Shown: positions 1 through 64,000 of the stretch, in pieces
Layout of the letters: the number at the start of each line of letters is the position of its first letter
Position numbering within the stretch: position 1 is the stretch's first letter
Source of the DNA: an uncultured Chlorobiaceae bacterium
Lineage (GTDB): Bacteria > Bacteroidota > Chlorobiia > Chlorobiales > Chlorobiaceae
Assembly (NCBI GenBank): GCA_903824045.1
Contig: CAIJVD010000006.1
Coordinates: 62,001-126,000, forward strand
Length of the DNA: 64,000 nucleotides
Direction of reading: 5' to 3'
Translations under genes and position numbers: made by a program
The notes under the pieces: model-generated
The model's database searches: none
Told to the model about the DNA's origin: nothing
Seen by the model: only the letters and a program-made list of their open reading frames with translations

Positions 1-2075
1 AGACAGGCCTTACCGGCGACTGCTGGCCGGATGCGCTGCTTGGCGAGGTGCCGCACTTCTACATCTATCCGATCAACAACCCGAGCGAATCCACCATCGC
101 AAAGCGTCGCGGTCTGGCCACCATGGTCTCCCATGTCGTGCCGCCGCTTTCGCGTGCCGGTCTCTACAAGGAGCTTCCTGCCCTGAAGGATCTCCTTTCC
201 GACTTCCGCGAGAGCAACCTTGGTGCGACCCATGAGGCATCAGGAGACGCATCAGGCATCGAGGAGGCCATCATGCAGAAAGCCGAACTCCTCAACCTCA
301 CCGATGACTGTCCCCGCAAAGAGGGTGAGCCGTTCACTGAATTTGTCAGCCGTCTCTACATCTACATCACCGAGCTTGAGAACCGCCTTATCTCCAACTC
401 GCTCCATGTGTTCGGCGAGGCCAGCCCGCTCGAGGCCCAGATCATTACCGTTACCGAGACCTTGAAGAATCGCGGAGAGGGTGGCTTGACACTGCCCTCC
501 CTGATTATGGCGAACTCAGGCAAGAACGGCCATTACAAGAGTTATGAGGAGCTTGCCCTGCTCTCGAGAAAGGGTGAAGAGGAGGCTATCCGCCTGCGCG
601 AATGGCTCGAACAGTCCTGCAGGGATTTCGTCCAGCAGTCGCTTTTCGACAGGAAGAACCCGCTCGCGGTCTTTGCTTCCATTACCGGTGGCGCCCGCCT
701 TACCGGTGACCCCCAGGCCTTTATCGAACAGATCACCGGAGAGGGATTCCAGCTGCTTGCCGCACTTCGCGACAACACCGGAGAGATGGAGTCGCTCATG
801 AAGGTGCTTGACGGCCGCTACATCGCCTCAGGACCGGGCGGTGACCTTGTGCGCGACGGCGTCAATGTGCTCCCTTCCGGCAGAAACATCCACTCCATCG
901 ATCCATGGAGGATTCCTTCCGAGCTTGCCTTCAAGCGTGGCACACTCATTGCTGAGAGCATTCTCAAGAAGCATCTTGAAGAGAATGACGGCCACTATCC
1001 TGAAACCATTGCACAGGTGCTCTGGGGTCTGGATACCATCAAAACCAAGGGTGAAGCGGTTGCCGTCTGCATCAGGCTGCTTGGCGCCGAGCCCGCCTAC
1101 GACGCCTTCGGCAAGATCAGCCACTACGGACTTGTCCCTCTGGAGAAGCTCAAGAGACCGCGTATTGACGTGCTTCTGCAGCTCAGTCCGATTTTCCGCG
1201 ACGCCTTCGGCCTGCTCATGGATCAGCTCGACAAGCTGGTCAAGGATGCCGCCAAGGCCGACGAGCCGATTGACTTGAACTATGTCAAAAAACATGTCGA
1301 CGAAGCGGTTGCAACCGGCATGGATTTCGAAACCGCCACATCAAGGCAGTTCACGCAGGCACCTGGCGCTTACGGCACCTATGTCGACGACATGATCGAG
1401 GATTCCGCCTGGGAAAACGAAGGTGATCTCGATGATCTCTTCATCCGCCGCAACAGCAGTGCCTACGGCGGCAACAGAAAAGGCGAGAAGCAGACCGAGA
1501 TCCTGCAGCAGATGCTCGGCTCGGTTGACCGTGTCGTTCACCAGGTCGACTCCACCGAGTTCGGCATCTCCGACATCGACCACTACTTCTCATCCTCCGG
1601 ATCGCTCCAGCTTGCCGCAAGGCGCCGCAACACGCGAGCCGGCGGTGAAGTCAAGCTGAACTATGTCGAGTCCTTCACCTCCGACATCAAGGTTGACGAT
1701 GCCGACAAGTCGCTCCGTATCGAGTATCGCTCGAAGCTCCTCAACCCGAAGTGGTTCGAAGGGATGCTCAAGCACGGCCACAGCGGCGCGGGCGAAATCA
1801 GCAACCGCGTTACCTACATGCTTGGCTGGGATGCCGTCACCAAGAGCGTTGATGACTGGGTCTACAAAAAGACCGCCGAGACCTATGCGCTTGATCCGAA
1901 TATGCGCGAGCGCCTCGCTACCCTCAACCCGCAGGCAATCAAGAACATTGTGGGCAGAATGCTGGAAGCTCACGGCAGGGGAATGTGGAAGGCCGACCAG
2001 GACATGATCAACGAGCTTCAGGAGATCTACGCCGATCTCGAAGACAGGCTCGAAGGGATGACCGACGACGAATAA
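1..2075 (+). CDS. Magnesium chelatase subunit H (BchH/BchS/BchT family), 5' truncated by the window edge
   Basis: Frame is open to the window start (TGLTGDCWPDALLGEVPHFYIYPINNPSESTIAKRRG...); CobN/BchH-type C-terminal sequence; the paralog (H, S or T) cannot be resolved here. Confidence 0.88.
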   Translation, partial: TGLTGDCWPDALLGEVPHFYIYPINNPSESTIAKRRGLATMVSHVVPPLSRAGLYKELPALKDLLSDFRESNLGATHEASGDASGIEEAIMQKAELLNLTDDCPRKEGEPFTEFVSRLYIYITELENRLISNSLHVFGEASPLEAQIITVTETLKNRGEGGLTLPSLIMANSGKNGHYKSYEELALLSRKGEEEAIRLREWLEQSCRDFVQQSLFDRKNPLAVFASITGGARLTGDPQAFIEQITGEGFQLLAALRDNTGEMESLMKVLDGRYIASGPGGDLVRDGVNVLPSGRNIHSIDPWRIPSELAFKRGTLIAESILKKHLEENDGHYPETIAQVLWGLDTIKTKGEAVAVCIRLLGAEPAYDAFGKISHYGLVPLEKLKRPRIDVLLQLSPIFRDAFGLLMDQLDKLVKDAAKADEPIDLNYVKKHVDEAVATGMDFETATSRQFTQAPGAYGTYVDDMIEDSAWENEGDLDDLFIRRNSSAYGGNRKGEKQTEILQQMLGSVDRVVHQVDSTEFGISDIDHYFSSSGSLQLAARRRNTRAGGEVKLNYVESFTSDIKVDDADKSLRIEYRSKLLNPKWFEGMLKHGHSGAGEISNRVTYMLGWDAVTKSVDDWVYKKTAETYALDPNMRERLATLNPQAIKNIVGRMLEAHGRGMWKADQDMINELQEIYADLEDRLEGMTDDE

Positions 2076-2094
2076 GCCCCGAGAAAGGCTCAAC

Positions 2095-2124
2095 AAAAAA
2101 CCCCGGCACTCACCGGGGTTTTTT
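2095..2124. terminator. Rho-independent terminator between the convergent Mg-chelatase and guaB genes
   Basis: AAAAAACCCCGGCACTCACCGGGGTTTTTT. Confidence 0.85.
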
Positions 2125-2145
2125 ATTTGGATGCTCTTCTTTTTT

Positions 2146-3786
<1,641 letters not shown>

Positions 3787-4103
3787 TCAACTCTTGGCGG
3801 AGACAAGGTCAATCATCTCCTGCACAAGGTTAGCGCCGCCGACTCCTCAGACCGACCGAGCACGGAGTAGACGTTGGCAAGGTAGCGTGTTGTTTTCTCG
3901 TCGGAAGGGTTCCTGGCATGTGCCGCGGAGAGGTTCGACAGTGCCCGTGAGTAATCATGGGCCAGATAGTCCTTCTCTCCAGCGGTAAAAAGAGCAGGGA
4001 AGCTTTGGCTTCTGTTGAACAACGCCGCAGTCGAGAGCGCAACGGTAACTCCGACAGCACCAACAACCATGTGCCTGACTGGCAGCTATCTGAAAGCCTT
4101 CAT
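3787..4103 (-). pseudogene. Degraded TPR-repeat membrane-anchored protein
   Basis: MKAFR*LPVRHMVVGAVGVTVALSTAALFN...YLAHDYSRALSNLSAAHARNPSDEKTTRYLANVYSVLGRSEESA, followed by a frame change into NLVQEMIDLVSAKS*; in-frame TAG plus frameshift; a C13 tract lies immediately upstream. Confidence 0.5.
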
Positions 4104-4340
4104 GACGGGGGGGGGGGGGAAGGTTTTCAAATGATGATACATGGATCATCATGCAGCTTAAATATGCCCATACCGCAGGGAATATTCGCTATATCAATTA
4201 CCATTCACTCTATTCATCTTCGAAGCGGTTTTTTTTGATCGAATCGGACCCTTTTCCAATCCAAAATCTCTTCAACGATGAAAGAAGTGTGTGTTATGAA
4301 TGTCGCCGTGTCTCGCGTTTTGAAACGGAAAATTGGAAAC

Positions 4341-4374
4341 AAAAAAGCTCCCGGTTGCGCGGAAGCTTTTTTTT
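4341..4374 (-). terminator. Rho-independent terminator downstream of the tRNA-Ser cluster
   Basis: Minus strand AAAAAAAAGCTTCCGCGCAACCGGGAGCTTTTTT. Confidence 0.7.
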
Positions 4375-4377
4375 GTG

Positions 4378-4467
<90 letters not shown>

Positions 4468-4475
4468 TGAATGTA

Positions 4476-4561
4476 TGGCGGAGGATGAGGGACTCGAACC
4501 CCCATGGGCGTGAACCCGGCAGTTTTCAAGACTGCTGCCTTACCAATTAGGCTAATCCTCC
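4476..4561 (-). tRNA. tRNA-Ser(TGA), CCA encoded
   Basis: GGAGGAT...ATCCTCC acceptor, GCAGTCTTGAAAACTGC anticodon arm, variable arm CGGGTTCACGCCCAT, 3' CCA in sequence. Confidence 0.88.
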
Positions 4562-4640
4562 TCGATGTTGTAAAGAACAGGTCACAAAGATAGTGAATCC
4601 CGATAGAAATGCCAGAAAAAAAAGGAGTGGCATATACTCT

Positions 4641-4701
4641 TCAAAAAACATCTTAATCGAATCAGTTTGTCGATTCTATTTCTGGCGGAGAGGGAGGGAT
4701 T
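4641..4701. repeat. Direct repeat copy 1: partial duplication of the tRNA-Ser(GGA) 3' end plus downstream flank
   Basis: 61 bp matching 4842-4902 with 2 mismatches (tcaaaaaacatcttaatcgaatcagttt[g/a]tcgattctatt[t/g]ctggcggagagggagggatt). Confidence 0.85.
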
Positions 4702-4841
4702 GATTCGGTCCCGAAACATCGGAACCTCACCCTGCGTTGCTGGGCGGCTCTCCTGCGGTCGCCGTCCAAATGTCCCGCCAAGGGCGCGCCATTTGTCGAA
4801 CGCCTCCTGTCGGGTTCTCATCCCTCCTCATCAACGCGATC

Positions 4842-4902
4842 TCAAAAAACATCTTAATCGAATCAGTTTATCGATTCTATTGCTGGCGGAGAGGGAGGGA
4901 TT
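4842..4902. repeat. Direct repeat copy 2, overlapping the 3' end of the intact tRNA-Ser(GGA)
   Basis: 61 bp matching 4641-4701, offset 201 bp. Confidence 0.85.
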
Positions 4903-4974
4903 CGAACCCTCGAGGGCTTTAACACCCTACCCGCTTTCCAGGCGAGCGCACTAGACCAACTATGCGACCTCTCC
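4884..4974 (-). tRNA. tRNA-Ser(GGA), CCA encoded
   Basis: GGAGAGG...CCTCTCC acceptor, CTCGCCTGGAAAGCGGG anticodon arm, long variable arm. Confidence 0.92.
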
Positions 4975-5220
4975 GTATAAATGGGCTCTAATTTACACTC
5001 TATTTTGCATTTTCAAAAAGATTCTGTTGGCAGCTTTGCATCCAGCCAATATCCGGTTTCAAGCGCTTGGCGCTTTCGAATCGTCAGCGGCAGGGTGATT
5101 CGTTGTTAACGGCATGAAAAATAGTGGCATAAACGTATTTTAACTCCGATCTGTTTATATTGATGCAGCTTTTCCGCCTCCGCTTCATTACCCGCAGGTT
5201 TTTTTCAGAGCAGGAATTCG

Positions 5221-6471
5221 ATGAAGGCACGTAGTTCAAACCGAAACGATAAGATGGCCACAACTTCGATACGACGTTTTTTCATGATTCCGACACTGCT
5301 CGGGCTTTGCATCACGCTCCTTTTTTCCGGGTGCGGTGCCAAGAGTGATGAGACCAGGAAACCGCAGCCAGCCCTGCCGGTGATTATCGTCAATGCCACT
5401 GATGCAAAGGTATCAACCCAGTATTCCGCCATGCTCGAAGGCAAGGTCAACGTCGAGATCCGTCCACAGGTTGACGGTACGCTTCGCTCGATCAATGTCG
5501 ACGAAGGGGCCTTTGTCAAAGCAGGCCAACCGCTCTTCCATATCGACGACAGCGTCTACCGTGAGCAGTATAACAGTGCCGTCGCCCTTCAGCATGCTGC
5601 CGAAGCAACGCTTGTTGCTGCAAAGCTGAACGAGGAGAAGCTTGTTCCGCTGGTGCAGAACAACGTTGTTTCCGATATTCAGCTTAAGACCGCCAAAGCC
5701 AATACCCAGACGGCCCAGGCAGCCGTCGAACAGTCCAGAGCCGCTGCCCGTTCGGCGAAGGTCAACCTCGACTATACGACCCTCAAGGCACCCGTGAGCG
5801 GTTATATCGGCAAAATCCCGTTCCGTGTCGGGAGTCTTGTCAGCAAAAACCAGAGCGCCTGGCTCACCCTGCTCAGCGATGTCAGCCAGGTCTACGCCAA
5901 TTTCAGCATGAGCGAGATCGACCTTATCCGCTTCCGCGAGCACTATGCCGGAGGCACATTACAGGAAAAGGTGCGCAAGGTCTCTCCGGTCTCTCTCATC
6001 ATGGCTGACGGCACCCTCTACCCCGAAAAAGGGTCGATCGGCACCATCAGCGGCCAGTTTGACCCTGGGACAGGATCGGTAAGGATCAGGGCGGCATTCC
6101 CGAACTCCAAAGCGCTCATCCGGGCCGGCAGCAGCGGCAAGGTCGTCATTGAGTCGTTCTACCACAATGCGCTCCTGGTGCCGCAGGCGGCAACCGTTGA
6201 GTTGCAGGACAAGATCTTCGTCTTTGTGCTCGGCAAGGGTAATAGCCTGAGGAAGCAGGTTATTACCGTGGCCGGCAAGAGCGGCAGCAGCTATATCGTC
6301 AGCGAGGGGATCAAGGCCGGGGAGGTGATTGTCACCGCAGGCATCGACAAACTTCAGGAAGGCACCGTCATCAAGCCCCTGACTGCTGCGGGAGCAGCAC
6401 CCGTGAAAGTGGCGGCCCAGTCAGCACCGGTGAAAGCCGCCGTCGTACCTGTCGGGGGGGTCAGGAAATGA
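5221..6471 (+). CDS. RND efflux periplasmic adaptor (AcrA/MexA family), lipoprotein
   Basis: 416 aa; lipobox LLFSGCG, biotinyl-lipoyl-like and hairpin regions; first gene of a three-gene RND operon. Confidence 0.93.
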   Translation: MKARSSNRNDKMATTSIRRFFMIPTLLGLCITLLFSGCGAKSDETRKPQPALPVIIVNATDAKVSTQYSAMLEGKVNVEIRPQVDGTLRSINVDEGAFVKAGQPLFHIDDSVYREQYNSAVALQHAAEATLVAAKLNEEKLVPLVQNNVVSDIQLKTAKANTQTAQAAVEQSRAAARSAKVNLDYTTLKAPVSGYIGKIPFRVGSLVSKNQSAWLTLLSDVSQVYANFSMSEIDLIRFREHYAGGTLQEKVRKVSPVSLIMADGTLYPEKGSIGTISGQFDPGTGSVRIRAAFPNSKALIRAGSSGKVVIESFYHNALLVPQAATVELQDKIFVFVLGKGNSLRKQVITVAGKSGSSYIVSEGIKAGEVIVTAGIDKLQEGTVIKPLTAAGAAPVKVAAQSAPVKAAVVPVGGVRK

Positions 6472-6525
6472 TGAGCAGCAACGGCCTACACAGTTTCCGC
6501 CTGGGAACCCTAAACCCGGACGGCC

Positions 6526-9500
6526 ATGTTTGAACGATTTATATCCAGACCGGTTCTGGCCACCGTCATCTCGATTCTTCTGGTCATTCTCGGCCTTGTC
6601 GGCATCAACCAGCTCTCGATTACCCGCTTTCCCGACATTGCGCCGCCGAGCGTTTCCGTGACGGCCAGCTATCCCGGTGCCAGCGCCGAAACCGTTGGAC
6701 GTTCGGTCGCCCCTCCGCTCGAAGAGGCCATCAACGGCGTCGAGAACATGACCTACATGACCTCGACCTCCGCTAACGACGGCTCGCTCTCTATCGCGGT
6801 CTTCTTCAAGCAGGGCACCAACGCCGACCAGGCGGCCGTCAACGTCCAGAACCGCGTCGCACAGGCGGCAAGCAGGCTGCCTTCCGAAGTCAACCAGATC
6901 GGCATCTCCACCGTCAAGCGGCAGAACAGCCAGATCATGCTGATCAATCTGGCCAGCAACGTCAAGGCGTTCGACCAGACCTTTTTGCAGAACTATGCCA
7001 AAATCAACATTGTTGACGACCTTTCCCGTGTGCCCGGCGTCGGTCAGGTGTCGGTCTACGGCAATCTTGACTACTCAATGCGCATCTGGCTGCGTCCCCA
7101 GCAGATGGCCGCCTACGGCGTGACCCCCCAGGAGGTGGCGGCTGCCATACAGAGCCAGAACCTCGAAGCCGCTCCCGGCTCATTCGGCGAGAACAGCTCG
7201 GAGGTGATGCAGTATGTCATGAAATACAAGGGCAAGAACCCCTATCCCGGCGATTATGAGCAGATCGTGATCCGTGCAAACGCCGACGGTTCGCTGCTCC
7301 GCCTCGGCGACATCGCCCGTGTCGAGTTCGGAGCCTACCGCTATACCGTTGACACCAAGGCAAACGGGCAAGCCTCCGTCGTGCTTGCTGTCTACCAGGC
7401 TCCGGGATCCAACGCCAACAAGGTGGAGACCGGTCTGCGCAAGGTGCTCGAAAAGGCATCGACCTCCTTTCCATCGGGTATCACCTACGCTATTCCCTAC
7501 AGCTCCAAGAAGGTCGTTGACGAGTCGATAGAGCAGGTTATCCATACTCTTATCGAAGCTTTTCTGTTGGTCTTTCTTGTCGTCTTTATCTTCCTGCAGG
7601 ACCTGCGTTCGACCATCATTCCCGCCATTGCCGTTCCTGTCGCCATCATCGGCACCTTCTTCTTCATGAACCTTTTCGGCTTCTCCATCAACGTGCTGAC
7701 CCTTTTCGGGCTGGTGCTCGCCATCGGCATTGTGGTTGACGATGCCATCGTGGTTGTCGAAGCGGTCCATGCCAAGATGGAGCAGAAAAACTATCCGGCA
7801 AAGGTCGCCACGGTCTCGGCCATGAGGGAGATTACTACCGCCATCGTCACCATCACCATGGTCATGGCATCGGTCTTTCTTCCGGTCGGCTTTCTTGAGG
7901 GCTCAACAGGCGTCTTCTACCGGCAGTTCGCCTTCACCCTTGCCATCGCCATTCTCATCTCCGCAGTCAACGCCCTGACGCTCAGTCCTGCCCTCTGCGC
8001 GCTCTTCCTCACCAACCTGCATGATGCAGATGGTGCCGGCAAACACGCAAAGTCGAAGAAGTTCGGCGAAGTGGGTCATCGTTTTTTCACAGCCTTCAAT
8101 GCCGGATTTGAGGGCATGAAACGTAAATACCTTGGTTCGATCATCTTTCTGATTCGCAACAAGCGCCTCACCTTCACCCTGCTCGGTGTGATGGTTGCCG
8201 TCTCGGCGCTGCTCTTCAAAACCACCCCGACCGGCTTCATTCCCGATGAGGACAACGGTTTCGTTATCGTCTCCGTCACCATGCCGCCCGGCTCCTCCTT
8301 TACCCGCACGCGGGGTGTCATGGACAAGGCCGCCGAAAAGCTCCAGACTGTTTCCGCTGTGCAGAAGGTGCTCTCCATCTCCGGCATCAACGTCCTTTCG
8401 AGAAGCTCTTCGCCCTCTTCCGGCCTGCTCTTCCTGCAGCTCAAGGATCTCAAGGATCGCGGGCCCGACGGCCAGATCAAGAAGGTTCTTGGTACGATCA
8501 ACAAAAAGCTTGCAGGCGGGGAAGCCTCTTTCTTTGCTCTCGCCCAGCCGACGGTTCCAGGATTCAGCACCGTCAGCGGCCTCGAATTTGTGCTCCAGGA
8601 CCGCAGCGGCGGCCCTCTCGACAAGTTCGGCAACATTGCCCAAGGCTTCATTGGTGAGCTGATGAAACGGCCGGAAATCGGTTTTGCCTTCACCACCTTC
8701 AAGGCTACCAACCCGCAGTATGAGCTTGTTGTCGACAACATCAAGGCAGGCCAGCTTGGGGTGAACGTCAAGGAGCTTTTGACGGTGCTTCAGGCATACT
8801 ACGGCAGCATGCAGGCCTCCGACTTCAACCGCTTCGGCAAATACTACCGCGTGATGATGCAGTCGGAACCTGGCGACCGGGCTGAACCCGCCTCGCTTAA
8901 CGGGATCTTTGTCAAGAATGCCGCCGGCAGCATGGTGCCAGTCAGCTCACTCATCACCCTGAAACGGGTCTACGGCACCGAAGCGGTCGACCATTTCAAC
9001 CTCTTTAATGCCATCTCCATCAACGCCACTGTCAAGCCCGGTTTCAGCACCGGTCAGGCGATCAAGGCGGTTGAAGGGGTTGCCAAAACCAGCCTTCCCT
9101 CGGGCTACACCTACGACTGGAAAGGCCAGAGCCGTGAGGAGCTTGAGTCAAGCGGCGGGCAGCTCTTCATTTTCGCCCTCTCCATCATCTTTGTCTACTT
9201 TCTGCTCGCGGCGCTTTACGAAAGCTACCTGCTTCCCCTCGCGGTGATGTTCTCCATCCCCACCGGGCTGCTCGGCGTCTTCCTCGGTATCAAGATGGCG
9301 GGGATCGACAACAATATCTATGTGCAGGTCGCCGTCATCATGCTTATCGGTCTGCTTGCCAAGAACGCCATTCTTATCGTTGAGTTTGCCCTCCAGCGCA
9401 GGGTGGCGGGAAGCTCGCTCGCCGCAGCCGCCATCGAAGGTGCCCGTGCAAGGCTCCGGCCGATTCTTATGACCTCTCTGGCCTTTGTTGCCGGCCTTCT

Positions 9501-9738
9501 GCCGCTCATGTTCGTTTCCGGCCCTGCGGCCCTCGGCAACCACTCCATCGGCGCCGCAGCCATCGGTGGCATGTTCTTCGGCATGGTGCTCGGCATCTTC
9601 ATCATCCCGGTGCTCTTCATCACCTTCCAGCACCTCCAGGAACGCATCACCGGCCCCGCCGCCGCCATTGTAGAAGCGGGTGAGCTTCTTGACGAGGTTG
9701 TCAGCAAAGAGAAGGCACGAAAGGGTGGTGCATCATGA
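6526..9738 (+). CDS. RND efflux inner-membrane transporter, HAE1 family (AcrB/MexB-like)
   Basis: 1070 aa; MFERFISRPVLATVISILLVILGLVGINQLSITRFPDIAPP; GIVVDDAIVVVEAVHAKME. Confidence 0.96.
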   Translation: MFERFISRPVLATVISILLVILGLVGINQLSITRFPDIAPPSVSVTASYPGASAETVGRSVAPPLEEAINGVENMTYMTSTSANDGSLSIAVFFKQGTNADQAAVNVQNRVAQAASRLPSEVNQIGISTVKRQNSQIMLINLASNVKAFDQTFLQNYAKINIVDDLSRVPGVGQVSVYGNLDYSMRIWLRPQQMAAYGVTPQEVAAAIQSQNLEAAPGSFGENSSEVMQYVMKYKGKNPYPGDYEQIVIRANADGSLLRLGDIARVEFGAYRYTVDTKANGQASVVLAVYQAPGSNANKVETGLRKVLEKASTSFPSGITYAIPYSSKKVVDESIEQVIHTLIEAFLLVFLVVFIFLQDLRSTIIPAIAVPVAIIGTFFFMNLFGFSINVLTLFGLVLAIGIVVDDAIVVVEAVHAKMEQKNYPAKVATVSAMREITTAIVTITMVMASVFLPVGFLEGSTGVFYRQFAFTLAIAILISAVNALTLSPALCALFLTNLHDADGAGKHAKSKKFGEVGHRFFTAFNAGFEGMKRKYLGSIIFLIRNKRLTFTLLGVMVAVSALLFKTTPTGFIPDEDNGFVIVSVTMPPGSSFTRTRGVMDKAAEKLQTVSAVQKVLSISGINVLSRSSSPSSGLLFLQLKDLKDRGPDGQIKKVLGTINKKLAGGEASFFALAQPTVPGFSTVSGLEFVLQDRSGGPLDKFGNIAQGFIGELMKRPEIGFAFTTFKATNPQYELVVDNIKAGQLGVNVKELLTVLQAYYGSMQASDFNRFGKYYRVMMQSEPGDRAEPASLNGIFVKNAAGSMVPVSSLITLKRVYGTEAVDHFNLFNAISINATVKPGFSTGQAIKAVEGVAKTSLPSGYTYDWKGQSREELESSGGQLFIFALSIIFVYFLLAALYESYLLPLAVMFSIPTGLLGVFLGIKMAGIDNNIYVQVAVIMLIGLLAKNAILIVEFALQRRVAGSSLAAAAIEGARARLRPILMTSLAFVAGLLPLMFVSGPAALGNHSIGAAAIGGMFFGMVLGIFIIPVLFITFQHLQERITGPAAAIVEAGELLDEVVSKEKARKGGAS

Positions 9739-11156
9739 AGCCAAAGAGAGGACAACCTATGAGAAAACAGCTACGTTCGCTCATGCTTCTCGTTGCCTGC
9801 GCCAGCATGGCGGCATGCGGCGTTACCCGTGAGTACAAGCAGCCCGATGTTGCCTTTCCGGATGCATACCGCGGTGGAAAGCCCGTCTCAAAAGGGAGCC
9901 CTGCCGACACATCGGTTGCTCTTCTGCCATACAGGAGTTTTTTTGCCGACGGCACGCTCCGCGAGCTGATAGACAGCGCAATGGTGCACAACATTGACCT
10001 GCAGATTGCGCTGAAAAATATCGACTACTCCCGCCAGACCCTCAACGCCGCCCAGCTCGGTCTTCTTCCGAGCTTGAACATCGGCGCGCAGAACACCAAA
10101 ACTCACGCTTCGGACTACGGTGTCAAGACAAACGCTGATGATTACACCGCTTTTGGCGCAGCAAGCTGGGAGGCCGATATCTGGGGCAAGATCCGCAGCC
10201 GGAGCAAGTCAGCCCAGGCCAACTACCTGAAGACCCAGGAGGCCGCCAAGGCCGTCCGCACGAGGCTGGTGGCCGATGTCGCCTCCGGGTACTACAATTT
10301 GCTCATGCTCGATGCCCAGCAGAAAACCACCCGCAAAAACCTGATGCTTGCCGACACTACACTCAAAATGATCGGGCTTCAGTATACCGCCGGTCAGGTT
10401 ACAGCGCTCGCCGTCCAGCAGCAGGAGGCATCGCGTCAGGCCATTGCCGGCACCATTCCCGTTATCGAGCAGAAAATATCGGCACAGGAGAACGCACTCA
10501 GCATTCTCTGCGGTCGGATGCCCGACACCGTCAAGCGCGACCGTGTGCTCTTTACCATCAAGGTTGCCGATGCGCTTCCCGCAGGTGTCCCCTCAGCCCT
10601 GCTTCAGAACCGGCCAGATGTGCGCGCCGCCGAGCTTGCTGTGCGTGCCGCTCATGCCGATATGGGCGAGGCGAAGGCCAATCTCTATCCATCGCTCACC
10701 CTCACCGCAACCGGCGGGGTCGATGCCTTAAAAACCAGCAACTGGTTCTCAACGCCCGGCTCGCTCTACGGCGTTGTGCAGGGGAGTCTGGTTCAGCCCA
10801 TCTTCCAGCGCGGGCAGCTCAGGGCGAAATACAACCAGTCGAAAATCGCGCGTGACCAGGCTGAGCTCTCCTTCAAAAGTGCGCTCCTCAAGGCCGTCGG
10901 CGAAGTCTCCGACGCGCTCGTTCTGCTCGAGAAGGTGAAGGTGCAGGAGGCCATTGCCCAAGAGCGCGCCGCAACGCTCCACAAGGCAGCCGCCGATGCC
11001 ACCTTGCTTTTCAACAGTGGCATGGCCACCTACCTCGAAGTCATCGTCGTCGAAACCAGCGCCCTGCAGGCCGACCTCGACCTCGCCACCATCCGTCGCC
11101 AGCACCTCGCTGCCATGGCTGAACTCTACCGCTCCCTCGGCGGCGGCTGGCGGTAA
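9735..11156 (+). CDS. RND efflux outer-membrane factor (NodT/OprM/TolC family), lipoprotein
   Basis: 473 aa; lipobox ASMAACG; ATGA overlap with the AcrB-like gene; LLQNRPDVRAAE motif. Confidence 0.94.
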   Translation: MKPKRGQPMRKQLRSLMLLVACASMAACGVTREYKQPDVAFPDAYRGGKPVSKGSPADTSVALLPYRSFFADGTLRELIDSAMVHNIDLQIALKNIDYSRQTLNAAQLGLLPSLNIGAQNTKTHASDYGVKTNADDYTAFGAASWEADIWGKIRSRSKSAQANYLKTQEAAKAVRTRLVADVASGYYNLLMLDAQQKTTRKNLMLADTTLKMIGLQYTAGQVTALAVQQQEASRQAIAGTIPVIEQKISAQENALSILCGRMPDTVKRDRVLFTIKVADALPAGVPSALLQNRPDVRAAELAVRAAHADMGEAKANLYPSLTLTATGGVDALKTSNWFSTPGSLYGVVQGSLVQPIFQRGQLRAKYNQSKIARDQAELSFKSALLKAVGEVSDALVLLEKVKVQEAIAQERAATLHKAAADATLLFNSGMATYLEVIVVETSALQADLDLATIRRQHLAAMAELYRSLGGGWR

Positions 11157-11248
11157 GCACTCATCTTCCTAACCCACGCTGTTTAATGGCGATTAAGGAA
11201 TATTGCGTATAATTATCGAGTGTTAACCTCAAAACAGGAGATGTCAGG

Positions 11249-11842
11249 ATGAAGATGAAGGCTTTAGCTGTCATGGTGCTTATGATTCTCGCCTCCGGCC
11301 TGAGTGCCGCAAAAGAGCGGGTCGCCCGGTATGATGTCACCACCATCGAAGATCATGCCAGAGTCCAGCAATTCGTCTATAAATCAAACGAAATGCTGCG
11401 TCTCGATGAAAAAGAGCGCGCCGACAACGAGCTGCTCCCCCAGGACCAGATCGATCAGATGCTTGACTCAGTACCCAAAGGCGGCGTGATCTACACTAAT
11501 CTGCTCGGAGATATATGGGAAATGGCCAACGGCACCAACTGGACCTACGTCATCAAGGACGACTCCGGCAAAGAGCTCTTCCGCACCAAAGGCCACAACT
11601 ACATGGAGCCCCCGCCAGCTTATGAGTCTTACGGATATAGAGAACGTACCCGGTTCGGTGTCAGATCCTACAGCAGGGAAGTGATGGTCGCCCCCGAAAA
11701 AACAGCATTTGGCATTCCCGTCTACGTAGCCCGCGACAGGATTGATATTCCCGTCCCGCTCCCCGACAAATTCACCGTCTACATCGCCGACGGCATCAAC
11801 CGGAAACGCTGCTCCTATCAGGTAACAAAATCACCCAACTGA
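11249..11842 (+). CDS. Secreted hypothetical protein
   Basis: 197 aa, N-terminal signal peptide, RBS aggag upstream. Confidence 0.7.
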   Translation: MKMKALAVMVLMILASGLSAAKERVARYDVTTIEDHARVQQFVYKSNEMLRLDEKERADNELLPQDQIDQMLDSVPKGGVIYTNLLGDIWEMANGTNWTYVIKDDSGKELFRTKGHNYMEPPPAYESYGYRERTRFGVRSYSREVMVAPEKTAFGIPVYVARDRIDIPVPLPDKFTVYIADGINRKRCSYQVTKSPN

Positions 11843-12123
11843 GCCCCACACAAGGATGGAGACTCATAACACTCACTTCTGAGGATTTTTGGAGTTGCTG
11901 GACGGTTATAACTATTTAAACGTACAGGGGGTTAGAGAGGTAGGCGCGGATGTTTTGCATGATAACGTTCCCTTTTTTGCCACGAATGTGATGCCGGAGT
12001 CTATGCCGGGTTGGGATAAGTTGGTGAGTTTTGAGTGAGTGAGATTCCTGGCGCACTATTTTGGCGGGAAATCATTATTATGTCGCAAAATGTTGAGCTG
12101 GAAAATTTCTAACAAGGAAGATT

Positions 12124-12459
12124 ATGAGCGATTTGCCGAACTGTCCGAAATGCAATTCTGAATACACCTACGAGGATGGGGTTCTGTTGGTTTGCCCTGA
12201 GTGCGCGCACGAGTGGAGCGCCTCTCTGCCTGCGGAGGAGAAGGCTCGCGTCTGGAAGGATGCCAATGGCACGGTGTTGCAGGATGGTGATACGGTGACG
12301 GTGATCAAGGATCTCAAGGTCAAGGGGTCGTCATCGGCGTTGAAGGGCGGCACGAAGGTGAAGAACATTCGCCTTGTTGAGGGTGACCATGACATCGATT
12401 GCAAGATCGAGGGGTTTGGTGCGATGCAGTTGAAGTCGGAATTCGTCAGGAAGGTTTGA
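12124..12459 (+). CDS. yjdM: PhnA/YjdM family zinc-ribbon protein
   Basis: [31 protein letters not shown] ... [17 protein letters not shown]. Confidence 0.92.
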
Positions 12460-12472
12460 CCGGGAGGTTTCC

Positions 12473-12895
12473 ATGGCGGTTATGACCGAGTTTCTGGATT
12501 TGATTGTTCCTGTGGCAATCATCGAGGAGAAGTATCCGGGTGGCTGGGCGCAGTGTTTGCGTGACCATCAGCCGGCGTTGAATGCAAGGGTGTGGTTTGA
12601 TGAACATCTGTTTCGTGACGGTGCGATGAATCCTGAGGCGATGGAGGCGCTCCTCAAGGAGTGGTGGAAGCTGGGGTTCGACTGTTATGAGGAGAGGGAT
12701 GGGAAAACCTGCTGGAAGGATCTCTGCGTTTACGATGGATCACTTTCGCGTTCGCCCGTGGTGTGCGACTGGTTGCTGGAGGATGCAGCTACTCGAAGCG
12801 TCTACCTGAAAGGGACCCCGATGGGTGAAGTTGTGGGCCGGGACTGGGAGCTGATCGATGATGACTGGGAACCGCCGAAGTTTCCGGGCGAGTGA
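12473..12895 (+). CDS. Hypothetical protein
   Basis: 140 aa, 13 bp downstream of yjdM with an RBS. Confidence 0.7.
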   Translation: MAVMTEFLDLIVPVAIIEEKYPGGWAQCLRDHQPALNARVWFDEHLFRDGAMNPEAMEALLKEWWKLGFDCYEERDGKTCWKDLCVYDGSLSRSPVVCDWLLEDAATRSVYLKGTPMGEVVGRDWELIDDDWEPPKFPGE

Positions 12896-12914
12896 GGTGG
12901 TGCATTAGGCCTGG

Positions 12915-12941
12915 AAAAGCAGCGGGGGGAAGCTGCTTTTT
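12915..12941. terminator. Rho-independent terminator
   Basis: AAAAGCAGCGGGGGGAAGCTGCTTTTT. Confidence 0.75.
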
Positions 12942-12961
12942 GCTTTTGCAATCAGAATGCT

Positions 12962-13402
12962 TTACATCGATGCCGGCGGGGTGTGCAGGCCGATGCGGTT
13001 TCCTTCGGTGTCTTCAAAAAATGCGATGAATCCGTACTCTCCGATTCCTGTTTTTGTGGAGATGATATTGCCTCCCATTTTCTTTACCCTTTCGAGCGCG
13101 CTTTCGATATCAGGCGTGGAAAAATAGATCAGCGAGCCGGCGAGAGAGGGGAGATGCATTTTGCCCTTCACCAGTGATCCTGCTGCCCCTGAGCCGGTTT
13201 CGCTCATGGGAAACCATGCCATCTGCAGGTCGTTCATCTCATGCTCTTCAAGCGGCAGCTGTATTACCGTTTCGTAGAACGTTTTGGCGCGGGCCATGTC
13301 GCTGACGGGAATTTCAAACCAGCTGACGGGATTGTGTTCAATTGCCATAATTGCCTCCGTTATCATCATTGTTTGCTTCGCCACCTCTTTCATAAACCCC
13401 AA
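12962..13402 (-). CDS. VOC (glyoxalase/bleomycin-resistance-like) family protein
   Basis: AIEHNPVSWFEIPVSDMARAKTFYETV... GEYGFIAFFEDTEGNRIGLHTP. Confidence 0.88.
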   Translation of the reverse strand: MGFMKEVAKQTMMITEAIMAIEHNPVSWFEIPVSDMARAKTFYETVIQLPLEEHEMNDLQMAWFPMSETGSGAAGSLVKGKMHLPSLAGSLIYFSTPDIESALERVKKMGGNIISTKTGIGEYGFIAFFEDTEGNRIGLHTPPASM

Positions 13403-13428
13403 AGGGGATTCAATAATTCACGGTACGT

Positions 13429-14001
13429 TCACTCTATGACAATGTCGTAAAAGTCGAGCAGGCCGGTGACTTCGGGGAGGGTGAATCGGGCTTTGCGGAG
13501 GCGGTTGTGCTCGGGGTTGATGGAGTAGTTGACGGCGGAACGGAAGTCGGCTTTTTCGAGGTTGGTGTGCATGAAGATGGCCTGCTGAAAGTCACACTTT
13601 TCGAAGAGTGATCCACTCATGTCGGCCTCGGTGAAGTCCGCTTCATGCAGTTCGCAACCGGAAAACCGGGTGTTCTTGAGTTTGAGCTTGAAGAATGTGG
13701 CGAGCTTGAGCATGCAGTTTTCAAAATCGAGCGAAAGCAGGAACTCCCTGCACTGGTTGAACTGCAGGCCGAGCAGTTTGCAGCTCCTGAAGCGCACATC
13801 CTGCAGGCAGGTGTCGTTAAGCTTTGCAAGGCTCAGGTCGCACTCCTTGAAGGTGCACTCCCGGAAGGTGAACGCGGTGAGATCGGCGTTGTTGAAGTTG
13901 CAGTTTTTGAATGTGCACTCTTCGTAGACCCCCTTTTTAAGAGGATTTTCCTGCCAAACGATTTTTTCGAAAACCATGTTTTCGGTGTGTGGGGTGTTCA
14001 T
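13429..14001 (-). CDS. Pentapeptide repeat protein (McbG/Qnr-like superfamily)
   Basis: Start at MNTPHTENMVF; repeats CTFKNCNFNNADLTAFTFRECTFKECDLS...; the ORF extension upstream of 14001 looks non-coding. Confidence 0.85.
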   Translation of the reverse strand: MNTPHTENMVFEKIVWQENPLKKGVYEECTFKNCNFNNADLTAFTFRECTFKECDLSLAKLNDTCLQDVRFRSCKLLGLQFNQCREFLLSLDFENCMLKLATFFKLKLKNTRFSGCELHEADFTEADMSGSLFEKCDFQQAIFMHTNLEKADFRSAVNYSINPEHNRLRKARFTLPEVTGLLDFYDIVIE

Positions 14002-14315
14002 GCTGGTAACATAGCATTTTTTTGCCATCCCGAATGGCAGAGAGGGCGCCTCAATTTTGGATTTTGAAGGGTTTGGGCTTGTGGTTTCATTGGGCGTTTT
14101 TGTTGGGAGAATAGATCCCTCTCTGCGTTCGGGATGAGGCGGAGAGAATGGGGATGACGAAGAGAAATATTGGGATGGCCGAGACAAACCGGTTCTTGAC
14201 TGGCGAGGTTTTGGGGGCGGATTTTTGATTGACAAACAAGATTCAGGTTGAACGGTTATTGGCTGCGGAATGTTATTTTCAGGCAATGGGTTAGAGTAGG
14301 ATTAACAGTATTGGA

Positions 14316-15131
14316 ATGACGGGGGCGATAATGGACAGGTCACAGTATAATGCTTCGGTTGCAGAGATAATTATGGTCAATCCTGACTTGATGGTTCTGC
14401 GGATCGATACCGACGAAGCGGCGGGAAAATTTGAGGCTGGCCAGTATGCGCTGCTTGGCCTTTATGGTTCGGAGAAGCGCTCCGCGAACTCTGAGCCGGA
14501 AAAATTTCCCGCCGATCCGCTGAAGCTTATACAGCGCCCTTACTCAATAGCGTCGGCCAGAACGGAGACTCGCCAGTTTGAGTTCTTTATTTCGCAGGTG
14601 AAGTCGGGGCAGCTCTCTTCGAGGCTTTTCAATTTGAATGTTGGCGACCGTCTCCATGTTGGCAATGCAATCACCGGTCTCTTCCGTCTCGATGAAGCTC
14701 CGGATGGAAGCGATATCATCATGGTCGCCACAGGGACGGGAATTGCGCCATACATCAGTTTTCTGCGTTCGCACATCATCGAACGGCCGGAAAGCAAGAT
14801 GGTGGTTGTTCAGGGTGCAACCCATCAACGCGATCTCGGCTACTACAGCGAGTTGACCTTTCTGGCAGACACCGTCCCGAACTTTTTCTATGTGCCGACC
14901 TTGACCGATGCCGATGAGCACTGGGACGGCTACCGGCTGATGATCGAGGATCTCTTGAAACAGGATGTGCTGCAGAACGAGTTCAACATCTCTCCCGACC
15001 CGGAGCGGACGCACTTCTTTGTCAGCGGAAAGCCCGATATGGTTGCCCATGTCTCCGAGTGGCTTGAGGCTTACGGCTACAGGCGCCACCATCCGGATGA
15101 TCCGGGCGAGCTCTATGTCGAGGAGTTCTGA
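14316..15131 (+). CDS. Ferredoxin--NADP(+) reductase, plant/Fpr-type FAD/NAD-binding oxidoreductase
   Basis: RPYSIASA FAD motif, MVATGTGIAPYISFLRS NAD-binding motif. Confidence 0.88.
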   Translation: MTGAIMDRSQYNASVAEIIMVNPDLMVLRIDTDEAAGKFEAGQYALLGLYGSEKRSANSEPEKFPADPLKLIQRPYSIASARTETRQFEFFISQVKSGQLSSRLFNLNVGDRLHVGNAITGLFRLDEAPDGSDIIMVATGTGIAPYISFLRSHIIERPESKMVVVQGATHQRDLGYYSELTFLADTVPNFFYVPTLTDADEHWDGYRLMIEDLLKQDVLQNEFNISPDPERTHFFVSGKPDMVAHVSEWLEAYGYRRHHPDDPGELYVEEF

Positions 15132-15189
15132 GCGGTTCTTTCAGCACCAGGCAACAGGCAGTTGGCAAACGAAACCGGAGGGATCCCTT

Positions 15190-15696
15190 ATGAGTGAGTT
15201 TTTAGTTGCATTCGAACGCATGATTGAGAATGAAGGGGGGTACAAGCTTCATACGGTCAAGGGTGATACCGGTGGCATGACCTACGCAGGAATAGCAAGA
15301 AACAGCAATCCCCAGTGGGAAGGGTGGGCTGCTATCGACAGGGGAGAGAGTCCTCCGGAGGAGATGGTCAAGGCCTTCTACAAGCACTCATACTGGGACG
15401 GCGTCAGTGGTGACGCCATCAATGCACAGCCGGTTGCAGACTCCCTGTTTGATTTTGCGGTGAACGGCGGGGTTGGAACCGCCCGGAAGCTTGCGCAGAA
15501 GGTCGTCAAGGTGGAGCCGGACGGAGTGCTGGGCGAGATTTCGCTTGCGGCCATCAACAAAATTGATCCAGAGGTTTTTGTTCTGCGCTTTGCACTTGCC
15601 AAAATCGGAAGGTACCGGGAGATAGTGACCGCCAACCCGACTCAAATCAAGTTTCTTCTTGGATGGATCAACCGGGCATTGAAGGGAATTGTGTGA
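15190..15696 (+). CDS. Phage-type endolysin / GH108 N-acetylmuramidase with peptidoglycan-binding domain
   Basis: MSEFLVAFERMIENEGGYKLHTVKGDTGGMTYAGIARNSNPQWEGW ... DFAVNGGVGTARKLAQKV. Confidence 0.88.
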   Translation: MSEFLVAFERMIENEGGYKLHTVKGDTGGMTYAGIARNSNPQWEGWAAIDRGESPPEEMVKAFYKHSYWDGVSGDAINAQPVADSLFDFAVNGGVGTARKLAQKVVKVEPDGVLGEISLAAINKIDPEVFVLRFALAKIGRYREIVTANPTQIKFLLGWINRALKGIV

Positions 15697-15826
15697 TTTG
15701 ACTTCTGATGTCCGGGTAAAAAAAGAAGCAATTACTATATTAAACCGGCGTGGATTCTTCGGATATTGTTTGCCGGACGGTGGGAAAAAGAGGGGAGAAG
15801 CGCGCACGCAGAGTGAGGAAAAGGGG

Positions 15827-15900
15827 TGGACAATATAGGACTCGAACCTATGACCTCTCGCGTGTGAAGCGAACGCTCTAACCAACTGAGCTAATTGTCC
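15827..15900 (-). tRNA. tRNA-Val(CAC)
   Basis: GGACAATTAGCTCAGTTGGTTAGAGCGTTCGCTTCACACGCGAGAGGTCATAGGTTCGAGTCCTATATTGTCC. Confidence 0.93.
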
Positions 15901-15984
15901 TTCAACTGAGCTTCAGTATATGGTTTGGCGCTGTTTTTTGCAAAGCGCCGCGTGATTATTTCAACATTCAAGCTTTGAATTATC

Positions 15985-16203
15985 ATGGATAAGAACAATT
16001 CTTCAGAACTGCTGTCGACTTCGGTGAAAGTAGGAGCGCCCGTTGTTATTCTTGGGCCCCTGGTTGCTCCTGTTGCCATACCAGTCATTCACGGTCTTAC
16101 GGGCGTCGCTGTTGTCGGGCTTGGCCTGGTTGCTGCCGGGACTCTTGTGGGCAAGGCATTCAGTGCTCTTTCAGGCGGAATTAATCCGCGCAGAAGGCAG
16201 TGA
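15985..16203 (+). CDS. Small hydrophobic hypothetical protein
   Basis: 72 aa, Gly/Val/Ala-rich with a predicted TM segment. Confidence 0.5.
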   Translation: MDKNNSSELLSTSVKVGAPVVILGPLVAPVAIPVIHGLTGVAVVGLGLVAAGTLVGKAFSALSGGINPRRRQ

Positions 16204-16336
16204 CCTTTCTCTATTGATCTGGATTGTCGCTCCGTCGATATTCAGCGTAACAGATTCTCCACTTTCCGGTCCGACTTTGAGCGGACCTGAAGTTATTTTG
16301 TTTGGCCGGAACGGCTACAACCCTAACCATACCCTC

Positions 16337-16879
16337 ATGAAGCGGTTTATCAGACGCGCAAACATCCTGTTTTTCTCTGCATTGCTCTCTTTCACGATCG
16401 TTGGAGAGGCCAAGGCTGACGCTGTGGAGACGGCGGGCAGCATTGTGCAGCTTCTTCTGCCTGCCGGTGCCGCAGCATTGACCTACGATCGTCAGGACAG
16501 TGATGGCTTTGTGCAGCTTGCAGAGTCGGGCCTGTTGACTCTCGGAGTAACCTACGGTCTGAAGTATGCCATTCCTGAGACCCGTCCGAACGGCGGGAAG
16601 CACTCCTTCCCCTCCGGTCATACCTCAACATCCTTTGCGGCAGCCGAGTTCATCAGAGCACGCTATGGTGCCGAGTACGGTATACCGGCATATCTGGCGG
16701 CCTCCTTTGTAGGCTACAGCAGGGTTGAGGCAAAAGAGCACTATACTCGCGATGTTATTACCGGTGCAGCCGTCGGTATTGTGAGCGCCAACGTCTTTAC
16801 AACGCACAACAAGAACTGGAATGTCAGGGCCGAAACCGGCCATTCGAGTTACGGGATCGGTATCACCGCTCTCTTTTAG
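16337..16879 (+). CDS. PAP2 family phosphatase, signal-peptide containing
   Basis: Start at MKRFIRRANILFF; motifs KYAIPETRPNG, FPSGHTSTSFAAA, GYSRVEAKEHYTRDV. Confidence 0.9.
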   Translation: MKRFIRRANILFFSALLSFTIVGEAKADAVETAGSIVQLLLPAGAAALTYDRQDSDGFVQLAESGLLTLGVTYGLKYAIPETRPNGGKHSFPSGHTSTSFAAAEFIRARYGAEYGIPAYLAASFVGYSRVEAKEHYTRDVITGAAVGIVSANVFTTHNKNWNVRAETGHSSYGIGITALF

Positions 16880-16923
16880 CACGCATTCCTGTCAACTCTG
16901 TAGATGACAAATGGTTATGTGAG

Positions 16924-16954
16924 GCCGCCGGGCTTATGGTCCGGCGGCTTTTTT
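16924..16954 (+). terminator. Rho-independent terminator
   Basis: GCCGCCGGGCTTATGGTCCGGCGGCTTTTTT. Confidence 0.8.
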
Positions 16955-17000
16955 CATGTTCGTTCTGCAATTATCTGAAGATTTTTCCGGTTATACTGGA

Positions 17001-18002
17001 ATGAAGAACTACACTAACCGGTGGACGGTAATGATGTTCGCGGCACTCTTGCTCTGCGGCCTGCTCTCCGAGCTAACGGGGTGCTCGCGGGAGAGTTTTT
17101 CGCGTTCGTACGCAGAGCCGCGTTCCACTGCTCAAAAGGAGGATACCATGAGTTGCAGTCAGTTGACACCCGAGGAGGAACGGGTGATCGTGCATAAAGG
17201 GACGGAGATGCCTTTCAGCGGCAAATACTATCTCAACAAGGCGTCGGGGACCTATCTCTGCCGCCGTTGCGAGGCTCCGCTCTTCCGTTCTGCCGACAAG
17301 TTCGAGTCGGGCACCGGCTGGCCCAGTTTCGATGACGCTATCGAGGGCGCGGTGAAGCAGATTCCGGATGCGGACAAACGACGCACGGAGATACTTTGCG
17401 CGAAGTGCGGTGCGCACCTCGGTCATGTTTTTTTCAGTGAGGGGTTGACCTCCAAAAATGTCCGTCATTGCGTTAATTCGGTCTCCCTGAATTTCAAGCC
17501 TGAAGCAAAGGCAGAAACCCGCACCCAGAAGGCGATCTTTGCCGGTGGATGTTTCTGGGGAGTCGAGTACCATTTTGGCAAACTCACGGGGGTGCTTTCG
17601 GCGAAGTCGGGCTACATCGGCGGCACGTTCGATCACCCCTCCTACCGAGATGTCTGCAGCGGCAAGACCGGTCATGCCGAGGCAGTGGAGATAGAGTTCG
17701 ATCCGGCCCTGGTGAGCTATGAGACGCTGGCCAAGCTCTTCTTCGAAATTCACGATCCTTCCCAGGTCAACCGGCAGGGCCCCGATATCGGCACGCAGTA
17801 TCGCTCGGCGATCTTTTATGCGGACGAGGAGCAGAAGAGGGTGGCCGAGAAGCTTATCTCAGAGCTGAAAACCAAGGGGTACAGGGTTGCCACAAGCGTG
17901 GAAAAGGCCGGAACCTTCTGGGAGGCTGAGGCCTACCATCAGGACTACTACGAAAAGAACGGCCATCAGCCCTACTGCCATATCTACCAGAAGCGGTTTT
18001 AG
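17001..18002 (+). CDS. msrBA: Bifunctional methionine sulfoxide reductase MsrB-MsrA, putative lipoprotein
   Basis: MsrB domain (LTPEEERVIVHKGTEMPFSGKY, GTGWPSF, CAKCGAHLGHVF) followed by MsrA domain (AIFAGGCFWGVEYHF); lipobox LTGC. Confidence 0.93.
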   Translation: MKNYTNRWTVMMFAALLLCGLLSELTGCSRESFSRSYAEPRSTAQKEDTMSCSQLTPEEERVIVHKGTEMPFSGKYYLNKASGTYLCRRCEAPLFRSADKFESGTGWPSFDDAIEGAVKQIPDADKRRTEILCAKCGAHLGHVFFSEGLTSKNVRHCVNSVSLNFKPEAKAETRTQKAIFAGGCFWGVEYHFGKLTGVLSAKSGYIGGTFDHPSYRDVCSGKTGHAEAVEIEFDPALVSYETLAKLFFEIHDPSQVNRQGPDIGTQYRSAIFYADEEQKRVAEKLISELKTKGYRVATSVEKAGTFWEAEAYHQDYYEKNGHQPYCHIYQKRF

Positions 18003-18373
18003 GCGGGCCCGTTCTCGTCGGTTGCTGCGCCCTTTACTGCCGCTTTGACGGCTTCGATGAGCTCGTCGAGTTCCTTGAAGCCGTCAAGCTCCTGTTTGGG
18101 TATCAGCACCCCGATTTCGGCGCCGTTCTTCAGGATTACCGGGTAGACAAACTTGCGTCCATACTTTTTTTCAAACTCGTCACGGTGCAGGAATTCCATG
18201 GGAACGCCTATGGAGGTGCGGAACGCTTTCCATGCCTCAAGCTCGGTGAAGGGCCCATAGGTGAGCTTGCAGAGAGAGCAGTCGTAGCTCTCAGGGCTGA
18301 TGATTTTCCGGCCCAGGTCTATGAGGCTGCTGATGGGGTTGCTGTCGCTGTTGTAGACGAAAATGAGCTTCAT
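17999..18373 (-). CDS. Conserved hypothetical protein
   Basis: MKLIFVYNSDSNPISSLIDLGRKIISPESYDCSLCKLTYG; intact ORF convergent with msrBA. Confidence 0.75.
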   Translation of the reverse strand: MKLIFVYNSDSNPISSLIDLGRKIISPESYDCSLCKLTYGPFTELEAWKAFRTSIGVPMEFLHRDEFEKKYGRKFVYPVILKNGAEIGVLIPKQELDGFKELDELIEAVKAAVKGAATDENGPA

Positions 18374-18484
18374 GGCGGTGTCGGGGTTTTGTCGTTGGCT
18401 AAGAGCAGTCCGTTCCTGTTACTAACACTCGACGCCGTTACGATGTTTCATTTGCCTTGATCTCCGAGCCTTTCAACGGTGCCT

Positions 18485-19036
18485 TCAGGCGGAAGGGGGT
18501 GCTGAGAGGAGCTGAAGTGTCTCTTCGACGGTGGTGCAGGCCCGGTAGTATGAGGCGTGATCTACTGGGAGCATCCTTTCCGCTGCGATACGGTCGAAAA
18601 ACAGAAGGAGCTGATCCCAGAAGCCGTTCAGGTTCAAAAGAATGATCGGTTTCTGGTGGTGGCCAAGGTGTTTCCAGGTGATGACCTCCATCAGCTCGTC
18701 GAGGGTGCCGAACCCTCCGGGAAGCACCAGATAGGCATCTCCCCATTCGGCAAGCCTCATCTTACGCTCGTGCATGGTTTCGACCACATGGAGCTCGCTG
18801 AGCCCGTAATGGGCCACTTCGCGCTCTTCGAGGAAGCGGGGGATGATTCCCTTGACGGTTCCGCCACTCTGAAGCACAGCGTCGGCGATGCATCCCATCA
18901 GCCCGACCCGCCCGCCGCCGTAAACCAAGCTTATGCCGAGCTCCGCCAGTTTTCGGCCGAGCTCGCCGGCTGCTGCAAAATATTCGGCAGGCGCGAGATT
19001 GCTTGAGCTGCAGTAGACGGTTGCCGATGAGATCAT
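18485..19036 (-). CDS. LOG family protein (TIGR00730 / PGGxGTxxE)
   Basis: LVYGGGRVGLMG, LPGGFGTLDELMEV; start chosen at MISSATVYCSSS, 5 bp after the upstream stop. Confidence 0.92.
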   Translation of the reverse strand: MISSATVYCSSSNLAPAEYFAAAGELGRKLAELGISLVYGGGRVGLMGCIADAVLQSGGTVKGIIPRFLEEREVAHYGLSELHVVETMHERKMRLAEWGDAYLVLPGGFGTLDELMEVITWKHLGHHQKPIILLNLNGFWDQLLLFFDRIAAERMLPVDHASYYRACTTVEETLQLLSAPPSA

Positions 19037-19040
19037 AGCG

Positions 19041-19670
19041 CTAATAGTTGAGGGTGATGCTGTCGGCCGTTCGCTGGTAGACATAGGTTTTCGGCTCTTC
19101 GATTATTGTTGCCGGAAAGAGCGCCGAAGCGCGCTCCCAAAGGTCGGCGTCCTCGGCATAGTCCATGTCACGGAACCCTTCGATCTCAAAAAAGAGCTCT
19201 CTTTTGCCGAACAGGGTACCGCCGAGGATGCAGTCTCGGATATGAACGAGCTTTTCGGGATTGTGGCGGTCCTTTACCATTGTGGTTTCATCGCAGAGAA
19301 AGCCGCCTGCGAGCAGCATGATATCTGGCAGTTCGGTGATGATCTCCATCCTTGATTCAAGATGGTTTTCCAGATAGTGGTCGTCGCTGTCGAGAAAGGT
19401 GATGTGCCGGCCGAAGGATGCCTGCATGCCTGCGTTGCGAGAGAGAGCCTGTTTGCAGTTGCGATGCTTCATGTACCGGATCTTCCCCGTGCGGCCGAGG
19501 AAAGGGTCCACTCTCCTGAAAGTGTCGTCGGTGCTCCCGTCATCGACAATAATAAGCTCCCAGTCGGTGAATGTTTGCCCAATAACGCTCTCAACGGCTG
19601 TTTCAAGATGCCGGGCCCGGTTGAAGGTCGGCAGAATGATCGATACCTCGGGCTTGAGGGAGAACTTCAT
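19041..19670 (-). CDS. Glycosyltransferase family 2
   Basis: VSIILPTFNRARHLETAVESVIGQTFTDWELIIVDDGSTDDT. Confidence 0.93.
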   Translation of the reverse strand: MKFSLKPEVSIILPTFNRARHLETAVESVIGQTFTDWELIIVDDGSTDDTFRRVDPFLGRTGKIRYMKHRNCKQALSRNAGMQASFGRHITFLDSDDHYLENHLESRMEIITELPDIMLLAGGFLCDETTMVKDRHNPEKLVHIRDCILGGTLFGKRELFFEIEGFRDMDYAEDADLWERASALFPATIIEEPKTYVYQRTADSITLNY

Positions 19671-20647
19671 GGTTTTGCGGCCTTGATGGCAAGAGCGCAG
19701 GCCAGCATTCCTGCCACCAGAAAGTTCTGCGCAATGGCGTTATATCGTACATCCATGCTTTTCGGCGAGCGCACAAGACTGAACTGCAGGAGAACCTGGG
19801 GGACGATGAGCGCGGTTACAATAAGGGCAAAGGTGTTCTGGCCGATGAGTAGCATGTAGCCAGCCGAAAGGAGCTGGCCCAGGTCTATCAGCACTGCGGC
19901 TATAATTGCGGCACCGGTCTCTCCGAACACCGCCGGAAGAGTTCTGATGCCGACCTGCCGGTCGCCGTCGATCGACTTGAAGTCATTGATCGTCATGGTG
20001 CCAGTGCTGGAGAGCGTAAAGAGTGTGGCAACGATCAGCGACGGCTGAAGGGATTCGATCGAGACGGCCGGATTGAAGGCTATTTCGCCCGCTATCCAGG
20101 GTATGACGAGATAGGATACGGCCACAATGGTGTTGCCCGCCCAGAGCCGCTTTTTCAGCTTGATGGGGTTGGCGCTGTAGAGGTGGGCATTGATGATGCC
20201 GATCACCACATAAAATCCGATCAGCGGCTCTATGAGGTAGCCGGTGATGACCGACACAACTGACCACCCTGCGATGAGCATGGTTGCGTGCTTCAGCGAG
20301 ATCGCCCCGGCAGGAATGGGGCGCGTTGGTTCGTTGATTTCGTCAAGATCCCTGTCGAAATAGTCGTTCAGCATCTGGCAGGTACCGGTGGCCAGAGGGC
20401 CGGTGAGCAGCATGGCGAGAATGAACTTCGTGCCGATGAGATCCTTCCATCCGAAGAAGCCGCTTGAGACGGCGCCGCAGAGAAAACTCCACATGACAGG
20501 AATCCAGGTTACCGGCTTGAGGAATCTGACAAAGAGCGCAAGCTTTGAGAGTGGTTCGGCAGAGCGCAACACTGGAGCTACTGCTTTACGGCAGCAGAGA
20601 GGGCTTAACGCACTCTTTTGGTCGTGTTTTGTGCGAGGGGAGCTCAC
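19667..20647 (-). CDS. (Bacterio)chlorophyll synthase, UbiA prenyltransferase family (BchG/BchK-type)
   Basis: FVRFLKPVTWIPVMWSFLCGAVSSG, NDYFDRDLDEINEPTRPIPAG; BchG vs BchK not distinguishable without alignment. Confidence 0.88.
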   Translation of the reverse strand: MSSPRTKHDQKSALSPLCCRKAVAPVLRSAEPLSKLALFVRFLKPVTWIPVMWSFLCGAVSSGFFGWKDLIGTKFILAMLLTGPLATGTCQMLNDYFDRDLDEINEPTRPIPAGAISLKHATMLIAGWSVVSVITGYLIEPLIGFYVVIGIINAHLYSANPIKLKKRLWAGNTIVAVSYLVIPWIAGEIAFNPAVSIESLQPSLIVATLFTLSSTGTMTINDFKSIDGDRQVGIRTLPAVFGETGAAIIAAVLIDLGQLLSAGYMLLIGQNTFALIVTALIVPQVLLQFSLVRSPKSMDVRYNAIAQNFLVAGMLACALAIKAAKP

Positions 20648-21024
20648 CAGGTCGGAATTGGGATAAGTTCAATGGTCAGGCAATCAGCGATTACATGTAA
20701 TACTAAGGAACGGAACCACATATCGCAAATAATCGATGAAGAAAGCCTGCCCGAGCCAGGGCGAAAAGCTTTTTCTGCGGAGCGAATGCTGCGCCCTTGG
20801 CCCCCTGCGGCCATTCTGGCGGCGCAGGACTGTATCATTATGAGTCGCCTGTTCCTTCTGAAGATTCTTCTTTTACTGGCTATAATCCTGTAAGCTGTTT
20901 TCTATAAATAATTTATTGATATATGGCCAAGGGCTGGCATGGTTTGTGTTGAATATCAGGAGAGTCTCATGATCGAGCCATTGCGCTTATTTTTTAAGTC
21001 ACCAAGAATCAAATTTTCTGAACA

Positions 21025-21630
21025 ATGAAAAAAGTATTGTTGACAGCAGCGTCGCTTTGCCTGTTTGCCCTGCCTGCCGCCGCAGGGCCATCTCCTTATG
21101 TTGGTGGATCTGTTGGGCCGGGCTTTTTCGGTAACTCGGATGCAACGTACTCCGGCGTCTTCTCGAAGGATTACATGACATACCAGACGGGAGTTCCCTT
21201 CACGCTGGCCGTTGGTCTGAAAAGTGAGGCATACCGGGCTGAAGCCGCCTTCGGCTTTCAGTCGCACGATGTTGAGCAAATCAAGCTGAATGGCATCGAC
21301 CAGTCATCGGTATCCGGGTATAGGGTTTCCATGTACTCCTATATGGCGAACGGATACTATGATATCGATTTGCGGTATGACAGCCTGATGCCCTATGTCA
21401 TGGCGGGTCTGGGTGCAGCACGCCTTCATTCCCGGGAGCCGGCCATATCCTGGGATCGGACGGTATTTGCCTGGCAGGTTGGGGCTGGCGTGAGTGTTCC
21501 GGCAACGCGAAACATCACGCTTGATTTTGCTTACCGCTATTTCAAGCCATCGTCGTACGATGCTGGCAGCGCGACTGATATCAGCAGTTTCAGCCACAAC
21601 TTTCTGCTTGGGGGCAGATATGCCTTCTGA
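21025..21630 (+). CDS. Outer-membrane beta-barrel protein
   Basis: Signal peptide (MKKVLLTAASLCLFALPAAA), alternating beta-strands, C-terminal NFLLGGRYAF. Confidence 0.85.
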   Translation: MKKVLLTAASLCLFALPAAAGPSPYVGGSVGPGFFGNSDATYSGVFSKDYMTYQTGVPFTLAVGLKSEAYRAEAAFGFQSHDVEQIKLNGIDQSSVSGYRVSMYSYMANGYYDIDLRYDSLMPYVMAGLGAARLHSREPAISWDRTVFAWQVGAGVSVPATRNITLDFAYRYFKPSSYDAGSATDISSFSHNFLLGGRYAF

Positions 21631-21653
21631 GCGGGTTCATCTGTCGAATGGAG

Positions 21654-21682
21654 AAAAGGAGGCGCGCGCCTCCTTTTTTTTT
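21654..21682 (+). terminator. Rho-independent terminator
   Basis: AAAAGGAGGCGCGCGCCTCCTTTTTTTTT. Confidence 0.85.
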
Positions 21683-21804
21683 ATAGCCCCAGGCGCGCCT
21701 CCTCTTCTGATTTGCTGTGGCAACGCTTGCGTTCATGGTTTGTTCTTTGTTAGATTGCAAGGAGAGAAGGGCCTTCATCGTAAACGAGTGTCAACAGCAT
21801 CAGG

Positions 21805-22275
21805 ATGATCACCGCGATATCCAGGTTTTTCCTGGAGATGAAAAAGAGCTTTCTGCTTCATGCGGTTGCGGCACATTTCAGCAATGGTCTTATCCCTGTT
21901 GCGGTACTCTACCTGTTGCTCTTTCTGCTTTCTGCAGATCGCTCCTTCGACGCCACCGTTCTGCATCTGACGGTTATAGTTGTTCTGGCGGTTCCGGTCT
22001 CTTTCTTTTCCGGCCTTCATGAGTGGCTCACAAAATACAAGGGGGCCCCGTCGCCGGTTTTCAGGAAAAAAATTCGTCTTTCGATTCTGCTTTTTCTTCT
22101 CTCTCTTGCCTCCGTTGCACTCCGCGCCAGCGTTCCTGACATTATGGTTCACGAAGGGTTGCTTCACTGGATATATCTCTTGGTGCTTTTTGCCATGCTG
22201 CCAGTGGTTGTTCTGCTTGGTCATTACGGCGGGAAGCTTTCGGCCGGGCAGAGAGCGGCTGCAGCGCGCAAGTAG
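21805..22275 (+). CDS. Integral membrane hypothetical protein, about 4 TM
   Basis: 156 aa with four hydrophobic segments. Confidence 0.65.
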   Translation: MITAISRFFLEMKKSFLLHAVAAHFSNGLIPVAVLYLLLFLLSADRSFDATVLHLTVIVVLAVPVSFFSGLHEWLTKYKGAPSPVFRKKIRLSILLFLLSLASVALRASVPDIMVHEGLLHWIYLLVLFAMLPVVVLLGHYGGKLSAGQRAAAARK

Positions 22276-22342
22276 GAACCAGAGGGCTCCGGTCACAATT
22301 TGCTCCTGTTTATCTTGATTTGAACGCAACATTCAGGCAGAT

Positions 22343-22834
22343 ATGGAGATTTTTCTTGAGCCGATAACGCTCGCCGATCGCGAGGATGTTATTGATATTT
22401 TTAACTATTACACCGAAAACAGTTTTGCGGCCTATACCGAGAAGCCCCTTTCCTATGAGAGGTTTGAGGGTTTCATGCAGGCCTCTTGGGGATATCCTGC
22501 ATTGATGGCAAGAGAGAGCTCCGGCGAGGCTCTTGGATTTGGCATGCTTCGGCCATACAGTTCGATTCCTGTGTTTTCAGCAACGGCTGAGCTGACCTGT
22601 TTTCTGAGGCATGGATATACCGGGCTGGGCATCGGAAAGATTATTTTCGCCCACCTTGAGGCCAGGGCCAGAGAGATGGGGATCTCTTCGATTCTTGTTA
22701 GCATCTCTTCGCAGAACGAGGGGAGCCTCCGCTTTCATCTGCAGAACGGGTTCAGGGAGTGCGGTCGTCTGGTCGGAGTCGGCCAGAAGCTGGGTGAACG
22801 GTTCGATGTCATATACTGCCAGAAGTTCCTCTGA
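22343..22834 (+). CDS. GNAT family N-acetyltransferase
   Basis: EPITLADREDVIDIFNYYTENSFAAYTE ... GLGIGKIIFAHLEARAREMG. Confidence 0.9.
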   Translation: MEIFLEPITLADREDVIDIFNYYTENSFAAYTEKPLSYERFEGFMQASWGYPALMARESSGEALGFGMLRPYSSIPVFSATAELTCFLRHGYTGLGIGKIIFAHLEARAREMGISSILVSISSQNEGSLRFHLQNGFRECGRLVGVGQKLGERFDVIYCQKFL

Positions 22835-22851
22835 TTATAACTTATAGCCCC

Positions 22852-23478
22852 ATGATCGATTCCCATACGCTACTCGCGTTTTTCACGACATCGCTCGTGC
22901 TCGCGCTCTCTCCTGGCCCCGACAATCTCTTTGTGCTCGCACAGTCTGCCCAGAACGGCCGTGCGGCAGGCTTTTATGTCACGCTTGGCCTTTCGACCGG
23001 GCTGATAGGCCACACGGTGGCTGTTGCGCTCGGTCTTGCCGCAATCATTCACGCTTCGCTCGTGGCCTTTACCGTATTAAAATTCATGGGCGCGGCATAC
23101 CTGATCTATCTCGCGTGGCAGGCGTTCAGGGCCGGCACTTCCAGCGGCGGAGCTGAGGATCTTCCGCCGCTTTCCAATGGAGAGCTCTACCGGCGGGGGA
23201 TTCTGATGAACCTGACCAATCCCAAGGTCTCGCTCTTTTTCATGGCATTTCTGCCGCAATTCGCCGATCCCCTGCGCGGTTCAATGACGATGCAGTTTTT
23301 TCAGCTTGGTGGAGTCTTCATCATTGCGACGATAATTGTGTTTGGCACCGTCAGTGTTTTTGCCGGGGGAGCGGGAGAGAAGTTCCGCCGTTCTGCCATG
23401 GCGCAGATGGTGGTCAACAGGGCAGCCGCCCTGATATTTGCCGGCCTTGCCTTCAAGCTGGCACTCTCGGAACGCTGA
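22852..23478 (+). CDS. LysE/RhtB family exporter
   Basis: ALSPGPDNLFVLAQSAQNGRAAGFYVTLGLSTG; 6-TM architecture. Confidence 0.92.
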   Translation: MIDSHTLLAFFTTSLVLALSPGPDNLFVLAQSAQNGRAAGFYVTLGLSTGLIGHTVAVALGLAAIIHASLVAFTVLKFMGAAYLIYLAWQAFRAGTSSGGAEDLPPLSNGELYRRGILMNLTNPKVSLFFMAFLPQFADPLRGSMTMQFFQLGGVFIIATIIVFGTVSVFAGGAGEKFRRSAMAQMVVNRAAALIFAGLAFKLALSER

Positions 23479-23607
23479 ACGGGGGGGCGACCGCTCGATT
23501 GATGCCATACTCGAATGGGTTTGGTTGCCAGTCGACCGCTTTCTGAAAAAAGCATGCAGGAACATCTTGCCGAAGACGCGCTCTTTACATGAGAATTTCT
23601 TTTGTTT

Positions 23608-23652
23608 TGTAGTACGGAAATGCGTACAATTAATAATACGTCTTAATGTACA
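23608..23652. promoter_or_regulatory. Operator-like palindromes upstream of the orphan antitoxin
   Basis: GTACGgaaatgCGTAC perfect inverted repeat (23612-23627) and TGTACA (23647-23652). Confidence 0.5.
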
Positions 23653-23668
23653 GTGATTTGTCTTGTTT

Positions 23669-23911
23669 ATGGGAAGAATCAATCTCGAGGAGGATATCAA
23701 GCCTCTGTCCGAGTTTCGCGCCAACACCGCCTCCCTGGTGAAGCATGTAAAGAAGACCGGGCGCCCTCTCGTGCTGACTCAGTACGGGAAGAGCACGGTT
23801 GTGTTGCTCGATGTCAGGCAGTATCAGTCCATGGTTTCCTGTGTCGAATTATCCCTTGACGTCAGGGGTGGGCAGCAGGGAGGTCGCAAGAGGGATGGTA
23901 TTGTTTCCTGA
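23669..23911 (+). CDS. Phd/YefM family antitoxin (orphan)
   Basis: MGRINLEEDIKPLSEFRANTASLVKHVKKTGRPLVLTQYGKSTVVLLDVRQYQSM. Confidence 0.88.
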   Translation: MGRINLEEDIKPLSEFRANTASLVKHVKKTGRPLVLTQYGKSTVVLLDVRQYQSMVSCVELSLDVRGGQQGGRKRDGIVS

Positions 23912-24007
23912 ACTGAGTTTTTTTGTTTGAAAAGCCGGTATATATCCGTCCGGTTTTGTACTTTCGTTTTATTCCAGACTACCAAGAACCCCCCGAGCCA
24001 ACGCCTT

Positions 24008-25240
24008 ATGCCAGATCAGCTCCTGACAAACGTTACTGACCGCTCATTGAAGCAGGTGTTATTTTCAGGCAGAAATCCTCTTTCACTCTCTCTGCTCGTC
24101 GCCTTTGCACTCGTTGCGGCCGTGTTCTCCCCCTCCGTGCTTCTTGCCGTACCAGGTGATGACACCTCTTCTGTGAGGATTCCCATTGAGTCCTTTATCG
24201 TCAAGGATATCAGCGGTTCCAAGGTGCTGATGTCGAAGGATATCGACAGGCCGGTTTCCCCTGCGAGTCTCACCAAGGTGCTGACCTGCGTTATGGCCAT
24301 TGAGAGCGGAAAACTCGACCAGGATGTGGTGATCACCAAAGAGTCGACCGAGGTGGAGCCATCGAAGGCGGGGTTGAGGGTTGGAGACCGTGTCAAGCTT
24401 CTGGATCTTGTCAAGGCGGCTATGGTCAACTCAAGCAATGATGCGGCCTTTGCCATCGCCATCCATCTTGGCGGAAATGTCAACTCTTTCGTTGCTTCGA
24501 TGAATTCCAGGGCGAAGGCGCTGGGCATGAAGAATTCAAAGTTTACCAATCCGGCAGGCTTCGACAAGGGTATCTACGCTGGCAACACCTCTACGGCTGG
24601 AGACCTTTTGTGCCTGACTGAGCACGCCATCCGCAATCCTGTGTTCAACGAGATAGCCCGGCTTGAACGGGCGGTTTTTACCGAGCAGACCCATCACAAG
24701 GTTTTTTCTCTCAAGACACACAACAAGCTGCTCGACAAATATCCTTATGCCGTCGGCATCAAGACCGGATATACCTGCAAGGCAGGGCGCTGCCTGATCG
24801 GTCGGGCTATCAAGGACAATAGAGACGTTCTTCTGGTGATGCTCAATGCAAAGACGGACCGTTGGGGCGTAGCCGCCGAGATGTTTGACAGCGCCCTTCA
24901 AGTGAACGGTGCGGATCGGTCCGGGATTGCTCTGGCGCATCGGGGTGCTTCTCAGGGGTTGAACATTGCAGCCGAAGGCAAATCGCTGAAGCAGGGCAAG
25001 AGAGCAGGAAAGCATGCTCTTGCAGTTGCGTCTTTGCCGAGGCATGGAAGAAAGGCTTCGATAGCCGCACTCAAGCATGGTCGGCGCGCGGAGCGCAATG
25101 TTGCAACGGTCGCAAAATCGAACCGGCGTCTGGACCGCAAGTCGCTTGCGCTTTCAAAATCGATGAGGAAGTCAAAAAAGAGGGACCTTGCCCTGTCAAA
25201 AACAGTCAGAAAAAACCGGCGGAAGGCGGATCTGTCCTGA
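24008..25240 (+). CDS. D-alanyl-D-alanine carboxypeptidase (PBP5/DacA-like) with long basic C-terminal tail
   Basis: SLTK, NSSND and KTGYT active-site motifs; Lys/Arg-rich tail of about 100 aa. Confidence 0.92.
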   Translation: MPDQLLTNVTDRSLKQVLFSGRNPLSLSLLVAFALVAAVFSPSVLLAVPGDDTSSVRIPIESFIVKDISGSKVLMSKDIDRPVSPASLTKVLTCVMAIESGKLDQDVVITKESTEVEPSKAGLRVGDRVKLLDLVKAAMVNSSNDAAFAIAIHLGGNVNSFVASMNSRAKALGMKNSKFTNPAGFDKGIYAGNTSTAGDLLCLTEHAIRNPVFNEIARLERAVFTEQTHHKVFSLKTHNKLLDKYPYAVGIKTGYTCKAGRCLIGRAIKDNRDVLLVMLNAKTDRWGVAAEMFDSALQVNGADRSGIALAHRGASQGLNIAAEGKSLKQGKRAGKHALAVASLPRHGRKASIAALKHGRRAERNVATVAKSNRRLDRKSLALSKSMRKSKKRDLALSKTVRKNRRKADLS

Positions 25241-25259
25241 CAAATTCAATCGGTGACTT

Positions 25260-25562
25260 ATGATAAAACATATCGTAATGTGGCGGCTGAAGGATGCTGC
25301 GCATGGCAATGATCGCCGGACTAACGCCTTTTTGATCAAAGAGAAGCTTGAGGCTCTGAGGGGAAGGATCCCGGGGATGATCGCTATTGAGGCGGGAGTT
25401 GATTTCAGCGCCAGCGAGAGTTCAGGTGATGTCGTCCTCTATAGCGAATTCGTTGATCGTGCTGCTCTTGATGCTTACCAGGAGAATCCTGAACATCTTC
25501 TCCTGAAGCCTTTTATCGGAGAGGCGGCCCTTGATCGCAGGGTGGTTGACTATGAGGTTTGA
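25260..25562 (+). CDS. Dabb (stress-responsive A/B barrel) domain protein
   Basis: MIKHIVMWRLKDAAHGND ... LYSEFVDRAALDAYQENPEHL. Confidence 0.88.
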   Translation: MIKHIVMWRLKDAAHGNDRRTNAFLIKEKLEALRGRIPGMIAIEAGVDFSASESSGDVVLYSEFVDRAALDAYQENPEHLLLKPFIGEAALDRRVVDYEV

Positions 25563-25600
25563 AGGTCTCTTGAGCTGGCAGAAAAAGATCGAAGGGAAAT

Positions 25601-25637
25601 AAAAAAAGCGGCAGGGCGCAAGCCCTCCGCTTTTTTT
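25601..25637. terminator. Bidirectional Rho-independent terminator
   Basis: AAAAAAAGCGGCAGGGCGCAAGCCCTCCGCTTTTTTT. Confidence 0.85.
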
Positions 25638-25656
25638 ATTTCATCTACCTGATGGT

Positions 25657-25839
25657 TTATCCCTTGACGATAGCGTCAGATGGGCAAACAGCTGCACATG
25701 CAGCTTCGCCGCCGTCGCATTCGGTGCAGGTTCCTGCGTCAATGACGTAAACGTCGTCTCCGGCAGAGATAGCGGTGACTGGACATTCCGGTTCACAAGC
25801 TCCGCAGTAGGTGCATTCTTCGGTAATGTAGAGTGCCAT
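25657..25839 (-). CDS. 2[4Fe-4S] ferredoxin (chlorobial type)
   Basis: CTYCGACEPECP ... CTECDGGEAACAAVCP. Confidence 0.95.
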   Translation of the reverse strand: MALYITEECTYCGACEPECPVTAISAGDDVYVIDAGTCTECDGGEAACAAVCPSDAIVKG

Positions 25840-26055
25840 ATTACGATTCCTCGCTTAAATGTTGAAAAAATATGAAAGAAAGAACGATTCGGGTCAATTT
25901 TGGATAATATAAGTTTTTTTGATCAGGTCAAAAAAAACCCATCATACTTGCCACGTTTTATTCTTGAGGGGCACAATCTTATGCTGCGTGAGCTGGCGTG
26001 AAACTGTTGTTTGAGGAGCATTCGATTACCTGTTTTGCCGTAAGAAGCAGTGCCT

Positions 26056-26244
26056 TCAGACCTTGATGATGCACTCTACAGGGCAGACCGCCACGCATGC
26101 GGCCTCGTCATGGAAGTCAATGCAGTCTACGCAGATGGTTTCATCTATCATATAGAGATCCTCGCCTGGACTGATTGCCTTTACCGGACATTCCGGTTCG
26201 CAGGCTCCGCAGTAAGTGCATGTGTCGGTTATACGGTGTGCCAT
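26056..26244 (-). CDS. 2[4Fe-4S] ferredoxin (second paralog)
   Basis: CTYCGACEPECP ... CVDCIDFHDEAACVAVCP. Confidence 0.95.
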   Translation of the reverse strand: MAHRITDTCTYCGACEPECPVKAISPGEDLYMIDETICVDCIDFHDEAACVAVCPVECIIKV

Positions 26245-26360
26245 TGCTCTCTCCTTTTTATGGTTTCCCTGATGATGACGACTGCTCCAGCTCTCCTGAA
26301 CTACTCATGGATTATTGAACCAGTCGCCAGCTATCAAAGTTCCGCCGGAAGGGAGGTAGG

Positions 26361-27326
26361 CTATTTTTTTTCATGGATCTCGTAGGCGTTGACAATGTCA
26401 CGGACAAGTTTGTGGCGGACAACGTCGGATTTGTCAAGGTAGACAAAGCTGATGCCCTTGATGTCTTTAAGGATTTCAGGAGAGCTTGTCAGTCCGGATT
26501 CCATTGTCGTTGGAAGGTCAATCTGCGTAACGTCGCCGGTAATGATCGCCTTCGAATTGAGTCCGAGCCGGGTCAAACACATCTTCATCTGCTTTGTCGA
26601 GGCGTTCTGGGCTTCATCGAGAATGATGAAGGAGTTGTTGAGCGTTCTTCCCCTCATGTAGGCAAGCGGGACGATCTCGATGATCCGGCGCTCGGTGAGG
26701 AGCTTCAGCTTTTCAGCGGTCAGCATGTCCTGAAGCGCATCGTACAGAGGGCGGAGATAGGGGTCAATTTTCTGTGCGAGATCGCCGGGCAGAAACCCAA
26801 GGCTCTCTCCTGCTTCCACCGCAGGTCGGGCAAGGACGATCCGCTTGACGCTTTTGGATTTCCATGCTGCTACGGCTATTGCCACGGCAGTATAGGTTTT
26901 GCCGGTGCCGGCCGGCCCAATGGCGAAGACGATGTCATTTGTTTTTGCTTCCTGAACCATTCGTCGCTGCCCGTTGGTTTTGGCCCTTACGGTATAGTCG
27001 GCAGTTGAAACGATGATATCGGCGTCCGCAGGATAGCTCGTCTGCTCTGAGGTGGCGGGGGAGAGCGCAAGGCTGAAGAGGGCGCTGAGGTCGTTGTCGA
27101 GCACTTCGCCGTGCCTGTCGACCAGGTGCATCATCTCACGGAAGATCCGTTCTGGTGCATCGACATCCTCCGCTTCACCCCGGATGGTTATCCTGCTCCC
27201 TCTTGCCGTTATCACTACCTCTGGAAACTCGGTCTTGATTCTTTTAAGGTGTGAGTCGTAGGGCCCGAAAAGAAGAACGGGCTCCATGCCGTGGATCTCG
27301 ATAGTTATTTCTGTTGTCAACGTCAA
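26361..27326 (-). CDS. PhoH family ATPase
   Basis: FAIGPAGTGKTYTAVAIAV, ARPAVEAGESLGFLPGD, IILDEAQNAS. Confidence 0.95.
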   Translation of the reverse strand: MTLTTEITIEIHGMEPVLLFGPYDSHLKRIKTEFPEVVITARGSRITIRGEAEDVDAPERIFREMMHLVDRHGEVLDNDLSALFSLALSPATSEQTSYPADADIIVSTADYTVRAKTNGQRRMVQEAKTNDIVFAIGPAGTGKTYTAVAIAVAAWKSKSVKRIVLARPAVEAGESLGFLPGDLAQKIDPYLRPLYDALQDMLTAEKLKLLTERRIIEIVPLAYMRGRTLNNSFIILDEAQNASTKQMKMCLTRLGLNSKAIITGDVTQIDLPTTMESGLTSSPEILKDIKGISFVYLDKSDVVRHKLVRDIVNAYEIHEKK

Positions 27327-27340
27327 ATCAGGTTTAGGCG

Positions 27341-28336
27341 TTAGGGCTGTTTTTTTAGCAGGTCAACATAGGGGTTCTCACTTGCCAGATACTCTCCGAC
27401 ATACTCGCTTATGCCACTTTCGAGCGAGGTGAGCGGTTCGGTGAATCCAGCACTGCGGAGACGGGAAAGATCGGCGCAGGTATAGTATTGGTATTTGTCG
27501 CGCAGCGTTTCAGGCATATCTACATATTCAATCTTCGGAGGGGTGCCAAGGGCGGAAAAGGTTGCTGTTACCAGATCCTTGAAGCTTCTTGCCGTGCCGC
27601 TGCCGACATTGAAGAGCCCCGACGAGTCGGGGTTTTCGAGCAGCCACGAGATGATCCGCGTGCAGTCCCTGACGTAGATAAAATCGCGCAGCTGCTCGCC
27701 ATCGCGATAGTCCGGCCGGTGTGAGCGGAAGAGTTTTACCGACCCTGTTTTGCGAATCTGATGAAACGCTTTAAAGACAACGCTGCTCATATCGCCCTTG
27801 TGGTACTCATTCGGGCCGTAGACGTTGAAGAACTTAAGGCCGGCAGCATGGTCGAGGACGGCGTTTTTAAGCGCCCATCTGTCAAAGAGCTGTTTCGAGT
27901 ATCCGTACATGTTCAGCGGACGTAGCCTGTCGAGCTTGTCGATAGTGTCGCTGTAGCCGCTTGATCCGTCTCCGTAGGTTGCAGCGCTCGATGCGTAGAT
28001 AAGCCTGACCTTGCGCGCGAGGCAGAATGAGGCGACGCTCTTGGAGTATCCAAAGTTGTTGACAAGCAGGTGGTCGGCGTCCGTCTCCGTTGTTGAGCTG
28101 TTTGCACCCATGTGGATGACTGCCGAGATGTGCCCCAGCGCATTTCGATCGAGAAGGCCGGGCAGCAGGTCTTTTGGAATGAAGTCGGAATAGTGAAGAC
28201 CGGAAAGGTTTCGCCATTTACCGCTCTCGGTGGAGCCGAGATCATCGACAACCGTGACCCTCTCTTCTCCGTTGCGGTTGAGTTCCCAAAGCATGGCACT
28301 GCCAATAAATCCCGCTCCGCCGGTGAGAATGATCAT
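27341..28336 (-). CDS. hldD: ADP-L-glycero-D-manno-heptose-6-epimerase
   Basis: MIILTGGAGFIGSAMLWELN ... KFFNVYGPNEYHKGDMSSV. Confidence 0.93.
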   Translation of the reverse strand: MIILTGGAGFIGSAMLWELNRNGEERVTVVDDLGSTESGKWRNLSGLHYSDFIPKDLLPGLLDRNALGHISAVIHMGANSSTTETDADHLLVNNFGYSKSVASFCLARKVRLIYASSAATYGDGSSGYSDTIDKLDRLRPLNMYGYSKQLFDRWALKNAVLDHAAGLKFFNVYGPNEYHKGDMSSVVFKAFHQIRKTGSVKLFRSHRPDYRDGEQLRDFIYVRDCTRIISWLLENPDSSGLFNVGSGTARSFKDLVTATFSALGTPPKIEYVDMPETLRDKYQYYTCADLSRLRSAGFTEPLTSLESGISEYVGEYLASENPYVDLLKKQP

Positions 28337-28445
28337 GTTGAGTTTAACGATAGGTTGTCGCAGGCAGATGAAATATATAAAGAAGGGGCGTAAAGCAAAA
28401 AAGGCCGCCTGCAATTGCAACCGGCCTTGAGGGGAGAGAGGGGAG

Positions 28446-28868
28446 TCAGGCAGTGGCCTTCAGAAGCCTGTCATCGGCAAGCAGTTTTCTGCCCCAGTAG
28501 AGCCAGAGTCTGACAGTCTCAACTGGCTTGTCGACAATCTCCGAGATCTGGTGGTGCGACATGCCGGATATCTCACAGAGAAGTACTGAGAGTTTCATGT
28601 CTGCTGCCCACTTTTTCAGTGAGTCTATAAGGTTCTCATCGCTGCTGCAGCTTGTTTCATCTGCAGAGAACGCAGCCTTTTGGCCGAAGAGATCAACGTA
28701 GCTCTGCCTGAATGACTTTATCAGCTCGGTCTCTCTCGATTTGCTCGCGGCCTTGAGGTATGTTTTGGTGACCAGGTCACAGGATGCACTCTCGCTGCCG
28801 GTCATCCACCATGCGAGGTTATATACGTCATCGAGAAGATCCAAAGGTGTTTTTTTGATTCTGTTCAT
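28446..28868 (-). CDS. RNA polymerase sigma-70/ECF-like protein
   Basis: Region-4-like HTH (LLCEISGMSHHQISEIVDKPVETVRLWLYWGRKLL); 140 aa. Confidence 0.65.
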   Translation of the reverse strand: MNRIKKTPLDLLDDVYNLAWWMTGSESASCDLVTKTYLKAASKSRETELIKSFRQSYVDLFGQKAAFSADETSCSSDENLIDSLKKWAADMKLSVLLCEISGMSHHQISEIVDKPVETVRLWLYWGRKLLADDRLLKATA

Positions 28869-29022
28869 CGCTCCTCCTTGATATTGGATATTTTTTGTCC
28901 TGTTTTAATTTATAAAAAAAATGATGATTGTCCAGATTTAATTCATGAATTGATAGAAAAAGATGTTTTTTTAATGGGGATATTGATGAATGAAACACCG
29001 CAACAAGAGTGAGGCTCACCGC

Positions 29023-30090
29023 ATGCAGAGAGATATTCAGAGTCTTCTTAATCCCGCATTGAGGAGCATAGCCACCTACAAGGTCGAAGGTGGCCAGCAG
29101 GCCGAGATCAAGCTTAATCAGAATGAAAGTCCTTTTGATGTGCCGATGTGGCTCAAGGAGGAGATTCTGGGAGCCTTTGCCAGGGAGTCGTGGAACCGCT
29201 ATCCCGAAATCCTGCCATACCGGGGCATGCAGGCCTACGCGGACTTTCTCGGCGTCTCGCCGGATTCGGTGATGATGAGCAACGGTTCAAACGAAATGCT
29301 CTATACCATATTTCTTGCCTGTCTTGGTGCAGGGCGGAAGGTTCTCATTCCCGATCCATCGTTCTCTCTCTATGAAAAAATTGCCCGGCTTCTCCAGGCC
29401 GAAATTGTCAGCGTGCCCATGCGCCCCGACCTCGACTTCGACGTCGATGCCATTATCCGTTCGGCGCAGGAGAACCATGTCGATTTTATCGCTCTTTCCA
29501 CGCCAAATAATCCTACCGGCAAGTCGATCTCTCTGGAAGAGGTACGTCTGATTGCCGAATCCTGTGAAGCTCTTGTTCTGGTGGACGAGGCCTATATCGA
29601 GTTTTCGCGGCAGCGTTCCGCCATTGAGCTGATCGATCAGATGCCGAACGTAGTTGTGCTGCGTACCATGTCAAAGGCTCTGGCTCTTGCGGGGATCCGC
29701 ATCGGCTTCGCCATTGCGTCGCCATCCCTGATGGCTGAGCTTGCCAAACCAAAGATTCCTTTTGCCTCCGGGCGTCTTGCCGAGATTACCCTTGAGCATG
29801 TTCTTGCGAATTACTCGCTGGTAACCGATGCTGTATCGTATATTCTTCATGAAAGGGAAAAGCTGTATATTAATCTTCTATCCATTGACGGTGTCGAGCC
29901 GTTTAGGAGCGATACGAATTTTCTGATTATCAGAGTGCCTGATGCGGGGCGGGTTTTCCGGAGCCTTCAACAGGAGGGAATACTTGTGAGAAATGTCTCC
30001 GGCTATACGCTGATGGAGAACTGTCTAAGATTCAATGTCGGCCTTGTCGAAGAGAACCGGCGTCTTATTGAGAAGCTGAGATCTCTGTAG
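29023..30090 (+). CDS. hisC: Histidinol-phosphate aminotransferase
   Basis: KLNQNESPFDVP, STPNNPTGKSIS, TMSKALALAGIRIGFA. Confidence 0.94.
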   Translation: MQRDIQSLLNPALRSIATYKVEGGQQAEIKLNQNESPFDVPMWLKEEILGAFARESWNRYPEILPYRGMQAYADFLGVSPDSVMMSNGSNEMLYTIFLACLGAGRKVLIPDPSFSLYEKIARLLQAEIVSVPMRPDLDFDVDAIIRSAQENHVDFIALSTPNNPTGKSISLEEVRLIAESCEALVLVDEAYIEFSRQRSAIELIDQMPNVVVLRTMSKALALAGIRIGFAIASPSLMAELAKPKIPFASGRLAEITLEHVLANYSLVTDAVSYILHEREKLYINLLSIDGVEPFRSDTNFLIIRVPDAGRVFRSLQQEGILVRNVSGYTLMENCLRFNVGLVEENRRLIEKLRSL

Positions 30091-30091
30091 C

Positions 30092-30634
30092 ATGGAGAGG
30101 TTCAGAAAGCTTCATGGCTCGGAGATGAACCGGCTCACCTTTGAGCTCTATCAAGGTTCACCGAAGCACCCGGTCATTTTGATGCTGCACAATATCCGCA
30201 GCATGTGGAATGTCGGTTCGATGTTCCGGACGGCAGATGCTGCAGGCATCGAGAAGATGATTATTTCCGGCTATACGGCCGTTCCGCCGAGAAAGGAGAT
30301 TGATAAAACAGCGCTTGGCGCGCAGCATAGTGTTCTTTGGGAGTATTATGCAGATCCTCTCGAAGCTCTGGGAGGCCTCAAGGCTTCCGGTTTCAGAATA
30401 TGCGGGCTTGAGATAGCTGAGGGCAGTCGGCCCTATAGCGACATCTCTGCCAGCGACTTTCCTCTCTGCCTTGTGGTCGGTAACGAGGTCGATGGTCTGG
30501 AACGAGAGGTGCTTGAACTGTGTGACGATGTGCTTGAGATCCCGCAATACGGAACAAAGCACTCGTTGAATGTTGCTGTTGCCGCAGGTATCGCACTCTT
30601 CGAACTGGTGCGTGCAGCGAGAGCCAACGTGTAA
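30092..30634 (+). CDS. SpoU/TrmH family RNA methyltransferase
   Basis: VILMLHNIRSMWNVGSMFRTADAAG, LVVGNEVDGLE, IPQYGTKHSLNVAVAAGIALFE. Confidence 0.93.
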   Translation: MERFRKLHGSEMNRLTFELYQGSPKHPVILMLHNIRSMWNVGSMFRTADAAGIEKMIISGYTAVPPRKEIDKTALGAQHSVLWEYYADPLEALGGLKASGFRICGLEIAEGSRPYSDISASDFPLCLVVGNEVDGLEREVLELCDDVLEIPQYGTKHSLNVAVAAGIALFELVRAARANV

Positions 30635-30697
30635 CTTTTTGTTTCCTGTTCTTGTTGTATCTACCCTTAGGGGCAATGTTGTTAATGGTTTTTGTCG

Positions 30698-31528
30698 ATG
30701 CTTCACTACAAAACATATGAACTGGATGATCCAGGGGCTCCGTGGGTAGTATTTGTGCACGGTGCGGGGGGGAGCTCCTCAATATGGTTCCTTCAGATCA
30801 AGGAGTTTATACGGCATTTCAACGTTCTGCTTGTCGATCTCAGGGGGCACGGGAAGTCCAAAAACAACACCATTGCCAAGGAGGCAAGGAACTACGATTT
30901 CAAGGATATCACGCTTGACATCATCGAGGTGCTCGATACGCTCAATATTCGTGATGCACATTTCATCGGAATCTCACTGGGCACCATTCTCATCCGCAAT
31001 CTCAGTGAAATCGCTCCTGAAAGGGTGCGTTCCATGGTCATGGGCGGGGCAATCATAAGGCTTAACGTCCGGGCAAAGGTACTTGTCGCGCTGGGAAATC
31101 TTTTCAAGCGATTCGTTCCCTATATGTGGCTCTACAGTTTTTTTGCATGGATTATCATGCCGAGCGAGCGCCACAAAAAGTCGCGCCTGCTCTTTGTTAA
31201 CGAGGCGAAAAAGGTCGCCCAGAAAGAGTTCATGCGCTGGTTCAGCCTTACCTATGAATTGACTCCGCTGCTGAAGTATTTCGAGGAAAAGGATACCGGT
31301 ATTCCGACGCTCTACCTCATGGGAGAGGAGGATCATATGTTCCTTCCTGCCGTACGCCATATTATCGCGCGCCATACCAACTCATGGCTTGAGGTGATCG
31401 GCAATTCGGGACATGTCTGTAATGTCGACCAGCCGGGTGAGTTCAATGCCCGCGCTATTCTCTTTCTGAAGAAGATGTCCTCCGCTGACAGAGCAGGAGA
31501 TGTTCCTCTGCAGTTTGCCGCAGGCTAA
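30698..31528 (+). CDS. Alpha/beta hydrolase
   Basis: VVFVHGAGGSSSIWF, VDLRGHGKS, GISLGT nucleophile elbow. Confidence 0.9.
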   Translation: MLHYKTYELDDPGAPWVVFVHGAGGSSSIWFLQIKEFIRHFNVLLVDLRGHGKSKNNTIAKEARNYDFKDITLDIIEVLDTLNIRDAHFIGISLGTILIRNLSEIAPERVRSMVMGGAIIRLNVRAKVLVALGNLFKRFVPYMWLYSFFAWIIMPSERHKKSRLLFVNEAKKVAQKEFMRWFSLTYELTPLLKYFEEKDTGIPTLYLMGEEDHMFLPAVRHIIARHTNSWLEVIGNSGHVCNVDQPGEFNARAILFLKKMSSADRAGDVPLQFAAG

Positions 31529-32100
31529 GGCCCGGCAGGCTTGTTGTAGTGGTTCATGGCATGCGCGATGCCGCTGCTTACAAAGTCGAGGGCGGCCTCC
31601 CTGCAGAGTGGCAGGACACTCTCCATCACCTTCCGCTCATCCTCGCTGAACTTCCCGAGCACAAACGACGACATCGACCCGACCGGCCGATCCTGGGGCA
31701 TGATGCCAATCCTCAGACGTGAAAACTCCTCGCTTCCAAGAGACTCAATGATGTTTTTCAGCCCATTTTGACCTCCGGCCGATCCTTTTGCGCGGAGCCG
31801 GATGGACCCTGATGGAATGTTGAGGTCATCGCAAATGACCAGAACGTCAGGGAGATCTATCTTGTAGAAATTCATGGCCGCAACGAGAGCCTGGCCCGAG
31901 AGGTTCATGTAGGTCATGGGTTTGATGATGACCACAGCCTCCCGCCCGTGGCGAAATTTTGCCTCAAGGTATTTCCCTTTTCCTGCACTGAAGCTGCTCT
32001 TGAAGGCACCGGCTATCTGTTCGGCAACCTCAAAACCGATGTTGTGTCGAGTTCCGATGTATCGGGATTCGGGATTTCCGAGCCCTGCAATAAGTTTCAT
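31525..32100 (-). CDS. pth: Peptidyl-tRNA hydrolase
   Basis: MKLIAGLGNPESRYIGTRHNIGFEV, GGQNGLKNIIESLGS. Confidence 0.96.
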   Translation of the reverse strand: MKLIAGLGNPESRYIGTRHNIGFEVAEQIAGAFKSSFSAGKGKYLEAKFRHGREAVVIIKPMTYMNLSGQALVAAMNFYKIDLPDVLVICDDLNIPSGSIRLRAKGSAGGQNGLKNIIESLGSEEFSRLRIGIMPQDRPVGSMSSFVLGKFSEDERKVMESVLPLCREAALDFVSSGIAHAMNHYNKPAGP

Positions 32101-32393
32101 GGCCTGAAATGTCAATCTGGGGGGTTATGCAGAGTGTAGAGTCTCAACGGAATGAATATAGCAGAGCCATGATAAAATCGGTAACAATGAGCAGTTCCTC
32201 ACTTGAAAAAAGAGAAAACTGGAGCAAAAAAGGGCGCTTTTCATGGCTAAGAAGTTGTACGAAAAGGTATTGAGATTCATTAAAATTGTTGCAATTTAAA
32301 TCATAATGTTTCCGGCAGGGTTCGCTTTTACCTTCACGCTTCCTGCTGAAAACGTTCTTTTCTTGAATCAAGAAAAAAAATGAAAAAAGCGCA

Positions 32394-34880
32394 ATGAAAA
32401 AACCTTCGAACGTTACCTGGTTGTCAAGAGCCGGATCGGTTCTTGGAGGTCTCGGAATTTTGCTGGGGGCGCAAAACGCCATGGCAAGCGAGGCCGATCT
32501 GAAGTTGCCGGATTTACATGCAGTCTCTTTTCTTGGTGGAATCCCCGGAGACGTTTTGCTTATGTGGGGACTGGCGATCTGCCTCTTTGGCATGATCTTC
32601 GGTATCGTGCAGTACATGGGTATACGCAATCTTCCTGTTCACAGTGCAATGCGCGAGATCAGCGAGCTGATCTACGAAACCTGCAAAACCTACCTTGTGA
32701 CGCAGGGTAAGTTCATTCTTGTTCTCTGGGTTCTCATCGGCGCCATTATTGTCGCCTATTTCGGCTGGCTCAGCCACATGGAACCAATCAAGGTTATTTT
32801 CATTCTTATCGCCAGTCTGATCGGTATTCTGGGCAGCTACACGGTTGCGTGGTTTGGCATGAGGATCAACACCTTTGCCAATTCAAGAACCGCATTTGCA
32901 AGCCTTGGTGGCAAACCTTTTCCGACTTATGCCATCCCTCTCAGGGCCGGCATGAGCATCGGCATGCTGCTCATCAGCATCGAGCTCTTTGTCATGCTCT
33001 GCATCCTGCTTTTCGTCCCCGTTGAAATGGCGGGTCCCTGCTTTATCGGTTTTGCCATCGGCGAGTCGCTCGGTGCCTCTGTGCTCCGTATCGCCGGCGG
33101 TATCTTCACCAAGATCGCCGATATCGGTTCCGATCTCATGAAGATTGTCTTCAAAATCAAGGAGGATGACGCCCGCAACCCCGGTGTCATCGCCGACTGC
33201 GCCGGTGACAATGCCGGAGACTCGGTCGGTCCTACTGCTGATGGTTTTGAAACCTACGGTGTTACCGGTGTTGCCCTGATCTCCTTTATCCTGCTTGCCA
33301 TCAAGGCCCCTGAAGTGCAGATTATGCTGCTCGTCTGGATATTCGCCATGCGGCTTGTGATGATTCTTGCCAGTGCGGTCTCCTACTGGGTCAATGCAGC
33401 TATTGCCAAGATACGGTTCAGCAATGCTGACGAGATGAACTTTGAGACGCCTCTGATCACGCTGGTGTGGCTTACCTCTATCGTCTCGATCGTCCTTACC
33501 TACATCGCCTCATACTACCTGATCAGCACTCTTGGAGACGGCACCATGTGGTGGAAGCTTGCTTCAATCATCACCTGCGGTACCATTGCCGGTGCGCTTA
33601 TTCCCGAGCTGGTCAACCGTTTCACCTCCACCGAGTGCGCCCATGTTCGCAATGTGGTGCAGTGTACCAAAGAGGGCGGTGCAGCACTCAACATTCTCTC
33701 CGGTCTTGTTGCCGGTAACTTCAGCGCCTACTGGATGGGTCTGGCCATTGTCGGGTTGATGGGAGCCGCTTACGGCCTCAGCACCCTTGGCATCACGACT
33801 CTTGGCCTTACTCCGGAGCTTATTGCCTCGCACGGCTTCCTTACGGTCGGGATGGACAAGGTTATCATGCTTGCCCCATCGGTTTTTGCTTTCGGTCTTG
33901 TCGCCTTCGGCTTCCTCTCCATGGGCCCGGTCACCATCGCCGTTGACTCCTACGGTCCGGTTACCGACAATGCACAGTCGGTCTATGAGCTCTCGCTTAT
34001 CGAGACCATTCCGAATATCAAGAGCGAGATTCAGAGCGAGTTCGGATTCGAGCCCGACTTTACCAATGCCAAGCGCTACCTCGAAGCCAATGACGGCGCA
34101 GGCAACACCTTCAAGGCAACAGCCAAGCCGGTGCTTATCGGTACCGCTGTGGTCGGCTCCACAACGATGATTTTCTCGATCATCATGATTCTGACCAACG
34201 GACTTGCTGATGTCTCGGCCATTGCAAAGCTCTCTATTCTCTCGCCGCCATTCCTGCTTGGCCTCATGATGGGCGGTGCGGTGATCTACTGGTTTACCGG
34301 TGCATCGATGAATGCGGTGACCACAGGCGCCTACTTCGCCGTTGAATTCATCAAGAAGAACATCAAGCTTGATGCCTCCGTTGAAAAGGCATCTATTGAG
34401 GACAGCAAGAAGGTTGTCGAAATCTGCACGAAGTTTGCGCAGAAGGGGATGGTCAACATCTTCCTGACCGTATTCTTCAGTACGCTTGCCTTTGCCTGTC
34501 TCGACTCATTCTTCTTTATCGGCTACCTCATCTCCATTGCTCTTTTCGGTCTCTACCAGGCCATCTTCATGGCCAATGCCGGTGGAGCATGGGATAACGC
34601 GAAGAAACTCGTTGAAACAGAGCTCAACGCCAAGGGTACAGAGCTGCATGATGCATCAATTGTCGGTGACACGGTCGGTGATCCATTCAAGGACACCTCT
34701 TCGGTCGCCCTGAACCCGATCATCAAGTTCACCACACTCTTTGGCCTGCTTGCCATTGAGCTTGCCATCAAGCTCGATCCACGCATTGCTGTCAGCTTTG
34801 CAGCGATTTTCTTCCTGCTCTCGCTGCTCTTTGTGCACCGTTCATTCTTCTCTATGAGGATCAAGGTGGACGAGCACTGA
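32394..34880 (+). CDS. hppA: Membrane-bound ion-translocating pyrophosphatase, divergent clade
   Basis: EDDARNPGVIADCAGDNAGDSVGPTADGFETYGVT; DTVGDPFKDTSSVALNPIIKF. Confidence 0.93.
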   Translation: MKKPSNVTWLSRAGSVLGGLGILLGAQNAMASEADLKLPDLHAVSFLGGIPGDVLLMWGLAICLFGMIFGIVQYMGIRNLPVHSAMREISELIYETCKTYLVTQGKFILVLWVLIGAIIVAYFGWLSHMEPIKVIFILIASLIGILGSYTVAWFGMRINTFANSRTAFASLGGKPFPTYAIPLRAGMSIGMLLISIELFVMLCILLFVPVEMAGPCFIGFAIGESLGASVLRIAGGIFTKIADIGSDLMKIVFKIKEDDARNPGVIADCAGDNAGDSVGPTADGFETYGVTGVALISFILLAIKAPEVQIMLLVWIFAMRLVMILASAVSYWVNAAIAKIRFSNADEMNFETPLITLVWLTSIVSIVLTYIASYYLISTLGDGTMWWKLASIITCGTIAGALIPELVNRFTSTECAHVRNVVQCTKEGGAALNILSGLVAGNFSAYWMGLAIVGLMGAAYGLSTLGITTLGLTPELIASHGFLTVGMDKVIMLAPSVFAFGLVAFGFLSMGPVTIAVDSYGPVTDNAQSVYELSLIETIPNIKSEIQSEFGFEPDFTNAKRYLEANDGAGNTFKATAKPVLIGTAVVGSTTMIFSIIMILTNGLADVSAIAKLSILSPPFLLGLMMGGAVIYWFTGASMNAVTTGAYFAVEFIKKNIKLDASVEKASIEDSKKVVEICTKFAQKGMVNIFLTVFFSTLAFACLDSFFFIGYLISIALFGLYQAIFMANAGGAWDNAKKLVETELNAKGTELHDASIVGDTVGDPFKDTSSVALNPIIKFTTLFGLLAIELAIKLDPRIAVSFAAIFFLLSLLFVHRSFFSMRIKVDEH

Positions 34881-34917
34881 AATGCTGTTAATAGCCGTGT
34901 CTGCAGAAATGCAGGCG

Positions 34918-34969
34918 CATGAACAGAAGAGGCCGCAGCAATGCGGCTTCTTCTGTTCATGTTCTTTTT
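34918..34969 (+). terminator. Long Rho-independent terminator after hppA
   Basis: CATGAACAGAAGAGGCCGCAGCAATGCGGCTTCTTCTGTTCATG followed by a T-rich run. Confidence 0.8.
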
Positions 34970-35007
34970 ACCAGAAACAGAGGCGAGCAGAGAGGGCAAT
35001 GCAACCT

Positions 35008-35991
35008 TCAATCGTCCCCGCTCTCGCTGCTGTTTCGATGACATTTTATGCAGTTCTGGTAGTTCGAAATTCCCTCTTTGCTATGCTCGCGTGCGATTGT
35101 TGAGGGAGAGTGCTCATGGCATCCGTAGCAGCTGTACTTTTTATAATTGCCCGGCTCGGTATGGCAAGTCGTACAGCTTGCCCGGTGCTCACCATCAAGT
35201 CTGAAATACCTGTTGTGATTGAATGTGGCAGGTTCCCATCTCTTTGTACTGTGGCAACTTCCGCAACTTGAGCCCGAGAGTCGGTGTATCTCGTCTCCTG
35301 GCAGATCCCGCTTGTGGCAGCTGATGCACTTTCCCGCAGCTCCCAAAGAGAGTTTGCTGTGGTTGAAGCTGGCCGGTTTCCATCGTTTGGTGGTGTGGCA
35401 TGTTCCGCAGCTGGCAAAGGATTTCCCGTGGAGCTCATCCTGCGGTTCGTCCCCCTTGTGGCAGCCAATGCATCCATTGGCCGCTTTGCCTGTCAGGCTT
35501 TCGTGGTTAAACGTTGCCGGCTTCCATCGTTTGGTCGTATGGCATGCCGAACAGTTTTCTCGTGAAGAGCGGTGCAGCGCGTCTTGAGGCTGTCGCTCCC
35601 TGTGGCAGGTGATGCAGCTCCTCTTCATCGAGGCTGAGAGCTGCTCATGCACAAAAGGTTTATAGGATTGAGCCGGGCGATCTCCTTTGTGATCGGAGTG
35701 ACACGCTATGCACGAGCCCTCCTCAACTCCTCTGTGAAAGAGAAGTTTTTCGGTTTTTTTCGGAAACAGAGTGCCATCGACACGTTTAATGCCGATCTCA
35801 TTCAGCTTGTGGCAGCTTATGCATTGCGCGGCCGTTGAACCTTTAAATGGATTGTGGCAGCTGAGACACTCGTTTTTATGTTTCTGATGGCCACTGACAA
35901 GGGGTCCCGGGCTGAGGAGCTGTTCGGGAAATGCCACGGCCATGGCTACAAGAATGAACGATGATGCGAAAAAAATAAAGAGCGGTTTCAC
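35008..35991 (-). CDS. Dodecaheme cytochrome c (cytochrome c7/c3-like repeats), exported
   Basis: 12 CXXCH motifs counted; tandem units CxxCHTTKRWKPA(T/S)FNH...CI(G/S)CHK; N-terminal signal/anchor. Confidence 0.9.
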   Translation of the reverse strand: MKPLFIFFASSFILVAMAVAFPEQLLSPGPLVSGHQKHKNECLSCHNPFKGSTAAQCISCHKLNEIGIKRVDGTLFPKKTEKLLFHRGVEEGSCIACHSDHKGDRPAQSYKPFVHEQLSASMKRSCITCHRERQPQDALHRSSRENCSACHTTKRWKPATFNHESLTGKAANGCIGCHKGDEPQDELHGKSFASCGTCHTTKRWKPASFNHSKLSLGAAGKCISCHKRDLPGDEIHRLSGSSCGSCHSTKRWEPATFNHNRYFRLDGEHRASCTTCHTEPGNYKKYSCYGCHEHSPSTIAREHSKEGISNYQNCIKCHRNSSESGDD

Positions 35992-35995
35992 GTGA

Positions 35996-36574
35996 TTATC
36001 TCCAGTTCCAGAAAAAAAATATTGTAAAGATATGGATCAGGGTAAGAGAGAGCATCACCGCCACCATGGGCATGTGCAGCCCACGCCACTGTTCCAGGGC
36101 CTTGACGGTCACGGCATCCCAATAGTTACGATCCGGGATATCGCCATTGACCTCTCCAACAACTCCAGGCTGCTCAGTTTTACTGTTCACCTCTTCCTGT
36201 ACCTTTTTCAGCAGGTAGTGCCCGACATGACCGCTCGCCGTCACAATCATCATCAAGGCGGTCGCAGCCCACGGCAGGATGGCATTGAAATGAATGCCCG
36301 AATGGACAAGAATCATAAGGGTGCCGATCCAGCCGGCATTGCAGTGCAACTTGAGGAACTGTTTGAGCGGTTTGGTGGCTATCAGCTTTTTCTTTCTGGC
36401 AGAATAGCCGAACGAGAGAAGGATAAAGAGTGTGCCTGCAATGCCAAGATATCTGCCGACCCATACCAGACTGGCTGCATGCAGGCTGAAGTCAAGGGCG
36501 AAGGTTGCCAGAATCAGCAAGATGTAAGAGATGGAGAGAGGCAGCGCACGCTGTATCAGTACGGAGTTCCACAT
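35996..36574 (-). CDS. Membrane cytochrome b561/ferric-reductase-like protein
   Basis: About 5 TM segments with His in TM regions; directly upstream of the multiheme cytochrome on the same strand. Confidence 0.6.
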   Translation of the reverse strand: MWNSVLIQRALPLSISYILLILATFALDFSLHAASLVWVGRYLGIAGTLFILLSFGYSARKKKLIATKPLKQFLKLHCNAGWIGTLMILVHSGIHFNAILPWAATALMMIVTASGHVGHYLLKKVQEEVNSKTEQPGVVGEVNGDIPDRNYWDAVTVKALEQWRGLHMPMVAVMLSLTLIHIFTIFFFWNWR

Positions 36575-36662
36575 TGTTCAGTAGACTTGAGTCATTGCTT
36601 TTTACTGAACAAAGATATTCCCGGCACCTTAAAACGGTCTGAAAAGAGGCTTAAGATTGTAT

Positions 36663-36697
36663 AAAAAATGGCCGGGGAGCTTTGTTGCCGGCCATTT
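36663..36697 (-). terminator. Rho-independent terminator for the two-component operon
   Basis: Minus strand AAATGGCCGGCAACAAAGCTCCCCGGCCATTTTTTA. Confidence 0.75.
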
Positions 36698-36722
36698 CAT
36701 GGTAATCGATGAGGCTTGCAGG

Positions 36723-38246
36723 TCAGGCAGAGGGAATAGTGAGCCTGACGGTCGTTCCCTTGCCTTTTCCGCTTTTCAGGGAAATCTTGATGTTCTGAAG
36801 ATCGGTCAGCTTTTTTACAATCGAGAGACCGAGCCCACTGCCCCCTGTGCCGGAATTTCTTGATTCGTCAACCCGGTAAAAGCGCTCGAAGATTGAATTG
36901 ATTTTCTCTTCAGGGATGCCGATACCCTGGTCGACAATGGTACACTCTACGCTGTTTTCCACCTGTTCAGTCGTGATCGAAATGGCCGATTCCGGGGGGG
37001 AGTACTTGATTGCGTTGGAGATGATATTGTCGAAAATTATGTCGAGCATTGCCGGGTCAGCTCGTACGCTCAGCTCCTCCGGCAGAGTTGTCGTGATTGC
37101 AATCTCTTTTTCCTTAGCCTCGGGCCGCTTCCGTGCGATGACCTCTTCAAGATGCGTAAAGAGGACGACGCGGTCCGTTTTCGGCCTTAAGCCGTGCCTG
37201 TCGTATCGGGCGAGCATGAGGAGCTGGTCGATCAGGCTTGCCATACGGTTCAGCTCCTGAAGGCAGAAGAGGATTCTTGATTCATAATGCTCACGCTCCC
37301 TCGGTTTGCGCACAAGAACCTCCAGGGTACCTTTGACGGTGGCAAGCGGTGTTTTCAGTTCATGTGAAGCGTCAGCCGTAAACTGTTTTTCGCGCTGAAA
37401 GGCATCCTGCATACGGTCGAGCATCGCATTGATCGTTGTCGAGAGTCTGTAGAGTTCATCATGATGATAGGGCAGGGCGAATCGCTGGTGGAGATTCACC
37501 TGTGTCATTTTTTCGGCAGTCGAAATGATCTTTTCCACCGGACGTATGCTTTTTACGGCAATCAGGCGTGTGAGTATGAAGAGTGTAAGAATGATGAGCG
37601 GAAAAGATAAAAGGAAAACCAGACGCAGGTCATGCAGCACAATAATGGCGTTTTTCGTCGGGACGGCAACAATGAGGAACCCTTCGGTGATGCCCTTGCT
37701 GTTCTTTAGCGGCACCTGTATCTGGCGGATCGCTACCTCGCCGAAGCTGCTGTTGAAGTAGGTCGCTTCGGGTCTTGATGGATCGAAGGCCAGGACACAC
37801 CAGGAGAGGCTAGAAGACTTCTTGACCACCTCACCCGAGCGGTTGACTATCTCAATGAACTCGGTATCGACGTTCATGTTGTTTGCGGTCGGCACATTAT
37901 CTGCGTCATTGTCACTTTTCCCGCCGGGAACATTGTCCCCGTCACTGTCCGGCGCCCTTCTGACGGCAGAGTTTTCAATATCCTTGAAGGAGTCAAAGCC
38001 CTTGAAATCATTCGGATTGACGTTGGCTTCAGTGAGAATTTCTGATACTTCCTTCTTTATCTCCTCATCGAACTGCCGGTAGACGACACTGCCCACCATA
38101 AAATAGATAATGGTAAAGACAGCGGCTATAAGAAAACTCGTAGCTACAGTGTAGTAGATTGCTATGCGGTTTCGCAGGCTGAATGCGGGCAAATTTTTCC
38201 ACCACTCGGTGAGGGTGTGGATCGATAGTGTCGTTTTTTTCTCCAT
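36723..38246 (-). CDS. Sensor histidine kinase with Asp-rich periplasmic segment
   Basis: HAMP, FTADASHELKTPLATVKG H-box, GSGLGLSIVKK G-box; DSDGDNVPGGKSDNDADNVPT. Confidence 0.95.
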   Translation of the reverse strand: MEKKTTLSIHTLTEWWKNLPAFSLRNRIAIYYTVATSFLIAAVFTIIYFMVGSVVYRQFDEEIKKEVSEILTEANVNPNDFKGFDSFKDIENSAVRRAPDSDGDNVPGGKSDNDADNVPTANNMNVDTEFIEIVNRSGEVVKKSSSLSWCVLAFDPSRPEATYFNSSFGEVAIRQIQVPLKNSKGITEGFLIVAVPTKNAIIVLHDLRLVFLLSFPLIILTLFILTRLIAVKSIRPVEKIISTAEKMTQVNLHQRFALPYHHDELYRLSTTINAMLDRMQDAFQREKQFTADASHELKTPLATVKGTLEVLVRKPREREHYESRILFCLQELNRMASLIDQLLMLARYDRHGLRPKTDRVVLFTHLEEVIARKRPEAKEKEIAITTTLPEELSVRADPAMLDIIFDNIISNAIKYSPPESAISITTEQVENSVECTIVDQGIGIPEEKINSIFERFYRVDESRNSGTGGSGLGLSIVKKLTDLQNIKISLKSGKGKGTTVRLTIPSA

Positions 38247-38255
38247 GAATCTTTC

Positions 38256-38924
38256 TCAGCTCTCCCGAACGATATATCCGATGCCCCGGATAGTTTGAAT
38301 AAGGTTCTTGCAGCCCACGCCTTCAAGTTTTCGGCGCAGAAAGGTTATGTAGACGTCGATAACGGAGGTGTCGGAATCGAAATGGATGTCCCAGACATGC
38401 TCGATGATGCGGCTCCTGGTGCAGACTCTCTCCTTGTTGCGGATAAGAAACTCCAGCAGCGCAAATTCTTTCGGAGTCAGTGTCATCTCGGTTTCGTTGC
38501 AGAATATCTGGTGCGTTACAGGATTGATGTTTACCGGCCCTGCGCTAATCGACTCTTCGACGCGATCTTTGTGGCGGAGCTGCACCCGGATGCGGGCAAG
38601 AAGTTCTTCGAATTCGAAAGGCTTCTTGATGTAGTCGTTGGCGCCGGCATCGAGGCCGAAGACAACATCTTCAAGAGTGTCTTTTGCAGTCAGAAAGAGA
38701 ATCGGCACCGTGCTGCCCGATTTGCGGACCTGCCGGCAGACCTCTATGCCGCTGATGCCGGGAATCATCCAGTCTATAATGAGCAGGTCATAGTCGTTGG
38801 TCATTGCCATATCAAGACCGCTTTTGCCTTCAACGGCAATGTCGACGGCGAAGTACTCTTCCTCCAGGCCGTCCTTGAGGAAGCCAGCAATGCCACGCTC
38901 GTCTTCAATAATAAGAAGTCTCAT
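38256..38924 (-). CDS. OmpR/PhoB-family response regulator
   Basis: MRLLIIEDERGIAGFLKDGLEEE ... winged-helix C-terminus; adjacent to the kinase. Confidence 0.96.
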   Translation of the reverse strand: MRLLIIEDERGIAGFLKDGLEEEYFAVDIAVEGKSGLDMAMTNDYDLLIIDWMIPGISGIEVCRQVRKSGSTVPILFLTAKDTLEDVVFGLDAGANDYIKKPFEFEELLARIRVQLRHKDRVEESISAGPVNINPVTHQIFCNETEMTLTPKEFALLEFLIRNKERVCTRSRIIEHVWDIHFDSDTSVIDVYITFLRRKLEGVGCKNLIQTIRGIGYIVRES

Positions 38925-39178
38925 AGGGTTTGTTCTTTTTATCTAAAGGTAACGATCTGATTCTTTTTTATTCTTAACCTGTAAAAGGTAGTATACCTAT
39001 CCTTAAAGAAGCCTGAGCCGAAACTTAAAATTCCCTTAAAATCGCAACAGATGATTGTCTGCCTCGAAGCGCAGAACGAACAGTATTGCAGGCGGGTTGT
39101 AGTAATCGGTTGTAAATCGCGCGTCTAAAGCGCATCACGGGTGCGGGTTGCGCCGCTCACTCTCTTATTTGGTGGCAT

Positions 39179-40057
39179 ATGATTGATTATGATGCACTAA
39201 GGATTCGTGAAGGGGAACAGGTGGATCTCAGTAAGCGATCGACGCTCCTGGAGCCGCTCTACACTTCACGCAAGGAGTACCGAGAGATGCTCGGCGACTA
39301 TGTTGACCGGTTGAGCAAGCTGCAGCACATTCACCATGCCGATAACCGGTTCGCCGTGATGCTGATTTTTCAGGGAATGGACGCTTCGGGCAAGGACAGC
39401 ATCATAAAGCATGTGATGACGGGCATCAATCCGCAGGGATGCCAGGTCTACAGTTTCGGGCCGCCATCTCCGGAAGAGCTTCAGCATGATTTTCTCTGGA
39501 GAACCATTCTTCGCCTTCCTGAGCGGGGGCGGATCGGAATTTTTAACCGATCCTATTACGAGGAGGTACTCGTTGTGCGGGTTCACCCCGAGATGCTTTT
39601 GCGACAGGGGATTGATGAGGGGCATAGCCCCGAGGGCAAGCTCTGGCTGAAGCGTTACCGCTCAATCAATGATATGGAGCGACATCTTCATCAGAATGGC
39701 ACCAGAATGCTCAAGTTCTTTCTCCATCTCTCCCGGGATGTTCAGCGGAAGCGGTTTCTTGACCGGATTGATGAGGCTGAAAAGAACTGGAAATTCAGCA
39801 TTGCCGACGTTGAGGAACGCAAGTACTGGCGGGAGTATATGGCTGCCTACGAGGCCTGTCTCAGCGCTACAAGCACCGCTCATGCGCCATGGTATGTGGT
39901 GCCGGCCGATGACAAGGCAAATGCCCGGCTGATGGTTTCGCATATTATTCTTGAGCTTTTCACAGCTATGGACCTCTCTTATCCGGTATCCAGCGCCCAT
40001 AGGCAGACGGAGCTTTTCGATATCCGCAAGCGACTGATGGAGGAGAGTGAGGGTTAA
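39179..40057 (+). CDS. ppk2: Polyphosphate kinase 2 family protein
   Basis: [43 protein letters not shown]. Confidence 0.94.
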
Positions 40058-40114
40058 GCTTGATGGAAACCATCAGGCCAGCTCTCTTCTCCTTTTTACA
40101 TAAGGGTCGGTAGT

Positions 40115-41077
40115 ATGAATAGTAATTTTTGGAGGGCGATTTTTGCTGGCCTGCTGCTTCTTTCGGGAGTTATTCTTGCCGTAACGCATTTTGGAGAGTT
40201 GCGCCATTTTCTGATGCTTCTGGGCAATCTTGATATCTCCTGGATTGTCGCCGCACTTCTTTTTCAGCTTGGCACCTACCTCTCTCTTGCACTGGTATGG
40301 CGCATGGCGCTCAATGTTTATGGCTTGAGTTATCCCCTGAGAATGCTTGTGCCGCTTGCCGTGGCAAAGCTCTTTGCCGATCAGGCCATCCCTTCCGGCG
40401 GGATAAGCGGAATCGCCTTTATCGTCAACGCCTTCCGCCAGAGAGCGATTCCCGGCCATGTCGGGATGGGCGTCATGCTGGTCAGCATTATCTCCTTTTA
40501 CGGAGCCTATGTCGTCGTTGCCGCAACAGCCATCCTTGTCTTATGGATCCTGCATGGTATCCATCAGTGGATCATCATTGTTACAGCACTGTTTTTCATG
40601 TTTGCGCTCGCTGTTCCCGGCGCTATTCTTCTTTTGAAGCAATGGGGCAGAAAGGATCCGCCTGCCTGGCTGGCAAAGATTCCCGTCCTTTCGGGTATCC
40701 TCGGTTTTTATGCCGAGGCAGCTGATAGCACGCTCCGAAACCCCGCGCTTCTTTTCTGGGCGACATGCCTTGAAGCTGTAATTTTTCTGCTTGATACGGC
40801 AACACTCTGGGCAATGCTTCATGCGCTCGGGGTAGATGCCTCACTCTTTGTTGCATTTCCCTGCTTTGTGCTGGCCTCGATTGTGGCACTGTTGAGCCTT
40901 ATTCCGCTTGGCCTCGGCACCTTCGAAGCTACCTGCACCGGCATGCTCGTCATGCTTGGCGTAAGGCTCGAGACCGCATTTGCCGCAACCCTGCTTCTTC
41001 GCGGATTCACGCTCTGGCTCCCCATGCTTCCGGGGCTATGGCTTACAAGGCATGCATTTCAGGAGAGTGCAGAGTGA
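40115..41077 (+). CDS. Lysylphosphatidylglycerol synthase TM-region/UPF0104 family membrane protein
   Basis: AVAKLFADQAIPSGGISGIAFIVNAF, SLIPLGLGTFEATCTGML. Confidence 0.88.
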   Translation: MNSNFWRAIFAGLLLLSGVILAVTHFGELRHFLMLLGNLDISWIVAALLFQLGTYLSLALVWRMALNVYGLSYPLRMLVPLAVAKLFADQAIPSGGISGIAFIVNAFRQRAIPGHVGMGVMLVSIISFYGAYVVVAATAILVLWILHGIHQWIIIVTALFFMFALAVPGAILLLKQWGRKDPPAWLAKIPVLSGILGFYAEAADSTLRNPALLFWATCLEAVIFLLDTATLWAMLHALGVDASLFVAFPCFVLASIVALLSLIPLGLGTFEATCTGMLVMLGVRLETAFAATLLLRGFTLWLPMLPGLWLTRHAFQESAE

Positions 41078-41111
41078 ATGGCTTGAGAGATCGTTACGGT
41101 GGGGGAAGGGT

Positions 41112-41867
41112 TCAGAGCCTGACAGGGATTCCTCTTTCGCGGAGGTACTCCTTGGCTTCGCGGATTGAGTGCTGGCGGAAGTGGAAAATTGATGCGGCCA
41201 GTGCTGCATCAGCCTTGCCGAGCGTGAATCCTTCGTAGAGGTGTTTGAGATTTCCTGCGCCTCCGGAGGCTATGACGGGAATGTGCACCGAACTCGATAC
41301 CTGGCAGAGGATCTCGTTGTCGTAGCCCTCCTTGGTGCCGTCGCGGTCCATGCTTGTCAGAAGAATCTCTCCTGCGCCAAGTGCCTGTACCTTCTCTGCC
41401 CACTCAAGAGCCTCGTATGGAGTAGGGTTTTTGCCCGAATGGGTGTGAACAATGTACTCTGAACCGATTTTTTTGATGTCGATAGCGACGACTACGGCCT
41501 GAGAGCCGTACTTTTCGGCGATCCGGCTGATGAGATAGGGGTCGTTGACCGCGGCGGTATTGACCGATACCTTGTCGGCACCATGCAGAAACACCTCTTT
41601 GGCCCGTTCGACCGAGCTGATTCCGCCGCCAACAGTCAGGGGTATGAAAATTTCACCGGAAACTTTGAGAACCTCTTCAAGCGTTGTCTTCCTGGACTCG
41701 AGCGAAGCCGATATATCGAGAAAGACAAGCTCGTCTGCCAGTTCGCTGTTGTAAAACCGTGCCTGCTCAAGGATGGAGCCAGCATCCCTCAAACCCTCGA
41801 AATTGATTCCCTTGACTACTCTGCCGTCACGAACGTCGAGACAGGGGATGATTCTCTTAGCTAACAT
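41112..41867 (-). CDS. hisF: Imidazole glycerol phosphate synthase subunit HisF
   Basis: [30 protein letters not shown]. Confidence 0.97.
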
Positions 41868-42089
41868 GGTGTTGATCCGGAGTGTTGTTGAACCTGAAGC
41901 AGTCGGGAACCCCTGAAACATCTTTTATGTTCTTGTCTTGCCGATGGATGCCAATCGGGTCTATGGGGGGTTCATAATGCTGATTTCACTGCTGTGTCCA
42001 TAAGAAATCAATAAAGTTTGAACTCTACAACAATTTTTAATCATTATATTTGCAGGCATCCACTCCGGAAGATAAAAAAAGAGAGAATA

Positions 42090-42440
42090 ATGAAATTTCC
42101 AGTTTGCGATTTTGCTCCTTCAGAGGAAGGCTTTTACTCCCAGTGCGCTTCATGTCCGATTGACTCCCACTCTTCGGGTTGTGCTCTTGAGAAGCTTGAT
42201 AACGGAAACTACCGGTTCACTGGCAGGACACCTCACGGTGGCGTCGAAGCCCTCTTTTATTTCAAGGATAACGAGGGAAACCATGTGCTGAAATGTGACG
42301 CAGTCCACGTTGAAATACATGAGCTGGATGAATCGGGCACTCTGGTCTCGGTTCTTTACGGCATGGTCGATCCCGAAGGAATGATCTATCTGAAGAAGTC
42401 TGGCCCTGAACGGGCACACAGTCGGGAAAATATACAGTAA
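42090..42440 (+). CDS. Cys-rich conserved hypothetical protein
   Basis: MKFPVCDFAPSEEGFYSQCASCPIDSHSSGCALEKL; immediately upstream of the ferredoxin-NADP reductase. Confidence 0.7.
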   Translation: MKFPVCDFAPSEEGFYSQCASCPIDSHSSGCALEKLDNGNYRFTGRTPHGGVEALFYFKDNEGNHVLKCDAVHVEIHELDESGTLVSVLYGMVDPEGMIYLKKSGPERAHSRENIQ

Positions 42441-42455
42441 TCCGGTATCCCCTGA

Positions 42456-44415
<1,960 letters not shown>

Positions 44416-44427
44416 TTTTCATTCCCT

Positions 44428-45303
44428 ATGCCTTCCGATAGTGTGACCATCGCACTTGTGCAGAGCTCATGCTGCAAAGATCCGGCCGAAAACCTGGCTG
44501 AGGCCTGCCGGAGAATACGTGAGGCTGCCAATGGTGGCGCGCGTATCATCTGCCTCCAGGAGCTTTTCCTTTCGCGCTATTTCTGTCAGGAGGAGAGCTA
44601 TGAACCCTTCCAGCTTGCCGAACCGGTGCCGGGTCCCTCTACAGAGGTGCTTCAGGAGCTTGCCCGTCAGCTTGAGGTCGTCATTGTCGCCTCGCTTTTC
44701 GAGGCAAGGGCAAGGGGGCTCTATCACAACACGGCAGCGGTCATCGATGCAGACGGCAGCTATCTTGGCAACTACCGCAAGATGCATATTCCCGATGATC
44801 CGGGATTTTACGAGAAGTTTTACTTTACGCCCGGGGACCTCGGCTACAAGGTCTTTAAAACCCGCTACGCCACTATCGGCGTGCTTATCTGCTGGGATCA
44901 GTGGTACCCCGAAGCAGCAAGATTGACGGCGCTCAAGGGCGCTGAGATTCTTTTTTATCCGACGGCTATCGGCTGGGCCGCAAGTGAACACTCCGGGGAT
45001 GTCCGGCGTGCGCAGCAGTCGGCATGGAAAACCATGCAGCTCAGCCATGCAATAGCCAACGGTGTATTTGTCGCGGCGGCCAACAGGGTGGGAAGGGAAG
45101 GCGAACTCGAGTTCTGGGGCAACAGCTTTGTCTCCGATCCCTTCGGTCAGGTTGTCAGTGAGGCGGCAGGTCAGGACGAAGCGGTCGTGCTGGCAGAGTG
45201 TGACCTCAGCCGTATCGGCTACTACCGGTCACACTGGCCATTTCTTCGTGACCGCCGGATTGAAACTTATGGTGACCTCCAGAAGCGTTATAATGAAGCG
45301 TAG
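44428..45303 (+). CDS. aguB: N-carbamoylputrescine amidohydrolase
   Basis: Nitrilase superfamily; YRKMHIPDDPGFYEKFYFTPGDLG, GVLICWDQWYPEAAR. Confidence 0.94.
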   Translation: MPSDSVTIALVQSSCCKDPAENLAEACRRIREAANGGARIICLQELFLSRYFCQEESYEPFQLAEPVPGPSTEVLQELARQLEVVIVASLFEARARGLYHNTAAVIDADGSYLGNYRKMHIPDDPGFYEKFYFTPGDLGYKVFKTRYATIGVLICWDQWYPEAARLTALKGAEILFYPTAIGWAASEHSGDVRRAQQSAWKTMQLSHAIANGVFVAAANRVGREGELEFWGNSFVSDPFGQVVSEAAGQDEAVVLAECDLSRIGYYRSHWPFLRDRRIETYGDLQKRYNEA

Positions 45304-45377
45304 GGTAATAGCAGGCTGAAGGGTGAGCCTTTCAGCCGCTTTGAACGTGATGATTCCCATAACTGAGACAGAGAGCA

Positions 45378-46640
45378 ATGAACATATTCGGTGCCGTTAT
45401 CCTTTTTACCCTGCTGAGTACCTTTATGGTGAAGGTAGTTTCGGAACTGATGAATCTCAAGGCGGCCCGGGCCCCTCTTCCCGAAGAGTTTGAGGGGGTG
45501 TTTGACCAGGATGCCTACCAGAAATCGCGTGGCTATCTGGGTGCTACCACCCGCCTTTCGCTGTTCAGCTCTGGCTTTGATCTTCTGCTGCTCTTCACCT
45601 TCTGGTTCTCTCGAGGATTCAACCTGCTCGACCAGTTCCTGAGGGGTTTCGCCCTTAGCCCCACGCTTACCGGTGTGCTCTATATTGGCACCCTGCTCCT
45701 TTTCTCCTCGTTTCTCGATCTCCCCTTCAGCATCTACAGGACCTTTGTGATCGAGGAGGATTTCGGTTTCAACAAGATGACTCACAGTGTATTTGCCTCC
45801 GACATTCTCAAGACCCTGCTGCTTTCGATTCTTATCGGCACCCCGCTGCTGGCTGCAACGCTCTGGTTCTTTGAATCCGCTGGCCCGAACGCATGGCTTC
45901 TGGCATGGGGCGGCATCACCGCGCTCTCCCTGCTGCTCCAATATGTCGCCCCGTCCTGGATCATGCCGCTCTTTAACAAGTTTGTGCCGCTTGAGGATGG
46001 AGAGCTGAAGAGCGCCATCCTCTCCTATGCAAAGCGAGTGAGCTTTCCGCTCTCCGGGATCTATGTTATTGACGGCTCACGGCGCTCAGCGAAGGCCAAC
46101 GCTTTCTTTACGGGGTTCGGCAAGCGCAAGCGCATCGCACTGTTCGATACCCTCATCAGCGCCCACTCCGTTCATGAACTTGTATCGGTTCTCGCGCATG
46201 AAATTGGCCACTTCAAGAAAAAGCACATCATCATCAATATTGCGCTCAGCATTTTCAATCTTGGCGCGCTCTTTTTTCTGCTCTCCCTTTTCATGAACAA
46301 CCGCGCGCTCTTCGATGCGTTTTTCATGAAGGAGCTCTCTGTCTACGGCACGTTTATCTTTTTCATGCTGCTCTATACGCCCGTTGAGCTGGTGATCTCG
46401 GTTTTCATGCAGGCGCTCTCCCGAAAACATGAGTACGAGGCGGACGCTTTTGCACTCTCGACCTATGAGCGGGGTGCCGAGCTTGCCCAGGCCCTCAAGA
46501 AGCTCTCCCGAAGCAACCTGTCGAACCTGACCCCGCACCCCTTCTATGTTTTCATGAACTACTCTCATCCGCCGGTCGTGCATCGTATTCTGCGCCTCAG
46601 AGCGTTCGGCGCCGGCCTCTCACCACAATCCCTGAACTGA
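45378..46640 (+). CDS. M48 family metallopeptidase (Ste24/CAAX protease 1-like)
   Basis: VLAHEIGHFKKKH zinc motif; GSRRSAKANAFFTGFGKRKRIALFDTL. Confidence 0.94.
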   Translation: MNIFGAVILFTLLSTFMVKVVSELMNLKAARAPLPEEFEGVFDQDAYQKSRGYLGATTRLSLFSSGFDLLLLFTFWFSRGFNLLDQFLRGFALSPTLTGVLYIGTLLLFSSFLDLPFSIYRTFVIEEDFGFNKMTHSVFASDILKTLLLSILIGTPLLAATLWFFESAGPNAWLLAWGGITALSLLLQYVAPSWIMPLFNKFVPLEDGELKSAILSYAKRVSFPLSGIYVIDGSRRSAKANAFFTGFGKRKRIALFDTLISAHSVHELVSVLAHEIGHFKKKHIIINIALSIFNLGALFFLLSLFMNNRALFDAFFMKELSVYGTFIFFMLLYTPVELVISVFMQALSRKHEYEADAFALSTYERGAELAQALKKLSRSNLSNLTPHPFYVFMNYSHPPVVHRILRLRAFGAGLSPQSLN

Positions 46641-46652
46641 ACTGACCGTCAC

Positions 46653-47699
46653 ATGGCCGATTCCCGATTTTTCATGCCTCCTGAATGGGCATTGCACCAG
46701 GCGACATGGCTCTCCTGGCCCCACAAGCTCGAATCCTGGCCGGGCAAGTTTGAACCTGTCCCGGGTGTTTTTGTCGAGCTTGCCGCATGGTTGAGTGCGT
46801 CCGAAGAGGTGCACATCAACGTACTCAATGAAGCGATGGAGCGGAGTGTTCAGGAACTCTTCAGAAAATCGCCACATGAGCAGCTTCGCCGCGACCGGAT
46901 CTTCCTTCACCGGATTCCGACCAACGATGCGTGGTGCAGGGATCATGGGCCGAACTACGTCTTCCGGCATACCGGCAGAGAGGTCGAAAAAGTGATAGTC
47001 AACTGGGAGTTTAACGCCTGGGGCGGCAAATATGAGCCCTATGATGATGATGACGCCGTCCCTGAACGGATCGCTTCCCTGCAGCACCTGCCGCTTGTAA
47101 CCCCCGGGATGGTGCTTGAGGGTGGAGCAATAGATGTTAACGGCAACGGCCTTCTCCTGACAACGGAAGCCTGTCTGTTAAATCCTAACAGGAACCCTTC
47201 TTTGAGCAGAGAGGAGATTGAACTTCGTTTGGGCAGATATCTGGGTATCGAGAAAATTCTCTGGCTTGGGGAGGGCATTGCTGGAGATGACACGGACGGC
47301 CACGTCGATGACATGGCCCGCTTTGTTGATGCCCAAACCGTCGTGATTGCTGTGGAGGATGATCCTCTTGACGAGAATTATGCAGCTCTCCAGGAGAACT
47401 ACATTCGCCTGAAAGGGTGCATCGATCAAAAGGGGCGTCCGCTCACGGTGCTTAAGCTGCCGATGCCGGCACCTCTTTTCTACGATGGCGAACGTCTGCC
47501 CGCAAGCTACGCAAACTTCTATATCGCCAACTCCGTTGTGCTTGTGCCGACCTACCGCTGTCCCCAGGATGGTGTTGCCATAGAGCTTCTCCAGCACTGT
47601 TTCCCCCACAGGAGGGTTGTCGGTATTGATTGTTCAGATCTTGTATGGGGTCTCGGAGCCATTCACTGTGTCACCCGCGAGGAACCGGCGCTTCCCTGA
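46653..47699 (+). CDS. aguA: Agmatine deiminase
   Basis: MPPEWALHQATWLSWPHKLESWPGKF, TNDAWCRDHGPNYV, GDDTDGHVDDMARFV. Confidence 0.95.
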   Translation: MADSRFFMPPEWALHQATWLSWPHKLESWPGKFEPVPGVFVELAAWLSASEEVHINVLNEAMERSVQELFRKSPHEQLRRDRIFLHRIPTNDAWCRDHGPNYVFRHTGREVEKVIVNWEFNAWGGKYEPYDDDDAVPERIASLQHLPLVTPGMVLEGGAIDVNGNGLLLTTEACLLNPNRNPSLSREEIELRLGRYLGIEKILWLGEGIAGDDTDGHVDDMARFVDAQTVVIAVEDDPLDENYAALQENYIRLKGCIDQKGRPLTVLKLPMPAPLFYDGERLPASYANFYIANSVVLVPTYRCPQDGVAIELLQHCFPHRRVVGIDCSDLVWGLGAIHCVTREEPALP

Positions 47700-47750
47700 G
47701 CTGACTGGATCACCATCCGCTTTTTCAAAAAAAGCCCTCTAATAAATATA

Positions 47751-47772
47751 CCCCGGCTTGCCGGGGCTTTTT
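47751..47772 (+). terminator. Rho-independent terminator after aguA
   Basis: CCCCGGCTTGCCGGGGCTTTTTG. Confidence 0.8.
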
Positions 47773-47923
47773 GTTAGAGACAACTCGTCCTGAAAAGTGA
47801 CTTTCTGTAGCACATTCTGAGTCACTCATCTCTGGTTTGAGTCTCTCTCCAGGAATAGAGGTATTCAGTTAACTGGCTTTAAAAAAACACGATGCGGTTT
47901 TATTGTTAACATTTACCCTGTTC

Positions 47924-47939
47924 TGGCACGGTAGTTGCA
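47924..47939 (+). promoter_or_regulatory. Sigma-54 (-24/-12) promoter, copy 1
   Basis: TGGCACGGTAGTTGCA matches the TGGCACG-N4-TTGCW consensus. Confidence 0.85.
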
Positions 47940-47949
47940 AAATTACTTA

Positions 47950-48037
47950 TGAAAAACCTCGCGCCAGTGAGGTGGAGCCGGTGTAATGGGGGACACCTGC
48001 TCACTAAAAAAAGCGGCTGAAAAGCCGCTTTTTTTTT
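47950..48037 (+). ncRNA. Putative sigma-54-dependent small RNA, copy 1 (Chlorobi-1-like architecture)
   Basis: Two hairpins (ACCTC..GAGGT; GAGC-C-GGTGT..ACACC-T-GCTC) plus terminator AAGCGGCTGAAAAGCCGCTTTTTTTTT; no ORF; near-identical second copy downstream. Confidence 0.8.
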
Positions 48038-48241
48038 GTTCAATCTGCAAACAGCATGGTCAGTTCTCTCCGGGAGGAAGTTGTCCGTTGAGGCTACGGG
48101 GCGAGAACAATCTGAGACGATCTGTTCCATCTTGCCTCTCTCTCGAAGCCGAAGGGGAGGGGAGGCTGGTCAAGGTGAAAATCAGCTAACTTGTTTTAAA
48201 ATTGCTTCTTGCTCTGTTTCCTGATGATTTTTCTCTTGTTC

Positions 48242-48257
48242 TGGCACGGTAGTTGCA
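48242..48257 (+). promoter_or_regulatory. Sigma-54 (-24/-12) promoter, copy 2
   Basis: TGGCACGGTAGTTGCA, identical to copy 1. Confidence 0.85.
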
Positions 48258-48267
48258 AAATTACTTA

Positions 48268-48352
48268 TGAAAAACCTCATGCCAGTGAGGTTGAGCCGGT
48301 GTAATGGGGGACACCTGCTCACGAAAAAAGCGGCTGCAAGGCCGCTTTTTTT
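48268..48352 (+). ncRNA. Putative sigma-54-dependent small RNA, copy 2
   Basis: Same hairpins as copy 1; substitutions fall in loops and linkers; terminator AAGCGGCTGCAAGGCCGCTTTTTTT. Confidence 0.8.
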
Positions 48353-48380
48353 CGTTATGGATTGAACTCTTTCTTAAGCT

Positions 48381-49319
<939 letters not shown>

Positions 49320-49398
49320 TCAATTAGTTGATGGTGTAGAGGATAATTGCAATAGAGATGTTCGGCGCGTCAGGCCTGCCCAATTTCAGCGACTCATA

Positions 49399-49432
49399 AA
49401 AAAAAGCCGCCTTGACAGAAGACGGCTTTTCT
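49399..49432 (-). terminator. Rho-independent terminator between rpmA and mdh
   Basis: aaaaaaaagccgccttgacagaagacggcttttctaat; imperfect stem between genes. Confidence 0.6.
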
Positions 49433-49461
49433 AATATAAAGCTTTTTGCAGGACGAAAAAA

Positions 49462-49716
49462 TCAGGCAGGGACGATGTCGACCTGTTTTTTGTTGCTGCG
49501 TCCATTGCGGAAGGTAACAACGCCATCCGTCAGTGCGAAAATGGTATGGTCGCGACCAAGTCCTGCGTTGGCGCCCGCTCTGATAACGGTGCCTCTCTGG
49601 CGGACAATGATGGTTCCTGCTGCTACAGTCGAACCGCCGGCAGCCTTGACACCAAGATATTTAGGGTTACTGTCGCGTCCGTTTTTCGTCGATCCGCCAC
49701 CTTTTTTATGTGCCAT
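49462..49716 (-). CDS. rpmA: 50S ribosomal protein L27
   Basis: [43 protein letters not shown]. Confidence 0.98.
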
Positions 49717-49756
49717 GGGAAATAAAAATTAACGTTAAAGATCCTGTTCTCTATTC

Positions 49757-50056
49757 TTAAAGCGAAACAACTTCAATCTGTGTCATCTGCTGACGGTGAC
49801 CGTTTCTTGACTGGTAGCGTTTTCTGCGTTTTTTCTTGAAAACGACGACTTTGTCATCCTTGACATGATCAAGAACTTTGGCCTGAACGGTGCTGGCAGA
49901 ATTCAGAGTGGTATTTGCTCCGTCAATCTGTGCGATGGAAGCAACGGCAAAGGTCTGGCCAATTGCAGTCTGTTGTCTGGGAACGAACAGCGTGTCCCCC
50001 TTGGAAACGAGAAATTGTTTATCGGAAATCTTGATCAGCGCCTGCATCTTGCTCAT
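49757..50056 (-). CDS. rplU: 50S ribosomal protein L21
   Basis: MQALIKISDKQFLVSKGDTLFVP ... KKKRRKRYQSRNGHRQQMTQIEV; upstream of rpmA. Confidence 0.97.
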   Translation of the reverse strand: MSKMQALIKISDKQFLVSKGDTLFVPRQQTAIGQTFAVASIAQIDGANTTLNSASTVQAKVLDHVKDDKVVVFKKKRRKRYQSRNGHRQQMTQIEVVSL

Positions 50057-50111
50057 AGTTTATGTGATAAAGGTCTCAAATATAGTATTTATTCCCTCAT
50101 AATCAAAAAAC

Positions 50112-50563
50112 TCAGAGAAGAAAGAACGTTAGCAGAAGGAGTATGGCAAACATCGAAAGCGAAAGGGCGAAGAGCCTGTACCAGTTGCTGAATTCAGCGG
50201 TTTTGCAGAGATAGTTGAGAGGCCTGTGAAGCGGATGATGTAGCCCATGGCCACTGCCGCCTGCACCACCAGAAGGGCCGTTTTGACGAAGACCCACTCG
50301 CACCATCCGTGATAGAGCCAAGCGAGCAGAGTTTCGGAGAGGATGACCCCGATAAAGGCTACATCGGCAACCTTTGTCTCTCTTTTGTTGAACTGTTTCA
50401 GGATTGCGGCATACTTCGGGGCATCACTGGCGTTGTCGGTCAGTTCAGGCTCAAGGGTTTTCAGAAGAAAGAGCGATGCAAGGACGGTGCGGAACCATGC
50501 GGCAAAAGAGGTGATGTGCATCAGGCGCAGCAGTGCGTGAAGGTCCATTCGTCCGATCCTCAA
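50112..50563 (-). pseudogene. Membrane protein with apparent frameshift near its C-terminus
   Basis: ORF 50129-50563 encodes TM segments; the natural C-terminus (PLNYLCKTAEFSNWYRLFALSLSMFAILLLLTFFLL*) lies in another frame starting around 50215. Confidence 0.55.
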
Positions 50564-50752
50564 TTGGGTTTGATAGCGTCTTTCTTCCGCTCAAGATCGC
50601 CTCTTTCCCGGTTGTTGTCAATAATGCCAGGTAACCTCAATGGCTGCTATTGCGTGCACGGTTTGTATATTTGGGCGCGCTGAAGTAGCTTCCACTCTCC
50701 GGGCGCCGGGGCCGAGGCGGCCGTAACCTCCATAATTGATGATGACTACGTT

Positions 50753-53383
50753 ATGACCAGAGAAAAGGGCAGTGCACCCAAGGAGCTCTCTCCGATGATG
50801 CGCCAGTATCTGGAGGTCAAGGAGCGCTACCCTGATTTCCTTCTGCTTTTCAGGGTCGGCGACTTTTATGAGACATTTTTTGACGATGCAAGGGAGGTCT
50901 CCGGTGCCTTGAACATCGTCTTGACCAGGCGCTCCAACGGTTCCTCCGCGGAGGTTCCCATGGCCGGGTTCCCTCATCATGCAAGCGAAGGCTATATCGC
51001 CAAACTGGTCAAGAAGGGCTACAAGGTTGCCGTATGCGACCAGGTTGAGGACCCTGCCGCCGCCAAAGGGATCGTTCGGCGCGAGGTTACCGATATTGTC
51101 ACTCCCGGCATAACCTTCAGCGACAAGATTCTTGACGACCGTCACAACAACTATCTTTGTGCGGTAGCCTATATAAAGGATGGCCGGACGCTGGTAGCCG
51201 GAGTCGCCTTCATCGACGTGACGACGGCTGAGTTCAGCGTTGCCTCCATGCACCCGTCTGAGCTCAGGGATTTCATTCTTTCCCTTCACCCCGCCGAGAT
51301 TCTCTACTCTTCTGCCGATCGGGAGCGGGCGGAGCTTCTCAGGAAAGAGCTGCCGCCGGAGGCGCTTTTGACAGAGCTCGACGCATGGATGTTCAGCGAG
51401 GACCAGACTGCAGAGATCCTTGCACGACACTTCAAGACCCACTCCCTCAAGGGGTTCGGCATAGAGGAGAACCGCGCAGGCAAGGTTGCCGCGGGAGTTA
51501 TTCTCCAGTATCTCGAAGAGACCCGTCAGAACCGCCTTCACTATATCACCCGCATCACCCAGGTGCAGAGCGGCGAGTATATGACCCTCGATTTGCAGAC
51601 CAAGAGAAACCTTGAAATCATCTCTTCAATGCAGGACGGAACCCTGAACGGCAGCCTGCTTCAGGTGATGGACCGCACCAGGAACCCCATGGGGGCTCGG
51701 CTTATCCGCCGCTGGCTTCAGCGTCCGCTCAGAAGGATAGAGGATATCAGGCTCCGTCTTGACGCGGTCGAAGAGCTGACGGAGCGGAAGGAGCTGCGCG
51801 AGGGGCTCACCGAGCAGCTCTCGGCAATCAACGATCTTGAGCGATCGCTTGCTCGTATAGCGACGTTCCGAACCATTCCGAGGGAGGTACGCCAGCTCGG
51901 TCTTTCGCTTGCCTCACTGCCCCTCATGCGTGAGCTTCTTGAAGGGGCCGCCTCCGAGCGCCTCACCTGGCTTTCAGCTCATCTCCAGCCGATGCCGGAG
52001 CTTGCGGCACAAATCGAAGAGGCAATCGATCCCGAATCCGGTGGTTCGATGCGTGAGGGCGGCTATATCCGGAGCGGCAGCAATGCCGAGCTCGATGAGC
52101 TGCGCGCCATCTCTTCGACGGCAAAGTACCGCCTCATGGAGATTCAGCAGGAGGAGCGCCGGAACACCTCGATCTCATCACTCAAGGTGCAGTTCAACAA
52201 GGTGTTCGGCTACTATATCGAAATCAGCCGTTCGAATCTCGACAAGGTCCCCGACTACTATGAGAAAAAACAGACCCTTGTCAATGCCGAGCGCTATACC
52301 ATTGCGTCGCTCAAGGAGTATGAGGAGAAGATTCTCAACGCCGAGGAGAAGAGCCTTGCTCTCGAGGCCCAGCTCTTCCATGAGCTCTGCCTTTTGATTG
52401 CCACTCATGCTTCACGGATTCAGGCTATTGCGGCCCTCATAGCCGAACTTGACGCCCTCACCTCGTTTGCCCAGTGTGCCGTGCAGTACGGCTACAGCAA
52501 GCCGGAGATGATGGAGCACTCCGACATTTCGATCAAGGGTGGTCGCCATCCGGTGCTCGAACGGATGATGAGCGTCGAGGAGCCATACGTTTCGAATGAC
52601 TGCCACTTCGACGGCGCACAGAAGATGCTGATCATTACAGGCCCGAACATGGCCGGAAAAAGTTCATTCCTGCGTCAGACAGGATTGATCGTCCTGCTTG
52701 CGCAGGCAGGGAGCTTTGTGCCGGCCGAAAGCGCCGAGATAGGCCTTGTCGACCGCATCTTTACCCGAGTCGGCGCCTCCGACAACCTTGCTTCGGGCGA
52801 AAGTACCTTCCTTGTCGAGATGAACGAGGCGGCAAACATTCTCAACAATGCCACCTCGAAGAGTCTTCTCCTGCTTGACGAGATCGGCCGGGGAACCAGC
52901 ACCTTCGACGGCATGTCGATTGCCTGGTCGATGAGCGAATATATTTGCAGTTCAATCGGCGCCCGAACCCTTTTTGCAACCCACTACCATGAGCTCGCCG
53001 AGCTTGAGGGCCGTCTCCAGGGCGTCGTGAACTTCAATGCCACCGTTATCGAGAGTGCCGACCGGGTTATCTTTCTTCGCAAGATCGTCAGGGGTTCGAC
53101 CGACAACAGCTACGGCATTGAGGTCGCTAAAATGGCAGGAATGCCCGGGGAGGTCATTGTGCGTGCAAGAGAGATTCTTGCCGGCATGGAGAAGCGCGAT
53201 ATTGAAATCCCCATCGATCGTCCGGTGCGCCAGAAAAGCTTCCAGATCAGCCTCTTCGAAGAGTCCGACAGCAAGCTGCTTAAGGCGCTTGAGTCGATCG
53301 ACCTCGACCGGCTGACCCCGCTTGATGCACTCCTTGAGCTCAAGAAACTTCAGGATCTCGCACGAACCGGCAGGAACGCATGA
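50753..53383 (+). CDS. mutS: DNA mismatch repair protein MutS
   Basis: [51 protein letters not shown]. Confidence 0.98.
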
Positions 53384-54822
53384 CGGCCGGCGCTGCACAA
53401 CAGCAGAAATCGGTACTGCTGGTCTTCATTCAGGCCGACAGCGGGGTGGACGGCGCCTCATTGCTCGACAGCGCTTCAGCCCGACGCGGTTTTTTCAGCT
53501 CGTTCAAGGAGCAGGCCTTCAGCCAGGTCATCCGGCGGGCACAGTTTGCCATTCCGCCGCTCGCGCTTATGATTCTCAGCTCAGTGAAAGTTCCGGGAGT
53601 AACCCAGAGCATTTGCGACCTCCGCTTCGACACGCTTCCGCTCGACCGGCACTGGGACCTTGCAGGCATCAGCGTGCAGACCGGAGCGGTGAAGCCCGCA
53701 TTTGATCTTGCCCGTATACTTCGCTCGAGGGGGATCAAGGTTGTGCTTGGAGGCCCTTATGTTACCATTTTTCCCGAGCGGTGCCGCGATCACGCCGATC
53801 TGCTGGTGATCGGCGAGGCCGACGAGATATGGAAAGAGGTTCAGGAGGATCTCTCTCGTGGCACACTGAAGAGGGAGTACCGGGTCGGGAGCTTTCCCGA
53901 TCTCTCCATAGACCGTCCCGTCAGCAAGAGCGCGCTCCAGATCGGAAGCTATTTTACCACCAACGTAGTGCAGACCACGCGGGGCTGCCCCTACAGCTGC
54001 GATTTCTGCAATGTCCATGTCATGAACGGCCACCGGCTTCGTCATCGCAGCATCGACGCAATCAAGAGGGAGGTTGAGGAGTTTCTGCAGCAGGACAAGC
54101 GGATATTTTTCTTTCTCGACGACACCGTCAATGCCGATGAAGCCTATGCCCTGAAACTCTTTACGGAGCTGATCCCCTACCAGATTAGCTGGGTAGGCCA
54201 GGCTACCACTGCTCTTGGCGAAAAGCCGAAGCTGCTTGAGGCCTTTGCCCGGTCAGGTTGCGGCGCCTTGCTTGTCGGCATTGAGAGCCTCGAAGACGGC
54301 AGTAATCATGCACATCAGAAGTTTCATAACCCGGCGGCCCGGCAGGCCGAGTGCATAAAGCGGATCCGCCAGGCAGGCATCTGCGTCTATGGCAGTTTCA
54401 TCTACGGTCTTGACGGCGACACGCTCTCCCTACCCGAAAGGCTCGAAGAGTTCATCGAGGATACCGGCATTGATGTTCCCGGAATCAACCTGCTCCGCCC
54501 GATTCCCGGCACCGGCGTATTCAGCCGTCTTGCCCGGGAGGGGCGTCTTCTGCACTCTCCGGAAGATCATGACGCATTTCGCTTCTCATGGGGCCAGGAG
54601 ATGCTCTACCTTCCGAAGCAGATTCCGCTCGAAGAGTTCATCCCGAGCTATACGGCCCTGACCCGCAGGGTATTCACCGCTTCCAATGCCCTGAAACGGG
54701 CGGTGAGCGCTCCCCGCCTGCGCTCCGCAGTGCTCATGTTCAATCTGCTCTACGTTCACATGTACGGGCTTTCACGCAAGGACCTTCACCGCCAGCTGAG
54801 GGAGTTGAGCAACGATGGGTGA
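53380..54822 (+). CDS. B12-binding domain radical SAM protein (BchE/BchQ/BchR-like superfamily)
   Basis: N-terminal cobalamin-binding-like fold ([19 protein letters not shown]); [14 protein letters not shown] [4Fe-4S] motif; ATGA overlap with mutS. Confidence 0.88.
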
Positions 54823-54837
54823 GGCAGAAACCAGAGA

Positions 54838-54877
54838 AGGGCCCACCGGTATGGTTATCGGTGGGCCCTTCTTTATT
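54838..54877. terminator. Rho-independent terminator after the radical SAM gene
   Basis: AAGGGCCCACCGGTATGGTTATCGGTGGGCCCTTCTTTATT. Confidence 0.8.
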
Positions 54878-54903
54878 CAATAGTTCCGTCTTTCAGTCTG
54901 CTC

Positions 54904-55608
54904 TCAATCCCTGACACAGCGGAGTGATGCGCCAGCGGTTTTTGGCAAAGCATCAAGCGTGATGACAGATGCTGGAAAGTCGAAGGTTGCGCTCCAGGAG
55001 TCGTTTTTAGCGTGTTCTGAGGAGGACCACAGCACTGCATTTTCTCCCTGAAGTCTGAATTTTGCGTTATGCGACTCCCTCAGCCCTACCGGAACAGCCC
55101 TGAAATAGACGGTACGCTCAACACCAAGATGCGGATAGCGCCACTGCAGTGCCTCTGGTGAGTGGATATCCCTATTGGAAACCGGATGGCCGCCGAGTGA
55201 AGTAGCCAGAGTCTTCAGCTCTTTGAGGGTTGGGACATGCCACCCTTTTGGCGCCACTCCTCTCGGGTCATTCACGGCATACCAGTTGTAGAGCAGACCG
55301 CTTTTCTCTCTGTTATGCGGGTCATTGCTGACATAGCACCAGGCGCCCTCTCCCTTTGCAGCCGCGTCAAGCCACTCCTCTGCGGTTTTTGCATGGCGGA
55401 TCGGATCCCCATTGCGGTATCTGGTGACACTCAGGTTGTTTCTCGTCCAGAACTGATTGACAATGTGTACGAAGTTAATTTCACCGTTTTCCGAATCGGC
55501 AGAGCGTACGGCCTCTTCTGCCCCTTCTGCCTTGATTGCGGGAAGTGAGGTGATAACGGTAAGTGCCAGGATAAGCATGCTGAAGATGCTCGTTTTTCTC
55601 TTTCTCAT
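54904..55608 (-). CDS. Fibrobacter succinogenes major paralogous (FISUMP) domain protein, exported
   Basis: GLLYNWYAVNDPRGVAPKGWHVPTLKELKTLATSLGG ... ASLRCVRD; signal peptide. Confidence 0.9.
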   Translation of the reverse strand: MRKRKTSIFSMLILALTVITSLPAIKAEGAEEAVRSADSENGEINFVHIVNQFWTRNNLSVTRYRNGDPIRHAKTAEEWLDAAAKGEGAWCYVSNDPHNREKSGLLYNWYAVNDPRGVAPKGWHVPTLKELKTLATSLGGHPVSNRDIHSPEALQWRYPHLGVERTVYFRAVPVGLRESHNAKFRLQGENAVLWSSSEHAKNDSWSATFDFPASVITLDALPKTAGASLRCVRD

Positions 55609-55784
55609 GGGTATTCTCTGTTTTGTTTTGTGGATGACTGTTTTTCGAAAATGGGGTTGTATCTCGACCTTGTTTCTGAAAACAGAATACCACCCCGACG
55701 CTTAAGCAAGGCTTAACTGAACCTTAAAAGAGAGTGAAAAATGAGGAGTGTGAGCTCAATCGGGGAGTTGCGGCCACGATATGG

Positions 55785-57536
55785 CTACGATATGGAGAGA
55801 ATTTCCTCTTCGAGGAGCTGCTGGTTGTAAAGTTCGGCGTAGAGATGCCCAAGCTGCAGAAGCTCTGCGTGTGTGCCGCTTTCTACAACCATCCCCTCCT
55901 TGAGCACAATGATACGGTCGCAGTTTTTTACCGTAGAGATTCTGTGGCTGATGAGCAGTATGGTTGTATCCGGCAGTTTCTGCAGGAGTCCTTCAAAGAT
56001 ACGCGCCTCCGTGTCGGTGTCGACCGCCGAAAGGGCATCATCGAGCACGAGAAGCTTCGGTTTCCAGGCGATTGCCCTCGCGATGCAGGTCCGCTGTTTC
56101 TGCCCTCCCGAGAGGTTGATTCCTTTTTCACCCAGCATGGTTTCAAGTCCATCGGGAAAATCCTGCACATCATCATAGAGCATGGCAATTCGGCTCGCCT
56201 CCAGGACATTGGCAACATCATGTTCCCGGCTGCCCCAGTTGATATTGTTTTCTATGGAGTCCGAGAAGAGAAAGTTGACCTGGGGGACAAATCCGACAAG
56301 CTCCCGGAGGGTGTTCACCGCCATACTCCTGATGTCGTGACCATCGAGCAGCAGGGAGCCTTCAGCAGGTTCATAGAGTCTCGGGATGAGATTAACCAGG
56401 GTTGTTTTTCCCGACCCCGTAGCGCCGACAATCGCCACTTTCGAACCTGCTTCGATGTCAAGCGTAATGTTTTTCAGGACAGGAGTGCTCTCCTGGCCGG
56501 GGTAGTGAAAACGGACATTCCTAAGTGAGAGTGCCCCGGAAAAGTGTTGTTTGTCAAGAGGGGGAGGCAGCTCCTCGTCTGTTTCGGCCGGAACGCTGAA
56601 GATCTCATTGAGCCGCACCTGGGCGGAGGATGCACGCTGCACAATGCTCGTCACCCAGCCGATCGAGATGATTGGCCAGCTGAGCATCGAGACGTAGACG
56701 ATGAACTGGGCGATGCCCCCGACTGTAATGGTTTTATTGATGACGCCAACCCCGCCTACCCATACGACCGGAAGGAGCGAGAATGCGGTCAGCGAGGTAA
56801 GAAATGCAAAAAAAAGCGCCTGCAGTTTTCCGAGCGCAAGGTTTTTGCTGTAGTACTCCTTGTTGAGGCTCTCAAAGCGCTCAATCTCGAAAAGTTCCCG
56901 GGTATAGCTCTTGACGACCCTGATGCCGGAGAGGTTCTCCTGGATCAGATTTGTTATTGCCCCGTAGCTCTCCTGAATGCTTTTTGAGCGTTTCTGCATG
57001 GAGCTCCCGATCCTGTAAACCGAATAGCTTAAGAGCGGCGCAGGAAGAAGCGCAAAAAAGGTCAGCTTCGGCGACAGTGCTATCATGGCAATCAGTGCAA
57101 AAAAGAGCCTGAAGAAGGTGTTGAGGGAGTACATGATGCCGGGGCCGAGAAACTCTCTGACAGCGTTGAGGTCATTGGAGCCACGGGAGATCAGCTCTCC
57201 GGTGCTCATTGTGTTGTAGAAGCTTCTGGGCAGTTTCTGGAGATGGCGGTAGTAGTCGTTTTTCAGGTCGTACTCGATATAGCGCGAAGCCACAATGATG
57301 TTCTGGCGGACAAGGTAGAGGAAATAGCCGCTCAGGAGGGCGAAGAGAAAGTAGAGGCCGGTATAGCCAAGCACTGTTTGCAGTTCAAAGTGATGGTTCA
57401 TGGTGTCGATGGCCAAGCCGATATATTTTGGGCCGATCACCGCAAAAAGGTTGGTCAGGATGACAAACAGAAACCCCGCAAGCAGATTTTTCCAGTACTT
57501 GAAGAGGTAGGGTTTCAGGCTGAGTAAATTTTTCAT
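55785..57536 (-). CDS. ABC exporter, fused permease/ATPase (MsbA/MDR-like)
   Basis: VAIVGATGSGKTTLVNLIPRLYEP Walker A, LSGGQKQRTCIARAI signature, LLVLDDALSAVD. Confidence 0.95.
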   Translation of the reverse strand: MKNLLSLKPYLFKYWKNLLAGFLFVILTNLFAVIGPKYIGLAIDTMNHHFELQTVLGYTGLYFLFALLSGYFLYLVRQNIIVASRYIEYDLKNDYYRHLQKLPRSFYNTMSTGELISRGSNDLNAVREFLGPGIMYSLNTFFRLFFALIAMIALSPKLTFFALLPAPLLSYSVYRIGSSMQKRSKSIQESYGAITNLIQENLSGIRVVKSYTRELFEIERFESLNKEYYSKNLALGKLQALFFAFLTSLTAFSLLPVVWVGGVGVINKTITVGGIAQFIVYVSMLSWPIISIGWVTSIVQRASSAQVRLNEIFSVPAETDEELPPPLDKQHFSGALSLRNVRFHYPGQESTPVLKNITLDIEAGSKVAIVGATGSGKTTLVNLIPRLYEPAEGSLLLDGHDIRSMAVNTLRELVGFVPQVNFLFSDSIENNINWGSREHDVANVLEASRIAMLYDDVQDFPDGLETMLGEKGINLSGGQKQRTCIARAIAWKPKLLVLDDALSAVDTDTEARIFEGLLQKLPDTTILLISHRISTVKNCDRIIVLKEGMVVESGTHAELLQLGHLYAELYNQQLLEEEILSIS

Positions 57537-57922
57537 CCGTCATGGTTTATTCATGTAGCGGGGGTAATTTATGATATAAACATTACAACGCGAATTATAA
57601 TGCCCTGTAAGAGCGCGGTTACCGTTGATCGTTTACGGGCAATCCTTTTCATCGCCGGCTGCTAACCGGTAGCGTTTTTGAAGCTCGATTCGTTTAAGCT
57701 GTCAATACACAAGCTGCCAAAGAGAGCGTAACTCTTCGCAAGAAGAAACTCACCGGGATTTTTTTTGAGTGGATGGAAAAATACGTTATGGGTGGCGGAC
57801 AAGGCAAAGCTGCCGCGTTTGACTTTTACGGGATTATTTATTAAAGTACGCTTAAAGCCTACCTAACTCGTTTTTTTTGCTTTGCCTGATCGCTTTTTCG
57901 CAGTAATTTTACCATACGATAT

Positions 57923-60367
57923 ATGAGCAAAGCTTATCCGCCTTTCTTTCAGGATCCGCTTGTATCTCCGATTGACAGTTCAGTTTTTTCCCTCTTTGAA
58001 TCTTTTCCCGAGCCGGTTTTTATTATGGATCCCACGGGGGTGATCCTTAAAGGGAATGCGGCTTTAGCTGCAAGGTTCAGCATGCGGCCAGAAGAGTGCC
58101 TCGGCTCAAACGTATACGATCTGCTTTCAGGTGTTCTTCAAAAGCCCGAGATTGCAGAGTTGCGAAGGCAAAAGGCTCAAGAGGTACTGCAAACCGGGAA
58201 AGCGCATATTTTTGACGACAAGCATGATGGTCAAACATATCGTTCAACCGTTTTCCCGATTCGCTCCTCTGAAGGCCAGGTCACTCATCTCTTTGTTTTC
58301 GCTCAGGATATCACTGATATCGCTGATTTAGCCCAAAAAGCTCGGCTCTTTAACAAGAACATCATCACTGCTATTCCCGGCACCTTTTTTGTGCTTGATG
58401 CAGACGGGAAGTTTATTGCATGGAACGATCGAATGCGAGAGATGAACTGCAGCAGGAGTGAGCCTGAGATGCTGGAGAGTTTTGTGACGGAGTCTGTCCA
58501 CCCGGATGATAGGGCTGGTTTGATCGGGCAGTTACAGGATGTCATGCATACTGGGCAGGAACAGGGCTGCGAATTCCGGGTTATGCTTCAAGAAAAAAAG
58601 GCAGAAAAGTGGTACCTGATTACCGTAAACAGAGTCATGCTTGGCGGCAATCTCTTTCTTATCGGTGTAGAGGTCGATATCACCGAGCGCAAGCAGAATG
58701 ACGGAATTGCAGCTTTTCGTACACAGCTTCTCAGCCAGGTTGCGGTCGAATCTGTTGAGAAATTGCTCCTCACAACGGTTAATGAGGCTGAACGACTGAC
58801 TCGAAGCCGTATAGGTGTTTGTCATATTATTGAGGGAGAGCTTGCTGCCTCTTCGATGCAGGTACTCTCAACGAATCTGCTTCGAAATATGAGAGAGCAT
58901 GCTGTTCCCGATGGTCATCCTCATCCTTCAATGCATAAGGGGACGTTCTGGGCTGAGGTCATAAGCGAGAAAAGCGCGGTCATCAATAACAACTGCAACA
59001 CCGAGGCAGAGCGCACTTCTCGCCCGCATAATCACCCTGGTGTTCTGCGAAAGCTCGTAGTGCCGCTCATCCGCGATGAAAAAGTCATCGCAGTGATAGG
59101 GGTCGGAAACAAGCCTGAGGATTACGATGAGAATGACAGCCGTATCATCGCGCTGCTGGCCGATTTGGCATGGGATATTGTTGCCAAAAAGCATGCTGAA
59201 AATGAGCAGAAAAAGCTGTATGAGCAGTTACTGCACTCACAGAAAATGGAGATGGTCGGTCAACTCGCCGGCGGCATTGCCCACGACTTCAATAACATGC
59301 TTGCCATTATTCTCGGCCATGCGGAAATCGGCCTCGAAAAGGCAGACGCCGCGCATGCTGATCTTGAGGTCATCCTGAGAGCCGCCCACCGCTCAGCAGA
59401 GATTATCCGTCAATTGTTGAGTTTTGCCAGAAAACAGCAGATTTCACCCAAGGTCGTCACCCTGAACACGGTTATTACCGAGATCATTCCGATGCTGCGC
59501 CGATTGCTGGGAGAGCAGATAGCCATCGATTGGAAGCCGGATAATCTCAACCGGCAAGTGAAAATCGATCCGATGCAGGTCGGCCAGATTCTCGTCAATC
59601 TTTGTGTCAACGCCCGGGATGCAATTGATGGTGATGGCGTTATCGCTATTGAAACCTCCCTGCACAGCGTGATCGACATCAAGAGCAATGATCAACAGCC
59701 TTGCACAACGCCGGGAGAGTACATCATGCTTGCAGTCACCGACAACGGAGAGGGCATCTGCGCCGACGTCCTGCCTCATATTTTTGAACCATTCTTCACG
59801 ACCAAGGAGGTGGGGAAAGGAACCGGGCTTGGTCTTTCGACCGTCTATGGTATAGCAAGGCAGAATCATGGGTTTGTCGACTGCCATAGCAAACCCGGAG
59901 GTGACACAGCAGTCAGAGTGTTTTTTCCGGCATTTGTAGAGAGGGTCAGCAAGATTCAAAAGGACCAGCTAAGCTTGCATCTCAATGATGGCAAGGGAAA
60001 AATACTCATCGTTGATGATGAACCCAATATCCTGTCGCTCTGCCAGTCAATACTTGAAAGAGCCGGCTTTACTGTCATCACTGCCTCTTCACCCAATGAA
60101 GCGATCCGCCTTGTCGAAGAATATACAGGCTCTGTTGAGCTGCTTCTGACCGATGTCGTCATCCCGGGCATGAATGGCGTTGAGCTCTCCAGAAAGCTTC
60201 AGTCACTAAATCCTGAGCTTAAAACACTCTTCATGTCTGCCTATACCCCCGACTATATTTCCCGGTTTGGAGGGATTAATGATAAAATATGCTTCTTGCA
60301 AAAGCCATTCACACCGGCAATGTTGGTAGACAAGATCCGCCCCATGCTTCCCTATCGCGCGGTGTAG
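57923..60367 (+). CDS. PAS/GAF hybrid sensor histidine kinase with C-terminal receiver domain
   Basis: PAS-like N-terminus, GAF-like 260-410, GGIAHDFNNMLAIILGHAEI H-box, GKGTGLGLSTVYGIARQ, KILIVDDEPNILSLCQ receiver. Confidence 0.93.
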   Translation: MSKAYPPFFQDPLVSPIDSSVFSLFESFPEPVFIMDPTGVILKGNAALAARFSMRPEECLGSNVYDLLSGVLQKPEIAELRRQKAQEVLQTGKAHIFDDKHDGQTYRSTVFPIRSSEGQVTHLFVFAQDITDIADLAQKARLFNKNIITAIPGTFFVLDADGKFIAWNDRMREMNCSRSEPEMLESFVTESVHPDDRAGLIGQLQDVMHTGQEQGCEFRVMLQEKKAEKWYLITVNRVMLGGNLFLIGVEVDITERKQNDGIAAFRTQLLSQVAVESVEKLLLTTVNEAERLTRSRIGVCHIIEGELAASSMQVLSTNLLRNMREHAVPDGHPHPSMHKGTFWAEVISEKSAVINNNCNTEAERTSRPHNHPGVLRKLVVPLIRDEKVIAVIGVGNKPEDYDENDSRIIALLADLAWDIVAKKHAENEQKKLYEQLLHSQKMEMVGQLAGGIAHDFNNMLAIILGHAEIGLEKADAAHADLEVILRAAHRSAEIIRQLLSFARKQQISPKVVTLNTVITEIIPMLRRLLGEQIAIDWKPDNLNRQVKIDPMQVGQILVNLCVNARDAIDGDGVIAIETSLHSVIDIKSNDQQPCTTPGEYIMLAVTDNGEGICADVLPHIFEPFFTTKEVGKGTGLGLSTVYGIARQNHGFVDCHSKPGGDTAVRVFFPAFVERVSKIQKDQLSLHLNDGKGKILIVDDEPNILSLCQSILERAGFTVITASSPNEAIRLVEEYTGSVELLLTDVVIPGMNGVELSRKLQSLNPELKTLFMSAYTPDYISRFGGINDKICFLQKPFTPAMLVDKIRPMLPYRAV

Positions 60368-60557
60368 ATGGCACTCTGAGCGCGTTGTTGCGCGATGAGC
60401 GGCGGCATCGCAACGTTGGAATTCTCCGTGAGAGCGGTACATTACCCTATATGATTCTACGACGCGCCTTCTGCCCTATTTGTGCCTTTATTGGATAAGT
60501 TGATTTTAGAAGGTTACTTAAGGCGCTAATCTCCGGATTTCACCACTACCACCGTCT

Positions 60558-60959
60558 ATGGCATTCGATTCAAACAGGAACTACTACTCCATTGGCGAAG
60601 TGAGCAGGATCGCCGGGGTACCTTCCTATCTTCTCAGGTACTGGGAGAGCTTTTTCAACGAGCTTGCACCGGCAAGGGATACACGGGGAAATCGCCGCTA
60701 CACCAACCGCGATATCGCCATGGTGCTCAATATCAAGGAGCTCGTCCATGAGCAGGGCTACAAGCTTGGAAAGGCCAGTGAGCTGGTGAAGGGCGCGGTG
60801 CGCAGCACAGCGGAGGATCGAAAGACATCAGAGCTTCTCAAGCTGCAGAAGCAGATCGGCCAGGAGAAGAAGCGCGGAACGGTAATTTCGGAACGAAGGA
60901 TGCAGCTCCTTAAAGAGATAAAAGGGGAGGTGGAGGATATACTGCAGATGCTTGGGTAG
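60558..60959 (+). CDS. MerR family transcriptional regulator
   Basis: YYSIGEVSRIAGVPSYLLRYWESFFNELAPARDTRGNRRYTNRDIAMV. Confidence 0.93.
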   Translation: MAFDSNRNYYSIGEVSRIAGVPSYLLRYWESFFNELAPARDTRGNRRYTNRDIAMVLNIKELVHEQGYKLGKASELVKGAVRSTAEDRKTSELLKLQKQIGQEKKRGTVISERRMQLLKEIKGEVEDILQMLG

Positions 60960-60986
60960 CGATATGCAATTGATAGCAGAGAAAAC

Positions 60987-61018
60987 AAAAAACCGGCGTT
61001 CAGCCGGTTTTCTGTTTT
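60987..61018. terminator. Bidirectional terminator between merR and fmoA
   Basis: aaaaaaccggcgttcagccggttttctgtttt. Confidence 0.75.
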
Positions 61019-61034
61019 AAAAGAGATGTTGCGC

Positions 61035-62135
61035 TTACTGAGCGTAGAGCACTTCGAACTGACCCGTGCCGCCTTTGCAGACATGCTCGACCCAGCGTGC
61101 ATAAGCTCCACCGCCCCAGCGATACTCCTCAAGATTCTGTGAACGGAACTGAGGTGCTGCATAGCGAACCTTGTAGCCCTTTGGCAGAACGATTTTCAGC
61201 TGGGTGTCCACAGTGAAGTCGTTCGACTTTCCAACCATGCCATGGTGTACAAGCGGGATGAGCGGGTGGTTCAGGATTCTGCGGAGACCGCCGCCTGCAT
61301 CAACCGATACGCCAGGGAAGTCGCCGTCAACCTTGACCTCAATGCCCTGTGAATCGGAGCGGAAGCCTGCTTCGACCGATGCTGGTCTGTTGAGCTTGTC
61401 TGCCGGGAAGAGTTCTGCCCAGCGAGCGATCGAATCAACGATACCCGATCCGCCGTGTGAGAAACGCCATCTTGTGACGCCGACAGGGCCTTTTGCACCG
61501 CTCTCGGTGCCGATGCTGTTTACTTCAACCCTTGAGATGCTCTGGCCGCCTTCGTTAAGCGCGGTAAAGGCAGGTCCGATAAACCAGAAGTCACGGATCC
61601 AGTCATTAAAAGCGCCGTTGGTCTGCATGGAGCGCATGGTGCCTTCCCAGGTGTCGATAAGATCGTTGTTGTCGAGGGGCACCTTCATGATGATGTCATG
61701 GAACTGGCGACCCTGCATGTAAATGGGATTCGGAACATTTCTGCGGACTGCGTCGGAGCGATAGTAGAAGAGGTTGACGACAGATCCTTCGAAGGAGAAA
61801 GAGTGGGAGAAGTCGCCGACTGATACGGTACCTTCGCCGACAGCGATTCTTCTTTCCTTGGTCTCATTGGCGATGTCAGCCTCGATAACCAGTTTGCTTT
61901 TTGTGCTGTCAACAATCGACTCGATGACGGCCGACATCCTGACGAAACCCTTGGCGGGATCGAGAGGCTTTACATCAATCTTGATGTTACAGTCTGCCGG
62001 CAGCAGCGGAAGTGCAGGCGGCACGTTTACTTTTGCGCGGCATTTTACCTTGCCCCAGGAGCTTGAACCGCCCTCAAGTACGATTTCGTAATCGGAGTGT
62101 GCGGTGGTGGTGTCTTTTGTGCCGAAAAGAGCCAT
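61035..62135 (-). CDS. fmoA: Fenna-Matthews-Olson bacteriochlorophyll a protein
   Basis: 366 aa; MALFGTKDTTTAHSDYEIVLEGGSSSWGKVKCRAKVNVPPALPLLPADCNIK ... recognised FMO sequence. Confidence 0.98.
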   Translation of the reverse strand: MALFGTKDTTTAHSDYEIVLEGGSSSWGKVKCRAKVNVPPALPLLPADCNIKIDVKPLDPAKGFVRMSAVIESIVDSTKSKLVIEADIANETKERRIAVGEGTVSVGDFSHSFSFEGSVVNLFYYRSDAVRRNVPNPIYMQGRQFHDIIMKVPLDNNDLIDTWEGTMRSMQTNGAFNDWIRDFWFIGPAFTALNEGGQSISRVEVNSIGTESGAKGPVGVTRWRFSHGGSGIVDSIARWAELFPADKLNRPASVEAGFRSDSQGIEVKVDGDFPGVSVDAGGGLRRILNHPLIPLVHHGMVGKSNDFTVDTQLKIVLPKGYKVRYAAPQFRSQNLEEYRWGGGAYARWVEHVCKGGTGQFEVLYAQ

Positions 62136-62289
62136 AGTGATTTCTCCTTTTTCTAATGGCGTTGAAATTGGATATTTTCAGGAAGTCGCCTACAAGTTCA
62201 TTCCTGTTAAATAACAGCTTGTCATAAATTTAAAGAATAATAATCAATAAATAAAGCAAAATATCACTCTGCAATCCTTTCATCGCCAG

Positions 62290-63927
62290 ATGCCTTCACT
62301 ATCCTCCGCAGTCGATCGGCTGACCGGTTCCCGTTATGCGCCGTCGCTTCTCTCCGGCCTTCTTCTCGGCATTTCGTTTCCCTCTTACCCCTTTATTCGT
62401 CTTGAGCTTCTTGCATGGATAGCGCTTGTGCCCATGCTTCTCGCCTTCCGAAGCGAGATGCGCCCCGCAGAGTTTTTCAGGCGCACCTGGCTCTCGATGC
62501 TGCTCTTTTGCAGTATTGCCTTGTGGTGGGTCTCGCTTGCAACCTTTCCTGGCGGGGTTATGACCATTCTCTGGCAGTCGCTCTCGATGATTGTACCGCT
62601 TCTCTTTTTTTATGCGATCCGCCGACAGGCCGGTTACCGCTTTGCCCTTTTTTCTCTTCCCTTCATCTGGGTTGCATGGGAGTGGGCCTACATGCAGCAG
62701 GATCTGTCGCTCGGATGGCTGACCCTCGGCAACTCGCAGGCTAACCTTTCTGCGATGATCCAGTACGCCGATGTTGCAGGTGTCTGGGGGGTAAGCTTTT
62801 GGCTTGTCAGCTTCAATGTGCTCGCCGTTCTCGCCATCACCGGAAGCCGACAGGACAGGGTTAGGGTGGCTGTGGTAATGGCGCTTATGATTGCCGCGCC
62901 TCTTTTTTACGGGGTGGTGATCTTTCAGGGAGGGAGTCCACTGCCTCCGGGCGGTCAGCAGCAGCTTCGCGTTACGCTTGTGCAGCCCGATATCGACCCG
63001 CATGAAAAATGGGGCAGAAATAATAATAGCTCCATCATGGAGCGCTACCGTCGCCTTACCACCCGGGCGGTTCGCCAGGAGAGGCCTGAACTCATTCTCT
63101 GGCCCGAAACTGCAATCCCGTTCTATATTCTCGATGTACCCTATGCCGATGAGCTGGCTTCGCTGCGCCAGTCGCTGCGACTGTGGAACACGCCACTTCT
63201 GACCGGCTTTTCGGACATCGTCCGCTATCCCGCTGCCGCGCCAACTTCCGCTGGAAATCCCGGAAAGTATGACTCCATGCGCATGCAGCCTTTCGAGACT
63301 TACAACGCCTCTATGCTGCTCATGCCGGGCAGCGGAGCACCCCAGATCTACCGCAAAATGCGTCTTGTTCCCTTCGCCGAAAGGGTGCCCTATGTCGACT
63401 ATCTACCCTGGCTTGGTACCTTCAATCTCTCGCTTGCGGGTATCAGCAGCTGGGGGAAGGGGAGCGAGAGCTCGGTCATGGAACTTCGCTCTTCGCGCAA
63501 CGGCCGTGTGGTTACGGCCAATATCATCTGTTACGAGTCGATTTTTCCCGGTCTCGTCACGGAGTTTGTCCGCAAAGGGGCGCGATTCCTGACGCTTGTG
63601 ACTAATGACGGGTGGTATGCAATGTCCTACGGCCCCTACCAGCATCTTGCCATCGCCAGGTTCCGCTGCATCGAGAACCGCCGGGCGATGGCACGCTGCG
63701 CCAATACCGGCATCACCGCTTTTATCGACAAATTCGGTCGTATCTCTGCTGAAATCCCCTGGTGGCAGGAGGGCACGCTTACGGCTGAGGTGCCACTGGA
63801 AAGTCACCTGACCTTCTATACCCGAAACCCCGACCTGCTTCCCAAAGCCGCCTCGGTAATCTCGATGCTGCTCTTTGCGGGAGCCTTTCTGAAAAGAGGG
63901 AAAAAAGCTACAGCCCGTAGGCCTTGA
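62290..63927 (+). CDS. lnt: Apolipoprotein N-acyltransferase
   Basis: LILWPETAIPF, NIICYESIFPGLVTEFVRKGARFLTLVTNDGWY; N-terminal multi-TM region. Confidence 0.94.
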   Translation: MPSLSSAVDRLTGSRYAPSLLSGLLLGISFPSYPFIRLELLAWIALVPMLLAFRSEMRPAEFFRRTWLSMLLFCSIALWWVSLATFPGGVMTILWQSLSMIVPLLFFYAIRRQAGYRFALFSLPFIWVAWEWAYMQQDLSLGWLTLGNSQANLSAMIQYADVAGVWGVSFWLVSFNVLAVLAITGSRQDRVRVAVVMALMIAAPLFYGVVIFQGGSPLPPGGQQQLRVTLVQPDIDPHEKWGRNNNSSIMERYRRLTTRAVRQERPELILWPETAIPFYILDVPYADELASLRQSLRLWNTPLLTGFSDIVRYPAAAPTSAGNPGKYDSMRMQPFETYNASMLLMPGSGAPQIYRKMRLVPFAERVPYVDYLPWLGTFNLSLAGISSWGKGSESSVMELRSSRNGRVVTANIICYESIFPGLVTEFVRKGARFLTLVTNDGWYAMSYGPYQHLAIARFRCIENRRAMARCANTGITAFIDKFGRISAEIPWWQEGTLTAEVPLESHLTFYTRNPDLLPKAASVISMLLFAGAFLKRGKKATARRP

Positions 63928-64000
63928 TTTTGCGGTAGAGGGTTCGTTCGGTGATGCCCAGCGCACTGGCGGTTTTGCGCTTGTTGCCCAGGCAGCTCGC
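63908..64000 (-). CDS. C-terminus of an NtrC/Fis-family (sigma-54 activator-type) regulator, truncated by the window edge
   Basis: Minus strand ASCLGNKRKTASALGITERTLYRKIKAYGL*; Fis-type HTH. Confidence 0.8.
   Translation of the reverse strand, partial: ASCLGNKRKTASALGITERTLYRKIKAYGL

Follow-up and report, generated by a model that had tools for sequence, protein, structure and literature searches.

In Vibrio, phosphorylated LuxO and sigma-54 drive the multicopy Qrr small RNAs (sRNAs), which also repress luxO (PMC8043402, PMC4211561), and in Bacteroides thetaiotaomicron the 14 paralogous FopS sRNAs target mRNAs and associate with the RNA-binding protein RbpB (PMC11697453). The Chlorobi-1 family has been known since the work of Weinberg et al. 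(2010), though without a function, and the table of that paper classes the RNA as neither cis-regulatory nor a switch (Y/n/n; PMC2864571). The word 'sigma' is absent from the main text of that paper, and no sigma-54 promoter, enhancer, activator or target is described there. Among the openly accessible papers searched, no other was found to name Chlorobi-1, and within the literature covered the link of this family to a sigma-54 promoter, an enhancer, a partner activator and a candidate target for feedback, as discussed below, appears to be new.

The DNA considered here, referred to throughout as the window, is a 64-kb stretch from the genome of an uncultured Chlorobiaceae bacterium (G000) and contains two such RNA genes. 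Computation establishes their family, structure, promoter and synteny, their co-occurrence with an activator gene, and a conserved C-run in the leader of that gene. On balance these features favour a circuit in which a response-regulator activator, here called the C12-type activator, would drive sigma-54-dependent Chlorobi-1 sRNAs that in turn would feed back on the activator mRNA.

Architecture of the tandem locus

The two units are direct repeats, 318 bp apart from start to start and 88% identical over 113 nt, lying between two genes that serve as syntenic markers: one of the agmatine deiminase family (aguA; PF04371; 46653-47699, plus strand) and a convergent one of the lactate/malate dehydrogenase family, read as mdh (48381-49313, minus strand). 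Ahead of each copy, on the plus strand as are all the RNA features that follow, stands the sigma-54 -24/-12 promoter TGGCACGGTAGTTGCA, at 47924-47939 for copy 1 and 48242-48257 for copy 2, and counting from the -12 C places the predicted +1 at 47950 and 48268. The predicted transcripts, whose ends are likewise predicted, span about 88 nt (47950-48037) and about 85 nt (48268-48352). Each unit has its own hairpin and T-run at the 3' side, an intrinsic terminator supported by folding at 48006-48037 in copy 1 and, at 48324-48352 in copy 2, a hairpin with A-run/T-run symmetry which suggests that it may also end the convergent mdh transcript. From a promoter and a terminator belonging to each copy we infer that the copies are independent transcription units, as had been claimed in an earlier note on this DNA; that note's description of tandem units, each with a sigma-54 promoter and a terminator, is confirmed, with the same +1 sites, and the RNA sequence it quoted is exact. 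No third Chlorobi-1 copy was found in G000 at E<=1, leaving two copies only.

Both units were assigned by cmscan to RF01696, Chlorobi-1, with 79.5 bits for copy 1 (E 4.4e-21; 47951-48018) and 78.9 bits for copy 2 (E 7.5e-21; 48269-48335) against a gathering score of 50. Both matches span positions 1-67 of the 67-position model, so that the membership suggested in the earlier note is borne out at full length. The Rfam model, folding and covariation together define stem-loop 1 (47957-47972 in copy 1, 48275-48290 in copy 2) and stem-loop 2 (47975-48002 and 48293-48320), the latter with the conserved loop UAAUGGGGGA at 47984-47993 and 48302-48311, which is the proposed pairing seed. Folding z-scores are -5.7 and -5.4, and none of 200 shuffles folds equally well. 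Across 41 diverged copies, compensatory changes on both sides occur in 15 of the 16 base pairs and 96.6% of cells are paired, with 0 of 500 shuffles and no slid version coming near the real alignment; both stems, which the note had marked for a covariation check, therefore do covary. The invariant columns are restricted to four loop G's and the C that closes stem 2. The two units are almost certainly paralogous non-coding sRNA genes.

Two statements made about the sequence earlier hold in part. Substitutions between the copies had been placed in loops and linkers only, which fails for the GC/AT difference: it lies inside stem 1, where pairing is nonetheless kept (G-U and C-G in copy 1, A-U and U-G in copy 2). 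The absence of any ORF had also been claimed; mechanical ORFs do overlap the copies (47986-48189 and 48304-48639), but none is conserved, since the loop AUG is not kept in other copies, which carry GUUGGGGGA or CGUGGGGGA instead, and a short ORF starting at this AUG was rejected on that ground.

A loop sequence that is conserved while the stems vary could also mean that the RNAs bind a protein through the GGGGGA loop, in the manner of a CsrB/RsmZ-like sponge, and not by base pairing, a notion consistent with the GGA in the apical loop and with several copies per genome. CsrA, however, was found in one genome only among the 21 searched, being absent from G000 and from 19 of the 20 relatives, and Hfq was found in none of the 21, the window genome included, which makes protein capture of this kind improbable. 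A CsrA sponge was rejected because G000 has no CsrA, and an Hfq-dependent sRNA because no Hfq was found in the 21 genomes.

In three genomes (G170, G203 and G071) weak matches to the Chlorobi-1 model, of about 20 bits and alike in sequence, recur at intervals that are multiples of about 61 bp, and would be in keeping with a stem 1 that mimics a type I-E CRISPR repeat and makes the RNA a crRNA decoy or guide. Such spacing means that the matches fall on repeat arrays; moreover, Cas6e does not co-occur with the RNA (8/38 vs 13/49 genomes, p 0.62) and is not found in G000, and the segment that would serve as 5' handle covaries with the opposite strand of stem 2. CRISPR-repeat mimicry was rejected on these three grounds and is extremely unlikely. 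The weak resemblance of type I-E-like CRISPR repeats to the model in these genomes is a caution for annotation by score only. A Bacillus match (L128) to a degenerate 22-nt pattern was set aside, as by our own estimate a similar number of chance matches is expected in 264 Gb.

The window holds a further structured RNA at 62179-62240, an Lnt RNA (RF01711, 67.3 bits) that precedes a gene for apolipoprotein N-acyltransferase (62290-63927), the place expected for that family.

Sigma-54 promoters and a candidate enhancer

The -24/-12 element, with GG and GC conserved 10 bp apart, precedes 52 of 80 distinct Chlorobi-1 copies, where 0.26 would be expected from shuffles, and the sigma-54 promoters reported in the earlier note recur at syntenic loci. 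The distance from GG to the RNA is 25-26 nt in 33 of these 52 promoters and 32-37 nt in the other 19, a spacing that puts the predicted +1 on the base where the Rfam model starts or slightly ahead of it. Judged from sequence, sigma-54 dependence of the copies is very probable.

Upstream of these promoters, mostly 95-150 bp before the -24 GG, lies the palindrome TGAGACA-N3-TGTCTCA. It is matched at 12 or more of its 17 positions in 26 of 53 sigma-54 promoters (2.2 in shuffles) and at 14 or more in 8 of 53 (0.04 in shuffles), counts that are flattered by the derivation of the consensus from the same promoters on which it is counted. Its recurrence strongly suggests an enhancer for an AAA+ activator. 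Within the window a good match, TGAGACGATCTGTTCCA (score 16.5, shuffle p 0.002), occurs at 48113-48129, 121 bp before the promoter of copy 2, and a weak and uncertain one, AGAGACAACTCGTCCTG, ahead of copy 1 at 47776-47792 (score 6.9, shuffle p 0.06), with no strand assigned to either. The site at 48113-48129 and its sigma-54 site form the only such composite in the 64 kb, and this one candidate enhancer might serve the promoters of both copies. A search allowing at most two mismatches returned no enhancer site in G000, and the site in the window emerged from the weight matrix only.

A family-wide motif search also placed the enhancer motif and a sigma-54-like site ahead of the gene for a putatively secreted protein of 203 aa (G166 and G207) and ahead of genes for LapA-like adhesins, the one in G234 matching the retention-module model NF033682 and the one in G216 recognized by eye. 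Elsewhere in G000, a sigma-54-like site and the enhancer-like TCTGACAATTTGTCTCC precede dnaK on contig C19 (L107; shuffle p 0.012, uncorrected). Contig C17 (L309, L310) carries several TGGCAYN5TTGY sites along with a sigma-54 activator gene and the gene for a secreted-looking 203-aa protein that resembles the enhancer-linked one of G166.

Distribution and synteny

Chlorobi-1 scores above the cut-off in 38 of 87 Chlorobiaceae genomes, with at most five matches per genome; Chlorobium phaeovibrioides, Pelodictyon luteolum and Chlorobium sp. N1 are among the carriers that have a name. The order aguA-RNA-mdh recurs at about 30 loci in both genera, with one to four tandem copies between the agmatine deiminase gene and mdh. 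By its own terms the earlier note would have been refuted had promoter and stems not been conserved at syntenic loci; both are kept there, which favours its claim. In RNA-less genomes of the window's genus the gap between aguA and mdh is mostly 64-131 bp and retains an A-run/GCGG...CCGC/T-run hairpin, and no RNA, sigma-54 site or enhancer was found in it. With the hairpin alone left in these gaps, the terminator of the last copy is probably the one that the two convergent genes already shared before.

In relatives belonging to families f2 and f3 of the same order, and at some secondary loci, Chlorobi-1 occurs without a sigma-54 site. For the related families this arrangement makes the promoter look like an acquisition of the Chlorobiaceae, and the RNA family would then exemplify how an sRNA comes under a new kind of transcriptional control. 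By eye, the copies without a sigma-54 site in two loci of other families (L068, L073) have a TAnnTTTG-like upstream sequence comparable to the Bacteroidota housekeeping promoter.

Several variants depart from the common arrangement. In the C. phaeovibrioides group a variant without a sigma-54 site lies directly after the stop codon of a gene whose product, about 465 aa long, has no Pfam match (L035:4042, L037:3018, L057:3978), and resembles a version of the RNA carried in a 3' UTR. In genus g2 a second subtype with the loop CGUGGGGGAA occupies another conserved place, adjoining a PAS-domain gene and again without a sigma-54 site (L054, L059, L062, L065, L067). At other loci of the same genus (L017, L021, L023, L025, L026, L085) the complementary arms TTGGTCTGCA ... 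TGCAGGCCAA surround the first tandem copy, outside the RNA and its terminator; an extra outer stem and an element boundary are candidate readings of these arms.

A co-inherited activator and the question of nitrogen control

G000 encodes six clear sigma-54 activators, and the RNA-less genomes G052 and G102 three each, all of which have counterparts in every genome compared. The activator whose presence follows that of the RNA is of the response-regulator type (G000:C12:15838-17307), with a REC domain, an AAA+ domain containing GSFTGA, and a Fis HTH. All 36 genomes with sigma-54-driven RNA have it, as do 3 of the 51 others, the remaining 48 being without it (Fisher 2.5e-21, a test that ignores kinship, beside which only 6 independent contrasts exist). 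Presence was called by a gap in E-values (<=3e-158 vs >=3e-105), and G213 was scored as positive because a portion of the protein matched at 58%. Only two RNA-positive genomes, G098 and G221, are without this activator, and all of their copies are without a sigma-54 site. On the mdh tree there are 7 changes of state for the RNA and 8 for the activator, joint in 6 of 6 independent contrasts (sign test p 0.031). Co-occurrence and co-inheritance make it probable that the C12-type activator drives the Chlorobi-1 copies. Directly upstream of the activator gene, at L241:6959-7675, lies a gene whose product is conserved, about 200-240 aa long and rich in TGQLIDGVTSTI repeats, with no Pfam match above cut-off.

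By NCBIfam the C12-type activator falls below the equivalog cut-offs of NtrC, NifA and LuxO; it scores 383.6 bits against the ntrC model, whose cut-off is 558.6, and its 331.5 bits against the LuxO cut-off of 800 indicate that it is not LuxO. These values bear on the proposal of the earlier note, NtrC-type control such as by nitrogen status, taken here to include control by NifA. Such control would agree with the sigma-54 promoter, with the NtrC-like response-regulator character of the co-occurring activator, with a gene for glutamine synthetase III that several genomes have at a distance of about 5.4 kb from that of the activator, and with the place of the RNAs beside an agmatine deiminase gene. 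It is opposed by the failure of that activator to reach the NtrC cut-off, by the rarity of the NifA-type TGT-N10-ACA element, which lies upstream of just 6 of 78 copies and of none in the window, by a nif sigma-54 site that is without the RNA-type enhancer, by the occurrence of NifA in the RNA-less G052 and G102 also, and by the other sites of the enhancer, which are at surface-protein genes. The NifA of G000, for which NifA is the best NCBIfam model (522 bits, just under the cut-off of 529), adjoins nifI-like genes. NifA control was rejected, as the NifA-type enhancer is absent, and nitrogen control by either regulator is unsupported and quite improbable, the nearby glutamine synthetase III gene leaving it some chance.

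A candidate feedback target and the proposed circuit

Leaders of the activator gene in the main clade contain, in 27 of 27 cases, a CCCC run that ends 14-30 nt before the start codon, vs 14% of 520 control gene starts, and 10 of the 27 contain CCCCAT (1.7% of controls); CCCC stands at that leader position in 1 of 27 other sigma-54 activator genes. The run is complementary to the conserved UGGGGGA loop of the RNA and is retained in activator leaders that have otherwise diverged. In 67% of RNA-bearing genomes, vs 10% of controls, the leader contains 6 nt or more that complement the loop without a mismatch, and the complement is short overall, at 5-9 nt. The run was first noticed in the output of a target screen, while several regions were being viewed, and was then tested on orthologs; the screen itself, with RNAduplex on 197 gene starts from a part of G000, gave no candidate above shuffled background. 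Three RNA-less genomes that have the activator show a loop complement of 5 nt and keep a short CCCC. In the second activator clade CCCCC directly follows a start codon in G178, G028 and G190. No CCCC run was found at the activator gene in G010, G211, G040 and G234, which have the RNA and only the second activator clade, or before it in G110, G150, G194 and G067, RNA-bearing members of the other genus.

The conserved complementary motif gives about an even chance that the RNA loop pairs with the C-run of the activator mRNA as feedback, and the absence of the run from part of the RNA-bearing genomes makes this pairing a good hypothesis, not a demonstration. The action in trans that the earlier note had assumed thereby gains a concrete candidate target. 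With the C-run of the main clade placed 14-30 nt upstream of the start codon, the RNA would probably restrain the translation of the activator that drives it, a negative feedback. Alternatively, the same sigma-54-driven sRNAs may act on other mRNAs, such as those for surface adhesins of the regulon, with the C-run of the activator unrelated to the RNA. The sharing of enhancer and sigma-54-like site by the LapA-type adhesin genes and the 203-aa secreted protein gene is consistent with this, as are a short C-run in three genomes without the RNA and its absence from several with it; yet the run is specific to this activator (1 of 27 others), persists in diverged leaders and complements the loop, and action confined to other mRNAs is accordingly rather unlikely, if far from negligible.

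The circuit favoured here, Hfq-independent and with feedback on the activator mRNA, would run as follows. The C12-type activator would bind the TGAGACA-N3-TGTCTCA palindrome (candidate site TGAGACAATTTGTCTCA) and, with sigma-54 RNA polymerase, open the -24/-12 promoters, and each copy would then yield an RNA of about 85-90 nt whose apical loop may act as the pairing seed. Its best-supported target would be the activator's own mRNA, reached through the leader C-run. The RNA may also act on other mRNAs with a C-run, and extra tandem copies would add dose.

Comparison with known systems

Chlorobi-1 as first described (RF01696; PMC2864571) is the closest relative of the window's RNAs, the likeness lying in sequence, in the two stem-loops plus terminator and in the host group. 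GlmY/GlmZ, going by the title of a reference in PMC4211561, resemble them as paralogous sRNAs with sigma-54 promoter input, but are enterobacterial and differ in structure, activator and target. FopS is likewise a multicopy family of paralogous sRNAs, in a related lineage, and is distinguished by a canonical sigma-ABfr promoter and a single-stranded 5' seed, whereas Chlorobi-1 has a sigma-54 promoter and a proposed hairpin-loop seed (PMC11697453).

The fullest parallel is with Vibrio Qrr. Both systems have several near-identical sRNAs with a separate sigma-54 promoter each; the Qrr copies also have upstream activator sites and answer to one response-regulator activator, and for Chlorobi-1 candidate sites and a probable single activator of this type are read from sequence. 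Qrr pairs with luxO mRNA, while pairing of Chlorobi-1 with the activator mRNA is a proposal. Qrr also needs Hfq, which was not found in the 21 genomes searched, and Chlorobi-1 has features of its own in its two short hairpins and putative G-rich loop seed; the claim is that it may work like Qrr, with neither kinship nor membership implied. A more tentative extension, for which we would claim somewhat less than even confidence, is that a Qrr-like circuit arose independently in genomes where no Hfq was found, with a phosphorylated activator driving tandem Chlorobi-1 RNAs whose GGGGG loop would capture the C-run of the activator and tune a surface and adhesion regulon that shares the enhancer. 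Promoter class, co-inherited activator and candidate feedback target make of Chlorobi-1, so far a structure without a function, a circuit that lends itself to direct testing, and this among bacteria whose searched genomes yielded no Hfq.
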